Below are positions 1 through 64,000 of a stretch of DNA of 64,000 nt, piece by piece. The DNA comes from Parasphingopyxis marina (GTDB taxonomy: Bacteria > Pseudomonadota > Alphaproteobacteria > Sphingomonadales > Sphingomonadaceae). Where the stretch lies: assembly GCF_014237875.1 (NCBI RefSeq), contig NZ_JACJVJ010000002.1:434001-498000 (forward strand), in the 5' to 3' direction. A program made the translations under genes and the position numbers. Positions within the stretch are counted from its first letter, which is position 1. Each line of letters opens with the position of its first letter. The notes under the pieces are model-generated. The model did not search any database. It was not told where the DNA came from and worked only from the letters and a program-made list of their open reading frames with translations.

Positions 1-1
1 C

Positions 2-64
2 CTTCACGACAAGATCGCCGCCATCCGCCGAATGGGCGATGCAATGGGCGGGAAACAGACGTGA
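2..64 (+). CDS. C-terminal end of an upstream gene (partial)
   Basis: An open frame enters from the left edge and ends in TGA at 62-64. The visible tail reads LHDKIAAIRRMGDAMGGKQT. It lies 64 bases upstream of the chosen astD start on the same strand, so it may be the previous gene of an arginine-catabolic operon. The visible part is too short to assign to a family, and a chance open frame cannot be excluded. Confidence 0.35.
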   Translation, partial: LHDKIAAIRRMGDAMGGKQT

Positions 65-128
65 ATCTCGCCGCTTGCCTCTACCGGGGCGCGCGGGCAT
101 GGTTGGGCGAAATCATGTTGGGCAACTC

Positions 129-1538
129 GTGACCGAATCGATCTTTTCTTCCAATCCGGCGACCGGCGAGAATATCTGGGAACGCCCTGTCGGCGATGCC
201 GAGACCGAAGTCGAAATCGCCCGTGGCGGCTGGGCCGCCTGGGCGGCGCGTTCGCACAGCTATCGCATTGAAACGATGCGGCGTTTTGCCAATATCGTGC
301 GCGGCAAGCTCGAAGAATTCTCGAAGCTCATATCGGCGGAAACCGGCAAGCCCTTCTGGGAGACCCGGACCGAGGTCGAGGCCGTCATCAACAAGGTCGA
401 TATCTCGGTCGAATCCTATTTCGAGCGCACCCCGATGCTCCACAAGGAAGGTGCGCTTAGCGAGCAGAATGCGCTGCGCCACAAGCCGCACGGCGTGCTC
501 GCGGTGCTCGGGCCGTTCAATTTCCCGGCGCACCTGCCCAACGGCCATATCGTGCCCGCCCTGATTGCCGGCAACGCAGTCGTCTTCAAACCTTCGGAAA
601 AGACACCCGCGGTCGGCGAATATCTGGTCGATTGCTACCACGAGGCCGGGGTACCGGAAGATGTCGTCCGGCTGCTCGTCGGCGGGCCTCAGCAGGGCCA
701 GCAGCTTGCGGGGTGCGAAGGTATCGACGGCGTACTCTTTACCGGCTCGGCGCGTGCCGGAATGGCGCTGCACAAGCATTTCGCCGATCGGCCCGACAAG
801 ATTCTCGCGCTCGAACTCGGCGGCAACAATCCGCTCGTCGTCTGGGACGCGCCCGATCTCGGTGCGGCGGCGGCACTGGCCGTCCAGTCCGCCTTTATGA
901 CCGCAGGCCAGCGCTGCACCGCCGCGCGGCGCCTGATCGTCGAAGACGGCAAGCAACAGGCGCTGCTTAAAGAGATCGAAAAGATCATCGAGAAGATCAT
1001 CGTCGGCCCACCCGACGCCACTCCGGCGCCGTTCATGGGTTGCGTGATCGACAATCAGTCCGCCGACCAGGTGATGGAAAGCTTCATGGACATCCTGATG
1101 AAGGGCGGCAAGGCGATCTCCTACATGCATCGCACCGAAGACGATAAACCGTTCCTCACGCCCGGCCTGATCGACGTTACCGGCGTCGATGACATTCCCG
1201 ACGAAGAGGTTTTCGGTCCGTTGCTCCAGGTTATCCGCGTCCCCGATTTCGAATCGGCGATCGCCGAGGCGAACAATACGCGGTTCGGTCTGTCGGCCTC
1301 GCTGATCAGCGGGTCGCCCGAACTCTATAATCGCTTCTGGGCCGGCGCGCGGGCGGGAATCATCAACTGGAACAAGCCGACCAACGGGGCCTCGTCCCGG
1401 GCGCCTTTCGGCGGTGTCGGCTATTCGGGCAACCACCGCCCGGCGGCCTATTATGCCGCCGACTATTGCGCCTATCCGGTCGCTTCGTCCGAAGCGCCCT
1501 CGGCCCGCGCCACGATCGGTGTCGGCCTCAAGGAATAG
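129..1538 (+). CDS. astD: N-succinylglutamate 5-semialdehyde dehydrogenase
   Basis: This enzyme performs the NAD-dependent oxidation of succinylglutamate semialdehyde, the fourth step of the arginine succinyltransferase (AST) pathway. The aldehyde dehydrogenase hallmarks are present: HGVLAVLGPFNFPAHLPNGH, FTGSARAG, the ELGGNNP glutamate loop and the catalytic-cysteine motif GQRCTAARR. The text matches the AstD subfamily closely. The GTG at 129 is chosen because it gives an N-terminus of MTESIFSSNPATGE, as in AstD proteins (469 aa). The frame is open upstream to an ATG at 39, but that 30-residue extension is Arg-rich and unlike the family. Other ast genes are not visible apart from a possible fragment at the left edge. 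Confidence 0.93.
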   Translation: MTESIFSSNPATGENIWERPVGDAETEVEIARGGWAAWAARSHSYRIETMRRFANIVRGKLEEFSKLISAETGKPFWETRTEVEAVINKVDISVESYFERTPMLHKEGALSEQNALRHKPHGVLAVLGPFNFPAHLPNGHIVPALIAGNAVVFKPSEKTPAVGEYLVDCYHEAGVPEDVVRLLVGGPQQGQQLAGCEGIDGVLFTGSARAGMALHKHFADRPDKILALELGGNNPLVVWDAPDLGAAAALAVQSAFMTAGQRCTAARRLIVEDGKQQALLKEIEKIIEKIIVGPPDATPAPFMGCVIDNQSADQVMESFMDILMKGGKAISYMHRTEDDKPFLTPGLIDVTGVDDIPDEEVFGPLLQVIRVPDFESAIAEANNTRFGLSASLISGSPELYNRFWAGARAGIINWNKPTNGASSRAPFGGVGYSGNHRPAAYYAADYCAYPVASSEAPSARATIGVGLKE

Positions 1539-1577
1539 GCGCTTCGCGCGACTCGCTCCGTTATTCGCCGCCGGCGA

Positions 1578-1612
1578 TTGACGCATCTGCTTCCGATTAT
1601 ATAATGTTATAT
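1578..1612 (+). promoter_or_regulatory. Strong sigma-70-type promoter with palindrome over the -10
   Basis: TTGACG at 1578-1583, a 16-base spacer and a perfect TATAAT at 1600-1605 form a near-consensus housekeeping promoter. This is rare in such G+C-rich DNA. It sits 30 bases upstream of the methyltransferase start. The -10 lies inside ATATAA-TG-TTATAT (1599-1612), an AT-rich inverted repeat of the kind bound by ArsR/SmtB-like or other winged-helix repressors. Repression at this site is inferred. Confidence 0.6.
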
Positions 1613-1635
1613 CAAGACAATCAGGAAGCCCCGCC

Positions 1636-2337
1636 ATGTCCGACACTGTGATCCAGGACGCCTTCAAAGGCGAAAATGCCCGCTCCTATGACGATCAATG
1701 GTCGAAGCTCGACCCGTTCCGCCGGGTCCAGCATCTCCTGCTCGACATTGCTTTTGACGAACTGCCCGCCAAGGCCCGTATCCTGAGCGTCGGCGCGGGC
1801 ACCGGCCAGGAAATCCTGTTCCTCGCAGAAAAACATCCGGGCTGGTCGTTTGTCGCGGTCGATCCCTCCGCAGACATGCTGGCGGTATGCCGGGAGAAGA
1901 TGGACGCGATCGGAGCCGGGGACCGGTGCCGCTATCACGCCGGCTTTCTTGAGTCGCTGTCTGAAACCGAGCCGTTCGATGCGGCAACCTGCCTGCTCGT
2001 ATCGCATTTCCTGCTGGACCAGGATGCGCGCGATGCCCTGTTCGCCGATATCGCGCGCCGGCTATCCCCCGGGGGTCATCTCGTAAGCGCCGACCTTTCC
2101 GACGAAGCCACCGATACCCCCTTGTTCGATTTCTGGCTCAAGGCAATGGGCTATGCCGGCATTTCCGGAGACCGGCAGGAACAGTATCGAACGGCGATCG
2201 CCCAGGCCGTCGCGCTCCTCCCGCCAGCAGCGATCGAAGCCATGCTTGAACGCACCGGCTTCGAAAAGCCGGTGCAGATACTGCGCACCGGCCTGATCGC
2301 GGGCTGGTATGCGCGGCTCCCGGCACCGACAAGCTGA
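1636..2337 (+). CDS. Class I SAM-dependent methyltransferase
   Basis: The protein has 233 aa. Motif I of the Rossmann-type methyltransferase fold is seen as LSVGAGTGQE (about residues 52-61), followed by VAVDPSADML, the acidic ribose-binding strand. A motif IV-like segment, FDAATCLLVSHFLLDQD, and a motif VI-like PGGHLVSADL follow. This resembles the Methyltransf_25/12 group of small-molecule methyltransferases; the substrate cannot be read from sequence. The gene stands alone between astD and cobA and has its own strong promoter at 1578-1605 with an embedded palindrome, so its expression is probably switched independently of its neighbours. Confidence 0.8.
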   Translation: MSDTVIQDAFKGENARSYDDQWSKLDPFRRVQHLLLDIAFDELPAKARILSVGAGTGQEILFLAEKHPGWSFVAVDPSADMLAVCREKMDAIGAGDRCRYHAGFLESLSETEPFDAATCLLVSHFLLDQDARDALFADIARRLSPGGHLVSADLSDEATDTPLFDFWLKAMGYAGISGDRQEQYRTAIAQAVALLPPAAIEAMLERTGFEKPVQILRTGLIAGWYARLPAPTS

Positions 2338-2399
2338 ACTAAACCCGCGCCAAGCAAGCATCATTTGTCTGTGAACCGGATTTTGGCCATTTAGGCTGC

Positions 2400-3197
2400 A
2401 TGGAAAAGCCGACCACAGCTACCGGCCCCAGGGCCGCGGGAAAGGTGCTCCTCGTGGGCGCCGGCCCCGGCGATCCGGATCTGATGACCGTGCGCGCGGT
2501 GAATGCGCTCGCCACCGCCGACCTGGTCGTTCATGACGGGCTCGTCGACCCGCGCATCCTGGCGCTGATACCGGCGGAAACCCCGCGTATCTCGGTCGCC
2601 AAGCAGCGCAGCCGCCACACTGTTCCGCAGCCCGGCATCAACGCGCTGCTCGTCGAAAAGGCTTGGGAAGGCCTCACCATCGTCCGCCTCAAGGGCGGCG
2701 ATCCGTTCATTTTCGGGCGCGGCGGCGAAGAAGCCGAAGCGCTCCGGAAGGCCGGCGTCGATGTCTCTATCGTACCCGGCATATCCGCCGCGCTCGGCGC
2801 TGCCGCTGACGCAGTGCTCCCTCTCACGCATCGCGATGCGTCGAGCGCGGTTACTTTCGTTGCCGGCCAGTGCAAGGGGCTGACCGATCAGGATTGGTCG
2901 GGCCTTGCCGGCACGGGCCGCACGCTTGTCATTTACATGGGCGTCGCCACCGCCACCGACATCGCCGACAAGCTCATCGCCGACGGTGTATCGCCGGCCA
3001 TGCCTGTCGCCGTCATCGAACGCGCCTCGCGGCCCGACATGCGGGCGATCCGCTCGCTGCTCGCCGATCTTGGCGACATGGTAGAGCGCGAAGGCGTCGA
3101 GAGCCCGGCAATTATCGTCGTCGGCGAAGTCGTCGATCGTTCGAATGCCGAGGACAAGCTCATCGCCTTTGCAAAATCCGCGGAGAAGCTCGCATGA
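2400..3197 (+). CDS. cobA: Uroporphyrinogen-III C-methyltransferase (SUMT)
   Basis: SUMT transfers two methyl groups from SAM to uroporphyrinogen III to make precorrin-2, the precursor of siroheme. The 265 aa carry the family signatures: VGAGPGDPDLMTVRA near the N-terminus, VRLKGGDPFIFGRGGEEAEA in the middle and VPGISAALGAAA. It is the stand-alone methylase; the dehydrogenase/ferrochelatase half of CysG is absent. It is the first gene of the operon cobA-DUF2849-cysI-DUF934-cysH and overlaps the next gene by ATGA. Its likely job is therefore to supply siroheme for the CysI sulfite reductase two genes downstream. Confidence 0.93.
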   Translation: MEKPTTATGPRAAGKVLLVGAGPGDPDLMTVRAVNALATADLVVHDGLVDPRILALIPAETPRISVAKQRSRHTVPQPGINALLVEKAWEGLTIVRLKGGDPFIFGRGGEEAEALRKAGVDVSIVPGISAALGAAADAVLPLTHRDASSAVTFVAGQCKGLTDQDWSGLAGTGRTLVIYMGVATATDIADKLIADGVSPAMPVAVIERASRPDMRAIRSLLADLGDMVEREGVESPAIIVVGEVVDRSNAEDKLIAFAKSAEKLA

Positions 3198-3490
3198 ACA
3201 TCCTCACCGGCAACGACCTGAAGACCGGCGACGTCGTCTGGTGGACCGGCGAAGCCTGGTCGCGCCATGTTTCGGACGCCGCCGAAATGGGCGAAAACGC
3301 TCCCGATGTGATGGCACGCGAAATCGCCGCCCGCACGGTTTCGGATTGCTATCTGGTCGATGCCGAGCGCACGGCCGAGGGTATCCTCCCCGTCCATATC
3401 AAGGAAAAGATCCGCGCCACCGGCCCCACGGTCCGTCCCGATCTCAAGCTCGCGCCGCCCGATCCGGCCGCGGGAAACTGGGTGATCTGA
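3194..3490 (+). CDS. DUF2849 family protein of the sulfur operon
   Basis: A 98-aa soluble protein starting at the ATG that overlaps the cobA stop (ATGA) and ending one base before cysI. It begins MNILTGNDLKTGDVVWWTG and ends in a Pro-rich PPDPAAGNWVI tail, matching DUF2849, a family found between cobA/cysG and cysI in many alphaproteobacteria. No catalytic motif is visible. Tight coupling to cysI suggests a role in sulfite reductase assembly or electron delivery, but that is inference. The function is unknown. Confidence 0.8.
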   Translation: MNILTGNDLKTGDVVWWTGEAWSRHVSDAAEMGENAPDVMAREIAARTVSDCYLVDAERTAEGILPVHIKEKIRATGPTVRPDLKLAPPDPAAGNWVI

Positions 3491-3491
3491 C

Positions 3492-5126
3492 ATGTATAAA
3501 TATGACAATTACGACCAGCAGATGGTCGACACGCGGGTCGCGGAGTTTCGCGACCAGGTCGAGCGCCGCCTCGCCGGCAAGATAACCGAGGACCAGTTCA
3601 AGCCGTTGCGGCTGAAGAACGGTCTCTATCTCCAGCTCCATGCCTATATGCTGCGCGTCGCCGTGCCCTATGGCACGCTGAACAGCGAGCAAATGCGGAT
3701 GCTCGCCCATATCGCCCGCAAATATGATCGCGATTACGGACATTTCACGACCCGGCAGAATATCCAGTATAACTGGATCAAGCTGGAGGACGCGCCGGAC
3801 ATCCTTGCCGATCTCGCCACCGTCGAGATGCACGCCATCCAGACCAGCGGCAACTGCATCCGCAATATCAGTTCGGATCAATATGCGGGCGCCGCGGCCG
3901 ACGAGCTCGTCGATCCCCGTCCCTATGCCGAATTGCTGCGGCAATGGTCGAGTTTCCACCCGGAATTCAACTATCTGCCCCGCAAGTTCAAATTCGCGGT
4001 TATCGCCGCCGACGAAGATCGCGCGGCGATGCGGCTCCACGATATCGGCATCCAGATCGTCAAGAATGACACCGGTGAAATCGGCGCGCGCTATTATGCG
4101 GGCGGCGGCATGGGCCGGACGCCGATGATCGCGCCGCTGATCCGCGATTTCGTGCCGATCGCCGAGCTTATCAGCTATGCCGAGGCGATCCTTCGGGTCT
4201 ACAACCGCTACGGGCGGCGCGACAACAAGTTCAAGGCGCGGATCAAGATCCTTGTCCACGAGATGGGCGCCGAACCGTTCATCGCCGAGGTTGAGGAAGA
4301 GTTCAAACATCTCAAAGGCTTGAACATCGATGCGCCCGCCGCAGAACTGGAGCGGATCAAGGCCTATTTCGCCGATCCGCTCTTCGAGGCCGGCCTGCCC
4401 GACGAGATCGACCGGTCCGATCCGGATTTCGCGGTCTGGCTCGACCAGAACACGCATCCGCACAAACGGCCCGGCTATGCGGTCGCGGTCATCAGCCTGA
4501 AGCCGACCGACGGCATTCCCGGCGACGCTTCTTCGGCGCAGATCGACCTGATGGCCGACCTTGCCGAGGAATACAGCTTCGACGAGCTGCGCGTGACCCA
4601 TGCCCAGAACATCGTGCTGCCGCATGTGAAAAAGGCGGACCTTTATGCGATCTGGCAGAAGCTCGATGCGGCGGGGCTGGCAACACCCAATCTCGACCTG
4701 ATCAGCGACATCATCGCCTGCCCGGGGCTCGATTATTGCAGCCTCGCCAATGCCCGCTCGATCCCCGTGGCGCAGAAGATCGCGAAACGGTTCGCCGATA
4801 TCGACCGGCAGAAGGAACTGGGCGAACTCAAGCTCAAGATTTCCGGCTGCATCAACGCCTGCGGCCATCACCATGCCGGCCATATCGGCATTCTCGGCGT
4901 CGACCGGAAAGGCACGGAGAATTACCAGCTGCTGCTCGGCGGTTCGGGCGCGGAGGATGTCAGCCTCGCCAAGATCACCGGTCCCGGTTTCGACGAAGAC
5001 GGCATCGTCGATGCGGTCGAGAAGGTCACCGAAGTCTATCTCGGCGCGCGCGAGGAAGGCGAGCGCTTCGTCGACACCTATCGCCGGGTCGGCATCGATC
5101 CTTTCAAGGAGGCGCTCTATGGCTGA
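3492..5126 (+). CDS. cysI: Assimilatory sulfite (nitrite/sulfite) reductase, siroheme hemoprotein
   Basis: It performs the six-electron reduction of sulfite to sulfide. The 544 aa show two ferredoxin-like substrate domains and the siroheme/[4Fe-4S] binding cysteines: C410 and C416 in ACPGLDYCSLANA, and C453 and C457 in SGCINACGHHHAGH. The N-terminus is KYDNYDQQMVDTRVAEF, typical of the alphaproteobacterial nitrite/sulfite reductase branch. Cofactor comes from cobA in the same operon. No flavoprotein partner (CysJ) is encoded here, so electrons may come from ferredoxin or from one of the adjacent DUF proteins. The last codons overlap DUF934 by 8 bases. Confidence 0.94.
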   Translation: MYKYDNYDQQMVDTRVAEFRDQVERRLAGKITEDQFKPLRLKNGLYLQLHAYMLRVAVPYGTLNSEQMRMLAHIARKYDRDYGHFTTRQNIQYNWIKLEDAPDILADLATVEMHAIQTSGNCIRNISSDQYAGAAADELVDPRPYAELLRQWSSFHPEFNYLPRKFKFAVIAADEDRAAMRLHDIGIQIVKNDTGEIGARYYAGGGMGRTPMIAPLIRDFVPIAELISYAEAILRVYNRYGRRDNKFKARIKILVHEMGAEPFIAEVEEEFKHLKGLNIDAPAAELERIKAYFADPLFEAGLPDEIDRSDPDFAVWLDQNTHPHKRPGYAVAVISLKPTDGIPGDASSAQIDLMADLAEEYSFDELRVTHAQNIVLPHVKKADLYAIWQKLDAAGLATPNLDLISDIIACPGLDYCSLANARSIPVAQKIAKRFADIDRQKELGELKLKISGCINACGHHHAGHIGILGVDRKGTENYQLLLGGSGAEDVSLAKITGPGFDEDGIVDAVEKVTEVYLGAREEGERFVDTYRRVGIDPFKEALYG

Positions 5127-5544
5127 TATCCTTCGCTTCCGCGACGACGAGGCCCATGAAGAGCCCGCCGTCACCCTCGACGCTTTTCTCGACCAGTCCA
5201 ACGCGACCGCCGTACGGCTCGAGGATGGTGAGGACGCGCGCAAGCTCATCCCCTATCTTGAACGGCTGGCGCTGATCGAAATCGGCTTTTCCAATTTCGG
5301 CGACGGCCGCGGCTATTCGGCCGCTCGCATCCTGCGCGAGCATGGCTATACGGGGGAATTGCGTGCCCAGGGCGACGTCCTGGTCGACCAGATCGCTTTC
5401 ATGCGGCGCTGCGGCTTCGACAGCCTTGCCCCTGAAAAGCCGCTCGATCCCGTCGATGCCGAAAATGCACTCGCACGCTGGGACGAAGTCTACCAGAAAG
5501 CGGCGGATGACCGGCAACCGATCTGGGCCAAGCGCCATGCATAA
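5119..5544 (+). CDS. DUF934 family protein of the sulfur operon
   Basis: A 141-aa protein starting at the ATG inside the end of cysI. The central segment LALIEIGFSNFGDGRGYSAA and the following LREHGYTGELRAQGDVLVDQ are characteristic of DUF934, an uncharacterised family almost always next to cysI and cysH. No signal peptide, metal site or nucleotide-binding motif is visible. It overlaps both cysI (8 bases) and cysH (8 bases), which implies strict translational coupling and equimolar production. Co-occurrence points to a helper of sulfite reductase; the biochemistry is unknown. Confidence 0.85.
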   Translation: MADILRFRDDEAHEEPAVTLDAFLDQSNATAVRLEDGEDARKLIPYLERLALIEIGFSNFGDGRGYSAARILREHGYTGELRAQGDVLVDQIAFMRRCGFDSLAPEKPLDPVDAENALARWDEVYQKAADDRQPIWAKRHA

Positions 5545-6310
5545 CGGCGCCGCCGCCCGCAAGACCGACATGATCGACGTCCGCCCGCGCTTTACGCAGG
5601 CCGATGCCGATGCGCTGAACGCGCGCTTCGAAGGCGTCGGCGCGCCCGAGATGCTCCGCACGCTGTTCGCCGAAGACGCCCTCGGCACGATCGCGGTGGT
5701 TTCCTCTTTCGGTACGGAAAGCGCGGTGCTGCTGCACCTCGTGGCCCAGGCCGATCCATCGATCCCGGTGATCTTCGTCGATACCTTGAAAATGTTCCCG
5801 GAAACGCTGGATTATCGCAAAACGCTGATCGAGCGGTTCGGGATCGAGAACGCCTCGGTCGTCGAGCCCGACGCCGCGGTGCTGGCCGAGAAGGACGAGA
5901 ACGGCCTGCGCTGGTCTTTCGATCCCGATGGCTGCTGCGCGATCCGCAAGGTCGAACCGCTGGCGCGCGCCAAGGCGGGCCTCGACGCATGGATTTCAGG
6001 GCGCAAGGCGTTCCAGTCGGTCACCCGGCAGAATCTCCCGCGTTTCGAGGTCGAGGACGGGCGGATGAAGCTCAATCCACTCGGCGACTGGACCAAGGAC
6101 GATCTCGAAGCTTATTTCGCCGAGCATGATCTTCCCCGCCATCCGCTCGAGGCCGAGGGCTTCCTCTCGGTCGGCTGCGCGCCTTGCACGTCGAAAGTGC
6201 TACCGGGCGAAGACCCGCGCTCGGGCCGCTGGCGCGGATGGGACAAGACCGAATGCGGCATCCACACGCCGGTCGATCCGGACGATCCCGCCAACCAGCC
6301 GGTTTTCTAG
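5537..6310 (+). CDS. cysH: Adenylyl-sulfate (APS) reductase, thioredoxin-dependent
   Basis: The enzyme reduces activated sulfate to sulfite. The 257-aa protein has the PP-loop fold (VVSSFGTESAVLLHL) and the C-terminal catalytic motif KTECGIH with Cys240. It also carries the paired iron-sulfur cysteines that separate APS from PAPS reductases: C133/C134 (DGCCAIRK) and C214/C217 (GCAPC). APS is therefore the expected substrate, with a [4Fe-4S] cluster. The ATG at 5537 lies inside DUF934 and is favoured by translational coupling. It closes the sulfur operon and is followed by convergent DUF1330 only 21 bases away, with no obvious terminator. Confidence 0.93.
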   Translation: MHNGAAARKTDMIDVRPRFTQADADALNARFEGVGAPEMLRTLFAEDALGTIAVVSSFGTESAVLLHLVAQADPSIPVIFVDTLKMFPETLDYRKTLIERFGIENASVVEPDAAVLAEKDENGLRWSFDPDGCCAIRKVEPLARAKAGLDAWISGRKAFQSVTRQNLPRFEVEDGRMKLNPLGDWTKDDLEAYFAEHDLPRHPLEAEGFLSVGCAPCTSKVLPGEDPRSGRWRGWDKTECGIHTPVDPDDPANQPVF

Positions 6311-6331
6311 CCGCTGCTGCCGCCCTGCCTC

Positions 6332-6628
6332 CTATTGCGGGGGTTCGCGCCCGGCGGCTAGGACGGCGGCGCCCTCGCTATTATCGGTGCGCAGCGGCAG
6401 GATCGCCTGATATTCAGGCGAATTATACCAGCCTTTCGCAGCCTCCTTCGACGGGAATTTGATGACGACCGTCACGTCGCAGGGCTCGCCTTCCATCGGC
6501 TCGCTCGCGGGATCGGCAGCCAGAACCTCGGCACCATGCGGCGCCAGCGTCGGCCCGACCACGGCCCCATATTTCTTGTAATCCTCGGTATTGGTGATCC
6601 GGTAGTTCGCGACGAAATAGGCGGCCAT
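6332..6628 (-). CDS. DUF1330 family protein
   Basis: A 98-aa protein beginning MAAYFVANYRITNTEDYKKY with the DUF1330 pattern of a dimeric alpha/beta-barrel (YgiN/EthD-like ferredoxin fold): an N-terminal strand, a Y..Y helix, then VVIKFPSKEAAKGWYNSPEYQ and an LPLR-type end. Members are small stand-alone proteins of unknown function. It is transcribed toward cysH on the opposite strand and lies downstream of gatB across a gap of about 40 bases, so it could be the tail gene of the gatCAB transcription unit only if it were co-directional with read-through; it is co-directional, but shared function is not suggested. Confidence 0.85.
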   Translation of the reverse strand: MAAYFVANYRITNTEDYKKYGAVVGPTLAPHGAEVLAADPASEPMEGEPCDVTVVIKFPSKEAAKGWYNSPEYQAILPLRTDNSEGAAVLAAGREPPQ

Positions 6629-6669
6629 GGGCGCATCCTTTCAGGAGAGTGTGGGAACCAGGGCCGGGA

Positions 6670-8175
6670 TCAGCCGTCCAGCGCCTTTCGGAGCAGCTCG
6701 TTGACAACCTGCGGATTGGCCTTGCCGGCCATCGCCTTCATCGTCTGGCCGACGAAGAAGCCGAACAGCTTGTCCTTGCCGCCGCGATATTCTTCGACCT
6801 TGTCGGCATTGGCGGCGAGGATATCGGCGATCACCGTTTCGATCGCGCCGGTATCGCTGGTCTGCTTCAGGCCCTTTTCCTCGACGATCTCTGCCGGAGC
6901 GTCGCCGGTTTCGAGCATGATCTCGAACACCTGCTTCGCGAGTGTGCCCGACAAGGTGCCGTCCGCGACAAGGGCGAGAAGTTCGGCGCCATGTTCATGG
7001 CTGACCGGGCTTTCGTCGAGATTTTTGCCGAGGCGGTTGAGCGCGCCGAACAGTTCCGAAATCAGCCAGTTGGCCGCGGGCTTGGCGACGTCCGCTTCCG
7101 ATGCCTTCTGCGCCGCCGCGCTTTCCGTGAGCAGAGCTTCGAACCAGCGCGCGGTTTCCGCTTCGGCGGTCAGCACGGCGGCGTTATAGGCGGAGAGGCC
7201 CAGCTCTTGCTCGTAACGATGGCGTTTCGCATCCGGCAGTTCGGGCAGGCTCGCGCGCGCTTCGGCGACGAATTCCTCGGTCAGTTCCACCGGCAGCAGG
7301 TCGGGATCGGGAAAGTAGCGATAATCGTGCGCATCTTCCTTGGAGCGCATCGACCGGGTTTCGCCCTTGTCGGGATCGAAGAGGCGGGTTTCCTGGACAA
7401 CGGTGCCGCCATCCTCGATCAGATCGACCTGGCGGCGCGCCTCGGTTTCGACCACCTGCTGGATGAAGCGCATCGAGTTGACATTCTTCGTCTCGGTCCG
7501 CGTGCCCAGCTCCCCACCCGGCTTGCGGACCGACACGTTCACATCGGCGCGCATCGAGCCCTGTTCCATATTCCCGTCGCAGCTGCCGACATAACGCAGG
7601 ATAGACCGCAGCTTGCGAACATAGGCCGCGGCCTCGGCCGGCGAGCCCATATCGGGCCGCGACACGATCTCCATCAGCGCCACGCCCGAACGGTTGAGAT
7701 CGACGTACGACATGGTGGGATGCTGATCGTGCATCAGCTTGCCGGCATCCTGCTCGACATGCAGGCGCTCGATGCCGATCGTCTTGACCTCGCCGTCCGG
7801 GTCCTTCTCGTCGAGCGGCACATCGATCGCGCCCTCGCCGACGATCGGATGGTAGAGCTGCGAAATCTGATAGCCCTGCGGCAGATCCGCGTAGAAATAA
7901 TTCTTCCGGTCGAAGCGCGACCACAGGTTGATCTGCGCGTTGAGCGCGAGCCCCGTGCGCACGGCCTGGCGGATGCACTCGCCATTTACCACCGGCAGCA
8001 TTCCCGGCATCGCCGCATCGACGAGGGAGACATTGCAATTGGGCTCCGACCCGAATTCGGTCGAGGCGCCCGAAAACAGCTTGGCTTTCGAGGTGATCTG
8101 GGCATGGACCTCGAGGCCGATCACGACCTCCCATTCGCCCGTCTCGCCCTGGATGCGATATTCGCTCACCACCAT
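6670..8175 (-). CDS. gatB: Asp-tRNA(Asn)/Glu-tRNA(Gln) amidotransferase subunit B
   Basis: GatB is the tRNA-binding and kinase subunit of the amidotransferase that converts misacylated Glu-tRNA(Gln) or Asp-tRNA(Asn). The N-terminal motif [22 protein letters not shown] and the LPDAKRHRY segment, plus a YqeY-like C-terminal tail domain, identify it. The ATG at 8175 is chosen because it yields MVVSEYRI (501 aa, the usual family size) and overlaps the gatA stop by 10 bases. The longer open frame upstream only mirrors gatA. Order gatC-gatA-gatB on the minus strand gives one operon. Confidence 0.95.
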
Positions 8176-9647
8176 TTCTCCGCGCGCGCCGAGAAGCCGG
8201 CCCGTTCTTCCAGCGCCAGCCCCGCATTGAACACGCCCTGTTCGTCGAGCGCCTTGCCGATGACCTGAAGGCCGAGCGGCAAGCCCTGCTTGTCGAGGCC
8301 GCCAGGCACCGCGATCGCGGGCAGCCCGGCGAGCGAACTCGGCACCGTGAAGACGTCGTTCAGATACATGGCGATCGGATCGTCCGAGAGATCTCCGAGC
8401 CCGAAGGCGGCGGACGGCGCGGTCGGCGTCAGCAGGTAATCGCACTGCGCCCAGGCATTGTCGAAATCGCGCACGATCAGCGTCCGCACCTTCTGCGCCT
8501 GGGTATAATAGGCATCGTAGAAACCGGCCGAGAGCACATATGTGCCGATCATGATCCGGCGCTTCACTTCCTCGCCAAAGCCCGCCGCGCGCGTCGCCGC
8601 GTACATATCCTGCAGGTTCGCGCCATCGGGCAGCTCGCGCAGGCCGTAGCGCACGCCGTCATAGCGGGCGAGGTTGGCCGAGGCTTCGGCAGGCGCGATG
8701 ATGTAATAGGCGGGCAGCGCATATTTGGTGTGCGGCAGCGAAACCTCGACGATCTCGGCGCCCGCATCCTTCAGCCATTCGGTGCCCTGCTTCCACAGCG
8801 CATCGATTTCCTCGGGCATGTTGTCGACGCGATATTCCTTGGGGATGCCGATCTTCTTGCCGGTGAGGTCGCCGGAGAGCGCGGTTTCCCAGCTGGGCAC
8901 CGGTTCGTCGAGCGAGGTCGAATCCTTCGGATCATAGCCCGCCATCGCTTCGAGCAGGATCGCGCAATCCTTCACGCTGCGCGCCATCGGCCCGGCCTGG
9001 TCGAGCGAGCTTGCAAAGGCGACGATGCCCCAGCGCGAGCAGCGGCCATAGGTCGGCTTCATCCCGCAAATGCCGGTAAAGGCGGCGGGCTGGCGGATCG
9101 AGCCGCCGGTATCGGTGCCGGTCGCGGCGGGCACGATATGCGCGGCGATCGCCGAGGAGGTGCCCCCCGAGCTGCCGCCCGGCGACATCGGCGTGTTGCC
9201 GCCGTCATTGCGCCGCCAGGGCGAAACGACATTGCCGAAATAGCTCGTCTCGTTGGACGACCCCATCGCGAACTGGTCCATGTTGAGCTTGCCGAGCATT
9301 CCCGCGCCCGCTTCGAGCAGCTTGCCCGATACGGTGGATTCATAGGTCGGCGTGAAGCCTTCGAGGATATGGCTGGCGGCGGTCGACTGGACGCCCTTCG
9401 TGCAGAACAGATCCTTGATGCCCAGCGGCACGCCGGCAAGCGGCCCGGCCGTGCCGGCGGCCAGCGCGCTATCGGCGGCATCCGCGGCTTCCAGCGCCTT
9501 TTCCGGCGTCGTCACGATGAAACAGTTGAGCGCTTCGGCCCCCGCGACCGCATCGTTGAACGCGCCCGCCACTTCGCGCGCGGAGAAATCCTTCGCGCGG
9601 AACCCGTCGCGGATTTCCGCGACACCAAGATCGGTAATGTTCGCCAT
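8166..9647 (-). CDS. gatA: Asp-tRNA(Asn)/Glu-tRNA(Gln) amidotransferase subunit A
   Basis: GatA is the amidase subunit that releases ammonia from glutamine. The 493-aa protein shows the amidase-signature triad region: the catalytic lysine in [10 protein letters not shown], then [16 protein letters not shown] with the Ser/cis-Ser pair and [17 protein letters not shown]. It starts one base inside the gatC stop codon (ATG at 9647) and overlaps gatB by 10 bases at its end, so all three subunits are translationally coupled. Nothing unusual was seen. Confidence 0.96.
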
Positions 9648-9934
9648 TATTCGATCACCTTGGGCACGGCGAAAAAGCCATGTTCGGCCAGCGGCGCATT
9701 GGCGAGTATCTCGTCGCGCTTGTCGCCGTCGGTGACCATATCCTCTCGCATATGCGTGTGGTTGGCGATCACCATCGCCAGCGGCTCGACGCCGGAGGTA
9801 TCGACTTCGCCCAACTGTTCGACCCAGCCAAGGATGTTGTTCAGCTCGGGTTTCAGGCGCTCGGCCTCTTCCTCGCTCATCGCGATCCGCGCAAGATTGG
9901 CGATGCGCAGCACGGTTTCGGTATCGACGGACAT
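9647..9934 (-). CDS. gatC: Asp-tRNA(Asn)/Glu-tRNA(Gln) amidotransferase subunit C
   Basis: A 95-aa subunit that wraps around GatA and stabilises the complex. The N-terminal helix [20 protein letters not shown] and the following [12 protein letters not shown] are diagnostic. The C-terminal hook [11 protein letters not shown] is complete. The ATG at 9934 is preferred over an upstream in-frame ATG because MSVDTETV gives the canonical GatC N-terminus. It is the first gene of the minus-strand gatCAB operon and is divergent from the DUF3089 gene across 124 bases that should contain both promoters. Confidence 0.94.
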
Positions 9935-10058
9935 GGCGGCGCGGCTAGCACCCGCCCGCCCCTGCTGCAAGCGCGGAAACGCGCGAAAAGCGTTCGCGCG
10001 CGTTGGACTTTTCCGCCGCTTGCCCTATGTCGCGCGCCGGATCGTTTGAGAGTTCGTC

Positions 10059-11234
10059 ATGGCCGTTCGCATCTTCCTGTATCTGATCGCCGGAATCATC
10101 GCGTTGATCCTTGCCGCGGGCGTGGTGTGGACGGTGTTTTCGGACGAACTGCTCGCCTGGTATTTCGTGCCCGATGCGCCGCTGGAGGTGCTCGAGCCGA
10201 TGCCGGAAAGCGAATATGCGGCCGCCGATATGTGGCTGATCCGGCCCGATATCGCGAACCCGGCCAGCGACTGGCTGCCCGACAATTATGTCGATCATGA
10301 CGCCGACGAGATTATCGACGAAGAAACCGAAGCCGCCGCGGCGCCCGAAGGCGAACGCATCCCCGTCTTCTACGTCCTGCCGACCACCTATCTCGACAGC
10401 GACCGCTGGAACGCGCCCTTGCGCAGCCCGGCCGCGCTGGAACGCCAACGCCTGTTCGCATCGAGCCAGGCCAGCGTTTTCAACGATATCGGCGAGGTCT
10501 GGGCGCCGCTCTACCGCCAGGCCGTGATCGGCGCGTTCATGACCGAACGGCGCGAATCCGAAGTTTCGCTCCACTATGCCTATCGCGACGTGGAAGCCGC
10601 GTTCGACTATTTCCTCTCGCAAATCGGGGAAGACCGGCCCTTCATCCTGGCCGGGCACAGCCAGGGCGCGCTCCACCTCCTCACCCTGCTACGCGAACAT
10701 ATCGCGGGCACCGATGCGCAGGGCCGGATCGCGGCGGCCTATATCATCGGCTGGCCGATCTCGGTGGAGGCGGATCTCCCCGCCCTGCCCCTGCCGCCCT
10801 GCGAAACGGCGCGCTCTTCCAACTGCATCATCGCCTTTCAGAGCTTCGCCGATCCCGCCGATCCGCACCAGGTGCGCCGCATCTATGACGAAACCACCGG
10901 CTATACCGGCGCGCCGCGCCGCGAAACGTCCCTGCTCTGCATCAATCCGCTCACCGGAACGCGTGACGGCGTCGCGGGGGCGGAGGCCAATAACGGCGCG
11001 CTCGTGCCCGACGGAAATATGGAAAATGCGACACTGGAGCCCAATCGCATTCCCGCGCGCTGCGACGAGCAAGGCCTGCTGGTGATCGGCCAGCCGCCCG
11101 AAGGCTATGACCGCTATGTCTTGCCCGGCAACAATTATCACGTCTTCGATTTCCTGCTTTTCTGGGCCAATCTGCGCGAGGATGTGGCGCGCCGGACTTC
11201 GGCCTTCGAGGCAGGCCTGAGGGACGCTGCGTGA
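10059..11234 (+). CDS. DUF3089 alpha/beta-hydrolase, membrane-anchored
   Basis: The 391-aa protein has one N-terminal membrane segment (about residues 5-28) followed by an acidic linker and a hydrolase domain. The nucleophile elbow GHSQG places the likely catalytic serine at residue 201. [18 protein letters not shown] and [14 protein letters not shown] are typical of DUF3089. The domain is expected on the periplasmic side, tethered to the inner membrane. Its substrate is unknown; an ester or lipid is plausible for this fold. The stop overlaps the GTG start of ruvX, so the two are co-translated. Confidence 0.82.
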
Positions 11235-11692
11235 TCGCCGACAGCGCCGCCGCCTTTCGCGATGCGCTGCCCGGCGGCGGCCGCCTCGCCGGGCTCGATG
11301 TCGGATCGAAAACCATCGGCGTAGCGCTGTGCGATGGCGAATGGACCTTCGCCAGCGCCGCCGAAACGGTGAAACGAACGAAATTCTCCAAGGATCTCGA
11401 GGCGCTGAAGGCGATCTTCACAAAACAGGAAATCGCCGGGCTCGTGATCGGGCTGCCGCTCAACCTCGACGGGTCGGACAGCCCGCAAACCCAGTCCGTC
11501 CGCGCCTTTGCGCGCAATATGGATCAGACCGGGCTTCCCATTCTCCTCTGGGACGAACGCTGGTCCACCCAGGCCGTCGAGCGCGCGATGATCGACGCCG
11601 ATATGACGCGGAAAAAGCGCGCCGAACGCGTGGATGCGGCGGCAGCGGCGTTCATCCTGCAGGGCGCGATCGACGCGCTGGTCGGGCTGTAA
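11231..11692 (+). CDS. ruvX: Putative pre-16S rRNA nuclease / RuvX (YqgF) family
   Basis: YqgF/RuvX has an RNase H-like fold and takes part in 16S rRNA 5'-end maturation in Escherichia coli; it was earlier annotated as a Holliday-junction resolvase. The 153-aa protein has the expected acidic residues in [15 protein letters not shown], the [11 protein letters not shown] strand, [15 protein letters not shown] and an [13 protein letters not shown] end. The start codon is GTG at 11231, overlapping the preceding stop. A GTG start and overlap suggest modest, coupled expression. Confidence 0.92.
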
Positions 11693-11773
11693 ATCGCCGC
11701 GCGCCTGTTCCCGGCATTGACCGGCCGCGCCGCTTGGCCAATATTGGTGGCCACTAAATCGAAGGACTGAACC

Positions 11774-11875
11774 ATGAACAATCCGGCCCCGGATCGCCCT
11801 GCCCGCTTCCCCTGCGCCGAGATTGCCCATGCCCGCCTTTCTGACCTTCGACCGAATTTCCGCCGCCACGCCTGA
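11774..11875 (+). CDS. Short upstream ORF overlapping the ABC-F start
   Basis: An ATG at 11774 with a good Shine-Dalgarno (GAAGGA at 11761-11766, seven bases away) opens a 33-codon frame, starting MNNPAPDRPARFPCAE. It stops at 11873-11875, 47 bases inside the ABC-F gene in another frame. The ABC-F start at 11829 itself has no comparable ribosome-binding site. Leader ORFs control several ABC-F ribosome-protection genes, so this could be a translational attenuator. It could also be a chance frame. Confidence 0.35.
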   Translation: MNNPAPDRPARFPCAEIAHARLSDLRPNFRRHA

Positions 11876-13442
11876 CGGCACCCGGCTTTTCTCCGATCTG
11901 ACGCTGGCCATCGGCCAGGAGACTGTCGGCCTTGTCGGCCGCAACGGCTCGGGCAAATCGACGCTGCTCGCAATGGCCGGGGGCCAAAGCGAACCCCATT
12001 CGGGCAGCGTGACGCGCAGCGGCCGCTTTGCGATGCTCCGCCAGTTGCCGGACGCGACGGGCAGTGTGGCCGAGGCGCTGGAACTGACCGATGCGCTCGC
12101 GCTGCTCGCCCGGCTCGAAGCCGGCAAGGGCAGCGGGGACGACGCGGCCCGGGCCGATTGGACGCTCGAAGCGCGGATCGCCGAAGCGTTCGGGAAAGTG
12201 GGCTTGCCGGATATCGCGCTCGACCGGCCGATGGCGACGCTGAGCGGCGGGGAGCGCACCCGGCTGGGGCTTGCCGCGATGCTGCTCGAAGCGCCGGACC
12301 TGCTGCTGATGGACGAGCCGACCAACAATCTGGACGAGGATGGCCGAAGCGCCATCGCCGAACTGCTCGCAGGCTGGACCGGCGGCGCGCTTGTCGCGAG
12401 CCATGACCGCGAACTGCTGGAGCGGGTGGACCGGATCGTCCATCTCTCGCCGACCGGCATCATGAGTTTCGGCGGCGGGTGGAGCGCCTTTGCCGCGGCG
12501 CGCGACGCCCTGCGCGAACGGACCGAGGCGGAACGCGACCGCACCCGGCACGAGCTGAAACGCCAAGCGCAGGACGTTCAACGCCAGGCCGAAAAGAAAG
12601 CGCGGCGCGACAAGCGCGGCAAGGCCAGTCGTGCCCGGGGGGATGCCCCGAAAATGCTGCTCGACTCCCGGGCCGAGCGCGCCGAACATAGCGGCGCGCG
12701 CGAGCGCCATCTCGGCGAGCGCCTGCTGGAGGACGCCGGGCGGGCCGCCGAACAGGCGCGCGCGCAGGTCGAGATCGTAACCCCGCTTCGCATCGAATTG
12801 CCGCCCGCCGGGCTGCCGGCCAACCGGACGCTTCTGCGCCTCGACGCGGTGACGCTGGAACAGGACGGGCGCCGGCTCTTCGGGCCGCTGTCCTTCGCAA
12901 TCACCGGGCCGCGGCGGGTCGTCGTCGGCGGCGCCAATGGCAGCGGCAAGACCAGCCTGCTCAGGATCGTTACCGGCGACCGGGAGCCGACGGGCGGCAC
13001 GGTCGAACGCGCGCCCGGCGCCATCGCGATGCTCGACCAGCATGTCGCGGGGCTGGACCCGGCGCTGGATCTCGTCGCCAATATGCAAGCGGATCATCCC
13101 GGAATGACGCCGGGAGAAGCGCATGAAATCCTCGCCCGCTTCGCGTTCCGCAATCGCGACGCGCTGCGCCCCGCGGCGACGCTGAGCGGCGGCGAACGGC
13201 TGCGCGCGGGGCTCGCGATCGCGACGGCGGGCACACCCGCGCCGCAGCTGCTGATTCTCGACGAACCGACCAACCATCTGGATATCGAGGCGATCGAAAT
13301 GCTCGAGGCCGCGCTGTCGTCATGGGACGGCGCCCTGCTCCTCGTCAGCCATGACCGCCGCTTCCTCGATACGATAGGCTATGACCTGGAGATTGCGCTG
13401 GCGTCATCGCCGCAAAGCGATGAAAGAATATTGCTCCATTAA
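11829..13442 (+). CDS. ABC-F family ATPase (ribosome-associated)
   Basis: The 537-aa cytosolic protein has two ABC cassettes and no membrane domain. Cassette 1 has Walker A GRNGSGKST, signature LSGGERTRLG and DEPTNNLD. Cassette 2 has GANGSGKTS, LSGGERLRAG and DEPTNHLD. They are joined by a charged, Arg/Lys-rich linker (about residues 225-300) that corresponds to the P-site tRNA interaction motif region. ABC-F proteins act on stalled ribosomes; some give antibiotic resistance, others are housekeeping (Uup, EttA, YbiT types). The short linker does not allow a sub-family call. The ATG at 11829 is used; a TTG two codons upstream is possible. Confidence 0.9.
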   Translation: MPAFLTFDRISAATPDGTRLFSDLTLAIGQETVGLVGRNGSGKSTLLAMAGGQSEPHSGSVTRSGRFAMLRQLPDATGSVAEALELTDALALLARLEAGKGSGDDAARADWTLEARIAEAFGKVGLPDIALDRPMATLSGGERTRLGLAAMLLEAPDLLLMDEPTNNLDEDGRSAIAELLAGWTGGALVASHDRELLERVDRIVHLSPTGIMSFGGGWSAFAAARDALRERTEAERDRTRHELKRQAQDVQRQAEKKARRDKRGKASRARGDAPKMLLDSRAERAEHSGARERHLGERLLEDAGRAAEQARAQVEIVTPLRIELPPAGLPANRTLLRLDAVTLEQDGRRLFGPLSFAITGPRRVVVGGANGSGKTSLLRIVTGDREPTGGTVERAPGAIAMLDQHVAGLDPALDLVANMQADHPGMTPGEAHEILARFAFRNRDALRPAATLSGGERLRAGLAIATAGTPAPQLLILDEPTNHLDIEAIEMLEAALSSWDGALLLVSHDRRFLDTIGYDLEIALASSPQSDERILLH

Positions 13443-13468
13443 CCACTTGTCGCTAAAGAATTCCTTTA

Positions 13469-14458
13469 ATGTCCATCGCCGATATCAAAACGGCCGTCGT
13501 ACCCGAAGGCGCCCATCCGTTTCCGCACGGGCACCTGACGGGAATCGATGGGCTCCAGCCGTGGGAGATCACCTTCCTGCTCGACGAAGCCGAGCAATGG
13601 GTGGACCTCAACCGGCAATCGTCCAAGCATGACGACCGGCTCGCCGGGCTCACCCTGATCAACGCCTTTTTCGAAAATTCGACGCGCACGCTGCTGTCGT
13701 TCGAGATCGCCGGCAAGCGGCTGGGCGCCGATGTCGTCAACATGCATGCCGGCCAATCGAGCATGAAAAAGGGCGAAACCCTGATCGACACCGCCGCGAC
13801 GATCAACGCGATGCGCGCCGACATGATCGTGATCCGGCACCCCTCTTCGGGCGCGGTCGCGCTGATCGCCGACAAGGTCGATTGCCCGGTCTTGAACGCC
13901 GGCGACGGCTGGCACGAACATCCCACGCAAGCGCTGCTCGATGCGCTCACCATCCGCCGCCGCCGCGGGCATATCGCCAAGCAGCGGGTCGCGATCTGCG
14001 GCGATATCCTGCACAGCCGCGTCGCGCGCTCCAACATCCTGTGCCTGACCGCACTCGGCGCCGAGGTCCGCGTGATCGCGCCGCCGACCCTGATGCCCCG
14101 TGCGATCGAGCGGCTGGGCGTGACCGCCTATACCGATTTCGACGAGGGCATTCGCGGCGCCGATGTGGTGATGATGCTGCGCCTCCAGAACGAACGGATG
14201 AACGGCGGCTTCATTCCCTCGGCGCGGGAATTTCATGCGCTATACGGGCTGACGCGCGAGCGGCTGGAAAATGCCGAGGCCGATGCGCTCATCATGCATC
14301 CCGGGCCGATGAACCGCGGCATCGAGATCGCCAGCGACGTGGCCGACGATATCGATCGCTCGGCGATCACCGAGCAGGTGGAGATGGGCGTCGCGGTGCG
14401 CATGGCCTGTCTCGACGTGCTGACGCGCGAGCGGCGCGGCACCAAGGGCTGGAAATGA
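13469..14458 (+). CDS. pyrB: Aspartate carbamoyltransferase catalytic subunit
   Basis: PyrB condenses carbamoyl phosphate and aspartate in pyrimidine synthesis. The 329-aa chain carries the carbamoyl-phosphate signature [15 protein letters not shown] (residues about 68-82), [17 protein letters not shown] and [13 protein letters not shown]. It overlaps the following dihydroorotase-like gene by ATGA. This pairing is typical of ATCases that form dodecamers with an active or inactive dihydroorotase instead of the PyrI regulatory subunit. Confidence 0.95.
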
Positions 14459-15684
14459 CCGGCAGCCTGACGATCAAGGACGGCAAGCTGGTCGACCCGG
14501 TGGCCGGTACGATCAAACAGCGGGACATCCATGTCCGCGACGGGCTGATCGACGACAACCCGGGGCGCGGCGCCAGCCGGATCGACGCCAAGAACCGCTA
14601 TGTCGCGCCCGGTATCATCGACATGGGCTGTTTCGCGATCGACATTCCGGCCTTCGTCGCCGGCGGCATCACGCGCGCGGCGCTGATGCCGGACCAGCAT
14701 CCGGTGCTGGACGAAGCGGCGATCGTCGAACGGGCGGCGAATGCCGGCAAGCCGCAGGTATGGATCCACCCCATCGCCGCGGCGACCCGCGGCCTCCAAG
14801 GCACCGAACTCGCCGAAATGGGCCTGATGCAGCGTTCGGGCGCGGTGGCGGTATCGACCGGCCGCAAGCGGATCGCCGATAGCGGCGTCATGCACAAGGT
14901 GCTCAGCTATGCGGCAGCGCTAGACCTGATCGTCATCACCCATGCCGAGGATGAAGGCCTGTCGGGCCATGCCACGGCGACCGACGGCGAAACCGCGACC
15001 CGGCTCGGCCTCAGCAGCGCGCCGGCGATGTCCGAAGCGATCTCGATCGCCCGCGACGTGATGCTCGCCGCCGATACCGGCGGCCATGTCCATTTCCGCG
15101 AGGTGACGACGGCGCGCGGCTTCGAAATGATCCGTGAAGCCAAGAAAACCGGCGTGAAGGTCAGCTGCGGGATCAGTCCCGCATATCTCCTGCTTTCGGA
15201 CGTCGATATCGGCGCCTATCGCACTTTCGCCAAGCTCTCGCCGCCGCTGCGCAGCCCCGAGGACCGCAAGGCCGCACTCTCCGCGCTGGCCGACGGGACG
15301 ATCGACGTCATCTGTTCGGGCCACGATCCGCAGGGGCCGGAGGCGAAACGCCTGCCCTTTTCCGACGCCGAACCGGGCGTATCGGGCGCGGAAACGCTGC
15401 TCGCCCTGTCGCTCAACCTGGTGCGCGAAGGGCATCTTGACCTGGCAAGCCTGTTCACGCTGCTCTCCGCCAATCCGGCGAAGCTGCTGAACATTCCGGG
15501 CGGTTCGGTCAATGTCGGCGCGCCGGCCGATCTCATCGTGTTCGATGCCGGATCGCCGTGGAAGATCGACAGCGCCGCGATGGTATCGGGCGCCGGCAAT
15601 ACGCCGTTCGACGGCATCCCCGTACAGGGCAAGGTCGTCGAAACGATAAAGGGCGGCCGATCTCTCGATCGACCGCCCGTTTAA
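14455..15684 (+). CDS. pyrC: Dihydroorotase-like protein, probably inactive (PyrC'/PyrX type)
   Basis: The 409-aa protein has the amidohydrolase/dihydroorotase frame: VAPGIIDMG after a small N-terminal beta domain, VITHAEDE, and AKLSPPLRS near the C-terminal third. The zinc-binding HxH that should follow PG-IID is replaced by the segment MGCFAIDIP. The C-terminal DHAPH-like aspartate site reads CSGHDPQG. Catalysis is therefore unlikely. In Pseudomonas and others such pseudo-dihydroorotases act as structural partners of PyrB. The start overlaps the pyrB stop, fitting a stoichiometric PyrB-PyrX complex. A functional pyrC should exist elsewhere in the genome. Confidence 0.88.
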
Positions 15685-15700
15685 CGTCGTTTTTCGAGGG
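15651..15700 (+). terminator. Hairpin at the end of pyrBC
   Basis: GGGCGG (15651-15656) pairs with CCGCCC (15673-15678), with CGATC/CGATCG-type pairing inside and one C-A mismatch. The loop is four bases. The 3' arm lies in the last codons before the stop and is followed by GTTTAACGTCGTTTTT, so this looks like a terminator overlapping the gene end. It also separates pyrC from the convergent TPR/SPOR gene. Confidence 0.55.
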
Positions 15701-15706
15701 TAATTT

Positions 15707-17170
15707 CTAGGCGAACCAGCCGCTCGTGGCGCCCGTTTCGCGCGAGGCGACGACATCGCCGCGCAGACGGCCGGCGAACCAGCCACGACCGCCGCGCTCG
15801 GCGGTAGCCACGGCCACCGACACGGAGGCGGAAGCCGGCGTAACCGCGGCGGCGCGCGTCGGCGCATCGGCAACCCGCTCGCGGACGAAGCATTGCTGGC
15901 CGCGCGTTTTGAGCGAGCGGCACAGCGTGTTGGCTTCGGCCCAATTGTCGAATCCGCCGAACGACAGGCGATGATAGGTCTGGCCGTGCTGGAAGACCGT
16001 GCGGCGCGGCTCATATTGCGCGAGCTCGGCATTGCGGCTGACGGCGCGGTCCCAGGCAACCGAAACAAGGGCTTCCTGTTCGAAAGCGCCGATCTGGACG
16101 ACATAGCGCCCGGCGCTCGTCGCCTGCGGCGCCGGCAGCGCGGAAATGCGAACCGGAGCGGCCCGCGGCGCGACCGGAGCCGGCGCGGCAGCGGCGATCG
16201 CCTCATCGGCGGCAACCCACTGGCCTTCGTCCTCGTCTTCGACGACAAAGCCGTCGGCGGCGGCAACCCGCACCGGCGTGCTGTCTGCCGTGATGGTTTC
16301 GGGCACGTCGACCTCGTCGATCGAACGGGCGACGCTGTAATCGTCTTCGGCCGGGGCCGTATAGGCGACGACGGCATTCTGCGTTTCCGCATCGGCGGTC
16401 ATCACCGGCGTCGGCGCGGCGTTCAGCGCGAGCTGGACGGGCTGGCCGGGATCGCCGGCATTGGGCGACACGCCGAGCAGCGAGGCAACCTGATCGGGCT
16501 GCCGTTCGGCCGCGGCGAATTGCGCCCATTCCTGCATGCGCGAATTCAGTTCGGCAGCGCTGACATCCTGCGCGGCGGTGATCCGCGATTCGGCCCAGCG
16601 GCCGGCCATTGCATAGGTGAGTGCCAGATTCTGGCGCGCGCGGGGATCCCCGCCCTCGACCTGGGCCGCCTGGCGAAGCACTTCGATCGCGCGATCGTGA
16701 TTGCCGGCGAGCGCCATGGCGAGGCCGAGATCGGACGCGCCGATACGCCCTTCGAGCGCGTTGAGTTCGGCCAGCGCGTCGGCCCGGTCGCCCTGGGCGA
16801 TCTGGACGAGCGCCAGGTTGAAGGCGGTCCGGTCGAGATCCGGGTTCAGCGTCAGCGCGTCCTGGAAGCTGGTTTCGGCCGAGTTGAACCGTCCGGCGGC
16901 CAGATAGGCGCGGCCGAGCAGATGCCGATATTCGGCGCTGTTCGGCATGAATTCGACGGCGCGTTCGGCGCTGGAAACCGCCGCGGCGCTATCGCCGCGC
17001 CCCAGCGCGGCCCGAGCGACGCCGGCCGCTTCGGAAGCGGCGCGCGCGGCTTGCGTTTCGGATGCACTGGTACCGGTGGAAACGGCCTGCTGTACAAGAG
17101 GCGACACCCCCGCCACCGATGCACCGACCAGCATCGTCGATGCTGCGAGTTTAACCAAAGTCGGTTTCAT
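15707..17170 (-). CDS. TPR and SPOR domain protein, exported
   Basis: The 487-aa protein has an N-terminal signal sequence (MKPTLVKLAASTMLVGASVAGV), tetratricopeptide repeats (about residues 45-200, e.g. AEYRHLLGRAYLAAGRFNSAE and TAFNLALVQIAQGDRADAL), an Ala/Pro/acidic linker, and a C-terminal SPOR domain (about 370-445, starting GRYVVQIGAFEQEALVSVAW) that should bind denuded glycan strands at the division septum. It lies 16 bases downstream of the RHH protein and parA on the same strand, so the three genes probably form one operon. The function is probably cell-envelope or division related; no closer assignment is possible. Confidence 0.85.
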   Translation of the reverse strand: MKPTLVKLAASTMLVGASVAGVSPLVQQAVSTGTSASETQAARAASEAAGVARAALGRGDSAAAVSSAERAVEFMPNSAEYRHLLGRAYLAAGRFNSAETSFQDALTLNPDLDRTAFNLALVQIAQGDRADALAELNALEGRIGASDLGLAMALAGNHDRAIEVLRQAAQVEGGDPRARQNLALTYAMAGRWAESRITAAQDVSAAELNSRMQEWAQFAAAERQPDQVASLLGVSPNAGDPGQPVQLALNAAPTPVMTADAETQNAVVAYTAPAEDDYSVARSIDEVDVPETITADSTPVRVAAADGFVVEDEDEGQWVAADEAIAAAAPAPVAPRAAPVRISALPAPQATSAGRYVVQIGAFEQEALVSVAWDRAVSRNAELAQYEPRRTVFQHGQTYHRLSFGGFDNWAEANTLCRSLKTRGQQCFVRERVADAPTRAAAVTPASASVSVAVATAERGGRGWFAGRLRGDVVASRETGATSGWFA

Positions 17171-17186
17171 CTATCGATCCTCCGTC

Positions 17187-18167
17187 TTAATGTGTCTTGC
17201 GCCCCGAGCTTTTCTCGACGAGCGCTTCGACTTCGGGAATGCTCTCGAGGAACTGGTCGAGAGCAGCCGTAACAAGCCGCTGGGCCGAGCGGTTCGTAAC
17301 CGCCGAAGCCAGCCGCAACTTCAGATGACGTTCCTTGTCGAGACGCAGCGTGAAGGCGATCTTCTCGCGCGCCGGGACCATGTCTTCCCCGACCGAAATG
17401 GTCGGCATCATCAGCGGACGACGCATGGGATGCGGGATCGAGGGAGGCGCGGGCGGCTGGGTCGGTTCCGACGGTTCGTCGTCCTCTGCGGCCTCTGCAA
17501 ATTCCTCGGCTTCCGCCACCTCTTCGACTGCGGACACCTCCTCGGCTTCGGAAGCGTCTTCGGCTTCCGCGGCCTCGGCGAATTCCTCGATCGCGTCGGG
17601 TTCGCCGACCGGCTCGATGGTGGCAAAGCCACCGGTCTCGACGGCTTCGATCTCAGCAGCGTCTTCCTCGTCATCGGCCGAAAACTCGGCGTGATGCTCG
17701 GATACCGGCGGCATCGACCAGGCTTCGGCGCCCGGCGTTTCCATGTCGGCGGTTTCGTCTTCCGGATCTTCCTCGTAATCGCCGTCTTCCGCACCCATCG
17801 GCGTCAGGCCGCCATGGCTGTTGGTCGTGATCGTCGGCCGATCGTCATAATCGTCGGTCAGCTCGCTCTCGAGATCGGCGACGGTGAAGCCGCCCGACGT
17901 CGATTCGTCGGCCAGATCCTCGTTGAGCCTGTCGAGTTGCTTGCGCACTTCGGGAACCGAAGCCTCGCCAAAGCCGTCCTGGTTGTCGGCATCGACCGGA
18001 TGGGGAACATCGTGCCCCATGTCGTTCCAGCCGAGATCGTCGTGAAGATCGCCGGGGGCCACATCGCCGTCGGGGTTCATGAAGCCTTGACGTCGCATGG
18101 CGGGCTTGGCGGCCCCTTTACGCGCTAGCAATCCAGAGGAAAGCGACGCGAATTTTTCTTCGCCCAT
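17187..18167 (-). CDS. ParA-partner candidate: basic N-tail, acidic disordered middle, C-terminal RHH
   Basis: The 326-aa protein falls into three parts. Residues 10-27 read SSGLLARKGAAKPAMRRQ, a short basic segment. Residues about 60-260 are extremely acidic, low in complexity (EAEEVSAVEEVAEAEEFAEA) and probably disordered. Residues about 268-308 (KIAFTLRLDKERHLKLRLAS and on) fit a ribbon-helix-helix fold. RHH partners with basic N-tails stimulate type Ib ParA ATPases (ParF-ParG, delta-omega), and this gene follows parA with a 10-base gap. The ATG at 18167 has GGAG at ideal spacing; the GTG at 18173 is too close to it. The role as the ParA partner is inferred; no annotated family is recognised. 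Confidence 0.75.
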   Translation of the reverse strand: MGEEKFASLSSGLLARKGAAKPAMRRQGFMNPDGDVAPGDLHDDLGWNDMGHDVPHPVDADNQDGFGEASVPEVRKQLDRLNEDLADESTSGGFTVADLESELTDDYDDRPTITTNSHGGLTPMGAEDGDYEEDPEDETADMETPGAEAWSMPPVSEHHAEFSADDEEDAAEIEAVETGGFATIEPVGEPDAIEEFAEAAEAEDASEAEEVSAVEEVAEAEEFAEAAEDDEPSEPTQPPAPPSIPHPMRRPLMMPTISVGEDMVPAREKIAFTLRLDKERHLKLRLASAVTNRSAQRLVTAALDQFLESIPEVEALVEKSSGRKTH

Positions 18168-18177
18168 TGTCACGCTC

Positions 18178-18903
18178 CTACTGTCCCGTCACCCGGCGAC
18201 CGAAGCCTCCAGCTGCTGGACGCGGAGCGGCGCCCTGCTGCTGGGGCGCAAATTTCGGGCCGCTGAAAACGGTGCGGCGGAAATTCTTTTCGAGACGGTC
18301 GGCGATATAGATCCAGAGTTCCTGCATTTCCTGGGCGGACTTGCCCTCGGGGTCGATCTCCATGACCGTGCGGCCATCGATCATCGACGCCGCGAAATCC
18401 GTGCGGTGGTGAAGCGTAACCGGAGCAACGGTGCCGTGCTGCGAAAGCGCGACGGCGGCTTCATAGGTGATTTTCGCTTTGGGGGTCGCCGCGTTGACGA
18501 CGAAGATCAGCGGCTTGCCGGCGCGTTCGCACAAATCGACTGTGGCGCCGACGGCGCGAAGATCGTGCGGCGACGGGCGCGTCGGAACGACGATAAGCTC
18601 GGCGACCTGAATAACGCTCTGGATCGCCATCGTGATCGCCGGCGGCGTATCGATGACGGCGAGCTTGAATCCCTGCTGGCGAAGAATCTCGAGATCCGCC
18701 GCAAGCCGGGCGACGGTCGTCTGCGCAAAGGCAGGCATGTCGTCTTCGCGTTCGTTCCACCAGTCCGCAAGCGAACCTTGAGGATCGATATCGATCAGGA
18801 CGACTGGCCCCGCGCCACTACGCTGTGCCTCAACGGCAAGGTGGCCGGAGAGCGTCGTCTTGCCCGAACCGCCTTTTTGCGATGCTAATGCCAAAACCCG
18901 CAT
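18178..18903 (-). CDS. Orphan ParA/MinD-family ATPase (type Ib-like)
   Basis: The 241-aa protein begins MRVLALASQKGGSGKTTL, with a deviant Walker A motif at residues 10-16, then VVLIDIDPQGSLADWW (Walker A') and LAVIDTPPA (Walker B region). There is no N-terminal HTH, as in short type Ib ParA proteins. It is not the chromosomal ParA of a parAB-parS locus, since no ParB follows; instead an RHH protein does. Such ATPases position DNA, chemoreceptor clusters or other cargo using the nucleoid as a track. The 5' leader can fold into a hairpin hiding the Shine-Dalgarno. A Pro/Gln-rich tail of about 25 residues ends the protein. Confidence 0.88.
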   Translation of the reverse strand: MRVLALASQKGGSGKTTLSGHLAVEAQRSGAGPVVLIDIDPQGSLADWWNEREDDMPAFAQTTVARLAADLEILRQQGFKLAVIDTPPAITMAIQSVIQVAELIVVPTRPSPHDLRAVGATVDLCERAGKPLIFVVNAATPKAKITYEAAVALSQHGTVAPVTLHHRTDFAASMIDGRTVMEIDPEGKSAQEMQELWIYIADRLEKNFRRTVFSGPKFAPQQQGAAPRPAAGGFGRRVTGQ

Positions 18904-18906
18904 GGT

Positions 18907-18940
18907 ATCCCCTTTGCTCGCGGTCTCTCGGCGAGGGGAT
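18907..18940 (-). promoter_or_regulatory. parA leader hairpin covering the Shine-Dalgarno
   Basis: Read on the minus strand, AUCCCC (18940-18935) can pair with GGGGAU (18912-18907). The latter contains the parA Shine-Dalgarno, four bases before the ATG at 18903. An inner UCGC/GCGA stem with a nine-base loop is stacked above a five-base bulge. The structure would block ribosome entry unless opened. The same inverted repeat could instead be a DNA operator for the RHH protein. Confidence 0.4.
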
Positions 18941-19086
18941 TGCCACCACGGTAACTAAAATCTGGTTAATGATAGCTCCCAAAATTTCCTTGAAGTCGCA
19001 GAAAATGACGCTTCAACTTTGCTAATCCTTGTTTAACCCTGTTAGTGGCAAACAGGAAAAAGGCCCGAATTGCTGGAGATTGGCAG

Positions 19087-20130
19087 ATGACGATCAGGCG
19101 AACCCTCATGCTCGGCGCGGCGTTTGCTCTCATGGCGGCACCGACGTCAGTTTTTGCAGGCGTACAGGAAGGCGTGGATGCGTGGCGGAGCGGCGATTAT
19201 GCGCGCGCGATTTCCGAATGGCGGCCGCTCGCCGATGCCGGCGATCCCGATGCGCAGTTCAATCTCGGCCAGGCCTACAAGCTCGGCCGCGGCCTGTCGC
19301 AGGATATGGGCCGGGCGCGCGAGCTTTTCCGGCTCGCCGCCGATCAGGGCCATCTCCAGGCCCAGGCCAATTACGGGCTCATCCTGTTCCAGGAGGGCGA
19401 TCGGCAAACCGCGATGCCATATATAATAGCCGCGGCGGAACGCGGCGAGCCGCGCGCGCAATATGTCTATGGTACCGCGCTGTTCAACGGCGATCATGCG
19501 CCGCGCGATTGGCCACGCGCCTATGCGATGATGGCGCAGGCCGCGGGCGCCGGGCTGCCCCAGGCGCTGGCGAGCATCGAGCAGATGGACGAACATATCC
19601 CGGCCGCCGAACGCGAACAGGGCCTGGCGATGGCCGATCAGATGGCGAGCGACAATGCGGCGATGGAAGTCGCGGTTGCGCCGCCTCCCCCGCCTTCCGC
19701 GCCGCCGCCTTCCGCGGTGCCGCAGCAGACCTTCACCCCGGTCGAAGTGCCGCCGCCGGTCCAGACGGCCCCGCCGCCTGCATCGCCGCCGCGCCAGGCG
19801 CAGGTCCAGGCGCCGCCGCCTACCCCGCCGGCCCCGGTCCAGCACGCCCAGGCAGCGCCGCCGCCCGCCGCTCCGCCGCCGCCCGCCGCACGCAGCGGCG
19901 ACTGGCGAATCCAGCTCGGCTCCTTCCGTGAACGGCCGCGCGCCGAACGGCTGTGGCTCGATGTCAGCGGCCGCAACGCGATGCTCTCCGGCCTCCAGCC
20001 CTATCTCGTCCGCGCCGGGCCCTATACGCGGCTCCAGGCCGGCCCCTTCGCCACGCAGAATGAGGCGCTGCGCGCCTGCCAGGCGGCACGCGCGGCAGGA
20101 TCGGAATGTATCGCCGTCCGCCGCGAATAA
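19087..20130 (+). CDS. Sel1-repeat and SPOR domain protein, exported
   Basis: The 347-aa protein starts MTIRRTLMLGAAFALMAAP with a signal peptide cleaved near VFAG. Residues about 30-165 form Sel1-type repeats (DAQFNLGQAYKLGRGLSQDM, LQAQANYGLILF, RAQYVYGTALF). A Pro-rich spacer (about 195-265) leads to a C-terminal SPOR domain starting GDWRIQLGSFRERPRAERLW. It is divergent from parA across 183 bases. Two peptidoglycan-binding SPOR proteins therefore flank the ParA/RHH pair. The ATG at 19087 is preferred because it directly precedes the signal peptide; an upstream ATG at 19045 would add a charged extension. Confidence 0.85.
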   Translation: MTIRRTLMLGAAFALMAAPTSVFAGVQEGVDAWRSGDYARAISEWRPLADAGDPDAQFNLGQAYKLGRGLSQDMGRARELFRLAADQGHLQAQANYGLILFQEGDRQTAMPYIIAAAERGEPRAQYVYGTALFNGDHAPRDWPRAYAMMAQAAGAGLPQALASIEQMDEHIPAAEREQGLAMADQMASDNAAMEVAVAPPPPPSAPPPSAVPQQTFTPVEVPPPVQTAPPPASPPRQAQVQAPPPTPPAPVQHAQAAPPPAAPPPPAARSGDWRIQLGSFRERPRAERLWLDVSGRNAMLSGLQPYLVRAGPYTRLQAGPFATQNEALRACQAARAAGSECIAVRRE

Positions 20131-20212
20131 AGGGCGAAGCGATAACCGGCCGGCGCTTAACGCAATTTTTGCGAGCGCGCGTCTAAGCCCTCTTTCCAAC
20201 CGGGGAGAGAGC

Positions 20213-20521
20213 ATGGCCGAAATTCACCGCACGAGCACGACCGCGATGGCCTCGCCCTGGCGCCGCCGCCGGATGTGCGTGCTGCACGCGGACCGGCCGG
20301 CGCCCGTCGCGCTGGAGCGGATTTCCGGGCGCGGCGCGCAGCTCAGGAGCAATGTGCGGCCCGCTTCGGGCTCGATCGTCACGCTCGTCCACCCGGCGGC
20401 CGGGGAGATCCGCGCCGAGGTTCATGCGGTCACCGATAACGGCATCGAACTCGCCTTTGCCGGCGACGAGGAATCGGTCGCTTTCGCGCTCGGCGCGATC
20501 GCCGCGGATATGACGCGCTAG
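20213..20521 (+). CDS. PilZ-like protein
   Basis: A 102-aa cytosolic protein. RRRRM near residue 18 followed by LERISGRGAQLRS resembles the RxxxR ... (D/N)xSxxG pattern of PilZ domains, although the second motif is degenerate (ISGRG), so cyclic-di-GMP binding is uncertain. The C-terminal beta pattern EIRAEVHAVTDNGIELAFAG fits the PilZ barrel. The start has a GGGGAGAGAGC purine-rich ribosome-binding region. It is the last plus-strand gene before the convergent serB, only 20 bases away. Confidence 0.6.
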   Translation: MAEIHRTSTTAMASPWRRRRMCVLHADRPAPVALERISGRGAQLRSNVRPASGSIVTLVHPAAGEIRAEVHAVTDNGIELAFAGDEESVAFALGAIAADMTR

Positions 20522-20541
20522 CGGCTGAAAACTTCGAAAAT

Positions 20542-21426
20542 CTAGGCTTCCGCCACCCAGTCTTCCCGCCGATAGCCCTGCGCATAGAGCAGCGCCGTCA
20601 GATCGCCGTGATCGATCCGCGCATCGGCGGCCTCGCGCAGCTTGGGCTTGCCGTAATAGGCGATGCCGAGCCCCGCCTTGCGGATCATCGCCAGATCGTT
20701 GGCGCCATCGCCAATCGCCAGCGTTTCCGCCGCCTGCAGGCCGAGCGCGGCGCTTTCCTCGCCGAGCACACGCTCCTTGGTCGCGCTGTCGACCACCGGC
20801 CGCGCGACCGCGCCCGTCAGCGCGCCATTCTCGATCACGAGCGTGTTCGCAATCGCCCGGTCGAAGCCGATATCCGCGGCGACGCGGTCGGCGAACAGGG
20901 TGAATCCGCCCGACACCAGCACGCAGCGCGCGCCATGCGCCTTCATCGTCCGCACCAGGGTTGGCCCGCCGGCCATCAGCCGCACTCGCTCTTCATGACA
21001 TTGCGTGACAATATCGCTCGATAAACCTTTGAGAAGCGATACTCTTTCATCGAGCGCCTCGATAAAATCGAGCTCCCCGCGCATCGCCCGTTCGGTGATC
21101 GCGGCGACATGATCCTTGAAGCCGGCATAGTCGGCCAGCTCGTCGAGACATTCGACGGTGATCATCGTCGAATCCATATCGGCGACGAACAGCTTTTTAC
21201 GCCGGTTTTCCGCGGCCTGCACGACATGATCGGTGCCGCCGCCCAGCGCATCGAGCGCGCCGCGCGCCGCTGCCGGATCGCCGGCGAAGGGAATATCGGC
21301 CGCCTTTTCGGCCTCGAGCCACGCCGCCTCGCCCGGCTCGGTACCGGCTGCCGCCAGCGCGTCGCGGGCGCGCGAAATATCGCCCGCCGCGAGACGATCT
21401 GCTGCTATGAGCGTGGCGATGAACAT
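20542..21426 (-). CDS. serB: Phosphoserine phosphatase
   Basis: SerB performs the last step of serine synthesis. The HAD motifs are DMDSTMI (motif I, with the nucleophile Asp), VLVSGGFT (motif II) and [12 protein letters not shown] (motif III). The 294-aa length includes an N-terminal regulatory extension of about 75 residues. The ATG at 21426 is chosen because [12 protein letters not shown] gives a compact domain; frames further upstream run antisense through miaA. The start codon overlaps the miaA start region on the other strand. Confidence 0.93.
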
Positions 21427-22354
21427 GGCCGAGCCTTCCCCTCTTCCGAAAGTCGCGCTTATTGCGGGGCCGACGGCCAGCGGCAAGTCGTCTCTCGCGA
21501 TGGCGGTGGCGGAGCGCACGGGCGGGGTCATCGTCAACGCCGACAGCGCCCAGGTCTATGCCGATCTCCGCATCGTCACCGCGCGGCCGAGCGAGGCCGA
21601 GGAAACCGCCCTGCCCCATCGCCTGTTCGGCTATATCGACGGCGCCGAGGCCTGTTCGGCCGCGCGCTGGGCGGCTGACGCCATGACGTCAATCGAAGAG
21701 GCTGAAAAGCAAGGAAAACCGGCGATCCTGGTCGGCGGAACCGGGCTCTATCACCGGACATTGCTGGAGGGCATCGCGCCGATTCCGGAGATCGATCCCG
21801 ATATCCGCGCGGCGGTTCGCGCGCTGGCCGTGGCCGATGCCCATGAAGCGCTGCGCCGCGAAGATCCCGAGGCGGCGACCCGGCTGAAGCCCGCGGATAC
21901 GACGCGCGTCGCGCGCGCGCTCGAAATCGTCCGCTCGACCGGCCGGCCGATCGCGGCGTGGCAGATGGAGAAAAGCGGCGGGATTGCCGACCGGATTTCG
22001 CTCGCCCCCCTCATCCTGCTGCCGAATCGCGACTGGCTCTATTCGCGCTGCAACGCACGCTTCGCGGACATGATCGAAAGCGGCGCGGTAGAGGAAGTCG
22101 AAGCGCTGGCGGCCCGCAATCTCGATCCCGACCTTCCGATCATGCGCGCGATAGGCGTTCCGGAAATCCTTGATTTTCTTGCAGGAAATACATCGAAGGA
22201 AGAGACGGTCGCGGCCGCGGCACAGGCCACCCGGCGCTACGCGAAGCGGCAATATACCTGGTTCTCGAACCAGCCTCCCGCCGATTGGGCCCGCATCGAT
22301 GAATCACAATATAACGATTATAGCCATAAAATCGTAACGATATTACAGCAATAA
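21425..22354 (+). CDS. miaA: tRNA dimethylallyltransferase
   Basis: MiaA adds the isopentenyl group to A37 of tRNAs reading UNN codons. The 309-aa protein has the P-loop [45 protein letters not shown] and [13 protein letters not shown] near the C-terminus. Its first ATG could be 21425, 21419 or 21407. All three lie within or against the serB start on the minus strand, so each gene's promoter must sit inside the other. It ends 82 bases before ilvB. Confidence 0.94.
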
Positions 22355-22357
22355 TCG

Positions 22358-22386
22358 TTGACAGAAAATTTTTGCATCTCTAGCAG
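22358..22386 (+). promoter_or_regulatory. Candidate ilvB promoter
   Basis: A perfect TTGACA (22358-22363) is followed after 17 bases by TAGCAG (22381-22386), a weak -10. It lies just after the miaA stop and about 50 bases upstream of ilvB. AGCAGC (22382-22387) and GCTGCT (22399-22404) could form a small hairpin in the leader. No leader peptide rich in Ile/Val/Leu was found here. Confidence 0.4.
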
Positions 22387-22436
22387 CCCATCCTTCGTGC
22401 TGCTATCGCGGCGCCACTTCGGGATATGGATTGGGA

Positions 22437-24188
22437 ATGATGACGGCCGAAAAATGCGGAGCGGATATACTGGTCGAGGCGCTGATTGATTGCGGCGTCG
22501 AGGTCGTATTCGGCTATCCGGGCGGCGCCGTCCTCCCGATCTACGACACGCTCTTCAAGCAGGAGCGGATCCGCCACATATTGTGCCGGCACGAACAGGG
22601 CGCGGCGCATGCAGCGGAAGGCTATGCGCGGGCGACCGGCAAGCCCGGCGTCGTGCTCGTCACCTCGGGCCCGGGCGCGACCAACGCGGTCACGGGCATC
22701 ACCGACGCGCTGATGGATTCGATTCCGATGGTCGTCATCACCGGCCAGGTGCCCTCTGGGCTGATCGGCACCGATGCCTTTCAGGAGGCCGATACCGTCG
22801 GCATCACGCGCCATTGCACGAAACATAATTATCTCGTGAAGGATCCCGACAAGCTCGGCACGATCGTCAACGAGGCCTTTTTCATCGCCACCACCGGCCG
22901 CCCTGGCCCGGTCGTCGTCGACATTCCCAAGGATGTGCAGGTCGCCACCGGAAAATACCGGAAAACGGGCCCGCAACCGCACAAGGCCTATGTCCCGCAC
23001 GACAAGCCCGATGCGCATCGTATCGAGGAAGCGGTCGAGATGCTGGCGGCGGCGGAACGGCCGGTCTTCTATACCGGCGGCGGCGTCATCAATGCCGGGC
23101 CGGGCGCCAGCCAGATGCTGCGTGAGCTCGTGCGGATCACCGGCGCGCCGATCACCTCCACCCTGATGGGGCTCGGCTGCTTCCCGGCTTCGGGCGAGGA
23201 ATGGCTGGGCATGCTCGGCATGCACGGCACCTATGAAGCCAATATGGCGATGAACAAGGCGGACCTGATCGTCGCCATCGGTGCCCGCTTCGACGATCGC
23301 GTGACCGGCCGGCTCGACGCCTTTTCACCCGATTCCAAGAAGATCCACATCGATATCGACCGCAGCTCGATCAACAAGATCGTGCCCGTCGACCTCGCGA
23401 TCAACGCCGATGCCGGGCGCGCGATGGAGGATATGGTCAAGGTCTGGAAGGCCAGGCAGCACAAAAAGGCCGACCTGCAGGACTGGTGGGCGCGGATCGA
23501 GGGCTGGCGTTCGGTCAAATGCCTCGAATTTCCGGCCTCGAAAAAGGAAATCATGCCGCAGGCCGCGATTCGCGCGCTGTGGGAGGCGACGCACAAGCGC
23601 AACCCGATCATCACCACCGAGGTCGGCCAGCACCAGATGTGGGCGGCCCAGCATTATGATTTCGAGAACCCCAACAAATGGCTCACCTCGGGCGGCCTCG
23701 GCACCATGGGCTATGGCCTGCCCGCCGCGATCGGCGCGCAGGTCGCCTTTCCCGACGCGCTCGTTATCGACATCGCCGGCGAAGCCTCGATCCAGATGAA
23801 CATCCAGGAGCTGGGCACGGCGAGCCAGTATCGCCTGCCGGTGAAGCTCTTCATCCTCAACAACGAATATATGGGCATGGTCCGCCAGTGGCAGGAACTC
23901 ACTTATTCGGGCCGTTACTCGGAAAGCTACAGCGATTCGCTGCCCGATTTCGTCAAGCTCGCAGAGGCGTACGGCTGGAAAGGCATCCGCATCGAGGGCC
24001 AGCAGGAGCTGGAACCCGGGATCGGCGAGATGCTCGATTATGACGGGCCGGTCCTGGTGGATTGCCGCGTCGCGAAGCTCGCCAACTGTTTCCCGATGAT
24101 CCCGTCGGGCAACGCCCATACCGACATGATCCTCCAGTCCGACCAGGTGTCGGGCGAAATGGAGGATGAGGCCAAGGCGCTCGTCTGA
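22437..24188 (+). CDS. ilvB: Acetolactate synthase, large catalytic subunit
   Basis: It condenses pyruvate (with pyruvate or 2-ketobutyrate) in branched-chain amino acid synthesis, using TPP, FAD and Mg. The 583 aa include [13 protein letters not shown] with the TPP glutamate context [17 protein letters not shown], the FAD-binding central domain ([12 protein letters not shown]) and the C-terminal TPP motif [12 protein letters not shown]...[18 protein letters not shown] replaces the usual GDGS/GDAS at the start of the TPP-Mg motif, so the first ligand is Glu instead of Asp. The start is one of two adjacent ATG codons (22437 or 22440). It overlaps ilvN by one base. Confidence 0.94.
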
Positions 24189-24703
24189 TGAAAATCCGTA
24201 CCGAAGAATCCGAGCGCCACACGCTCTCCATCCTGGTCGACAACGAGCCGGGCATCCTCGCCCGCATCGCCGGCATGTTCACCGCGCGCGGCTATAATAT
24301 CGACAGCCTGACGGTGACCGACATTTCCGAGGACGAAACGGTGAGCCGCATCACCATCGTCACCAGCGGTTCGCCGCATGTGATCGACCAGATCATCGCC
24401 CAGACCGAGCGGATGCCGCCCGTCTACAAGGTGACCGACCTGACCGAGATCGGCCCGCATGTCGAACGCGACATGGCGCTGGTGAAGGTGGCCGGCACCG
24501 GCGAGCACCGGATCGAGGCGCTCCGCCTCGCCGATGTCTATCGCGCGCGGGTCGTCGATTCCACGACCGAAAGCTTCGTCTTCGAGGTGACGGGAAACAG
24601 CGACAAGGTCGGCAGCTTCATCGAACTGATGCGCGAAGTCGGCCTGGTCGAAGTCGCCCGCACCGGCGTCGTCGCCATTGGCCGCGGCAAGGAACCGAGC
24701 TAG
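24188..24703 (+). CDS. ilvN: Acetolactate synthase, small regulatory subunit
   Basis: A 171-aa subunit with an N-terminal ACT domain (HTLSILVDNEPGILARIAGMF, then ARGYNIDSLTVTDI), which binds valine for feedback inhibition, and a C-terminal ACT-like domain (RVVDSTTESFVFEVTGNSDKV). Its ATG overlaps the ilvB stop (TGATG), giving a coupled 1:1 supply. It is followed after 12 bases by a small membrane protein gene inserted between ilvN and ilvC. Confidence 0.94.
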   Translation: MKIRTEESERHTLSILVDNEPGILARIAGMFTARGYNIDSLTVTDISEDETVSRITIVTSGSPHVIDQIIAQTERMPPVYKVTDLTEIGPHVERDMALVKVAGTGEHRIEALRLADVYRARVVDSTTESFVFEVTGNSDKVGSFIELMREVGLVEVARTGVVAIGRGKEPS

Positions 24704-24715
24704 GGCAAGGCCGAC

Positions 24716-26051
<1,336 letters not shown>

Positions 26052-26057
26052 GCCTTT

Positions 26058-26088
26058 CCGTCACTCCGGACGCGATCCGGGGTGACGG
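26058..26088. repeat. Intergenic palindrome between ilvC and the BLUF gene
   Basis: A 13-bp arm starting CCGTCACTCCGGA (26058-26070) pairs with TCCGGGGTGACGG (26076-26088), with one G-T wobble, around a five-base loop. It lacks a T run. Elements of the type CGTCACCCCGGA...TCCGGGGTGACG are common REP-like palindromes in alphaproteobacterial intergenic DNA. Here it separates two convergent genes and could stop read-through or protect mRNA 3' ends. Confidence 0.6.
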
Positions 26089-26100
26089 CTTGCCCGGCTG

Positions 26101-26499
26101 TTACGCGGCCTTTTCGCGGGCCTCGGCGAAACCGATGAGCTCGGCGGCGACATGCTCGTCGCAGCCCTGGACCATGCGCGCAACGGCCATGGTCAGCGTA
26201 TCGCCATCGTCGACATTGCGGCTCGCCATCGCCCAGTCGGGGAACTGGCGGCGCTGGACATCGCCGCGCGCCAGCACGACCAGCGCATAGTGGCGTTCAT
26301 CCTCGGCGATCCGTTCGAAAACGGCTTCGACCTTGGCTTCTTCGCCTTCAAGATATTGCAGGAAGCGCTTGCCGTCGTAGATCAGCAGCCCGGTGAGATC
26401 GCGATCCGCGTTCCGATCCCGCGCGACATCGACGATCTGTTCGACCTCAAGCACGCCGACATGCGGCCGAACCGAACTGACATAGATAAGACGATACAT
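26101..26499 (-). CDS. BLUF-domain blue-light photoreceptor
   Basis: The 132-aa protein consists of a BLUF (FAD) domain and a short helical tail. Counting from the ATG at 26499, the photo-active residues of AppA have exact equivalents at matching spacing: Tyr6, Asn30, Gln48, Trp89 and Met91. LTGLLIYDGKRFLQYLEG is the family signature. With no attached output domain, it must signal through a partner protein. The chosen start directly precedes YRLIYVSS; the open frame upstream is not BLUF-like. It is convergent with ilvC and divergent from leuA. Confidence 0.9.
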   Translation of the reverse strand: MYRLIYVSSVRPHVGVLEVEQIVDVARDRNADRDLTGLLIYDGKRFLQYLEGEEAKVEAVFERIAEDERHYALVVLARGDVQRRQFPDWAMASRNVDDGDTLTMAVARMVQGCDEHVAAELIGFAEAREKAA

Positions 26500-26644
26500 G
26501 GCAAAGCCCCCCTTGCTGCCTATCAGGCGCCTTTCGCAGACCATGATAAATTTTTCATGAATACAGGTATTTGCGCCATATCCTGCCGGATCGACGCGGC
26601 GAGGGTCTGGACTTGTTAACCGATAATCGCCAATAGGCTTTCCC

Positions 26645-26689
26645 ATGACCGCACGGCTGGCCCTGCTTCTTCGACTTACACGCCCTTAG
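26645..26689 (+). CDS. leuL: leuA leader peptide (leucine-rich)
   Basis: A 14-residue peptide, MTARLALLLRLTRP, is encoded 88 bases before leuA. Five of its codons are leucine, three of them consecutive (CTG CTT CTT). Its stop (26687-26689) lies in the first arm of the hairpin at 26682-26731. A Leu-rich leader in front of leuA is the classic arrangement for ribosome-mediated attenuation. No start signal was tested, and translation is inferred from position and composition. Confidence 0.75.
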   Translation: MTARLALLLRLTRP

Positions 26690-26737
26690 GCGTGCCTTTC
26701 GTGCCGCGCGCGGCACACACGGCCTAAGGGCTCTTTT
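26682..26737 (+). promoter_or_regulatory. leuA attenuator hairpins
   Basis: GCCCTTAGGC (26682-26691) pairs perfectly with GCCTAAGGGC (26722-26731), followed by TCTTTT, as in an intrinsic terminator. Nested inside is the self-complementary GTGCCGCGCGCGGCAC (26701-26716). CGTGCC occurs twice (26691-26696, 26700-26705) and offers alternative pairing to GGCAC, and GCACG (26651-26655) can pair with CGTGC (26691-26695). Competing structures therefore exist. Because the terminator's 5' arm overlaps the leader stop codon, the exact switching order is not the textbook one and is unresolved. Confidence 0.7.
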
Positions 26738-26776
26738 CCAAAGCATCGAAACCCGAAGAAGATTAAGGCCATTGCC

Positions 26777-28453
26777 ATGCCCATGTTGAGCGACCCTTCG
26801 CAAAAATACCGACCCTTTCCGCAGATCGACCTGCCCGACCGGCAGTGGCCGTCCAGGACGATCACCGCCCCGCCGCGCTGGCTTTCGACCGATCTTCGCG
26901 ACGGCAACCAGGCGCTGATCGACCCGATGAACGCCGAGAAGAAGCGCCGCTTCTTCGACCTGCTCGTCAAGATCGGCATCAAGGAGATCGAGGTCGGCTT
27001 CCCGGCGTCCGGCGCCACCGATTTCGATTTCATCCGCGGGCTCGTCGATAGCGGCGCGATTCCGGGCGACGTTTTCATCCAGGGGCTGACGCAATCGCGC
27101 AGCGACCTCATAGAAACGACCTTCGCCAGCATGGCCGGCGCGAAACAGGCGATCGTCCATCTCTACAACGCGATCTCGCCCGCATGGCGCAAGATCGTGT
27201 TCCAGATGGACCGCGCCGGGGTGACCGAGATCGCCCGGGACGGTGCCCGCAAGCTTGTCGAGCAGGCCGCGAAATATCCCGAAACCGACTGGCATTTCGA
27301 ATATTCGCCCGAAACCTTCAGCACCGCCGAAATCGATTTCTCGATCGAGGTATGCGAGGCGGTGATCGCCATTATCGGGCCGACGCCGGCAAAGCCGCTG
27401 ATCCTCAACCTCCCGGCGACCGTCGAGGCGGCGACGCCCAACATCTATGCCGACCAGATCGAGTATTTCTGCGGCGCGATTTCCTGCCGCGACAGTGTCG
27501 TCATTTCCTTGCACCCGCATAACGACCGGGGCACCGGCATCGCCGCGGCCGAGCTCGGCCTGATGGCCGGCGCGGACCGGGTCGAGGGCTGCCTGTTCGG
27601 CAATGGCGAGCGCACCGGCAATTGCGACCTCGTGACCCTGGGGCTCAACCTCTATTCGCAGGGCGTGCATCCGGGCATCGATTTCTCCGATATCGAGGAA
27701 ATCAAGAACACGGTCGAATATTGCAACCAGATCCCGGTTCATCCGCGCCACCCCTATGGCGGCGATCTCGTCTTCACGGCCTTTTCCGGATCGCACCAGG
27801 ACGCGATCAAGAAAGGGTTCGCGGCGCAGGAAGCGCGCAATGACGAGCAATGGGAAGTGCCCTATCTGCCGCTCGATCCCAACGATATCGGTACCTCCTA
27901 CGAGGCGGTGATCCGCGTCAATTCGCAATCCGGCAAGGGCGGCGTCGCTTGGGTGCTGGAGCAGGACAAGGGCTTGAAACTGCCCAAGCGGTTGCAGGCA
28001 AGCTTCAGCCATGTCGTCCAGGAACTGGCCGATTCAACGAGCCGGGAACTCAATGCGGAGGATATCTGGCAGGAATTCGAACGCCATTACGGCCTGGGCG
28101 GAAGCCAGGATTTCGCGCTTGTCGACTATAGCGAGAGCCGCGCGGGCGCCGACCGCGTCTTTACCGGCACGATCCGCCACAAGGGCGAGGAACGCTCGGT
28201 GTCGGGCCGGGGCAACGGACTGCTGTCATCGGTGATCGCCGCGATCCGCGACGAATGGGGCATTGCGCTCGACGTCGTCAATTATGACGAGCACGCGATA
28301 GGCCATGGCTCGGATGCGCGAGCCGCCGCCTATATCGAATGCACCGACGCCGACGGAAAGACGGTGTTCGGCGTCGGCATCAGCCGCGACGTCGCGACGG
28401 CAAGCGTGCGCGCCGTGCTCAGCGCGGTAAACGGAGCGAGCCGGCAGGGCTGA
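26777..28453 (+). CDS. leuA: 2-isopropylmalate synthase (long, type 2)
   Basis: LeuA is the first committed enzyme of leucine synthesis. The 558-aa protein is the longer type: after PPRWLSTDLRDGNQALIDPM it has the HMGL-like TIM barrel (KEIEVGFPASGATDFDF; metal site HPHNDRGTGIAAAELG), and a C-terminal LeuA dimer/leucine-binding regulatory domain (IECTDADGKTVFGVGISRDV). Feedback inhibition by leucine is expected from the family. The ATG at 26777 is used, although a second in-frame ATG lies two codons later. It is preceded by a leader peptide and attenuator, so both synthesis and activity should respond to leucine. Confidence 0.94.
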   Translation: MPMLSDPSQKYRPFPQIDLPDRQWPSRTITAPPRWLSTDLRDGNQALIDPMNAEKKRRFFDLLVKIGIKEIEVGFPASGATDFDFIRGLVDSGAIPGDVFIQGLTQSRSDLIETTFASMAGAKQAIVHLYNAISPAWRKIVFQMDRAGVTEIARDGARKLVEQAAKYPETDWHFEYSPETFSTAEIDFSIEVCEAVIAIIGPTPAKPLILNLPATVEAATPNIYADQIEYFCGAISCRDSVVISLHPHNDRGTGIAAAELGLMAGADRVEGCLFGNGERTGNCDLVTLGLNLYSQGVHPGIDFSDIEEIKNTVEYCNQIPVHPRHPYGGDLVFTAFSGSHQDAIKKGFAAQEARNDEQWEVPYLPLDPNDIGTSYEAVIRVNSQSGKGGVAWVLEQDKGLKLPKRLQASFSHVVQELADSTSRELNAEDIWQEFERHYGLGGSQDFALVDYSESRAGADRVFTGTIRHKGEERSVSGRGNGLLSSVIAAIRDEWGIALDVVNYDEHAIGHGSDARAAAYIECTDADGKTVFGVGISRDVATASVRAVLSAVNGASRQG

Positions 28454-28488
28454 TTCCCCGCCGGCCCGCCGCCGCATTTCCGGATCGA

Positions 28489-28887
28489 TTAGCCGCCCTG
28501 GCTGGCCTGCAGTTCCTGCTGGATCTGCGCGGTCAGTTCGGGGTCCGACTGGGAGGCTTCGGCAATGGCGTTGAACCGCGCCGGCGTGAGCCCGGCCGCA
28601 GCCACCGCGGCGGCCATTTGCTGCTGCATCTGCTGGGCGACCGCCGAACGGTCTTCGGGCGTCGCCTGCTGGGTCGCTTCCTGGGCGGCCGTCTGGATGT
28701 TGCCGATGGCGATATAGGCTTCGGCGAACTGCGAGATTTCTTCGGCCGTCGGCGGCGTGACGGTAGCGTCGGCCGCCGCTTCAGCCGCCGCGGCGGGCGC
28801 AGCGGGCTCGGCGGTCTGCGCCGAGGCGGCGGTCATCGAAAACAGGCTGGCCGCGGCAAGGCCGGCGGCGGTTTTGATCATGGACAT
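28489..28887 (-). CDS. DUF4168 family exported protein
   Basis: The 132-aa protein has a signal peptide (MSMIKTAAGLAAASLFSMTA, cleaved near ASAQ), an Ala/Pro-rich stretch and a helical DUF4168 domain (EEISQFAEAYIAIGNIQ ... LTPARFNAIAEASQSDPELT). Members are periplasmic helical proteins of unknown role. The ATG at 28887 has GGAG eight bases upstream; a second ATG two codons later is possible. It is convergent with leuA across 35 bases and appears to be monocistronic. Confidence 0.8.
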   Translation of the reverse strand: MSMIKTAAGLAAASLFSMTAASAQTAEPAAPAAAAEAAADATVTPPTAEEISQFAEAYIAIGNIQTAAQEATQQATPEDRSAVAQQMQQQMAAAVAAAGLTPARFNAIAEASQSDPELTAQIQQELQASQGG

Positions 28888-29046
28888 CGGTCATTCTCCG
28901 TTTGAAATGTCAGGAAACCAGAAGGCTGGTTCGCCCTACCGACCAAGAACGGAGGCGATAGTTCCGGAAACGCCTTCAAACCGGGATGCGCCGAGGCGAT
29001 GGCAGGACGACTTGTGGAATCGCGTGAAACGGGGGCGCAAAGCCAG

Positions 29047-29589
29047 TCAAACCGGTTTCAACGCATTGGTCGCCTCATCGGGAATATGCACGGTCACCGG
29101 ATCCCCGGCCTTCACCTCGCCGCCCGCGAGGACAATCGCCATCACGCCTGCCTTGCGAACGAGATCGCCCGCATCGTCCCGATCGAGCACCGCGTCCATC
29201 AGCCCGGGCGCGTGGCCGTTGAGCTGCATACAGGGATTGCGCAGCCCCGTGATCCGCACCCGCGCCGTATCGCCCAGTCGAAGCTCGGACCGTTCGGGCA
29301 GCGCCAGCAGGTCGATTCCCCGCGTCGTGACATTTTCGCCCATATCCCCGGGCGCGACGGCGAACCCCTGCCTCGCCAGTTCGTCGAACAATTCGGCATG
29401 GATCAGGTGAAGCTGGCGGAGATTGGGCTGGCCCGGATTCTGCGCGACGCGCGAGCGATGTTTCACCTTCGCCCCGGAATGCGCATCGCCCTCGACGCCC
29501 TCGCCCGCGATCAGCCGGATCGTGTCGACATTGGGCTTGGCGATGCCATGTTCCGCCTTGCGGCTCACCGCGACGACGAAAGCGCTCAC
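29047..29589 (-). CDS. MOSC domain protein
   Basis: The 180-aa protein has the beta-barrel MOSC pattern: GVEGDAHSGAKVKHRSRVAQ near residues 30-50, PGDMGENVTTRGIDL and GLRNPCMQLNGHAPGL with the family cysteine. MOSC domains bind molybdenum cofactor sulfur or act in detoxifying metal-sulfur or N-hydroxylated substrates (YiiM-like). The start is GTG at 29589, overlapping the stop of the GFA-family gene (GTGA), so the two are translationally coupled. Confidence 0.88.
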   Translation of the reverse strand: MSAFVVAVSRKAEHGIAKPNVDTIRLIAGEGVEGDAHSGAKVKHRSRVAQNPGQPNLRQLHLIHAELFDELARQGFAVAPGDMGENVTTRGIDLLALPERSELRLGDTARVRITGLRNPCMQLNGHAPGLMDAVLDRDDAGDLVRKAGVMAIVLAGGEVKAGDPVTVHIPDEATNALKPV

Positions 29590-29945
29590 TCCTCCGCCAC
29601 GCTCAGCGCCGCGCCTTCGGTGCGCCGGTGCGGCAGCGCGCGCTCGTCGAAGCCGTCGAGGCAGTAGATGTTGATGCCATAGCTGTCCGGCGCCATCCGC
29701 TTGCGGTGAAAGGTGTAGATGCCGCAGCGCGCGCAGAAATGGTGGCGCGCGATCCTCATGTTCCACTGATAGGTGGATAGGAATTCCTCGCCTGCGACCA
29801 GCGTGAACCCGCTCTCATGCACCTGGATCATCCGCGCATTCTTCTTCGCGCAGATCGAACAATCGCAGCTCGTCGTCTCGACCGGATCGGCCTCGATCTC
29901 GAACCGCACCGCGCCGCAATGGCAGGAGCCGGTATAGCGGGTCAT
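29586..29945 (-). CDS. GFA family zinc-binding protein (CENP-V/GFA domain)
   Basis: The 119-aa protein starts MTRYTGSCHCGAVRFEIEAD and keeps the Zn-binding cysteines CHC, CDCSIC and FCARCG of the Gfa/CENP-V fold. Some members activate glutathione-formaldehyde adducts, but most have no known function. It lies four bases downstream of mutL and is coupled to the MOSC gene. The ATG at 29945 is preferred, since the upstream in-frame extension would overlap mutL. Confidence 0.88.
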   Translation of the reverse strand: MTRYTGSCHCGAVRFEIEADPVETTSCDCSICAKKNARMIQVHESGFTLVAGEEFLSTYQWNMRIARHHFCARCGIYTFHRKRMAPDSYGINIYCLDGFDERALPHRRTEGAALSVAEE

Positions 29946-29949
29946 CGCT

Positions 29950-31773
29950 TCACTTCCGTCCGAACAGCTTCTCGATATCGCCATGGCCGAGCTTCACCCA
30001 GGTCGGGCGGCCGTGATTGCATTGGCCCGAATGCGGGGTGACCTCCATTTCGCGGAGCAGCGCGTTCATTTCGGCGACCGAGAGCACCCTTCCCGCCCGC
30101 ACGGAGCCATGACAGGCCATGGTCGCGGCGACATGGTCGAGCCGTTCCTTCAGGCTCAGCGCCTGATCATAAGCGGCGATTTCGTCGGCAAGGTCGGTGA
30201 CGAGGCCGGTCACGTCGCCCGCGCCCAGCATCGCCGGGGTCGCGCGCACGAGGATCGCCTTGGGGCCGAAACGTTCGAGCTCCAGGCCCATTTCGGCGAG
30301 TTCGGAAATGCGGCTTTCCAGATTGTCGCAGGCGCTTTCGTCGAGTTCGACGACTTCGGGGACGAGCAGGCCCTGGCTCGCCACCCCGCCCTGCGCCATC
30401 GCCCGGTTCATCCGCTCGAGCACCAGCCGCTCATGCGCGGCATGCTGATCGACGATCACCAACCCGTCCTCGGCTTCGGCGACGATATAGGTTTCCGATA
30501 CCTGCCCGCGCGCAACGCCGAGCGGGTGATCCACGGCACGGGGCACGGGTTGTTCGGCGGCCTCGGCGCGGCCTTCGGGCGCGGGGCGATAGTCGGGAGA
30601 CTGCTCCCAAACCCGCGGTTCCGCGCCGGATTCGCCGGAGCCGGAGGAAAGCGGCGGCGGCGTGAAGAAGGCCGGGCGCTGTTGAAAAGCCTGGGGATAG
30701 GCTGTGGGCGAGCCGCCCCCGACCGGTTCCGCCTGCCAGTTGCCGAGCGCCGCCGCGCTCGCCCGCTGGACGCTGCGAAATCCGGCCTCGTCCAATGCGT
30801 GGCGCAGGCCGCCGACGATCAGCCCGCGGATCGCACCGGGTTCGCGGAAGCGCACCTCGGTCTTGGCCGGATGGACGTTGATATCGACCTCGCCATGCGG
30901 GACGGTGAGGAACAGCGCGAGCACCGGGTGCCGGTCGCGCGCCAGAAGATCCTGATACGCGCCGCGCACCGCGCCGATCAGCAACCTGTCTTTCACCGGC
31001 CGGCCGTTGACGAACAGATATTGGTGATCGGCGACGCCGCGGTTGAAGGTCGGCAGGCTGGCGACGCCTTCGAGCCGGATATCGCCGCGATCATAGTCCA
31101 CGACCACGCTGTTTTCGATGAGCCCGCGATCGGTGAGCGCGGCAACCCGCGCCGCCTGCCCCTCGCCCGGCTGGACGGAAATATTGGTGCGGCCGTCATG
31201 TTCCAGGGTGAAGCCGATATCGGGCCGGGCCATGGCGAGCCGCCGCACCGTATCGGCGGCGGCGGCATATTCGGAGCGCGGCGTGCGCAGGAATTTCCTG
31301 CGCGCGGGCACCCGCTCGAAGAGATGTTCAACGACAACGCGGGTGCCGGGCGGGAGCGCGGCCGGCCCTTCATGTTCGACCGCGCCATTGTCGACGACCC
31401 GCTGCCAGCCGCCTTCCGATCCGTCGGCGCCGCGCACCCGGCTTTCGACGGTCATCCGCGCGACGCTGGCGATCGAGGGCAGCGCTTCTCCCCGGAACCC
31501 GAGCGTTTCGACGCCTTCGATATCGTCGCCGACAAGCTTGGACGTGGCGTGGCGTTCGAGCGCGAGCGCCATTTCCTCGGGTTTCATTCCGCAGCCGTCA
31601 TCGACCACCTCGATCCGGTCGATGCCGCCGGAAACGAGCTTGACGACGATCCGGGACGCCCCGGAATCCACCGCATTCTCGATCAATTCTTTGAGCGCGG
31701 AGGCCGGCCGCTCGACCACTTCGCCGGCCGCGATGCGGTTGATCAGATGGTCTGGCAGGCGGCGGATCGGCAT
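29950..31773 (-). CDS. mutL: DNA mismatch repair endonuclease MutL
   Basis: The 607-aa protein has the GHKL ATPase N-terminus (IAAGEVVERPASALKELIEN, VVDDGCGM, TLGFRGEALPSI), a Pro/Gly-rich linker (about 340-410) and the C-terminal dimerisation domain with DQHAAHERLVLE. That matches the DQHA-x2-E-x4-E metal site of MutL proteins that nick DNA themselves, as expected in alphaproteobacteria without MutH. It is the first gene of the minus-strand mutL-GFA-MOSC unit and is divergent from mreB. Confidence 0.95.
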   Translation of the reverse strand: MPIRRLPDHLINRIAAGEVVERPASALKELIENAVDSGASRIVVKLVSGGIDRIEVVDDGCGMKPEEMALALERHATSKLVGDDIEGVETLGFRGEALPSIASVARMTVESRVRGADGSEGGWQRVVDNGAVEHEGPAALPPGTRVVVEHLFERVPARRKFLRTPRSEYAAAADTVRRLAMARPDIGFTLEHDGRTNISVQPGEGQAARVAALTDRGLIENSVVVDYDRGDIRLEGVASLPTFNRGVADHQYLFVNGRPVKDRLLIGAVRGAYQDLLARDRHPVLALFLTVPHGEVDINVHPAKTEVRFREPGAIRGLIVGGLRHALDEAGFRSVQRASAAALGNWQAEPVGGGSPTAYPQAFQQRPAFFTPPPLSSGSGESGAEPRVWEQSPDYRPAPEGRAEAAEQPVPRAVDHPLGVARGQVSETYIVAEAEDGLVIVDQHAAHERLVLERMNRAMAQGGVASQGLLVPEVVELDESACDNLESRISELAEMGLELERFGPKAILVRATPAMLGAGDVTGLVTDLADEIAAYDQALSLKERLDHVAATMACHGSVRAGRVLSVAEMNALLREMEVTPHSGQCNHGRPTWVKLGHGDIEKLFGRK

Positions 31774-33150
<1,377 letters not shown>

Positions 33151-33168
33151 CGCCGGGAGCGGATTTCA

Positions 33169-34089
33169 ATGGCAGCAAGCGGATCGAAGCGCCCCGGTTT
33201 CTCCCGCCGCGCGCGCTTCGGCCTGTTCGTAGGATATGTCGTCGCCATCACCGGCGCGCTGATCGGTCTCGGGCTCGTGCTTATCGCGATCTTCGATCCG
33301 CAGGGCTTCGCCAGCATTCGCGGAGCGACCGCGGACGTCACCGCCCCGGTCTCGGCGAGCGGCCGCAGCGCCGTCCAGTCCGGCGGACGGATCGACAATT
33401 ATGTCGCCAACTGGTGGAATGCGGGACAGCAGAATGCCGAACTGCGCGCCGAACTGCGCGTCGCGCGGCGGCGGCTGATCCAGGCCCGGGCGACCGAACT
33501 GGAAAACAGCCGGTTGCGCGCGCTGGTCGGTCTGCTCGAAGGCCAGTCCGAACCGATCGCAACCGCGCGGCTCGTCAACAGCTCGCTCACCAGCGCGCGG
33601 CGCACCGCGACGCTGTTCGCCGGCAGGGACCGCGGCGTGCTGCCGGGCCAGCCGGTGCGCGCCGCCGACGGCCTTGTCGGCCGGATCATCGATAGCGGAA
33701 ACAGCGCGTCGCGCGTGCTGCTGCTGACCGATCGTTCGAACATCGTACCGGTGAAGCTCGCCCGCGATGGCACCCCGGCCTTCACCTCGGGCCGCGGCGA
33801 CGGGCGGGTCGAAGTCCATTCGCTGGAAGCCGGACGGCGCCCCTTCCGGGAGGGCGACATCCTGATCACCAGCGGCACCGGCGGCATCTATCCGCCGAAC
33901 ATCCCGGTCGCGGTGATCCTCGACGTGTTCGGAGACAGCGCGCTCGCTGCGCCCTTCGCCAATCCCGGCTCGCTCGATTTCGCAATCGTCCAGCCCGTCT
34001 ACGAGCCCCCCGAGAACGAAAGCACGACCAACCCGGACGGTGCCGCGAACCCGCGAGAGTCCGGATCGGACAGCCCGGAGACACCATGA
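33169..34089 (+). CDS. mreC: Rod-shape determining protein MreC
   Basis: The 306-aa bitopic protein has a membrane segment near residues 17-45 (FGLFVGYVVAITGALIGLGL), a coiled coil (about 85-120, AELRAELRVARRRLIQARAT) and the periplasmic double beta-barrel with VLPGQPVRAADGLVGRI and LITSGTGGIYPPNIPV. A charged Asn/Ser/Pro tail ends it. It should bind PBP2 (mrdA product) and MreD in the elongasome. It overlaps mreD by ATGA. Confidence 0.94.
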   Translation: MAASGSKRPGFSRRARFGLFVGYVVAITGALIGLGLVLIAIFDPQGFASIRGATADVTAPVSASGRSAVQSGGRIDNYVANWWNAGQQNAELRAELRVARRRLIQARATELENSRLRALVGLLEGQSEPIATARLVNSSLTSARRTATLFAGRDRGVLPGQPVRAADGLVGRIIDSGNSASRVLLLTDRSNIVPVKLARDGTPAFTSGRGDGRVEVHSLEAGRRPFREGDILITSGTGGIYPPNIPVAVILDVFGDSALAAPFANPGSLDFAIVQPVYEPPENESTTNPDGAANPRESGSDSPETP

Positions 34090-34601
34090 GCCGCATCGTC
34101 GCCGCCGACGAAAATCTTGCGCTCGTCCGGGCGCAGCTCGCGCTGATCCCGGCGGCGAGCGTGCTTTTCGGCTCGCTGCTCAACCTCGTGCCGCTGGTCA
34201 CGCAGGCACCGATCCTGCCCCCGATGGCGCTGATGATCTTTCTCGGCTGGCGTTTCCTGCGTCCCGAAATCTGGCCGATCTGGGCTGGCCTGCCCTTCGG
34301 CCTGTTCGACGACCTGCTCTCGGGCAACCTGATCGGCAGCGGCATGCTGCTGTGGACGGTTATCCTGATCGCGCTCGATCTCGCCGAGAATCGCGCGATG
34401 TGGCGCGATTACTGGATCGACTGGGTGGTCGCGACAGCCGCGCTGATTTTCTATATCATCGCTGCCATGGCGCTGAATTCCTTTGCCTATGGCGGCTGGG
34501 GCCTCCTGCCGCTGCTGCCGCAGATCGTCGCAACGATCCTGCTCTTTCCGATCGTGCTGCGGCTGTGCGCGCGCCTCGATCGGCGCAGGCTGACATTGTG
34601 A
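34086..34601 (+). CDS. mreD: Rod-shape determining protein MreD
   Basis: A 171-aa polytopic inner-membrane protein with about five hydrophobic segments (e.g. SVLFGSLLNLVPLVTQAPIL, LMIFLGWRFLRPE, GLPFGLFDDLLSGNLIGSGM). The sequence FGLFDDLLSG is a conserved MreD element. Function is inferred from family and from its fixed position between mreC and the PBP2 gene, with overlaps on both sides (ATGA and GTGA). Confidence 0.92.
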   Translation: MSRIVAADENLALVRAQLALIPAASVLFGSLLNLVPLVTQAPILPPMALMIFLGWRFLRPEIWPIWAGLPFGLFDDLLSGNLIGSGMLLWTVILIALDLAENRAMWRDYWIDWVVATAALIFYIIAAMALNSFAYGGWGLLPLLPQIVATILLFPIVLRLCARLDRRRLTL

Positions 34602-36577
34602 AGAAGCCGCGCCGGCGCATATCGGGCCCGTCGATGAACGACACGGTGCGCAAGGAGATGTTCTCGCGGCGCTCGGTGCTGGTGAACGGCGCGCAGCTCG
34701 GCGTGGCCGGGCTGCTGGGCGCGCGCATGGCGTGGATCGCGATCGCCGAGAATGATCGCTGGCAGATGCTCTCGGAATCCAATCGTGTGCAGCTGAGCCT
34801 CATACCGCCGCGGCGCGGCTGGCTCGTCGATCGCAACGGCCAGCCGATCGCGATGAACCGCTCCGACTTCCGCGTCGACCTGATCCCGGACCGGGTGCAG
34901 GACGCCGACGCCGTCATCGCGACGCTGGCGGACCTGCTCACGCTGCCCGAAGACGAAGTCAGCCGCATTCGCACCGAACTCGATGCCGCCTCGGGCTATC
35001 AACCGGTGCAGGTCGCGGCGGGCCTCGAATGGGAGCAATATGCGGCGGTCAATGTCCGGCTGCCCGATCTACCCGGCGTTTCTCCGCTGCAGGGCTTTTC
35101 GCGCTACTATCCGGCGGCCGGCGCGGTCGGCCATCTGGTCGGCTATGTCGGCGCGCCGAGCCGCGAGGATTATGAAGCCGAGGGCAACAACCCCCTGTTG
35201 CTCTTCCCCGGCTTCAAGGTCGGCAAGGACGGGCTCGAAAAGACCTTCGAACAGGAATTGCGCGGCGAACCCGGCGCCCGGCGCGCCGAGGTGACGGCGC
35301 GCGGCGAACTGGTCCGCGAACTCGACACCCGGCCTGACGAACCCGGGGAAACCGTCCACCTGACCGTCGATGCGGGCCTGCAGGAATTCGCGGCCCGGCG
35401 GCTTGGAAACGAGTCCGGCTCCGCCGTCATCCTCGATTGCCGCACCGGCGACGTGCTGGCGATGACATCGATGCCGAGCTTCGATCCCAACAGCTTTTCG
35501 GACGGCATCAGCCATCCCGAATATGACATGCTGACCGCGGACGAACGCGTGCCGCTGCGCAACAAATCCCTGCTCGGCATGTATCCGCCCGGATCCACCT
35601 TCAAGCCGATGACGGCAATGGCCGCGCTCGCCGGCGGGGTCGATCCCGAAGAGGTCGTCTATTGCAACGGCGGCTATACGCTCGGCAACCGCCGCTTCGG
35701 CTGTCTCGGCGTCCATGGCGGGGTCAACCTCCACCGCGCCATCGCCAAGAGCTGCAACACCTATTTCTACACGATGGGCCGCCGCTACGGCATCTCGCGC
35801 ATCGCCTGGGCGGCGCGGACCATGGGGCTCGGCGACGAATTCCCGATTCCCGTGCCCAACCAGAATTACGGCACCGTGCCCGACGCCGAATGGCTGATGG
35901 GGCGCTACAACCGCGAATGGACCGATTCCGACACGCTCAACACCTCGATCGGCCAGGGCTATCTCCAGCTTACGCCGATCCAGCTTGCGGTGATGTCGGC
36001 GCGGATCGCCTCGGGCCGCCATGTCGTCCCCAAGCTGACCCAGGGCACCCGCCGCCCGCCGCCGCTGCTCGAAGGCGTCGAGCAGGAACATCTGGCGATG
36101 ATCCGCTCGGGCATGGACGAGGTCGTCAACGGCAACGGCACCGCCGGGCGCGCCCGCCTGCCGCTCGACGACGTGCGGCTCGGGGGCAAGACGGGCACCG
36201 CGCAGGTCGTCAACATCTCCTCGCGCGGGCGCGGCGGCATGGGCGTGCCCTGGCGCTATCGCGATCACGGCCTGTTCGTCTGCTTCGCGCCGGTCGAGGA
36301 GCCGATGTACGCCTGCGCCGTCGTCGTCGAACATGGCATGTCCGGGGGCCGGGCGGCATCGCCGGTCGCCGCGGATTCGCTGCTTTACCTGTTCGACCGC
36401 GAACAGGCGGAAGAACGGCTCGACCGCTACGAAGCCGGATGGGGCGGCAATATCCGCGAACGCATGGCCGTGCAGGAAGCCGAATATCGCGCCGTGAACG
36501 GTCTCGATCCGCTGCCCAACCTGCCCGAGGTGGACCTGCCACCCGATCCCGACGGCGAAGGATCGCCCCCGGCATGA
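34598..36577 (+). CDS. mrdA: Penicillin-binding protein 2 (elongasome transpeptidase)
   Basis: PBP2 cross-links peptidoglycan during elongation. After a basic N-terminus and one membrane segment (SVLVNGAQLGVAGLLGARM) come the dimerisation domain and the transpeptidase domain, with the active-site motifs STFK (PPGSTFKPM), SCN (AKSCNTYFY) and KTG (LGGKTGTAQV). The length is 659 aa from the GTG at 34598, which overlaps the mreD stop; an in-frame ATG at 34634 is an alternative. The C-terminus is acidic and Pro-rich. Confidence 0.95.
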   Translation: MKKPRRRISGPSMNDTVRKEMFSRRSVLVNGAQLGVAGLLGARMAWIAIAENDRWQMLSESNRVQLSLIPPRRGWLVDRNGQPIAMNRSDFRVDLIPDRVQDADAVIATLADLLTLPEDEVSRIRTELDAASGYQPVQVAAGLEWEQYAAVNVRLPDLPGVSPLQGFSRYYPAAGAVGHLVGYVGAPSREDYEAEGNNPLLLFPGFKVGKDGLEKTFEQELRGEPGARRAEVTARGELVRELDTRPDEPGETVHLTVDAGLQEFAARRLGNESGSAVILDCRTGDVLAMTSMPSFDPNSFSDGISHPEYDMLTADERVPLRNKSLLGMYPPGSTFKPMTAMAALAGGVDPEEVVYCNGGYTLGNRRFGCLGVHGGVNLHRAIAKSCNTYFYTMGRRYGISRIAWAARTMGLGDEFPIPVPNQNYGTVPDAEWLMGRYNREWTDSDTLNTSIGQGYLQLTPIQLAVMSARIASGRHVVPKLTQGTRRPPPLLEGVEQEHLAMIRSGMDEVVNGNGTAGRARLPLDDVRLGGKTGTAQVVNISSRGRGGMGVPWRYRDHGLFVCFAPVEEPMYACAVVVEHGMSGGRAASPVAADSLLYLFDREQAEERLDRYEAGWGGNIRERMAVQEAEYRAVNGLDPLPNLPEVDLPPDPDGEGSPPA

Positions 36578-37686
36578 GCGCCCTCTACGATTCCGTCGTT
36601 CCCGAACGCATCGCGCAACTGCCCTGGCGGCTGATCTCGCTCGTCCTCGCGATCGGAATATTCGGGCTCGCCATCCTCTATTCGGCGGCCGGCGGATCGC
36701 TGACGCCCTGGGCGGCGACCCAGGCCGTACGCTTCTTCGTGTTTCTGGGCATGGCGATCTTCATCTCGCATTTCCGCGAGGAGCATTGGAAAATGCTCGC
36801 CTATCCCGTCTACGCGATCACCCTGCTCGGCCTGCTCGGCGTCGAGATTATCGGCCAGGTCGGCGGCGGCAGCCAGCGCTGGCTCAATCTCGGCTTCATG
36901 ACCTTACAGCCCTCCGAAATCATGAAGCCCGTGCTGATCCTTGCGCTCGCCGCCTTTTACGACCGGCTTCCGGCCGGCGAGCTGCGCGGTTTCAATGCGA
37001 TCTGGCCCGCCGCCCTGCTCATCGGCATGCCGGCCGCGCTCGTCGTCATCCAGCCCGATCTCGGAACGACGGTTGCGCTCGCGGTCGGCGGCATCGCGGT
37101 GATGTTCCTCGCCGGCTTGCCGCTGCGCCTGTTCATCGGCGGCACCCTGGCGGTGGCGGCGCTCGTGCCGATCGCCTTCACCTTCCTGCTCGAGGAATAT
37201 CAGCGCAATCGCGTCCTCACCTTTCTCAGCCCGGAAAACGATCCGCTGGGCACCGGCTATCACATCACCCAGTCCAAGATCGCGATCGGATCGGGCGGTC
37301 TGTTCGGCAAGGGCTATCTGAACGGCACCCAGAGCCACCTCGCCTATCTGCCCGAAGGCCATACCGATTTCGTCTTCGCGACGATGGCCGAGGAATTCGG
37401 GCTGCTGGGCGGCCTGCTATTGATCGGCGCGTTCGCGCTGATGATCCGCTGGGGCATTCGCGTCGGCCAGCGATCGCAATCGACCTTCAGCAAGCTCACC
37501 GCCGCCGGGCTTTCGGTGACGATCTTCTTCTATGTCGCGATCAACCTGATGATGGTGATGGGGCTGGCCCCCGTCGTCGGCATCCCGCTGCCGCTGGTTT
37601 CCTATGGCGGATCGGCGATGATGACGGTGCTGTTCTGCATCGGCGTGCTGATGTCGATCGATCGCGAGAACCGGCGGCGGCGCTAG
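36574..37686 (+). CDS. mrdB: Peptidoglycan glycosyltransferase RodA
   Basis: A SEDS-family polymerase that works with PBP2. The 370-aa polytopic protein shows the SEDS motifs QPDLGTTVALAVGGIAVMFL, FLSPENDPLGTGYHITQSKI, LPEGHTDFVFATMAEEFGLLG with the catalytic Asp context, and GIPLPLVSYGGSAMM. The start overlaps the mrdA stop (ATGA). It closes the mre/mrd operon; the next gene begins 38 bases later. Confidence 0.95.
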   Translation: MSALYDSVVPERIAQLPWRLISLVLAIGIFGLAILYSAAGGSLTPWAATQAVRFFVFLGMAIFISHFREEHWKMLAYPVYAITLLGLLGVEIIGQVGGGSQRWLNLGFMTLQPSEIMKPVLILALAAFYDRLPAGELRGFNAIWPAALLIGMPAALVVIQPDLGTTVALAVGGIAVMFLAGLPLRLFIGGTLAVAALVPIAFTFLLEEYQRNRVLTFLSPENDPLGTGYHITQSKIAIGSGGLFGKGYLNGTQSHLAYLPEGHTDFVFATMAEEFGLLGGLLLIGAFALMIRWGIRVGQRSQSTFSKLTAAGLSVTIFFYVAINLMMVMGLAPVVGIPLPLVSYGGSAMMTVLFCIGVLMSIDRENRRRR

Positions 37687-37724
37687 GCCTGACAAACGGC
37701 GCGAAAGCGCCTAGTATCGCGGCC

Positions 37725-38237
37725 ATGAAACCGCGCCGGATCGCCGCCCTTGCCCTGCCACTGCTCCTGCCGCTCGCGCCCGCCCATGCGCAAAGCGCCG
37801 AGGATGTCGGCCGTTCCGCCCGCGATGTCGCACTGACGCCGCTCAGCGACCTCAACCTGCGCGGCGAGAGCGTGCCCGAGATATTGGCGCAGATCAGTTC
37901 GCCCTATCAGCCGATTGAAGATGGCAGCTGCGACGGCCTCACCCGCGAGATTGCGGGCCTGGACGAAGCCCTGGGCCCCGATATCGATATCGCGCAGGAA
38001 ACCGACCCCGATACGCTGGAGCGGGTGGAGCGCGGCGCCTCGTCGATCGTCGGCGGGCTCGTGCTGCCCTTTCGCGGCATCGTGCGCGAGATTTCCGGCG
38101 CCCGGGACCGCGAGCGCCGCCTGCTCGAATTCCACAGCCGCGGGGTGGCCCGGCGGGCCTATCTCAAGGGTATCGGATCGGCGCGCGGCTGCCCCCCGCC
38201 GGCCGCTCCCCTGCCCTATGGCGACGAGGAAGGCTGA
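37725..38237 (+). CDS. Small exported protein downstream of mrdB
   Basis: The 170-aa protein begins MKPRRIAALALPLLLPLAP with a signal peptide ending near AHAQS, so it is probably periplasmic. The mature part has two cysteines (GSCDG and RGCPPP) and the segment LTPLSDLNLRGESVPEILAQ. It ends with a Pro-rich tail. The family is not recognised by name. Its position behind the elongasome genes may mean co-transcription, but no role in wall synthesis can be read from it. Confidence 0.7.
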   Translation: MKPRRIAALALPLLLPLAPAHAQSAEDVGRSARDVALTPLSDLNLRGESVPEILAQISSPYQPIEDGSCDGLTREIAGLDEALGPDIDIAQETDPDTLERVERGASSIVGGLVLPFRGIVREISGARDRERRLLEFHSRGVARRAYLKGIGSARGCPPPAAPLPYGDEEG

Positions 38238-38329
38238 GGCGCGCTTGGCGCTTGCGGTGTGCCTGCACCCATGCTAACCGCGCCGCCTTCCCGACGGCAA
38301 AGCCCCGTCAGGAACGCCAAGAATGGAAT

Positions 38330-38405
<76 letters not shown>

Positions 38406-38525
38406 TCCTTCCCCCGACAACCAGGCCCGATCGCGCCGGCCGCGCGTGAATTCTCTCGCGCGCATTAATCATATCTAAGCCACAATTTGCCAAAACCGTT
38501 TCTCCGGAAACACGGGAGTGATGCG

Positions 38526-42440
<3,915 letters not shown>

Positions 42441-42481
42441 GCCTGGCCCCTCGCCCATCCGGGCCCCGTCCGGGCCCGCGC

Positions 42482-43909
42482 TCAATCGCGGGTGAAGCCC
42501 GCCCGCGGCACCGCCGCCCAGCCCCGTTCCTTGCGGAAAAACTTCCAGATGCCGCGAATGCGGAAATAGAGGAGAAACTGGCGATAGCCGAAATTCTCCA
42601 GCGCCGCCGCGCAGCCGATGATCAGCAGGTCGCGCGCGCTCGGCGTCCGCCGCAGCTGCGTTTCCTCCAGCGCCAGGGTACCGAGGCTGAGCGCGGTGCC
42701 GAACAGCAAGGTGATCGAAAAAAAGGCGATCGCCGAGGTTCCCGACAGCAAGCCGGTGAAGAACAGGAGCGGGATCAGCAGATAGCCCATCAGCTCCGAC
42801 GGCGGGCCGACGATATCCTCCAGGATCACGAGCGGCAGCGCGACCATGCCGACCCTGCCATAGCGCGGGTTGAACAGCATCTTGCGGTGGCTGCGCAGCG
42901 TTTCCATCCCCCCCTGCTGCCAGCGGGTCCGCTGGTTGCGGATACCGGCATAATCGAAGGGCACTTCGGTCCAGCACACCACTTCGGGGATGAATTCCAC
43001 CCGGTACGGCCTGTTCTGCTCCCGCATATGGCGGTGCAGCCGCGTCACGACTTCGAAATCCTCGGCCAGCGAATCGTGCCGATACCCGCCGATCTCGACC
43101 AGCGTCGAGCGGCGGAATATCCCGAAGGCCCCCGAAATCAGCACGAGCATGTTGAGTTCGGCCATCGCCACGCGCGCCGTTAGAAAGGCGCGCAGATATT
43201 CGAGCAGCTGGAAACGCGGCAGCCAGCCCTTGGGGAGCCTGACGGTTTCGACATAGCCGCCCCGCACCGGGGAATCGTTGATCACCCGGATGGCGCCGCC
43301 GACGGCGACCAGCGAGCCGTCGTCCGCCATGAAGGGTTCGGTCGAGCGCAGCAGCCCGTCGGGCTCTATGATCGAATCGGCGTCGATCACGCAGATCAGC
43401 GGCGTCGTTGCATATTGCAGCCCGCCATTGACGGCGTCCGCCTTGCGGCCATTGGCCTTGTCGACGACGATCAGGTTCGGGAATTTCGTCGAGCCGTAGA
43501 TCCCGAAAATCTCGGACGGCGTCAGATCGGCCAGCTTTTCCCTCTGGATCGGCTTCAGCCCGAATTCCGCGATCAGCACGCCCAGCGTATTGTCCGTGGA
43601 TTCGTCGTTGACGACGATCACCTCGTGATTGGGATATTGCAGGCCGAGCAACGCCTTGACGCTGTCGACGATGAACAGCTCCTCGTTGAAGCACGGCGCG
43701 ATCACCGACACGGCCATGCTGAGATCGGCATAGCGGCTCCACAGCTGCAGCGGCCGGCGCGCGGGCTTCACGCGCCGCCGGAAAGCCCGCACGGCGACGA
43801 TCAGCTGGATCACGGCGACGATATTGCGCAGCGACACGATCGCGAAAGCGATCGCCGCCAGCCACAGCGCGGTCGTCACCAGCCAGTCGTCGGCCGCCGG
43901 GGCGTTCAT
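42482..43909 (-). CDS. Processive family 2 glycosyltransferase (YaiP/BcsA/PgaC-like)
   Basis: The 475-aa protein has an N-terminal membrane helix, a GT-A domain and C-terminal membrane helices. The synthase motifs are VNDESTDNT, CVIDADS (DxD), SLAEDFEVV (general-base ED) and QRTRW (the Q-x-x-RW motif of processive beta-glycan synthases). It is thus likely to polymerise and export a polysaccharide. Its operon partner resembles YaiO, and Escherichia coli yaiO adjoins the GT2 gene yaiP. The sugar is unknown. It overlaps the HEAT gene by ATGA and is convergent with the hybrid kinase. Confidence 0.88.
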   Translation of the reverse strand: MNAPAADDWLVTTALWLAAIAFAIVSLRNIVAVIQLIVAVRAFRRRVKPARRPLQLWSRYADLSMAVSVIAPCFNEELFIVDSVKALLGLQYPNHEVIVVNDESTDNTLGVLIAEFGLKPIQREKLADLTPSEIFGIYGSTKFPNLIVVDKANGRKADAVNGGLQYATTPLICVIDADSIIEPDGLLRSTEPFMADDGSLVAVGGAIRVINDSPVRGGYVETVRLPKGWLPRFQLLEYLRAFLTARVAMAELNMLVLISGAFGIFRRSTLVEIGGYRHDSLAEDFEVVTRLHRHMREQNRPYRVEFIPEVVCWTEVPFDYAGIRNQRTRWQQGGMETLRSHRKMLFNPRYGRVGMVALPLVILEDIVGPPSELMGYLLIPLLFFTGLLSGTSAIAFFSITLLFGTALSLGTLALEETQLRRTPSARDLLIIGCAAALENFGYRQFLLYFRIRGIWKFFRKERGWAAVPRAGFTRD

Positions 43910-44877
43910 GCCGGTTCCGCCATCGCGCCCAGCGCCTGTTCGACGCGCAGCCGCACCCAGGGAGACGCGTCCCGCTCCATCTCGCGCAGTTTCGGCATCG
44001 CCTTGCGGAGCCCGAGATGCGCGCATGTCTGCGCCGCCAGCTCCCGCACGGTTTCGTCCTGGTCGTCGAGAAGCGCGAAGATCCACGGCGCCGCCGCCGG
44101 GTGGTTGACCTGGCTTGCCGCGCGCAGGGCGGCGCGCCGCACCAGCGGGTTTGCGTGATGGGAGGCGGCCGCCAGATGTTCGAGCGAGGAATAATCGCCG
44201 GTCCAGCCGAGCGCATCGACAAGCGCCGCGCGCAGCTCGTCCGGTATCTTCCGGCGCAGCATAGCGACCAGTTCGGGCCCGTATTTCGGGGCCGCGGCGC
44301 GAAACAGCGCGCGGTGGAGCCGGGTGGGCTTGGTGGTTTCCAGATCGAGCGCCGTCACGAGTATCTTGGGATAGGGAAGCGCGTCCAGCTGCGCGAGGGC
44401 CGCCGCCGCTTCGAGCCGGATACGCGGATTGGCGTCGCGCAGCAGCACCTGTTTGAGCGCCTTTATCGATTCGTCCTGGCCGACCCATTCCAGGATCCGC
44501 ACCGCATCGATGCGGCTGTTGACCGACCCGCGCCGCGCCCGGGCGATGATCGGCTGCAGCAACCGGTTGTCGATCGCGAACTGGCCGAGCTTCTGCCGGT
44601 CGCTGCCGCGCACCAGCTGGTAGAGATGGACGAGCGCGTCGAGCTTGTCCTGCCGCGGGGCATCGGCGAGTTTCGCGCCGACATCGTCGCCGGACAGCCA
44701 GACCATGAGCTGGGCGGTAATCATCCTCAGGCTGTCGCGGCGTTCATTTTGCCTCTGCTCTATCCAGTAGCGCCGGAGCACGAGCAGCAGCAGCAGGATC
44801 GTCATGATCGAGAAGCCGACCACCGAAATCGCGATCGCGGATTCGGCCATCCCGTCCGGAGAGGGACTAAAGGTCAT
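43906..44877 (-). CDS. Membrane-anchored HEAT-repeat protein
   Basis: The 323-aa protein has an N-terminal transmembrane helix (about residues 12-34, ISVVGFSIMTILLLLLVLRR) and then HEAT repeats from about 75 to the end (e.g. RIDAVRILEWVGQDESIKAL, NPRIRLEAAAALAQLDALPY, NPLVRRAALRAASQVNHPAA). HEAT solenoids bind proteins, so it may be a cytoplasmic scaffold for the GT2 synthase. It overlaps both neighbours by one to four bases and is therefore a built-in component of the REC-YaiO-HEAT-GT2 operon. Confidence 0.85.
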   Translation of the reverse strand: MTFSPSPDGMAESAIAISVVGFSIMTILLLLLVLRRYWIEQRQNERRDSLRMITAQLMVWLSGDDVGAKLADAPRQDKLDALVHLYQLVRGSDRQKLGQFAIDNRLLQPIIARARRGSVNSRIDAVRILEWVGQDESIKALKQVLLRDANPRIRLEAAAALAQLDALPYPKILVTALDLETTKPTRLHRALFRAAAPKYGPELVAMLRRKIPDELRAALVDALGWTGDYSSLEHLAAASHHANPLVRRAALRAASQVNHPAAAPWIFALLDDQDETVRELAAQTCAHLGLRKAMPKLREMERDASPWVRLRVEQALGAMAEPA

Positions 44878-46040
44878 CAGAACCGCAGGGCCAGGCCGAT
44901 CGACACAGCGGCGCGTTCATAGCTGCTCTCGCGTTCCTCATAGTCCCCAGTCAGCCTTAGCGTGATGCGGTCCGCAACCGGGATCGCCGCTCCCGCGTAC
45001 ACCGCGCGCACCCGCCGGGTAATGCCGGCCTCGGTATCGGGATAGGTGGCGGCGCCGGCAAAGGCCAGAATCCCTTCGGGCAGCGGCACATCCAGCCGGC
45101 CCGACCAGCCGATGCGATGATCTCCCTCGATATCGCGCAGGTTGATCATTTTCCCGGTCAGGCTCGCCCGGTTGCGTCCGAAGAACAGCCGGACGCCGGG
45201 TTCGGCGACGATCACGTCGCCGGACGCGTACTGGGCATAGCGAAAATCGGCGAGCAGCGTGATCGCCGCGCCCACATCCTGCTCCACGCCCGCGCGGACG
45301 CCCCATTGCTCGCGGAAATCGGCGTTCGGCGTGGCCGATATCGAGACATAGCCGCGCGTGGCATCGCCGAGCGCCATATCGGCGCGAACGCGGCCGGTTA
45401 CGTCGGTGGCGAACACCCGGTCGGCCCGTTCCACCTCGCCGCCCAGCGACAGCCGGTCGCTGGCGCGGACATAGGCGCCGAGCGTGGTTTCATACCAGGT
45501 GCGCTTCCCGCTCGCGAGATCGATCCAGGCGACCGTCTGGTTCGCATAGACGCCTCCGCCCCCGCCGCGCGGCGTGCCGTCCGGCGCGGGCCGCCGCAGC
45601 TGCGCCCGGATGAGGGCGAGATCGGCATTGTCCGGATCGCGGGCCTCTATGGCGTTCAATTCGTCCGCCGCCTGCCCTTCGCGGCCCGACCAGAGATAGG
45701 CCCGCGCCAGCGCCGCCCGGATATCGAGATCGTCGGGAGCCAGCGCGCGCGCCCGTTCCAGCATGGTCACCGCCTCGGCATGACGCCCCTGGAAGGCGTA
45801 GCTGGTGCCGAGCAGGCGAAGCAGGTTGGCGTTGTCGGGATCGGCGGCAAGCGCCCGGGCGAAATGCGCGGACGCGGCGGCATGATCGCCGGCTTCGCGC
45901 GCGGCAAGGCCCGCCGCCAGCGGATCCGCGGTGTCCTGCGCCAAGGCCGGCGCCGGCAAACAGCAAAGGCCCAGCGCCAGAAGGGCGTCAGGAATCCGGG
46001 GTCGCGGTTTCTTTCCGGCCGGTTTTCTGGAGGATCGCAT
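44877..46040 (-). CDS. YaiO-family outer-membrane beta-barrel protein with TPR domain
   Basis: The 387-aa protein has a basic N-terminus and signal sequence (LLALGLCCLPAPALAQ), TPR-like repeats (about 40-135, e.g. NLLRLLGTSYAFQGRHAEAV), and a C-terminal barrel of about 200 residues with alternating strands ending in IGLALRF, an aromatic C-terminal residue as required for outer-membrane insertion. This matches YaiO. With the GT2 synthase it may form an export route. The only start that keeps the signal peptide, ATG 46040, lies 53 bases inside the receiver gene, an unusually long overlap. Confidence 0.8.
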   Translation of the reverse strand: MRSSRKPAGKKPRPRIPDALLALGLCCLPAPALAQDTADPLAAGLAAREAGDHAAASAHFARALAADPDNANLLRLLGTSYAFQGRHAEAVTMLERARALAPDDLDIRAALARAYLWSGREGQAADELNAIEARDPDNADLALIRAQLRRPAPDGTPRGGGGGVYANQTVAWIDLASGKRTWYETTLGAYVRASDRLSLGGEVERADRVFATDVTGRVRADMALGDATRGYVSISATPNADFREQWGVRAGVEQDVGAAITLLADFRYAQYASGDVIVAEPGVRLFFGRNRASLTGKMINLRDIEGDHRIGWSGRLDVPLPEGILAFAGAATYPDTEAGITRRVRAVYAGAAIPVADRITLRLTGDYEERESSYERAAVSIGLALRF

Positions 46041-46386
46041 CGACGCGCGCGACAAGCTCGTCGGGAATGAAGGGCTTGGTAACATAATCGTTGGCACCTG
46101 CCTTGAGCGCATTCACGACGTCTTCCTGCGCCCGCCGCGACGTCAGCATCACGATCGGCAGGGCGCTTGTCGCGGCCTCCGCGCGCAACGCTTCCAGAAC
46201 GGCAAAGCCAGACATCACCGGCATCATCGCATCGAGGACGACAAGGTCGAATCCGCCTTCCCGCGCCTTTTTCAGCGCGGTTTCGCCGTCTTCGGCCGTT
46301 TCGACCTGATGGCCGCCCTGATCCAGCTTGAACCGGACCAGCTCGCCCAACAAATCATCGTCGTCAGCTACCAATATTTTAGCCAT
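45988..46386 (-). CDS. Single-domain response regulator
   Basis: A 132-aa stand-alone receiver: acidic pocket ILVADDDD, phospho-acceptor Asp in LVVLDAMMPVMSG, conserved Thr/Ser in PIVMLTSR and Lys in YVTKPF. There is no output domain, only a short charged tail. It is the first gene of the YaiO-HEAT-GT2 operon, so it likely acts by protein contact on the synthase complex or as a phosphate shuttle. The facing hybrid kinase with its C-terminal HPt is a natural phosphate source. The ATG at 46386 gives MAKILVAD. Confidence 0.9.
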   Translation of the reverse strand: MAKILVADDDDLLGELVRFKLDQGGHQVETAEDGETALKKAREGGFDLVVLDAMMPVMSGFAVLEALRAEAATSALPIVMLTSRRAQEDVVNALKAGANDYVTKPFIPDELVARVDAILQKTGRKETATPDS

Positions 46387-46407
46387 GCAACACACCTGGA
46401 GCACTTA

Positions 46408-46432
46408 AACTATCATGCTCCGGCATCGTTCC
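46408..46432 (-). promoter_or_regulatory. EcfG-like (general stress) promoter candidate for the REC-YaiO-HEAT-GT2 operon
   Basis: On the minus strand GGAAC (46432-46428) is followed after 16 bases by AGTT (46411-46408). The alphaproteobacterial general-stress sigma factor EcfG recognises GGAAC-N16/17-CGTT, so this is one mismatch away. The predicted start would give a 5' leader of under 20 bases before the receiver ATG at 46386. Confidence 0.35.
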
Positions 46433-46579
46433 CTCAGAAACGCGCCGCCTATTTGCCCGACTTCGTCCCTAACATGATTTTATTAATGTTATCGATATTT
46501 ACGCGCGCTGGCGCCGACGGCGAGAAATGCCGCTTTTTCGCCGCTTGTGAACCGGCCCCGGCTTCCATATCCTTCGCGC

Positions 46580-47206
46580 ATGACCGATTGCTGTTCCGCC
46601 AAGGGGTGCGAGATCGAGGAAATGGCCCGCCAGGCCGGGCAACGGCGCGTGCTGATCGTCGTACTCCTGCTCAACTCGGCGATGTTCTTCGTCGAGTTCA
46701 CGGCCGGGCTGATCGCCGGATCGACGGCGCTGATGGCGGATTCGGTGGACATGCTCGGCGACGCCTTCGTCTACGTGCTGAGCCTCTACGCGCTGACCCG
46801 CAGCAGCCGGTGGAAGGCCGGCGCGGCGATGGCCAAGGGCGTCTTCATCCTGGTCTTCGGCGCGGTGATCGTCGTCGAGGCGATTTCCAAGGCCATGGTC
46901 GGCGTGCCCCCGTCCTCGACGCTGATGTTTATCTTCGGCAGCCTCGCGCTGGCCGTGAACCTTGGCTGTTTCGCGCTGCTCTGGCGTTACCGGACGCAGG
47001 ACGTGAACATGTCGAGCTCGTTCGAATGTTCGCGCAACGACCTGATCGCGAACACCGGCGTGCTGATCGCCGCCGCCGCCGTCCTCGCCACCGCTTCGCC
47101 CTGGCCCGATATCGTCATCGGCCTGCTGATCGCAGCGGTGTTCCTGCGCTCTGCGGTGCGGGTGCTGGCCGAAGCCTGGCCGATGTGGCGGGCGGGAACC
47201 GTTTAG
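46580..47206 (+). CDS. Cation diffusion facilitator family transporter (short form)
   Basis: The 208-aa protein has about six membrane segments and no C-terminal cytoplasmic domain. The N-terminus carries a potential metal site, MTDCCSAKGCEIEE. Transmembrane helix 2 has ALMADSVDMLGDAFVY, where CDF proteins carry the D/H metal ligands, and helix 5 has FECSRNDLIANTGVL. The substrate is probably a divalent metal such as Zn, Co or Cd. The ATG at 46580 is preferred over an upstream in-frame start. It is divergent from the receiver operon. Confidence 0.85.
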   Translation: MTDCCSAKGCEIEEMARQAGQRRVLIVVLLLNSAMFFVEFTAGLIAGSTALMADSVDMLGDAFVYVLSLYALTRSSRWKAGAAMAKGVFILVFGAVIVVEAISKAMVGVPPSSTLMFIFGSLALAVNLGCFALLWRYRTQDVNMSSSFECSRNDLIANTGVLIAAAAVLATASPWPDIVIGLLIAAVFLRSAVRVLAEAWPMWRAGTV

Positions 47207-47364
47207 CGGGATTTCTGCCTCCCCGCACCCGGGATAAACTAGGCAAGGGCTGACAAATCCGTCCATTTGCTCTAGGGGAAAGGCGTGCGCTCCACTCCAT
47301 TCTCCACCACGATAATCAGCGCATGGGCATGTCCCGCCAAAGCGCGAAACCCTGGAACGCGGTG

Positions 47365-47643
47365 ATGCGGAATATGTGGTTCAGCATGGCTTTCGGGCTG
47401 ACGCTCAGCGGTTGCGCGGCCAGCGATGGCGAGCCGGTCGACGAGGCGGATTGCGCCGGCATTTTCCTGACCGGCCCCGAAATCGGGGATGAACGGCCCC
47501 AGAGTTACACGATACATGAACTCATGGCATATTCGGCCGCCATGGGGATGACGCAAGAAGAGGCCGAAACGCTGCTTTATCTCAAGGGATTATCGCCAAG
47601 CCACAGGCTTGCCCCCGGCGAAACACTTTGTATCGAGCGATAG
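47365..47643 (+). CDS. Small predicted lipoprotein
   Basis: From the ATG at 47365 the 92-aa product starts MRNMWFSMAFGLTLSGC, a short lipoprotein signal with an LSGC lipobox at residue 17. The mature part is acidic with two further cysteines (ADCAG, TLCIE) and the segment YSAAMGMTQEEAETLLYL. The family is not recognised. An alternative ATG at 47323 would lengthen the signal. It lies alone between the CDF and MarC genes, so no functional hint comes from context. Confidence 0.65.
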   Translation: MRNMWFSMAFGLTLSGCAASDGEPVDEADCAGIFLTGPEIGDERPQSYTIHELMAYSAAMGMTQEEAETLLYLKGLSPSHRLAPGETLCIER

Positions 47644-47767
47644 AGCGGCAAACGAATTTCGTAGTTCCGTTCCGAAATAGCGATCGCCGCCGAAAAAGCG
47701 GCTATTCGGACAACACCAAACAGAATGTGAAGCGCCATCCACAGCGCTTCGCAACAGGAGCGATACA

Positions 47768-48421
47768 GTGCTGGATCTGACCACTATCGTCCGCGATTTC
47801 GTGACGTTGCTGGTCGTTATCGATCCGGTGGGAACGATCCCGGTCTATCTCTTCGCGGTCCAGGGCGTTCCCGAAAAACTGCATCGGCGCATCGCCATCC
47901 GTTCGATCTTTATCGCAACGATCATATTGCTGGCGTTCCTCGTCGGCGGTCAGGCGCTCCTGGAAGTGCTGGGCCTTCGCCTGGGGTCTTTTCAGATCGC
48001 CGGTGGAATGATCCTGTTCCTGTTCGCGCTGACGATGATTTTTGGCGAATCCAAACCGAGCCGGGAGATCGAAGAAGCGGAGCGGGATCATCTCGCGGGC
48101 GCGGTCTTCCCGCTTGCCATGCCCTCCATCGCGTCGCCCGGCGCCATGCTCGCGATTGTGGTACTGACCGACAACCATACAGAATCCGTCTATGAACAGG
48201 CGGTCACGGCCGGGCTCCTGGTTCTGGTCCTCGCGATCACATTGGTGCTTCTTCTATCGGCGAGCGTTATTCACCGAACGATCGGCAACAGCGGCGCCAG
48301 CGTGATCAGCCGCGTCATGGGAATCATTCTGGCCACGATCGCCGTGGACGCCATCCTTGGCGGCCTCGACGCGCTGAACGTGCTGGACATCGCGCCTGCG
48401 ACCGCCATCGCAACCGAATAG
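47768..48421 (+). CDS. MarC family integral membrane protein
   Basis: A 217-aa protein with about six membrane helices in two halves, each containing the family PxG-type motif: LVVIDPVGTIPVYLFAV near the N-terminus and FPLAMPSIASPGAMLAIVVL in the second half. LGSFQIAGGMILFLFALTMI is also typical. Members (MarC, YhgN) are of unknown transport function and are no longer linked to antibiotic resistance. The start is GTG at 47768, preceded by CAGGAG. Confidence 0.9.
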   Translation: MLDLTTIVRDFVTLLVVIDPVGTIPVYLFAVQGVPEKLHRRIAIRSIFIATIILLAFLVGGQALLEVLGLRLGSFQIAGGMILFLFALTMIFGESKPSREIEEAERDHLAGAVFPLAMPSIASPGAMLAIVVLTDNHTESVYEQAVTAGLLVLVLAITLVLLLSASVIHRTIGNSGASVISRVMGIILATIAVDAILGGLDALNVLDIAPATAIATE

Positions 48422-48472
48422 ATCGGGCTTGCACCGCGCTAGGCACCGCGCGAGCGGCCCCGTTGAGCCTTG

Positions 48473-49027
48473 CTATAGGTAGAGCTTCTCGTTGATCGGG
48501 ATGCCCTGTTCCTTGCAGTAATTTTCATAATGCTCGATGAACCACCAGACATCGGCGGTGAAGCTGAAGTCGCCGTTATCGTCGTAGAATTCGATCGGGC
48601 CTTCCATCCAGCCGAACAGCTTCACGCCGTCGGGATGGTCGGTGACCAGCGTGTGCGCTTCGCCGGGCACTTCGAGGATCAGCCCGCCGGGGCTCGCGAC
48701 CCAGTCATATTCCAGATATTTCACGCTGCCTTCGAGGCAGACCATGGTGATCGTGCCGCGATGGAGATGCGTGCCGACGACGCCGGGGCCCTTCACCCAG
48801 AGGATGTTGGAAAACAGGTTGCGGCGCACGTCGAAGGCGAGATGCTTGATCGCGGCGGTATCGCCGAACGGCACCCAGGGGCTGTCCACGTCCGTCTGCG
48901 CGTCGATATAGCGGCCGCCGGGGCTCAGCCGCTCCACCAGTTCCTTGTGCGGATAGCGGACATCGACGATCTCGGCCTTGGTCGAAGGCGGCGCGTTATG
49001 GGGCTTTGCGGGTGCGGTCGTGGCCAT
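48473..49027 (-). CDS. Cupin, 2,4'-dihydroxyacetophenone dioxygenase family
   Basis: The 184-aa protein has a ChrR-like cupin fold. The metal motif GTHLHRGTITMVCLEGSVKY is followed by a second half with VPGEAHTLVTDHP, and the extended C-terminal region ADVWWFIEHYENYCKEQG is characteristic of the 2,4'-dihydroxyacetophenone dioxygenase group (Fe-dependent C-C cleavage of aryl ketones). It lies downstream of the MTHFR gene on the same strand, 97 bases away, suggesting aromatic-compound catabolism. The true substrate is not known. Confidence 0.8.
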   Translation of the reverse strand: MATTAPAKPHNAPPSTKAEIVDVRYPHKELVERLSPGGRYIDAQTDVDSPWVPFGDTAAIKHLAFDVRRNLFSNILWVKGPGVVGTHLHRGTITMVCLEGSVKYLEYDWVASPGGLILEVPGEAHTLVTDHPDGVKLFGWMEGPIEFYDDNGDFSFTADVWWFIEHYENYCKEQGIPINEKLYL

Positions 49028-49124
49028 GGTTACTCTCCTTTGCCGCCTTTCAAGCGCACAAGGCAGCCACCGTCAAACCACGATCGGGGCGCGTTTCACT
49101 CTCGGCAATCCGCAGGCCGGTTTT

Positions 49125-50012
49125 TCAGGCCGCCACTTCCTTCTGGCGCGCGGCATAGGCGTCGATCCATTCCATCGTCGCCTTCATCCCGCCGAACGGA
49201 TAGAAATGCAGGCGCACCTTGCCATGTTCGGGGCCGAGCCCCGCGGCGAAGGCGTCGACCATCTTGTCCGGCCCGGCCGTGCCGAGCAGGTTGGTCAGCG
49301 ACATCACGCCATATTTCTTCATCACCGACGCCGAAGCGCCGACCCCGCAGCGCGCGGCGAAACGCAGCAGCTTCTTGAGACCCGCCGGGCCGGGCACGCC
49401 GATGCGGACCGGCGTTTCGATGCCGCGCTCGCGCAGTTCCTTCAGCCAGTCGAGGAAGCGATCGGGATCGAAACCGAACTGGGTGACGATCAGCGATGCC
49501 ATGCCGCGGCTTTCGATATCGGCGCATTTGGATTTCAGCACGGCCCAGCATTCCTCGTCGGTCATGTTGGGGTGGCCATCGGGATGGCCGCCAATGCCGA
49601 CCGCCTGGATGCCGACCTGCTCCAGCAGGCCGGTCGCGAGGATCGCGCTCGTATCCGCGAACGGGCCTTCGGCTTCGGGGGGATCGCCGGCGATCACGAA
49701 GACGCGCTTCACATCGGCTTCGGCAACCACGCGGCGGGCCATTTCCTCGAACTCATGCTGGCTGAGGAAGCGGCGGGCGGAAAAATGCGGCATCGGTTCG
49801 AAGCCCAGCCGGCGTACGGCCTTGGCGGCCTCGATCCGCATTTCCAGATTCTCGCCGGGAAGGAAGGTAACGGCCACCGGCGTTTCCGGCGCCATCAGCG
49901 GCGCGGCTTCTTCCAGCGCCTCGATGTCCTTGGCCGTCATCTCGATGGAAAAACCGTCGGTGATGACCTCGGGCGGCAGATCCCAGTTCGGGTGGATCAC
50001 GGGTGTATTCAT
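49125..50012 (-). CDS. Methylenetetrahydrofolate reductase family protein
   Basis: The 295-aa TIM-barrel protein has SIEMTAKDIEALEEAAPLM at its start and family segments VKRVFVIAGDPPEAEGPF, VGIGGHPDGHP, SLIVTQFGFDPDRFLDWL and PVRIGVPGPAGLKKLLRFA. It is not the classical MetF branch that follows metH. Related proteins oxidise methyl-THF formed by aromatic O-demethylation in sphingomonads. Pairing with an aryl-ketone dioxygenase-like cupin fits that setting. The ATG at 50012 is chosen; the longer frame adds only MGGSL. It is divergent from the LOV-HTH gene. Confidence 0.82.
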   Translation of the reverse strand: MNTPVIHPNWDLPPEVITDGFSIEMTAKDIEALEEAAPLMAPETPVAVTFLPGENLEMRIEAAKAVRRLGFEPMPHFSARRFLSQHEFEEMARRVVAEADVKRVFVIAGDPPEAEGPFADTSAILATGLLEQVGIQAVGIGGHPDGHPNMTDEECWAVLKSKCADIESRGMASLIVTQFGFDPDRFLDWLKELRERGIETPVRIGVPGPAGLKKLLRFAARCGVGASASVMKKYGVMSLTNLLGTAGPDKMVDAFAAGLGPEHGKVRLHFYPFGGMKATMEWIDAYAARQKEVAA

Positions 50013-50233
50013 CAGGCTCCCTCCCAAGAGTCGCTGGCTGTTTTGCTATTTATGCAGCATTACATACAAAATGGGTTTGAGACAATTCCCCAATTCCCCC
50101 CGCTGCGCCGCGGCGATCCGCCCCGTTCCGAACCGGACCTATCTCTTGCCCTCCCGCACTTCCGCAGGGCCGCGCGGCGCGCTATCCTTTCCCTATTGCG
50201 TGCGTACAGGGGAGCACGGGCGCTACGGCGGTC

Positions 50234-50899
50234 GTGGACAAGGCAATGGAGCATTGGCCGGCCGATCCGGGTTTTTCCGATACCGACGAACATCGCAGCA
50301 TCCGGCGCGAACTTTCCTCGTCCATCGCCCATAGCCCCACCGCGACGATCCTCACCGATCCGCACCAGCCCGACAATCCCGTGATCGAGATGAACGACGC
50401 CTTCGGCACGCTGACCGGCTATGCGCGGGACGAGATTCTGGGCCGCAATTGCCGCTTTCTCGCGGGGCCGGACACCGACCCGGCCGACCGCGCAAAGATG
50501 CGCGACGCGATCGAGCGGCAGGTCCCCGCCCTGATCGAAATCCTGAACTACAAGCGGGATGGCACGCCGTTCCGCAATGCCGTGCTCGTGGCGCCGGTAT
50601 TCGATAGCGCGCAGCGGATCGCCTTCTATATCGGTTCGCAGCGCGAAGTGCCGCCGGACGCCGCCGCCGCATCGGCCCGGGATCGCCGGAATACCGCGCT
50701 GGCCGCGATCGATACGCTGCCCGGCCGCCAGGTGCAGGTGCTGAAACGCGTCGCCAAGGGCCTGCGCAACAAGCAGATCGCCGGCGAGCTCGGCATCGCC
50801 GAGCGCACCGTGAAGATGCACCGCGCGCAACTGAAGAAGCGGCTCGGCGCGCAATCGGCGGCCGATCTCGTCCGTATTGCGGTCGAGGCCGGGCTCTAG
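50234..50899 (+). CDS. EL222-like LOV-HTH blue-light transcription factor
   Basis: The 221-aa protein combines an N-terminal LOV domain with the flavin-adduct motif GRNCRFLAG (reactive Cys73) and a C-terminal LuxR/GerE HTH (about 160-215, RQVQVLKRVAKGLRNKQIAG ... RTVKMHRAQLKKRLGA). Size and order match EL222 of Erythrobacter litoralis, which dimerises and binds DNA in blue light. The start is GTG at 50234; an in-frame ATG at 50246 is an alternative. It is divergent from MTHFR-cupin across 221 bases, a likely target region. Confidence 0.9.
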   Translation: MDKAMEHWPADPGFSDTDEHRSIRRELSSSIAHSPTATILTDPHQPDNPVIEMNDAFGTLTGYARDEILGRNCRFLAGPDTDPADRAKMRDAIERQVPALIEILNYKRDGTPFRNAVLVAPVFDSAQRIAFYIGSQREVPPDAAAASARDRRNTALAAIDTLPGRQVQVLKRVAKGLRNKQIAGELGIAERTVKMHRAQLKKRLGAQSAADLVRIAVEAGL

Positions 50900-50982
50900 C
50901 CGCAACACCTGCCCCAAAGGACATATCGATCCCGCCGCGCGACAGGCCCATGGTGATCGTCAACGAATCGAGCTTATCGAAC

Positions 50983-51065
50983 CCCGGCGCCGGGAAATAC
51001 CTCCCCCCTTTTTCCGGTGCCGGAAACCTTCACCCACCCGCTTTCCAGGCAACCCGGAAAGCGGG
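50983..51065. repeat. Cluster of three palindromes
   Basis: Between the LOV-HTH and TSUP genes lie CCCGGCGCCGGG (50983-50994), TTTCCGG-TG-CCGGAAA (51011-51026) and CCCGCTTTCC paired with GGAAAGCGGG across nine bases (51037-51065). None has a T run on either strand. They may slow read-through between two convergent genes or be REP-like elements. The rest of the 263-base gap shows no gene. Confidence 0.6.
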
Positions 51066-51150
51066 GAAGACGTCGGCCTCCCCCCTCCCGCACGAGTGAG
51101 GGCGCGCCGGCGTCTTCTTTTTGCGCGGGGTTTTTCCGCGCGGTTCCGGG

Positions 51151-51174
51151 GCGATCAGGCGATCAGGCGATCAG
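51151..51174. repeat. Three tandem copies of GCGATCAG
   Basis: Three perfect copies of an eight-base unit (51151-51158, 51159-51166, 51167-51174) span the stop codon of the TSUP permease (51163-51165, minus strand). Copy-number change would alter the 3' end of the gene, but because each unit brings its own TGA the protein end would barely change. Confidence 0.75.
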
Positions 51175-51936
51175 GCCGAACCAGCGCCAGATCAGGCGCA
51201 GGGCGACGTAAAGGATCAGCGCCGCCGTCAGCCGCTTGACGGCGAGCGGCGGGATCCGTGCCGAGCCGAGCCGCGATCCGATCTGCCCGGCGATCAGCAC
51301 CGCCGGGAAAACCGGCCAATAGGCCTGCAGCATTTCGCACGCGCTGGCGACGCCGAAACTGCTTTCGAGCTTCATCATCTGCCCGGCGAGCCCGGCGAGT
51401 GAATTGACGAGGATGAAGACGCTCGCCGTCCCGGCGATTTCGCGCGGGCTGCCCCAGCGCAGCAGGTAGAGCACCGGCGCGAGGAATATTCCGCCGCCGA
51501 TGCCGACCAGACCGGACAGGAACCCGATACCGCCGCCGACGCCGTAGCTGACCGGGCGGGATACGGGGCGTATCGCATCGGCCTCCACCGCGCGCTTGCT
51601 CTCGAAAGCGAGCTGCAGGCCGGCAACCAGCAGCGATCCGCCGAGCACGCCGATGAACACGACTTCCGACACCATGATCCGCCCGCCGAGCCAGGCCGCG
51701 GGCACCGAGATCACGATCCAGGGCAGGATGCGCGCGACGCTGACATGGCCCGCCCGCCAGAAGCGCCAGCTGCCGCCCGCGACGACGATGATGTTGCAGA
51801 GGAGCGCGATCGACGGGAGGATCCGGTAGTCGGTGCCGTGCAGCACCAGCAGCGCGTTATAGGTCGATCCGCCGCCAAACCCGACCATCGCGTAGAGCAG
51901 CGCGGTAAGCGCGAACAGGCCGGCGAGCTGAACCAT
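51163..51936 (-). CDS. TSUP family (TauE/SafE) sulfite/sulfonate exporter-like permease
   Basis: The 257-aa protein has about eight membrane segments. The N-terminal half contains LLYAMVGFGGGSTYNALLVL and the internal repeat GGIGFLSGLVGIGGGIFLAPV, the glycine-rich TSUP signature in both halves. Members move sulfite, sulfoacetate or other organic anions; the substrate is not evident here. Its 3' end carries an eight-base tandem repeat. It is divergent from the small exported protein at 52015 across 78 bases. Confidence 0.88.
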   Translation of the reverse strand: MVQLAGLFALTALLYAMVGFGGGSTYNALLVLHGTDYRILPSIALLCNIIVVAGGSWRFWRAGHVSVARILPWIVISVPAAWLGGRIMVSEVVFIGVLGGSLLVAGLQLAFESKRAVEADAIRPVSRPVSYGVGGGIGFLSGLVGIGGGIFLAPVLYLLRWGSPREIAGTASVFILVNSLAGLAGQMMKLESSFGVASACEMLQAYWPVFPAVLIAGQIGSRLGSARIPPLAVKRLTAALILYVALRLIWRWFGLIA

Positions 51937-52014
51937 CGGCGGCCCTTACACGTTTCGTCATTCCGGCAAAAGAATGGTAAGGGAAACGGGCACAGCAAGA
52001 GGAGCCGGGGCATC

Positions 52015-52539
52015 ATGAAGACCATCCTGTTCGCCGCGCTGGCGGCCGTGCCCGCCGCGCTCTCCGCCCAGCCGGCCCAGCAGCTCGATCGCGGCCCCCT
52101 GCCCGGCTTCGTGCTCGGTTTCGAGGCCGACGACGGCTCCTCGCAGATGCAGGAATATGTCCCGGCCGGTGAGACGGTGCATGACTGGACGCGCATGGTG
52201 ACGGTCCACCGGATGCCGGGGCTCGCGGCACAGGGGATCACCGCGCCGGGCTTTCTCGGGCATCTCCAGGGCCAGCTTCCCCAGGTCTGCGAAGGCGCCC
52301 GCGTCACCGGCCAGCGCCAGTTCGACATCGGCGGCGCGGGCGCCGCCGCGATGCGATCCGACTGCCCGTCCAACCCGATGACCGGCAGCCCGGAAATCAC
52401 CTTCTTCCGCGCGATCACCGGCGCCCAAGATCTCTTCATCGTCCAGGCCGCCTTCCGCTACGTTCCGGATGCCGAAGACGTCGCCTGGGCCGAGCGCTAT
52501 CTCGCCACCGTCCACCTGTGCGAAGGAGAATGCCCGTGA
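52015..52539 (+). CDS. Exported protein, unrecognised family
   Basis: The 174-aa protein starts MKTILFAALAAVPAALSAQ, a signal peptide. The mature part has four cysteines (VCEGARV, SDCPSN and HLCEGECP at the C-terminus), suggesting disulfides in the periplasm, and the segment DWTRMVTVHRMPGLAAQG that recurs in small sphingomonad secreted proteins. No function can be assigned. The ribosome-binding site AAGAGGAGCC is good. Its stop overlaps the GTG of the following cupin gene, so the two form an operon. Confidence 0.7.
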   Translation: MKTILFAALAAVPAALSAQPAQQLDRGPLPGFVLGFEADDGSSQMQEYVPAGETVHDWTRMVTVHRMPGLAAQGITAPGFLGHLQGQLPQVCEGARVTGQRQFDIGGAGAAAMRSDCPSNPMTGSPEITFFRAITGAQDLFIVQAAFRYVPDAEDVAWAERYLATVHLCEGECP

Positions 52540-53063
52540 AACCGATTGCCCTCACCCTTGCGGCAAGCCTTGCCGCGCTGGCCGCCCCGCTCGCCGCGCA
52601 TGACGGCCATGTCGATGCCTATGAGATGCCCGATGCGATGCCCGATGCGATGGAAGCCGCCGGCGACAGGGTCGACGGCGATCCGGCGGAAGCGCCGAGC
52701 GCGGAGGAAGGGATCGCGCTCGCCATGCTTCCCTCGCTGCCGCCCGGATCGAACGAGGTGCTGCGCTCGTCGCTCAGCCTTGCCGAGGGGCTGGAGGTGA
52801 TCGTCTCCGACGTCGTGATCCCGCCGGGTGCCACCGTGCCGCGCCACTATCATCCGGGCGAGGAATTTCTCTACCTGATCGAGGGCACGGCGACCCATGT
52901 GCAGGAGGGCCAGGCCGATATCGCAATGACGGCCGGTGACGGTTACGCCATCCCCGCCCGCGCAATCCACGCCCCGCGCGGCGGGCCGCAGGGCGCGCGC
53001 GCCATCGTCTTCCGCGTCCATGTCGCGGGGCAGGAAGAACGCGTGCTGGTGCCCGCGGAATAG
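52536..53063 (+). CDS. Exported cupin-domain protein
   Basis: The 175-aa protein begins with a signal peptide (KPIALTLAASLAALAAPLAA), then an acidic His/Asp/Met-rich stretch (HDGHVDAYEMPDAMPDAM) that could hold metal. The C-terminal cupin has motif 1 PRHYHPGEEFLYLIEG and motif 2 GYAIPARAIHAPRG, with the His/Glu ligands conserved. The GTG at 52536 is selected because GGAG is seven bases upstream and the codon overlaps the preceding stop (GTGA); the ATG at 52530 is too close to the Shine-Dalgarno. The substrate is unknown. Confidence 0.75.
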   Translation: MKPIALTLAASLAALAAPLAAHDGHVDAYEMPDAMPDAMEAAGDRVDGDPAEAPSAEEGIALAMLPSLPPGSNEVLRSSLSLAEGLEVIVSDVVIPPGATVPRHYHPGEEFLYLIEGTATHVQEGQADIAMTAGDGYAIPARAIHAPRGGPQGARAIVFRVHVAGQEERVLVPAE

Positions 53064-53106
53064 ATCCCGGCCCCGTCGCCTTCGCAGGCGGGCAGCGCCA
53101 ACGGCG

Positions 53107-54167
<1,061 letters not shown>

Positions 54168-54171
<4 letters not shown>

Positions 54172-54674
54172 CCGCCGGTCGCCCCGTCGCTGCGGCCGAT
54201 ATCGCCCAGCTTGGTCTGGAGGCTCATCGCGTCGATCGAATCGATCGGCAGCGCGGTGAACAGCGCGATGCGGTTGCGCAGATACAGGAGCGCGCGCTCG
54301 AAGGCTTCGCGCTGTCCCTCGCCTTCCACCGCCGCCGGGTCCTCGATTCCCCAATGGGCGGACATCGGCTGGCCGGGCCAGACGGGGCAGGCCTCGCCCG
54401 CCGCATTGTCGCAGACGGTAAACACGAAATCGAGCCGCGGCGCATCGGCCTGCGCGAATTCGTCCCAGCTTTTCGAGCGGAACCCGTCGGTCTTGAACCC
54501 GGTATGCGCGAGCACGTCCAGCGCCATCGGATGGACTTCGCCTTTCGGCTGGCTGCCGGCGGAAAAGGCGCGGAACCGCCCCTGCCCGTCCCGGTTCAGC
54601 AGCGCCTCGGCGAGAATCGAGCGCGCCGAATTGCCGGTACACAGGAACAGCACATTATAGATCTTGTCGGCCAT
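54168..54674 (-). CDS. arsC: Arsenate reductase, low-molecular-weight phosphatase type
   Basis: The 168-aa enzyme has the PTP-like P-loop [11 protein letters not shown] (Cys12 to Arg18) and the downstream Cys ([15 protein letters not shown]), giving the second and third cysteines of the triple-Cys relay. It reduces arsenate to arsenite with thioredoxin or glutaredoxin. The ATG at 54674 follows from the family N-terminus [12 protein letters not shown]. It overlaps the permease gene by ATGA. A region of 25 bases separates it from arsI. Confidence 0.92.
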
Positions 54675-54699
54675 GGCCTTCGCTCCCCCAAATGTCGCC

Positions 54700-55149
54700 T
54701 CAGCCGCAGCAACGGGCGCCATGGTCGCCCGCGTCTCCGGTCGCCGCCACCACCGCGTCGCGCGAAGGCCCGGTGCCGTAGAAGGTCGCCTCGCCATTGG
54801 TGAGGAAGGCCTCCCAGACGATATTGTCGGGATCGGCGATCCAGCTTTTCTCCGATTGCGCATAACAGCAGGTCGTCGCGCCCTCCTCGAGCACGGGCCG
54901 CCCGGCCGCTTCCAGCCGGCCGTACACCTCGGCCAGTTCCGTCTCGTCCTCGGCCTGCACGCCGAGATGGGCGATCCCCGGCGCGCGTTCGGCGCCGGTC
55001 GAGATCGCGAAATTGACGCGCGGATCCTCGAGCATCCACTTGGCGTAATCGCCCTTGGTCACCACCGGCTCCGCGCCGAAAAACTGCGAGTAGAAGGCGA
55101 TCGAGGCGTCGAGATCGGCGACCCCGACATGCACATGCAGGCGTTTCAT
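54700..55149 (-). CDS. arsI: ArsI/CadI-type vicinal oxygen chelate protein (C-As lyase family)
   Basis: The 149-aa protein has the VOC fold: MKRLHVHVGVADLDASIAFY, then GIAHLGVQAEDETELAEVYG with the metal His, and a Cys-containing stretch EEGATTCCYAQSEKSW, where the CC pair matches the arsenic-binding site of ArsI. ArsI cleaves the carbon-arsenic bond of trivalent methyl- or aromatic arsenicals; CadI homologues are similar. The C-terminus ends HGARCCG, a second Cys pair. The operon position between arsR and arsC supports a role in organoarsenical resistance. Confidence 0.88.
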   Translation of the reverse strand: MKRLHVHVGVADLDASIAFYSQFFGAEPVVTKGDYAKWMLEDPRVNFAISTGAERAPGIAHLGVQAEDETELAEVYGRLEAAGRPVLEEGATTCCYAQSEKSWIADPDNIVWEAFLTNGEATFYGTGPSRDAVVAATGDAGDHGARCCG

Positions 55150-55493
55150 GAGGCGATCCTTTCCAGGGTATCGGACAGCGTATCGACGCATCCCGCGCCG
55201 CCGCAGCAATTTTCCATCAGGTAACCGACCAGGCCGTTCATCGCGGCATAGTCGGCGGCGTAGATCAGGCTCCGCCCCTCGCGCCGCTGGGTGATGAGCC
55301 CGGCATGGCGCAACTGGGCGAGATGGAAGGACAGCGAAGAGGCCGGCACGCCGAGCCGCTCCGCAATCGCCCCCGCCGCCATTCCCTCCGGCCCCGCCTG
55401 GACGAGCGCGCGGAACACGGCGAGCCGATGCTCCTGCGCGAGCGCGGCCAAGGCGGCGACGATGGTTTCGGGGCTGGGTCGAGTCGTTTCCAT
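55146..55493 (-). CDS. arsR: ArsR/SmtB family repressor
   Basis: The 115-aa winged-helix repressor has the recognition helix VPASSLSFHLAQLRHAGLIT and a C-terminal cysteine cluster MENCCGGAGC that probably senses arsenite, as in the C-terminal-site ArsR group. The ATG at 55493 gives METTRPSP; the upstream in-frame extension is not conserved in character. It overlaps arsI by ATGA and heads the operon, which it presumably represses. Confidence 0.92.
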   Translation of the reverse strand: METTRPSPETIVAALAALAQEHRLAVFRALVQAGPEGMAAGAIAERLGVPASSLSFHLAQLRHAGLITQRREGRSLIYAADYAAMNGLVGYLMENCCGGAGCVDTLSDTLERIAS

Positions 55494-55832
55494 ATTTCGA
55501 GAATTATGGAATTGATGCAGATGAGTCAAGACTGCCCGCCCCTCACCCGGACTGTATCCCGGGGTCAGGACGGCACGAATTGCCCCTTCGACGCAAAAAA
55601 TGCCTTCCCCCTGCAATTTCCACGCTTCGTACAACGATGCCTACAACGCCCCCATAATAAATGCCCCTCAACCGGTCGCTGGCCGGGAAACTGAACACAT
55701 AACAAGACACGGGTACCGGGATCGAACCATCGCCGGCACCGGGTCATGGGCGTTTTGCCGTCACACGATGGAAGAGCGCCCGGCCCGGCCGCCGGCATTC
55801 GATGCCGTCCCATTCGATTGAGGGACCGACAC
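55494..55832. other. arsR/UrcA divergent intergenic region with candidate ArsR operator
   Basis: These 339 bases hold no convincing gene. Next to arsR the AT-rich GAATTATGGAATTG (55500-55513) contains AATT-N4-AATT and is the best candidate operator. The middle carries CCCGGACTGTATCCCGGGG-like short repeats and CCCCTTC blocks. Toward UrcA there are GGGTACCGGG and GGCACCGGG units, and the purine-rich AGGGACC precedes the UrcA start. No strong promoter or terminator can be called. Confidence 0.45.
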
Positions 55833-56132
55833 ATGACTTTTGCAACGACGAAGACCTTTCGCACGATCCTGGCCGCCATCCTTATTTGCGGCGCTTCCCT
55901 GCCGGTCGCTGCCGCGCCGCAGGGGGAGCCGATAGTCTCCCGGATCGAGATCCGTACCGGCGATCTCGATCTCGGCAACCAGGCCGACCGGGACCGTCTG
56001 GACCGCCGCCTGCGCTGGGCCGCGCGCGAAGTGTGCGGAACCGGATACGGCTTCGATCTCAACAGCCGCAACGAAGCGCGCCGCTGCGTCCAGCAGGCGC
56101 TCGAAACCGTCGAGATGTCGCAAGGCAGCTAG
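55833..56132 (+). CDS. UrcA family exported protein
   Basis: A 99-aa protein with signal peptide (FRTILAAILICGASLPVAAA) and a UrcA domain: an N-terminal beta strand VSRIEIRTGDLDLGNQADRD, a helical region LDRRLRWAAREVCG and a second cysteine (RRCVQQALE), so one disulfide is likely. UrcA proteins are small periplasmic proteins abundant in sphingomonads; the function is unknown. It is followed by a strong hairpin at 56139-56172, so it is monocistronic. Confidence 0.85.
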   Translation: MTFATTKTFRTILAAILICGASLPVAAAPQGEPIVSRIEIRTGDLDLGNQADRDRLDRRLRWAAREVCGTGYGFDLNSRNEARRCVQQALETVEMSQGS

Positions 56133-56138
56133 CGGCAA

Positions 56139-56187
56139 GGCCTCCGCGGACGCTCCCATATCCGCGGAGGCCAATGCCCTCGTTTTT
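56139..56187 (+). terminator. Terminator after UrcA gene
   Basis: GGCCTCCGCGGA (56139-56150) and TCCGCGGAGGCC (56161-56172) form a perfect 12-bp stem with a ten-base loop. TTTTT follows at 56183-56187, ten bases after the stem. The distance is longer than ideal, but the hairpin lies directly after the stop codon. Confidence 0.7.
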
Positions 56188-56361
56188 CTCCCTGAACGAC
56201 ACGGCATCGGCGCGTTCGCCGGATACCCGCCATATACCCGCCATCGGCCACTCGGCGGTAGCCGCCGGCTCCCCGCAATAATCTGTGACCAGCGACACAT
56301 CCCGTGATATCAAATACCGGATACCGGGTCGCACCATGGCAATTGCTTCGAGGAGCTGACT

Positions 56362-56547
56362 ATGACGGACAAGAAAATCGTGGAACTTGGCGACGCTGAT
56401 CTCGACAATGTTCAGGGCGGGGCATCCCAGGCGATCGACGTTTCCGGAGCGGCCATCGGCCAGCTCGATGGCATCGGCGGCGAAAAGGTGGGATTCGCGG
56501 AAAGCGGAAAAAAGGGATTCGCCGAAAGCGGCAAGAAAGGGGAATAA
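56362..56547 (+). CDS. Small peptide with double-glycine-type leader and C-terminal repeat
   Basis: The 61-aa product opens with MTDKKIVELGDADLDNVQGG, which looks like the leaders removed by C39-peptidase/ABC exporters (EL...DL..V.GG). The 41-residue remainder is Gly/Ala-rich, has no cysteine, and ends in a duplicated octapeptide GFAESGKK GFAESGKK GE. The duplication is visible in DNA as two 24-base units (56491-56514, 56515-56538). GAGGAG lies about eight bases before the ATG. No exporter, modifying enzyme or immunity gene is adjacent. It could be a bacteriocin/RiPP-like precursor or a secreted signalling peptide. Confidence 0.7.
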   Translation: MTDKKIVELGDADLDNVQGGASQAIDVSGAAIGQLDGIGGEKVGFAESGKKGFAESGKKGE

Positions 56548-56688
56548 CGAAAGCCCCGGCCTGACACGAAACCTTACGGCCTTGTGCCCGCCGGTCGGCA
56601 GGCGGCGGCTATCCCTTCGATCTCTACCGGGCGTGGGTTCATAGTTTTCCCTGTCCTACACGCACCCGAATCAGGCATAAGCTGGTCG

Positions 56689-57141
56689 ATGGACCGGCCC
56701 CCTCCCCTCGACCCCGATAATCCGCTCGCCTTCAAGCCGGTTCCCGTCCGCGCGCGGCACGACGGGTGGACGCCCGAGCGGCAATATCGCTTTATCGACG
56801 CGCTTTCCCGCATCGGGCTGGTGAAAGCGGCCGCCGAGGCGGTCGGCAAATCGCCCAAATCCGCCTATCGGCTGCGCGACCGCGACGATGCCGCAAGCTT
56901 CCGCCGCGCCTGGGACGCCGCGCTCGCCATGGGCCAGGGCATGGCTCTCGATTGCGCTATCGAACGGGCGACGGACGGCGTGCCGGAGCCGGTCTTCTAT
57001 CGCGGCAAGCAGATCGGCGTGCGGCGGCGCTACGACAATTCCCTGCTGCGCGCGGCGCTCAGCACGATGGACCGGATGGCGGCGCGGCACGGCCGCGCGA
57101 AACATGATCGCCTGGAATATAATTTCCGGGCCGCGAAATAA
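56689..57141 (+). CDS. HTH protein resembling phage terminase small subunit, unrecognised
   Basis: The 150-aa basic protein starts MDRPPPLDPDNPLAFKPVPV. A helix-turn-helix is suggested by QYRFIDALSRIGLVKAAAEA ... GKSPKSAYRLRDRDDAASFR, resembling small terminase or homeodomain-like DNA-binding modules. The C-terminal part VRRRYDNSLLRAALSTMDRM has the (R)YDN-LL pattern frequent in such proteins of sphingomonads. No phage genes are nearby, so it may be a domesticated DNA-binding protein. Function unknown. Confidence 0.6.
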   Translation: MDRPPPLDPDNPLAFKPVPVRARHDGWTPERQYRFIDALSRIGLVKAAAEAVGKSPKSAYRLRDRDDAASFRRAWDAALAMGQGMALDCAIERATDGVPEPVFYRGKQIGVRRRYDNSLLRAALSTMDRMAARHGRAKHDRLEYNFRAAK

Positions 57142-57262
57142 GGCGGCGCATTGTGCGGCTACATATGCTGACCTTCATGACCTTTCGGTCCGCACGCGTG
57201 CTGCACCCGCACTATCGAAATTAGCGGCTTGCCTGCCAAATGCGTTTCGCTACACAACTGAA

Positions 57263-58234
57263 ATGACACTTCCATCGCCCCTCTTCGATCCGCTGCGGCT
57301 GCCCCTTATCGGCGCGCCGCTGTTCATCATCTCCCAGCCCGCGCTCGTCATCGCCCAGTGCAAGGCCGGCATTGTCGGCTCCTTCCCGGCGCTGAACGCG
57401 CGGCCGCAATCCCTGCTCGACGAATGGCTGCACGAGATCACCGAGGCGCTGGCCGCGCATAACCGCGATCATCCGGACCGGCCGGCGGCGCCCTTCGCGG
57501 TCAACCAGATCGTCCATAAATCGAACGACCGGCTGGAGGCCGATCTCGCGACCTGCGAGAAATGGCAGGTGCCGATCACCATCACCTCGCTGGGCGCGCG
57601 CGAGGAGCTGAACCAGGCCGTGCATGGCTGGGGCGGCATCGCGCTGCACGACATCATCAACGATCGCTTCGCGCGGAAAGCCATCGAGAAAGGCGCGGAC
57701 GGAATCATCGCCGTCGCCGCGGGCGCGGGCGGCCATGCCGGCACCATCTCGCCCTTCGCGCTGGTCGGCGAAATCCGGCAATGGTTCGATGGGCCGCTGA
57801 TCCTTTCCGGGGCGATCGCCAGCGGGCACGCGATCCTCGGCGCGCAGGCGATGGGCGCGGATCTCGCCTATATGGGATCGGCCTTTATCGCGACCGAGGA
57901 AGCCGTCGCGATGGACGGCTATAAACAGGGCATCGTCGAAGGGCGCGCCGCGGACATCGTCTATTCGGACCTCTTCACCGGCGTGCACGGCAATTATCTG
58001 CGCGGCTCCATCGAGGCGGCGGGGCTCGATCCCGATGCGCTGCCCGAGGGCAACCTGAAGACGATGAATTTCGGATCCGGCAATGCGCCCAAGGCGAAGG
58101 CGTGGAAGGATATCTGGGGTTCGGGCCAGGGCATCGGCGCGGTGGCCGCGGTGGAAAGCGTCGCGGACCGGATCGACCGGCTGGCTGCGGAATATGCAGC
58201 GGCGAAGGAAGAGCTGGCGGCGAAGATGCGCTAG
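57263..58234 (+). CDS. Nitronate monooxygenase family flavoprotein
   Basis: The 323-aa FMN TIM barrel has the family start LPLIGAPLFIISQPALVIAQ, a GIVGSFPALNARP loop, the phosphate-binding VAAGAGGHAGTISPFALVGE (with the catalytic His context of GGHAG) and SGAIASGHAILGAQAMGADLAYMGSAFI. Nitronate monooxygenases detoxify alkyl nitronates; 2-nitropropane dioxygenase is the older name. The ATG at 57263 is used. It is convergent with rcdA across 16 bases. Confidence 0.88.
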   Translation: MTLPSPLFDPLRLPLIGAPLFIISQPALVIAQCKAGIVGSFPALNARPQSLLDEWLHEITEALAAHNRDHPDRPAAPFAVNQIVHKSNDRLEADLATCEKWQVPITITSLGAREELNQAVHGWGGIALHDIINDRFARKAIEKGADGIIAVAAGAGGHAGTISPFALVGEIRQWFDGPLILSGAIASGHAILGAQAMGADLAYMGSAFIATEEAVAMDGYKQGIVEGRAADIVYSDLFTGVHGNYLRGSIEAAGLDPDALPEGNLKTMNFGSGNAPKAKAWKDIWGSGQGIGAVAAVESVADRIDRLAAEYAAAKEELAAKMR

Positions 58235-58250
58235 CCCGGGCGGGACAGGA

Positions 58251-58718
58251 CTAGAAGGCCCGCTCCAGCCGTCCGAGCAGGCTGCGCGCCGGGCTCGGCC
58301 GCTGGCGTTCGGGCGGATCGATGAGTTCGCGTTCCAGCCGGCGGACGCGGTCGTAAAGATCCGTGCTGGCGACGATCAGCTGCTGCGCGCCTTCGGGGAA
58401 CTGCTCGGTGGCCGCGGCGTCGGTCGTGCCCGCTTCGCCGAGGCGGCGATCCGGGCGCCGGGCGGTTTCGGCGTCGATCTCGCCCGCCGCTTCGCCGCGC
58501 CAGGTGAGCAGCCAGGCGATGACGTGCATGATCCGCGTCGTCACCTTCAGGCTCTCGACGGCATAGCCGACCCGGGTCGCGGGCGAGAGCTGGTCCCGCG
58601 CGGTGACGCCGTGATCCTCGAAATAGGCGCGCGCCTCGTCGGCCAGCACCATCGCCTCGACATAGAGCGAGTCGACGAGCTTGCGGGTCAGGCGGTTCTC
58701 GGAGACGGTTTCGGCCAT
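58251..58718 (-). CDS. rcdA: RcdA/DUF1465 family protein (ClpXP adaptor in Caulobacter)
   Basis: The 155-aa protein has a three-helix core (VSENRLTRKLVDSLYVEAMV, YFEDHG, RVGYAVESLKVTTRIMHVIA) that matches DUF1465. In Caulobacter crescentus RcdA is an adaptor that helps ClpXP degrade CtrA and others during the cell cycle. The central AWLLTWRGEAAGEID and a flexible C-terminal tail also fit. The ATG at 58718 gives MAETVSENRL. It is divergent from the heat-shock Hsp20 gene; any functional link is unproven. Confidence 0.85.
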   Translation of the reverse strand: MAETVSENRLTRKLVDSLYVEAMVLADEARAYFEDHGVTARDQLSPATRVGYAVESLKVTTRIMHVIAWLLTWRGEAAGEIDAETARRPDRRLGEAGTTDAAATEQFPEGAQQLIVASTDLYDRVRRLERELIDPPERQRPSPARSLLGRLERAF

Positions 58719-58831
58719 AGCCAGATACTGTGCCACAGCCGCTTGCGAGTCTCCAAGCGCAAACAGCGCCAATGGATGGGGTTAACGCCGATTGTCCCTC
58801 TCCGGGGCACCGCAAAACCGGTCCGCGGGCT

Positions 58832-58859
58832 CTTGAAATCGGGCGTCGAATTCCCATCT
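58832..58859 (+). promoter_or_regulatory. Sigma-32 (RpoH) heat-shock promoter
   Basis: CTTGAAA (58832-58838) and CCCATCT (58853-58859) are separated by 14 bases, matching the alphaproteobacterial RpoH consensus CTTGAAA-N13/14-CYYAT-T. It lies about 107 bases upstream of the Hsp20 start, which fits a long leader with an RNA thermometer. Confidence 0.8.
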
Positions 58860-58865
58860 CGCCCG

Positions 58866-58966
58866 TGTCGGCGCCGTCGCCTTTTGAGGGGCGGCAAGGA
58901 CAGGCCCTGCGGGCGTTTCCGCACGGCCCCAACAACCACAAAATCGCTTAACGAAAGGATTTTGCC
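58866..58966 (+). promoter_or_regulatory. ROSE-type RNA thermometer in the Hsp20 leader
   Basis: The leader folds into three hairpins. SL1 is at about 58873-58895. SL2 (58903-58928) pairs GGCC, then TGCGG with CCGCA. SL3 is AAAATC, a bulged G, CTT, loop AACGA, AAG, GATTTT (58940-58963), which hides the Shine-Dalgarno AAGGA (58955-58959). The strand opposite contains TCGCT (58944-58948), the UYGCU signature of ROSE elements, with its characteristic G opposite the Shine-Dalgarno. Melting at high temperature should free the ribosome-binding site. Confidence 0.75.
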
Positions 58967-59434
58967 ATGCGTAGTTTTGATTTCGCTCCCCTGCTCCGGT
59001 CCTCGATCGGCTATGAAAATCTCAATCGCCTCGTCGATGCCGCCACCCGCGGCGAAGGCTCGGCCTATCCGCCCTATAATATCGAGAAAGTCGGCGAAGA
59101 CGCCTATCGCATCTCGATGGCGGTGGCCGGTTTCGGCGAAGACGATCTCGACGTGACGGTGCATGAAAATGTGCTGATCGTGTCGGGCCGCGTTTCCGAA
59201 CGCGAAGAGGAGGAAACCCGCGAATTCCTCCATCGCGGTATCGGCACCCGCGCCTTCGAGCGCCGTTTCGAACTCGCCGACACCATCCAGGTGACCGATG
59301 CGGGCTATGAAAACGGCCTTCTCAACATCGATCTCGTCCGCGAGATTCCCGAAGAGAAGCGGCCGCGCAAGATCGCCATCGGCGGCCAGCCCAAGATCGA
59401 AGCGGTCAAGAACGAGGATCGCGAAGCCGCTTAA
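58967..59434 (+). CDS. Small heat-shock protein (Hsp20/IbpA class A)
   Basis: The 155-aa chaperone has a short N-terminal arm (MRSFDFAPLLRSSIGYENL), an alpha-crystallin domain (about 37-130) with YNIEKVGEDAYRISMAVAGF and a C-terminal anchor region. The IbpA-like motif GIGTRAFERRFELAD is present. Holdase activity with DnaK/ClpB is expected. Control is double: an RpoH promoter and a ROSE thermometer lie upstream, and a good terminator lies downstream (59472-59506), so it is monocistronic. Confidence 0.94.
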   Translation: MRSFDFAPLLRSSIGYENLNRLVDAATRGEGSAYPPYNIEKVGEDAYRISMAVAGFGEDDLDVTVHENVLIVSGRVSEREEEETREFLHRGIGTRAFERRFELADTIQVTDAGYENGLLNIDLVREIPEEKRPRKIAIGGQPKIEAVKNEDREAA

Positions 59435-59471
59435 GGCCGAGCGTTTCCGATTGCGGCTTTTCGCTCGCAGG

Positions 59472-59506
59472 GGGCCGGTCCGGGGCAACTCGGGCCGGCC
59501 CTTTTT
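59472..59506 (+). terminator. Terminator after the Hsp20 gene
   Basis: GGGCCGGTCCG (59472-59482) pairs with CGGGCCGGCCC (59491-59501), 11 bp with one G-U, with an eight-base loop, immediately followed by TTTTT (59502-59506). This is a classic intrinsic terminator. Confidence 0.9.
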
Positions 59507-59528
59507 GTGGGCTTCCGGGCGGCCGAAA

Positions 59529-59726
59529 TCAGGCGATGATATCGGGCAGAAGCCGGTCTTCGATCTCCGAGATTTCGTCTTTCAGCCGCAGCTTGCGCTT
59601 CTTCAGCCGGGCGAGCTGGAGCTGGTCCTGCGAAGCCTGCTCCAAAAGCACGTCGATCGCGTCGTCGAGATCGCGATGCTCCGACTTCAACGCCGCGAGT
59701 TTCACGCGCAGGATCGCTTCTTCCAT
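59529..59726 (-). CDS. DUF465 (YdcH) family small coiled-coil protein
   Basis: A 65-aa, highly charged helical protein: MEEAILRVKLAALKSEHRDL, a coiled coil, LARLKKRKLRLKDEISEIED. This matches DUF465/YdcH proteins, which are cytoplasmic helical hairpins of unknown function. The ATG at 59726 is favoured; an in-frame GTG 14 codons upstream would add an unlike N-terminus. It is divergent from a second DUF465-like gene at 59857. Confidence 0.85.
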   Translation of the reverse strand: MEEAILRVKLAALKSEHRDLDDAIDVLLEQASQDQLQLARLKKRKLRLKDEISEIEDRLLPDIIA

Positions 59727-59856
59727 GGCAATTGCGATGTCATCAACGCCCTGTGGATGCAAGGCCACGGATTGTCGCGCGGCGTGAATAAAGGGGCAGA
59801 CAGCAAGGCAGGAATCGGGTTACCTTTGCACCCGTTCAACCGCCCAGGAGAGAGTA

Positions 59857-60012
59857 ATGGAAAACGCTCATGAAACCGCCCTGGCCGCCAAGCATGCCGG
59901 CCTCGACAAAAAGATCGAAGCGGAATTGCAGCGCCCCTCTCCCGACCAGATCCGGCTCGCGGATCTCAAGAAACAGAAACTGCGGATAAAGGAACAGCTC
60001 GGCGCCCATTAG
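59857..60012 (+). CDS. Second, shorter DUF465-like protein
   Basis: The 51-aa product starts MENAHETALAAKHAGLDKKI and ends LADLKKQKLRIKEQLGAH. Its second half (IRLADLKKQKLRIKEQL) closely parallels LARLKKRKLRLKDEI of the divergent neighbour, so the two probably arose by duplication and inversion. CAGGAGAGAG precedes the ATG. It is short, but the family match, ribosome-binding site and codon pattern support a real gene. Confidence 0.8.
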   Translation: MENAHETALAAKHAGLDKKIEAELQRPSPDQIRLADLKKQKLRIKEQLGAH

Positions 60013-60037
60013 CGGGCGTTAAAAAACCCGCCGAAAT

Positions 60038-60511
60038 CTAGTCTTCGCGGGTCAGCTTTTCGTTCCGTTCGTGGCGCTCCTGCGCCTCCACCGTCATCGT
60101 CGCAATCGGGCGGGCATCGAGGCGCGCCAGCGCGATCGGTTCGCCGGTTACCAGGCAATAGCCATATTCCCCGGTTTCGAGGCGGCGCAGCGCCGCGTCG
60201 ATCTTGGACACCAGCTTGCGCTGGCGGTCGCGGCGGCGCAGCTCGATCGACCAGTCGGTTTCGCTGGACGCGCGGTCGGTGGCATCGGGTTCGCGCATCG
60301 GCCCTTCGCGCAGCTGTTCGCGCGTGCCGTTGACGTCTTCCAAAAGGCCGGCCTTCCAGGCGAGCAACTTGTTTTTGAAATAGCGCTGATGGCTTTCGCC
60401 CATAAAAGGCGCGTCGTGATCGAGCGGCGGGCCGTCCACCGCGATCGCGGTGGCGTCGTCATTGGCGGGAACGGATTTCTTCTTCTCAGATGATCGCATT
60501 ACCGTAGCCAT
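60038..60511 (-). CDS. dksA: RNA polymerase-binding transcription factor DksA
   Basis: The 157-aa protein has a coiled coil (about 55-125) with the tip acidic residues expected for the RNA polymerase secondary channel, and a C-terminal globule. The zinc-finger region reads YGYCLVTGEPIALARLDARP: only one of the four canonical cysteines remains, the others being Thr and Ala. DksA proteins of this Cys-poor type work without zinc and are less redox-sensitive. It mediates the stringent response with ppGpp. ATG 60511 gives MATVMRSSEKKKS. Confidence 0.9.
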   Translation of the reverse strand: MATVMRSSEKKKSVPANDDATAIAVDGPPLDHDAPFMGESHQRYFKNKLLAWKAGLLEDVNGTREQLREGPMREPDATDRASSETDWSIELRRRDRQRKLVSKIDAALRRLETGEYGYCLVTGEPIALARLDARPIATMTVEAQERHERNEKLTRED

Positions 60512-60920
60512 TTTCACCTCCCCGGCCGCAAAGCGGCACCAATGACATTCGCGATCCCGGGGCATGCTCGAATCAAGCGCCCGAACCACCCTTACGGCGC
60601 GCGCCTATACTCAGCCCTATCGGCGCACACAAGCCGCGAATCGACGAAGCCGCTACGGCGTGGCCGCAATGCCGCAGCCGCATTTACCTTAATTGCGGAC
60701 AACGCGGCCTCATCCCGGCCCTAACGATGTGACCCTCAACGGGACATTAACCATTTTTGTTAGAGCGGATTCGCCGCAAAACACTGATTAACCGCGATAA
60801 TCATGGTTAACGATATTGCGCTCCGATTAATATTGGGGCCTTCTCCGGGTGCCGAGCAAAGGGTCGCATCCGTCGCCGAGACGTCGGGCCCGCGCTCAGA
60901 ACAAAAGGGAAGAGAAACCC
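60512..60920. other. dksA/PEP-CTERM divergent intergenic region with TTAAC repeats
   Basis: No gene is seen in these 409 bases. Four TTAA boxes cluster at 60747, 60788, 60807 and 60827; three continue as TTAAC. TTAACC (60788-60793) and GGTTAA (60805-60810) form an inverted repeat with an 11-base spacer. TTAACC resembles CtrA half-sites, though the standard TTAA-N7-TTAA spacing is absent. The dksA promoter should lie within the right end of the GC-rich 60512-60700 part. Confidence 0.4.
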
Positions 60921-61886
60921 ATGTCTGTCAGAATGGCTCTTGCAAAACTTTGCGCCTGCGCATGCGGCGGCGCGCTCGTCGGCGGCGGCGCAGTGCATGT
61001 TGCCGAAGGCCCGACCGAGGTTCGCGCACAGCAGCCGCGCGTCGTCGGCGCCCGCCAGATCGGCCACCGCGCCCCGGCCCGACGCCAGGTTCGTCGCGTG
61101 CGCCGCGTCACCACGACGACGAGCTGTCCGCAAACACCGACCGTGGTCAGCGTGACCAACCAGGTCGCCGGCCCCCCGCCGATGCCGGCGGTGTACGAGG
61201 TACCGCCTCCCGCGCCCTTTATCGGCGAAGTGCCGAGCTTTGGCGGCGGTGGCGGCTATGGCGGCGTGATCGGCGGCAGCGGCGGCTATGGCGGCGGTGG
61301 CGGCGGTTTCTTCGGAGGCTTTTTCGGCGGCGGCGGATCCTCTTCCGGCGGCGGCGGCTTCTTCGTCCGCGAAGGCGATATCATCATCAAGAACGAGAAT
61401 TCCACGGGCGGTAGCTCCACCTCCACCGGCGGTAGCTCCACCTCGACATCGACGGGTGGCAGTTCCACCTCCACCGGCGGCAGCTCGACCAGCACGAGTT
61501 CGGGCAATGTCAGCTCGACCAGCAGCAGCTCGGGCAATGTCAGCACCTCTTCGTCGACATCGAGCTCGACCAGTTCCTCGTCCAGCTCGTCCACATCCAG
61601 TTCGACGAGCTCGTCGACCAGCTCCTCGACGTCGAGCGGCGCGACCAGCAGCTCATCGAGCTTCGGCTCGTCCAGCCATGGCTCCAGCAGCCGCGGCTCT
61701 TCCAGCCACGGTTCCAGCAGCCACGGATCTTCGAGCTGGGGTTCGTCGAGCTGGGGTTCGTCGAGCCACGGTTCGAGCAGCGGCACCGACGTCCCGGCAC
61801 CGGGCATGCTGCTGCTGTTCGGCGCAGGCGCCGGCACGCTCGTCGCGCGGCGGCGGTTGCGGCGGAAAAAGAAGCAGAATGCTTAA
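60921..61886 (+). CDS. Ser/Gly-rich surface protein with PEP-CTERM-type sorting signal
   Basis: The 321-aa protein has an N-terminal signal-like segment with LCACACGGALVGGGAV, a Gly-rich block (105-147), then Ser/Thr low-complexity repeats: STGGSSTS units (161-192), TSSS tracts (195-247) and HGSSS/WGSSS/RGSSS pentads (248-287). It ends VPAPGMLLLFGAGAGTLVARRRLRRKKKQ (residues 291-319), the pattern of PEP-CTERM proteins: VPxP motif, membrane helix, basic cluster. An exosortase elsewhere should cleave it. Such Ser-rich products may be glycosylated and act in biofilm or flocs. The ATG at 60921 has AGAG nearby. Confidence 0.8.
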   Translation: MSVRMALAKLCACACGGALVGGGAVHVAEGPTEVRAQQPRVVGARQIGHRAPARRQVRRVRRVTTTTSCPQTPTVVSVTNQVAGPPPMPAVYEVPPPAPFIGEVPSFGGGGGYGGVIGGSGGYGGGGGGFFGGFFGGGGSSSGGGGFFVREGDIIIKNENSTGGSSTSTGGSSTSTSTGGSSTSTGGSSTSTSSGNVSSTSSSSGNVSTSSSTSSSTSSSSSSSTSSSTSSSTSSSTSSGATSSSSSFGSSSHGSSSRGSSSHGSSSHGSSSWGSSSWGSSSHGSSSGTDVPAPGMLLLFGAGAGTLVARRRLRRKKKQNA

Positions 61887-61910
61887 CCGTTTCGTCTGAC
61901 AGACGAGAGA

Positions 61911-61949
61911 ATGGCGCGGTCCTACCCCTTTGGACCGCGCCATTTTTTT
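61911..61949 (+). terminator. Terminator after the PEP-CTERM gene
   Basis: ATGGCGCGGTCC (61911-61922) pairs perfectly with GGACCGCGCCAT (61932-61943) over a nine-base loop, followed by TTTTTTT to 61949. It is a very strong intrinsic terminator for the plus strand. A small TCGTCTG-A-CAGACGA hairpin precedes it. Confidence 0.95.
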
Positions 61950-61965
61950 GTGCGCGTGCGGCGCC

Positions 61966-62409
61966 CTATCCGGCGTTGAGAATCGCCTTTTCGATATCGG
62001 CGACGCTATGCCCGGTCAGGTCCTTGTCGATCTCTCCGACAAGCCGCTCCTCCACTTCGCGATGATAATGTCTGCGCAATTCGCCCAAGGTGCGGGGCGG
62101 TGCCACGATCAACAGCTTCTCGATCTCGCCGGCATGGGCGCGCTTGTAGAGCAGGTCGGCGGTTTCGGCGGCAAATCGATCCTCTTCCAGTTGGTGGAAA
62201 TCGGTTTCCTGCATCTTGCTGCGCCGCGGGCCGGCGCTGGAGAAATTCCGCCCGGCCGAATCCGTCTTGTGTTCCCGGTTGGGGGGATTGTCCTGCGTCC
62301 GTTTGGTTTCGAGTTCGAGCTGCAGATAATCGGCATCGCCTTCGTTGCGGAAAAACAGCATCTTCCGGCCATCGGCAACCAATATGCATGTGTCGTTGGG
62401 TATTCGCAT
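61966..62409 (-). CDS. Host attachment family protein
   Basis: The 147-aa protein opens NDTCILVADGRKMLFFRNEG and includes the family elements KLLIVAPPRTLGELRRHYH near the centre and TGHSVADIEKAI at the end, resembling proteins annotated as host attachment (related to eRF1/baeRF-type folds). The central part is basic and disordered (KTDSAGRNFSSAGPRRSKM). Name aside, its role is uncertain; it is not linked to known plant-attachment machinery here. ATG 62409 is preceded by AAGGAG. Confidence 0.85.
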   Translation of the reverse strand: MRIPNDTCILVADGRKMLFFRNEGDADYLQLELETKRTQDNPPNREHKTDSAGRNFSSAGPRRSKMQETDFHQLEEDRFAAETADLLYKRAHAGEIEKLLIVAPPRTLGELRRHYHREVEERLVGEIDKDLTGHSVADIEKAILNAG

Positions 62410-62493
62410 CGGCTTTTCTCCTTGCTTTACCCTTCAACGCGCCAACCGCTTCAGGGTTGCGCTGGAACGGCCGGAAAGCCATAGCGCGCAGCC

Positions 62494-63777
62494 ATGCACG
62501 ACCTCAGATTAATCCGCGAAAATCCCGACGCCTTCGACGCGGCCATGGCGAGACGCGGGCTCGATCCCGTAGCGGCGGACATCCTTTCCCGCGACGAAGC
62601 GAACCGCGCCCTGCTGACCGAGCTGCAACAGGGCCAGGCGCGGCGCAACGAGGCTTCGAAAGCGATCGGCCAGGCCAAGGCGCAGGGCGACGAAGAGACC
62701 GCGCAGGCGCTGATGGCAGAAGTGGGCGACCTCAAGAAGCGCCTGCCGGAAATCGAGGACGAGCAGAAGGCGCTCGCCGAGCAGATCGAGGCGATCCTTG
62801 CCGCGCTACCCAATATCCCGGCCGAGGCCGTGCCCGATGGTGCCAGCGAAGACGAGAATGTCGAGCTGAAGACGATAGGCGATCTTCCCGCCTTCGATTT
62901 CGAGGCGAAGGACCATGCCGATCTCGGCCCGCCGCTCGGCCTCGATTTCGAGACCGGGGTCAAGCTGTCCGGTGCGCGCTTCACCCTGGTGCGCGGCCAG
63001 ATCGCCAAGCTTCACCGCGCGCTCGGCCAGTTCGGGCTCGTTACGCTCTCCGGCGATCATGGCTATGAAGAGGTCTATCCGCCGCTGCTCGTCAACGACG
63101 AATCCATGTATGGCGCGGACAAGCTGCCGAAATTCGCCGAAGACCTGTTCCAGACGACCGATGGCCGCTGGCTGATCCCCACCGCCGAAGTGAGCCTGAC
63201 CAATATCGTGCGCGGCGACATCCTGGCCGAAGACGCGCTACCCCTGCGCTTCGTCGCGCTCACCTCCTGCTTCCGGTCCGAAGCCGGCGCGGCGGGCAAG
63301 GATACGCGCGGCTATATCCGCCAGCACCAGTTCGAAAAGGTCGAGATGGTCTCGATAACGACGCCCGAAGCCTCCGACGCCGAGCATGAGCGGATGACCG
63401 GCTGCGCCGAGGACATTCTCGAAAAACTCGGCCTGCCCTACCGCCGGATCGAGCTGTGCACCGGCGATCTCGGCTTTGGTGCCGCCCGGACCTACGATCT
63501 CGAAGTCTGGCTGCCGGGCCAGGGCGCCTATCGCGAGATTTCCAGCTGCTCGACCTGCCGGGATTTCCAGGCGCGGCGGATGAATGCGCGCTACCGCCCC
63601 GAAGGCGAAACCAAGGGCACGCGCTTCGTCCACACCCTCAACGGATCGGGGCTCGTCGTCGGGCGGATGCTCGTCGCGATTCTTGAAAACGGTCAGCAGG
63701 CCGACGGTTCCGTCATCGTTCCGGACGCATTGCGGCCCTATATGGGCGGAATGGAACTGCTGGAGCCTGCACGCTGA
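62494..63777 (+). CDS. serS: Seryl-tRNA synthetase
   Basis: The 427-aa class II synthetase has the N-terminal tRNA-binding coiled coil (about 30-100), motif 2 ([29 protein letters not shown] region) and motif 3 ([17 protein letters not shown]). The flexible [14 protein letters not shown] segment lies between. It ligates serine to tRNA(Ser) and, where present, tRNA(Sec). Its TGA overlaps the surE ATG (TGATG), so the two genes are coupled. Confidence 0.96.
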
Positions 63778-64000
63778 TGCGCATCCTTCTGTCCAATGAC
63801 GACGGCATCTACGCACCGGGTTTTGCGGTTCTCGAAAAGATCGCAGCGACGATAAGCGACGATATCTGGGTGGTCGCGCCCGCCGAGGAGCAATCGGGCG
63901 CCGGCCATTCGCTGACCCTGACGCAGCCGCTGCGGCTCCGCCAGCTCGGCGAGAAACGCTACAGCGTCACCGGCACGCCGACCGACGCGGTGATGATGGG
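63777..64000 (+). CDS. surE: 5'/3'-nucleotidase SurE (partial, runs off the window)
   Basis: The first 74 residues are visible: [20 protein letters not shown] with the SurE metal-binding NDDG motif, then [20 protein letters not shown] (substrate loop) and [11 protein letters not shown]. SurE is a metal-dependent nucleoside monophosphate phosphatase of stationary phase. serS-surE is a common alphaproteobacterial pair. The 3' end lies outside the window. Confidence 0.95.

Follow-up and report, generated by a model that had tools for sequence, protein, structure and literature searches.

What does a ParA ATPase position when it is encoded on a chromosome, beside a ribbon-helix-helix (RHH) protein and between two SPOR genes? 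We addressed this question for a locus within the window, the 64,000-nucleotide stretch of the Parasphingopyxis marina genome analysed here. Many ParA/MinD ATPases are without an identified partner and have been called orphans, according to the portion of PMC10241942 available to us. The reading that we favour, with a probability of roughly 0.55, is that the locus encodes a chromosomal, cargo-switched ParA system, a largely vertically inherited relative of the type Ib plasmid pair.

Organisation of the locus

The two minus-strand open reading frames (ORFs) that an earlier sequence-only reading had assigned to a ParA and an RHH partner were both confirmed. The features of the locus are:

18178..18903, minus strand: ParA-family ATPase, ParF-like, without N-terminal extension; 241 aa (ORF, profile and solved relatives)
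17187..18173, minus strand: partner protein, made of tag, variable acidic linker and RHH domain; likely ATG 18167
18087..18149, minus strand: N-terminal tag ASLSSGLLARKGAAKPAMRRQ, candidate ParA-docking peptide (invariant residues in the alignment)
18015..18035, minus strand: LGWNDMG short linear motif within the disordered part (LGWND[MLI]G in 78/81 partners of the window's group)
17241..17357, minus strand: RHH domain, residues 271-309 (profile, AlphaFold2 and Foldseek)
18955..18969, minus strand: conserved promoter-proximal element TTAACCAGATTTTAG, 52-66 bp upstream of the parA start
15707..17170, minus strand: TPR-SPOR protein, signal sequence by inspection (SPOR PF05036, E 5.9e-10)
19045..20130, plus strand: divergent Sel1-SPOR protein, likely start 19087 (SPOR E 5.1e-14, Sel1 E 7.2e-11)

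Reading along the minus strand, the gene for the 326-aa partner (328 aa for the whole ORF) begins 10 nt after parA (counted to the likely ATG 18167), and the TPR-SPOR gene comes 16 nt further on; given this short gap, the latter probably belongs to the same operon. The Sel1-SPOR gene is divergent from parA. Both SPOR domains score above the Pfam cut-off, and the framing of the operon by two SPOR proteins, which had been pointed out before, is kept in Sphingomonadales.

A ParF-type ATPase and its RHH partner

The ATPase is of the ParF type. Its P-loop (KGGSGKTT) occupies residues 10-17, leaving no N-terminal extension, and its closest solved relatives are ParF-type proteins (4dzz, 5u1g; E 3.2e-14). 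Against NCBIfam NF041546 (ParA_partition) it scores 166.6 bits, under the curated cut-off of 180, as do three plasmid ParA relatives scanned likewise (158.5-170). Two hallmarks of type Ib systems are present, a short ParA without N-terminal HTH and an RHH partner encoded downstream on the same strand. Where canonical chromosomal ParABS has a ParB/Spo0J partner, this locus has the RHH protein. The earlier statement that no ParB is present therefore holds at the locus but not genome-wide, since a ParB_N gene (C1:324930) lies beside a ParA-like frame (C1:324013) elsewhere in the genome.

The partner alone gives no Pfam match. A profile of its C-terminus, built with 22 relatives, matches the RHH proteins 56B (E 1.7e-4), ParG (9.5e-4) and omega (1.4e-3), and more weakly McdB 6noy (E 0.016). 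AlphaFold2 predicts residues 271-320 with a pLDDT of 82-96 per ten-residue block and the remainder mostly at low confidence and without regular structure, save for two helices, at 71-89 and, shorter, at 96-100. Modelled alone, the RHH domain reaches a mean pLDDT of 86.5. A Foldseek search with this domain placed ParG at rank 9, with none of the ten best matches as good as E 0.001; judging from the entry names, we take all ten to be RHH-type.

The N-terminus of the partner (MGEEKF...RRQ) carries a net charge of +4 and has a pLDDT of 47-54, and the 233 residues of the middle part hold 69 D+E versus 6 K+R. An acidic insert between two active ends had been described from the sequence, and it is indeed present in the window partner, but it is not a conserved design: tag-to-RHH linkers range from 50 to 253 residues, and that of the window is the second longest and the most acidic of the 80 measured. 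The length and acidity seen in the window are thus a local extreme of a linker that varies, and an acidic spacer as a conserved design was rejected because of this variability in length. What is conserved in the partner is its two ends and the LGWNDMG motif, which persists despite the otherwise variable disordered linker and may be a docking site for a further client.

The linker helix (residues 71-89, pLDDT 79 and 72 per block) was also considered as a conserved feature. A regular expression for it matched 48/81 partners, two of them (L101, L117) within the tag itself, and missed the window, and we do not claim it. A C-terminal CxC tail (CICG, CPCL, CACL), found in 0/81 partners of the window's group, occurs in 13/17 partners from deeper loci of the order and in 19/31 RHH-type loci of the class.

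A conserved N-terminal tag

Within the tag, residues L9, L13, K17, G18, A20 and P22 are invariant in 23/23 diverse rows from the order, a conservation that fits the docking role of published N-terminal peptides. In McdB the N-terminal 20 residues, including Lys7, bind McdA (available part of PMC12204374). More generally, positively charged disordered N-termini, likened to a 'luggage tag', are the known or suggested docking parts of published ParA/MinD partners (PMC10241942, same portion as above), and type Ib RHH proteins combine a flexible N-tail carrying an arginine finger with repressor activity (accessible sections of PMC5016525). From the conservation and these analogues we infer that the tag docks on ParA. 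Arg16, the arginine of the sequence-only reading, is not the best-conserved basic residue: among TM-SPOR and plasmid relatives there are some with K, V or T at this position, which makes Lys17, invariant in those 23 rows, the better candidate. K17 is lost in the weakest tags (L229-L232). The DNA pattern of the tag occurs once in its own genome, and this single pattern, searched without mismatches, revealed no second tag protein there.

An order-wide feature of Sphingomonadales

ParA was found in 172/196 genomes of the order at E<=1e-20 and in 168 at E<=1e-60; the four weaker matches (G085, G098, G121, G183; E 1e-21 to 1e-41) are possibly other ParAs. A plain sequence search detected the partner in 139/196 genomes, all of which are also ParA-positive (lists compared by eye). 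Among the best 80 of 566 ParA matches, the gene after ParA carries the tag in 80/80 loci, counting L131, where the partner frame breaks just behind the tag. ParA in these 80 loci has a median identity of 85.7%, a value therefore biased upward, versus 74.3% for IlvB (14 loci) and 73.0% for PyrB (58 loci); the gene names ilvB, pyrB, pyrC, serB and miaA are presumptive, from our own reading of the translations. A partner was also found in 17 of 20 deeper loci of the order; of the other three, L160 is truncated by the end of its contig, L162 was not parsed, and L152 gave no partner. L152 retains ParA, on a long branch (0.92), together with both SPOR genes. In the ParA tree the 29 rows of the order stand together, with one non-order row (L202) inside.

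The recurrence of tag and pair throughout the order is far from what chance would give, and the ParA-partner cluster belongs to the chromosomes of Sphingomonadales across the order. The absence of a conserved gene pair, which the sequence-only reading had set against itself, is thus not what relatives display: pair, N-peptide and RHH domain are all conserved.

SPOR neighbours and tag-SPOR fusions

The 3.31-Mb genome holds six SPOR domain matches in five ORFs (E<=0.001), and two of these five ORFs flank the ParA-partner pair; by our arithmetic, the chance of one SPOR gene lying within 2 kb of a given gene is about 0.1%. Among the best 80 of 566 ParA matches, a home-made profile calls one or more SPOR neighbours in all 80 loci and two in 69, several of the remaining 11 being short contigs. 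The same profile finds at least one SPOR neighbour in 20/20 deeper loci of the order. A signal peptide in the Sel1-SPOR protein and a signal sequence in the TPR-SPOR protein were recognised by inspection, and both neighbours look exported, so that direct contact with cytoplasmic ParA is not expected. By eye, 8/10 of the TPR-SPOR relatives printed have a lipobox; the window copy (15707-17170) is without the lipobox cysteine.

Across the class, the partner profile matched 47/289 genomes at E<=0.01, including four of the window's own family, and ParA was present in 46/289 at E<=1e-35. We considered 42 non-order loci with ParA at 55% identity or more, a line of our own choosing (the E-value gap falls below L235, at 50% identity and 1e-68); 40 are evaluable, with DNA after ParA, while L226 and L227 end at ParA. 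The tag scores above the maximum of 1020 shuffles in 33/40 evaluable loci and under this threshold in seven (L219, L224, L229-L233), of which four are weak, two degenerate and one shows none. The shuffle maximum was exceeded in 0/9 loci with ParA at 50% identity or less; L235, counted as a control, has a small RHH-like partner and by eye at most a degenerate tag (score -11.8). The RHH profile matches 29/33 evaluable non-order, non-SPOR partners at E<=0.01, the remaining four being L200 (E 0.017), the HTH-like L201 and the partner fragments of L223 and L234.

In the other 7/40 evaluable loci the tagged protein contains a hydrophobic helix and has SPOR as its C-terminal domain. The helix-length stretch has a Kyte-Doolittle mean of 1.96-2.71, the Pfam SPOR cut-off is passed in 5/5 proteins scanned, and all seven pass the home-made profile, whose seed included them. 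Five of the seven genomes also carry an RHH-type pair, each pair with its own ParA. Five of the seven SPOR-linked ParAs group in the tree (94/96), L193 is placed with RHH-type rows, and the branch of L197 is long. One tag is thus found in three contexts, on plasmid RHH proteins, on chromosomal RHH proteins and on TM-SPOR proteins (seven loci). To judge from these predicted proteins, the cargo module behind one tag is swapped in nature, and evolution has physically joined the ParA tag to SPOR. In L197 (2490-5146) the ParA/tag-TM-SPOR pair is convergent to a MipZ gene (PF09140, E 4.7e-82).

The strongest competitor of a cargo-switched ParA system, possible though short of an even chance, is that envelope coupling is the real job of the locus: ParA and its adaptor would place or time septal or polar cell-wall proteins, or clear nucleoid bound by ParA from the septum as it closes. 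The TM-SPOR form would then be one protein reaching from ParA to septal glycan; in sphingomonads the exported SPOR proteins would be reached by way of a membrane protein, which LGWNDMG perhaps recruits. The near-constant SPOR neighbourhood in the order, the share of the genome's few SPOR ORFs that flank the pair, and the seven fusions beside ParA, one of them next to MipZ, all speak for it. Against it stand the exported look of the window SPOR proteins, the 0/35 SPOR neighbours among non-order loci without a fusion (L200-L234, several on short contigs), and L152, which keeps both SPOR genes with its partner not found. SPOR framing and fusions together point to the envelope, short of proof. Of the nucleoid-septum link proposed earlier, the framing stands and the fusions add to it, but the exported-looking neighbours cannot themselves tether cytoplasmic ParA, and we regard the septum link as suggestive only.

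The region upstream of parA

In 72/81 loci, versus 22/1600 random windows, the 180 bp upstream of parA contain the motif TTAA-N7-TTA[AG]; all 72 have TTAG rather than TTAA as the second half. A narrower form, TTAACCNNNWWTTAG, has a single occurrence in its own genome and is present in 17/30 genomes of relatives (genus 9/10, other family 3/8, other order 5/12) and absent from the other 13 searched. It occurs once each in nine genomes of the genus, the tenth, 66% complete, being without it; the G482 copy has a different core, and G001 has three copies. The position was checked in four genomes (G000, G122, G177, G189), and TTAACCNNNWWTTAG is upstream of parA in all four. The conserved form of the element was not found in 19 deeper loci of the order, two of which have a looser form further upstream. 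The element may be an RHH operator or a CtrA-like site.

Type Ib systems have as their centromere a set of repeats, direct or inverted, that precedes the operon (PMC5016525, in the sections accessible to us). No repeats of 8 nt or more were found in 18895-19095, and the 7-mer repeat content upstream is at chance in the window (p 0.50) and close to it in relatives (p<0.05 in 6/80, p<0.01 in 1/80). The upstream repeats of a type Ib centromere are thus missing from the region tested, a more distant centromere being possible, and a DNA cargo is accordingly uncertain. Dispersed centromere sites were rejected, since TTAAC-N6-TTAG has five matches in the genome against 15 for the reversed control. 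All five lie on contig C2 and none on the larger C1, and four differ from the conserved form.

These observations also bear on two readings in which the locus does not move DNA. One is mainly transcriptional: the RHH protein would repress the divergent parA and Sel1-SPOR promoters and ParA would modulate this, with no spatial cargo. The divergent layout and the single conserved upstream element agree with it, as does the repressor function of type Ib RHH partners (PMC5016525, as above), but the tag persists in plasmid, RHH and TM-SPOR forms alike, something a repressor alone would not require, and we consider this reading unlikely. The other takes the element for the site of CtrA or another cell-cycle regulator, which would time the positioning of a protein cargo in the manner of McdAB, the RHH domain serving in dimerisation or cargo binding instead of binding DNA. 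The TTAA-N7-TTA[AG] spacing resembles the CtrA consensus (TTAA-N7-TTAA), and the weak McdB match noted above would fit. Given that TTAAC-N6-TTAG is rare in the genome and that the invariant TTAG half departs from that consensus, this too appears improbable. The accessible parts of PMC2877005 and PMC8116508 make no mention of this operon.

Kinship with plasmid partition pairs

PLSDB contains 55 plasmid records in which such a ParA is matched at E<=1e-40, and in the 40 records listed this ParA is 52-66% identical to that of the window. Ten of the 55 regions were inspected. In 7/10 an annotated small gene directly after parA encodes 80-114 aa with the N-terminal tag or a variant, for example ASLTSGLVAKKGQA, or VAVKG or VATKG in L249, L251 and L255; five of these seven small partners are above the inclusion threshold of the RHH profile (L249 and L255 are below). 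L250, L252 and L253 have, by eye, tag-like frames after parA. A rep gene lies next to or near parA in 6/10 plasmids (L247-L251, L256), and repeats upstream of parA exceed shuffles (p<0.05) in 5/10, versus the 6/80 chromosomal relatives given above.

The comparison with type Ib (ParF-ParG) put forward in the sequence-only reading was right in kind. On this evidence the chromosomal pair is kin to plasmid partition pairs. It is without an upstream repeat array, as by the shuffle test are half of the plasmids inspected, and because the repeat centromere of type Ib is missing upstream it is not a strict member of that type. With ParF-ParG of TP228 and delta-omega of pSM19035 it shares the short ParA, the RHH partner encoded downstream and the basic flexible N-tail. 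It differs in being chromosomal and order-wide, in linkers of up to 253 residues, in its SPOR neighbours, in the absence of the upstream repeat array and in having Lys17 as its best-conserved basic residue. The ParAs of small plasmids (Beta/Gammaproteobacteria, Acetobacteraceae; near NCBIfam NF041546) share the N-tag or a variant of it and the RHH partner, and differ in their rep genes and upstream repeats; the annotated neighbours shown include no SPOR gene. That the chromosomal locus is a selfish or plasmid remnant is highly improbable: plasmid pairs do have the same tag or variants of it, but ParA is order-wide and highly conserved, and the rows of the order stand together in the tree.

MatP and ZapT offer an RHH-type DNA protein connected with the divisome and are not known to involve a ParA. 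A further difference is that the conserved upstream element of the present pair is not repeated round the genome. McdA-McdB serves carboxysomes as cargo, and we know of no SPOR protein associated with it. Its likeness to the present pair lies in a ParA-type ATPase and a partner that docks through a tag formed by its N-terminal ~20 residues, a key lysine among them (PMC12204374, in the available part).

A model for cargo-switched positioning

A chromosomal, cargo-switched ParA system could work as follows. ATP-bound ParA would coat the nucleoid, and the flexible tail of the partner would dock its tag, with Lys17 as the best candidate residue, at the ParA dimer, stimulating hydrolysis or release. 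The resulting ParA gradient would move or hold whatever the C-terminal module of the partner binds. In the window this module would be an RHH dimer, which most likely sits on the conserved upstream element of parA and from there would also control its own operon. The RHH dimer would gain its reach to ParA from the disordered linker, and LGWNDMG may recruit a further client. A connection of the pathway with envelope or septum work, made through its SPOR neighbours, is probable.

A broader proposition, which we advance tentatively and hold to be somewhat unlikely, is that one ParA family with an interchangeable tag, borne on an RHH protein or on a membrane-spanning SPOR protein, links the nucleoid to the septal or polar cell wall. 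Were it true, division-site peptidoglycan and a chromosomal site would be positioned by the same kind of ratchet, with sphingomonads using separate clustered genes and other Alphaproteobacteria one fused protein.

The ParA-partner system is real and conserved, and it is not described in the open-licence literature found. No description of a ParA-SPOR pair was met in the open-licence literature searched, including the available part of PMC7822825, and the accessible portions of the Novosphingobium essentiality literature yielded nothing on this operon. With a probable partner and its docking tag readable from the sequence, the 'luggage tag' idea becomes directly testable. What makes the system interesting is that cargo modules have been exchanged naturally behind a single tag and that SPOR is associated with it in two ways; such a swap offers a possible molecular link from the nucleoid to the septal wall.

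The tagged partner of L201 (3712-4233) has an HTH-like C-terminus (HTH_23 E 0.014, under the Pfam cut-off; RHH profile E 1.0), possibly a further cargo module.
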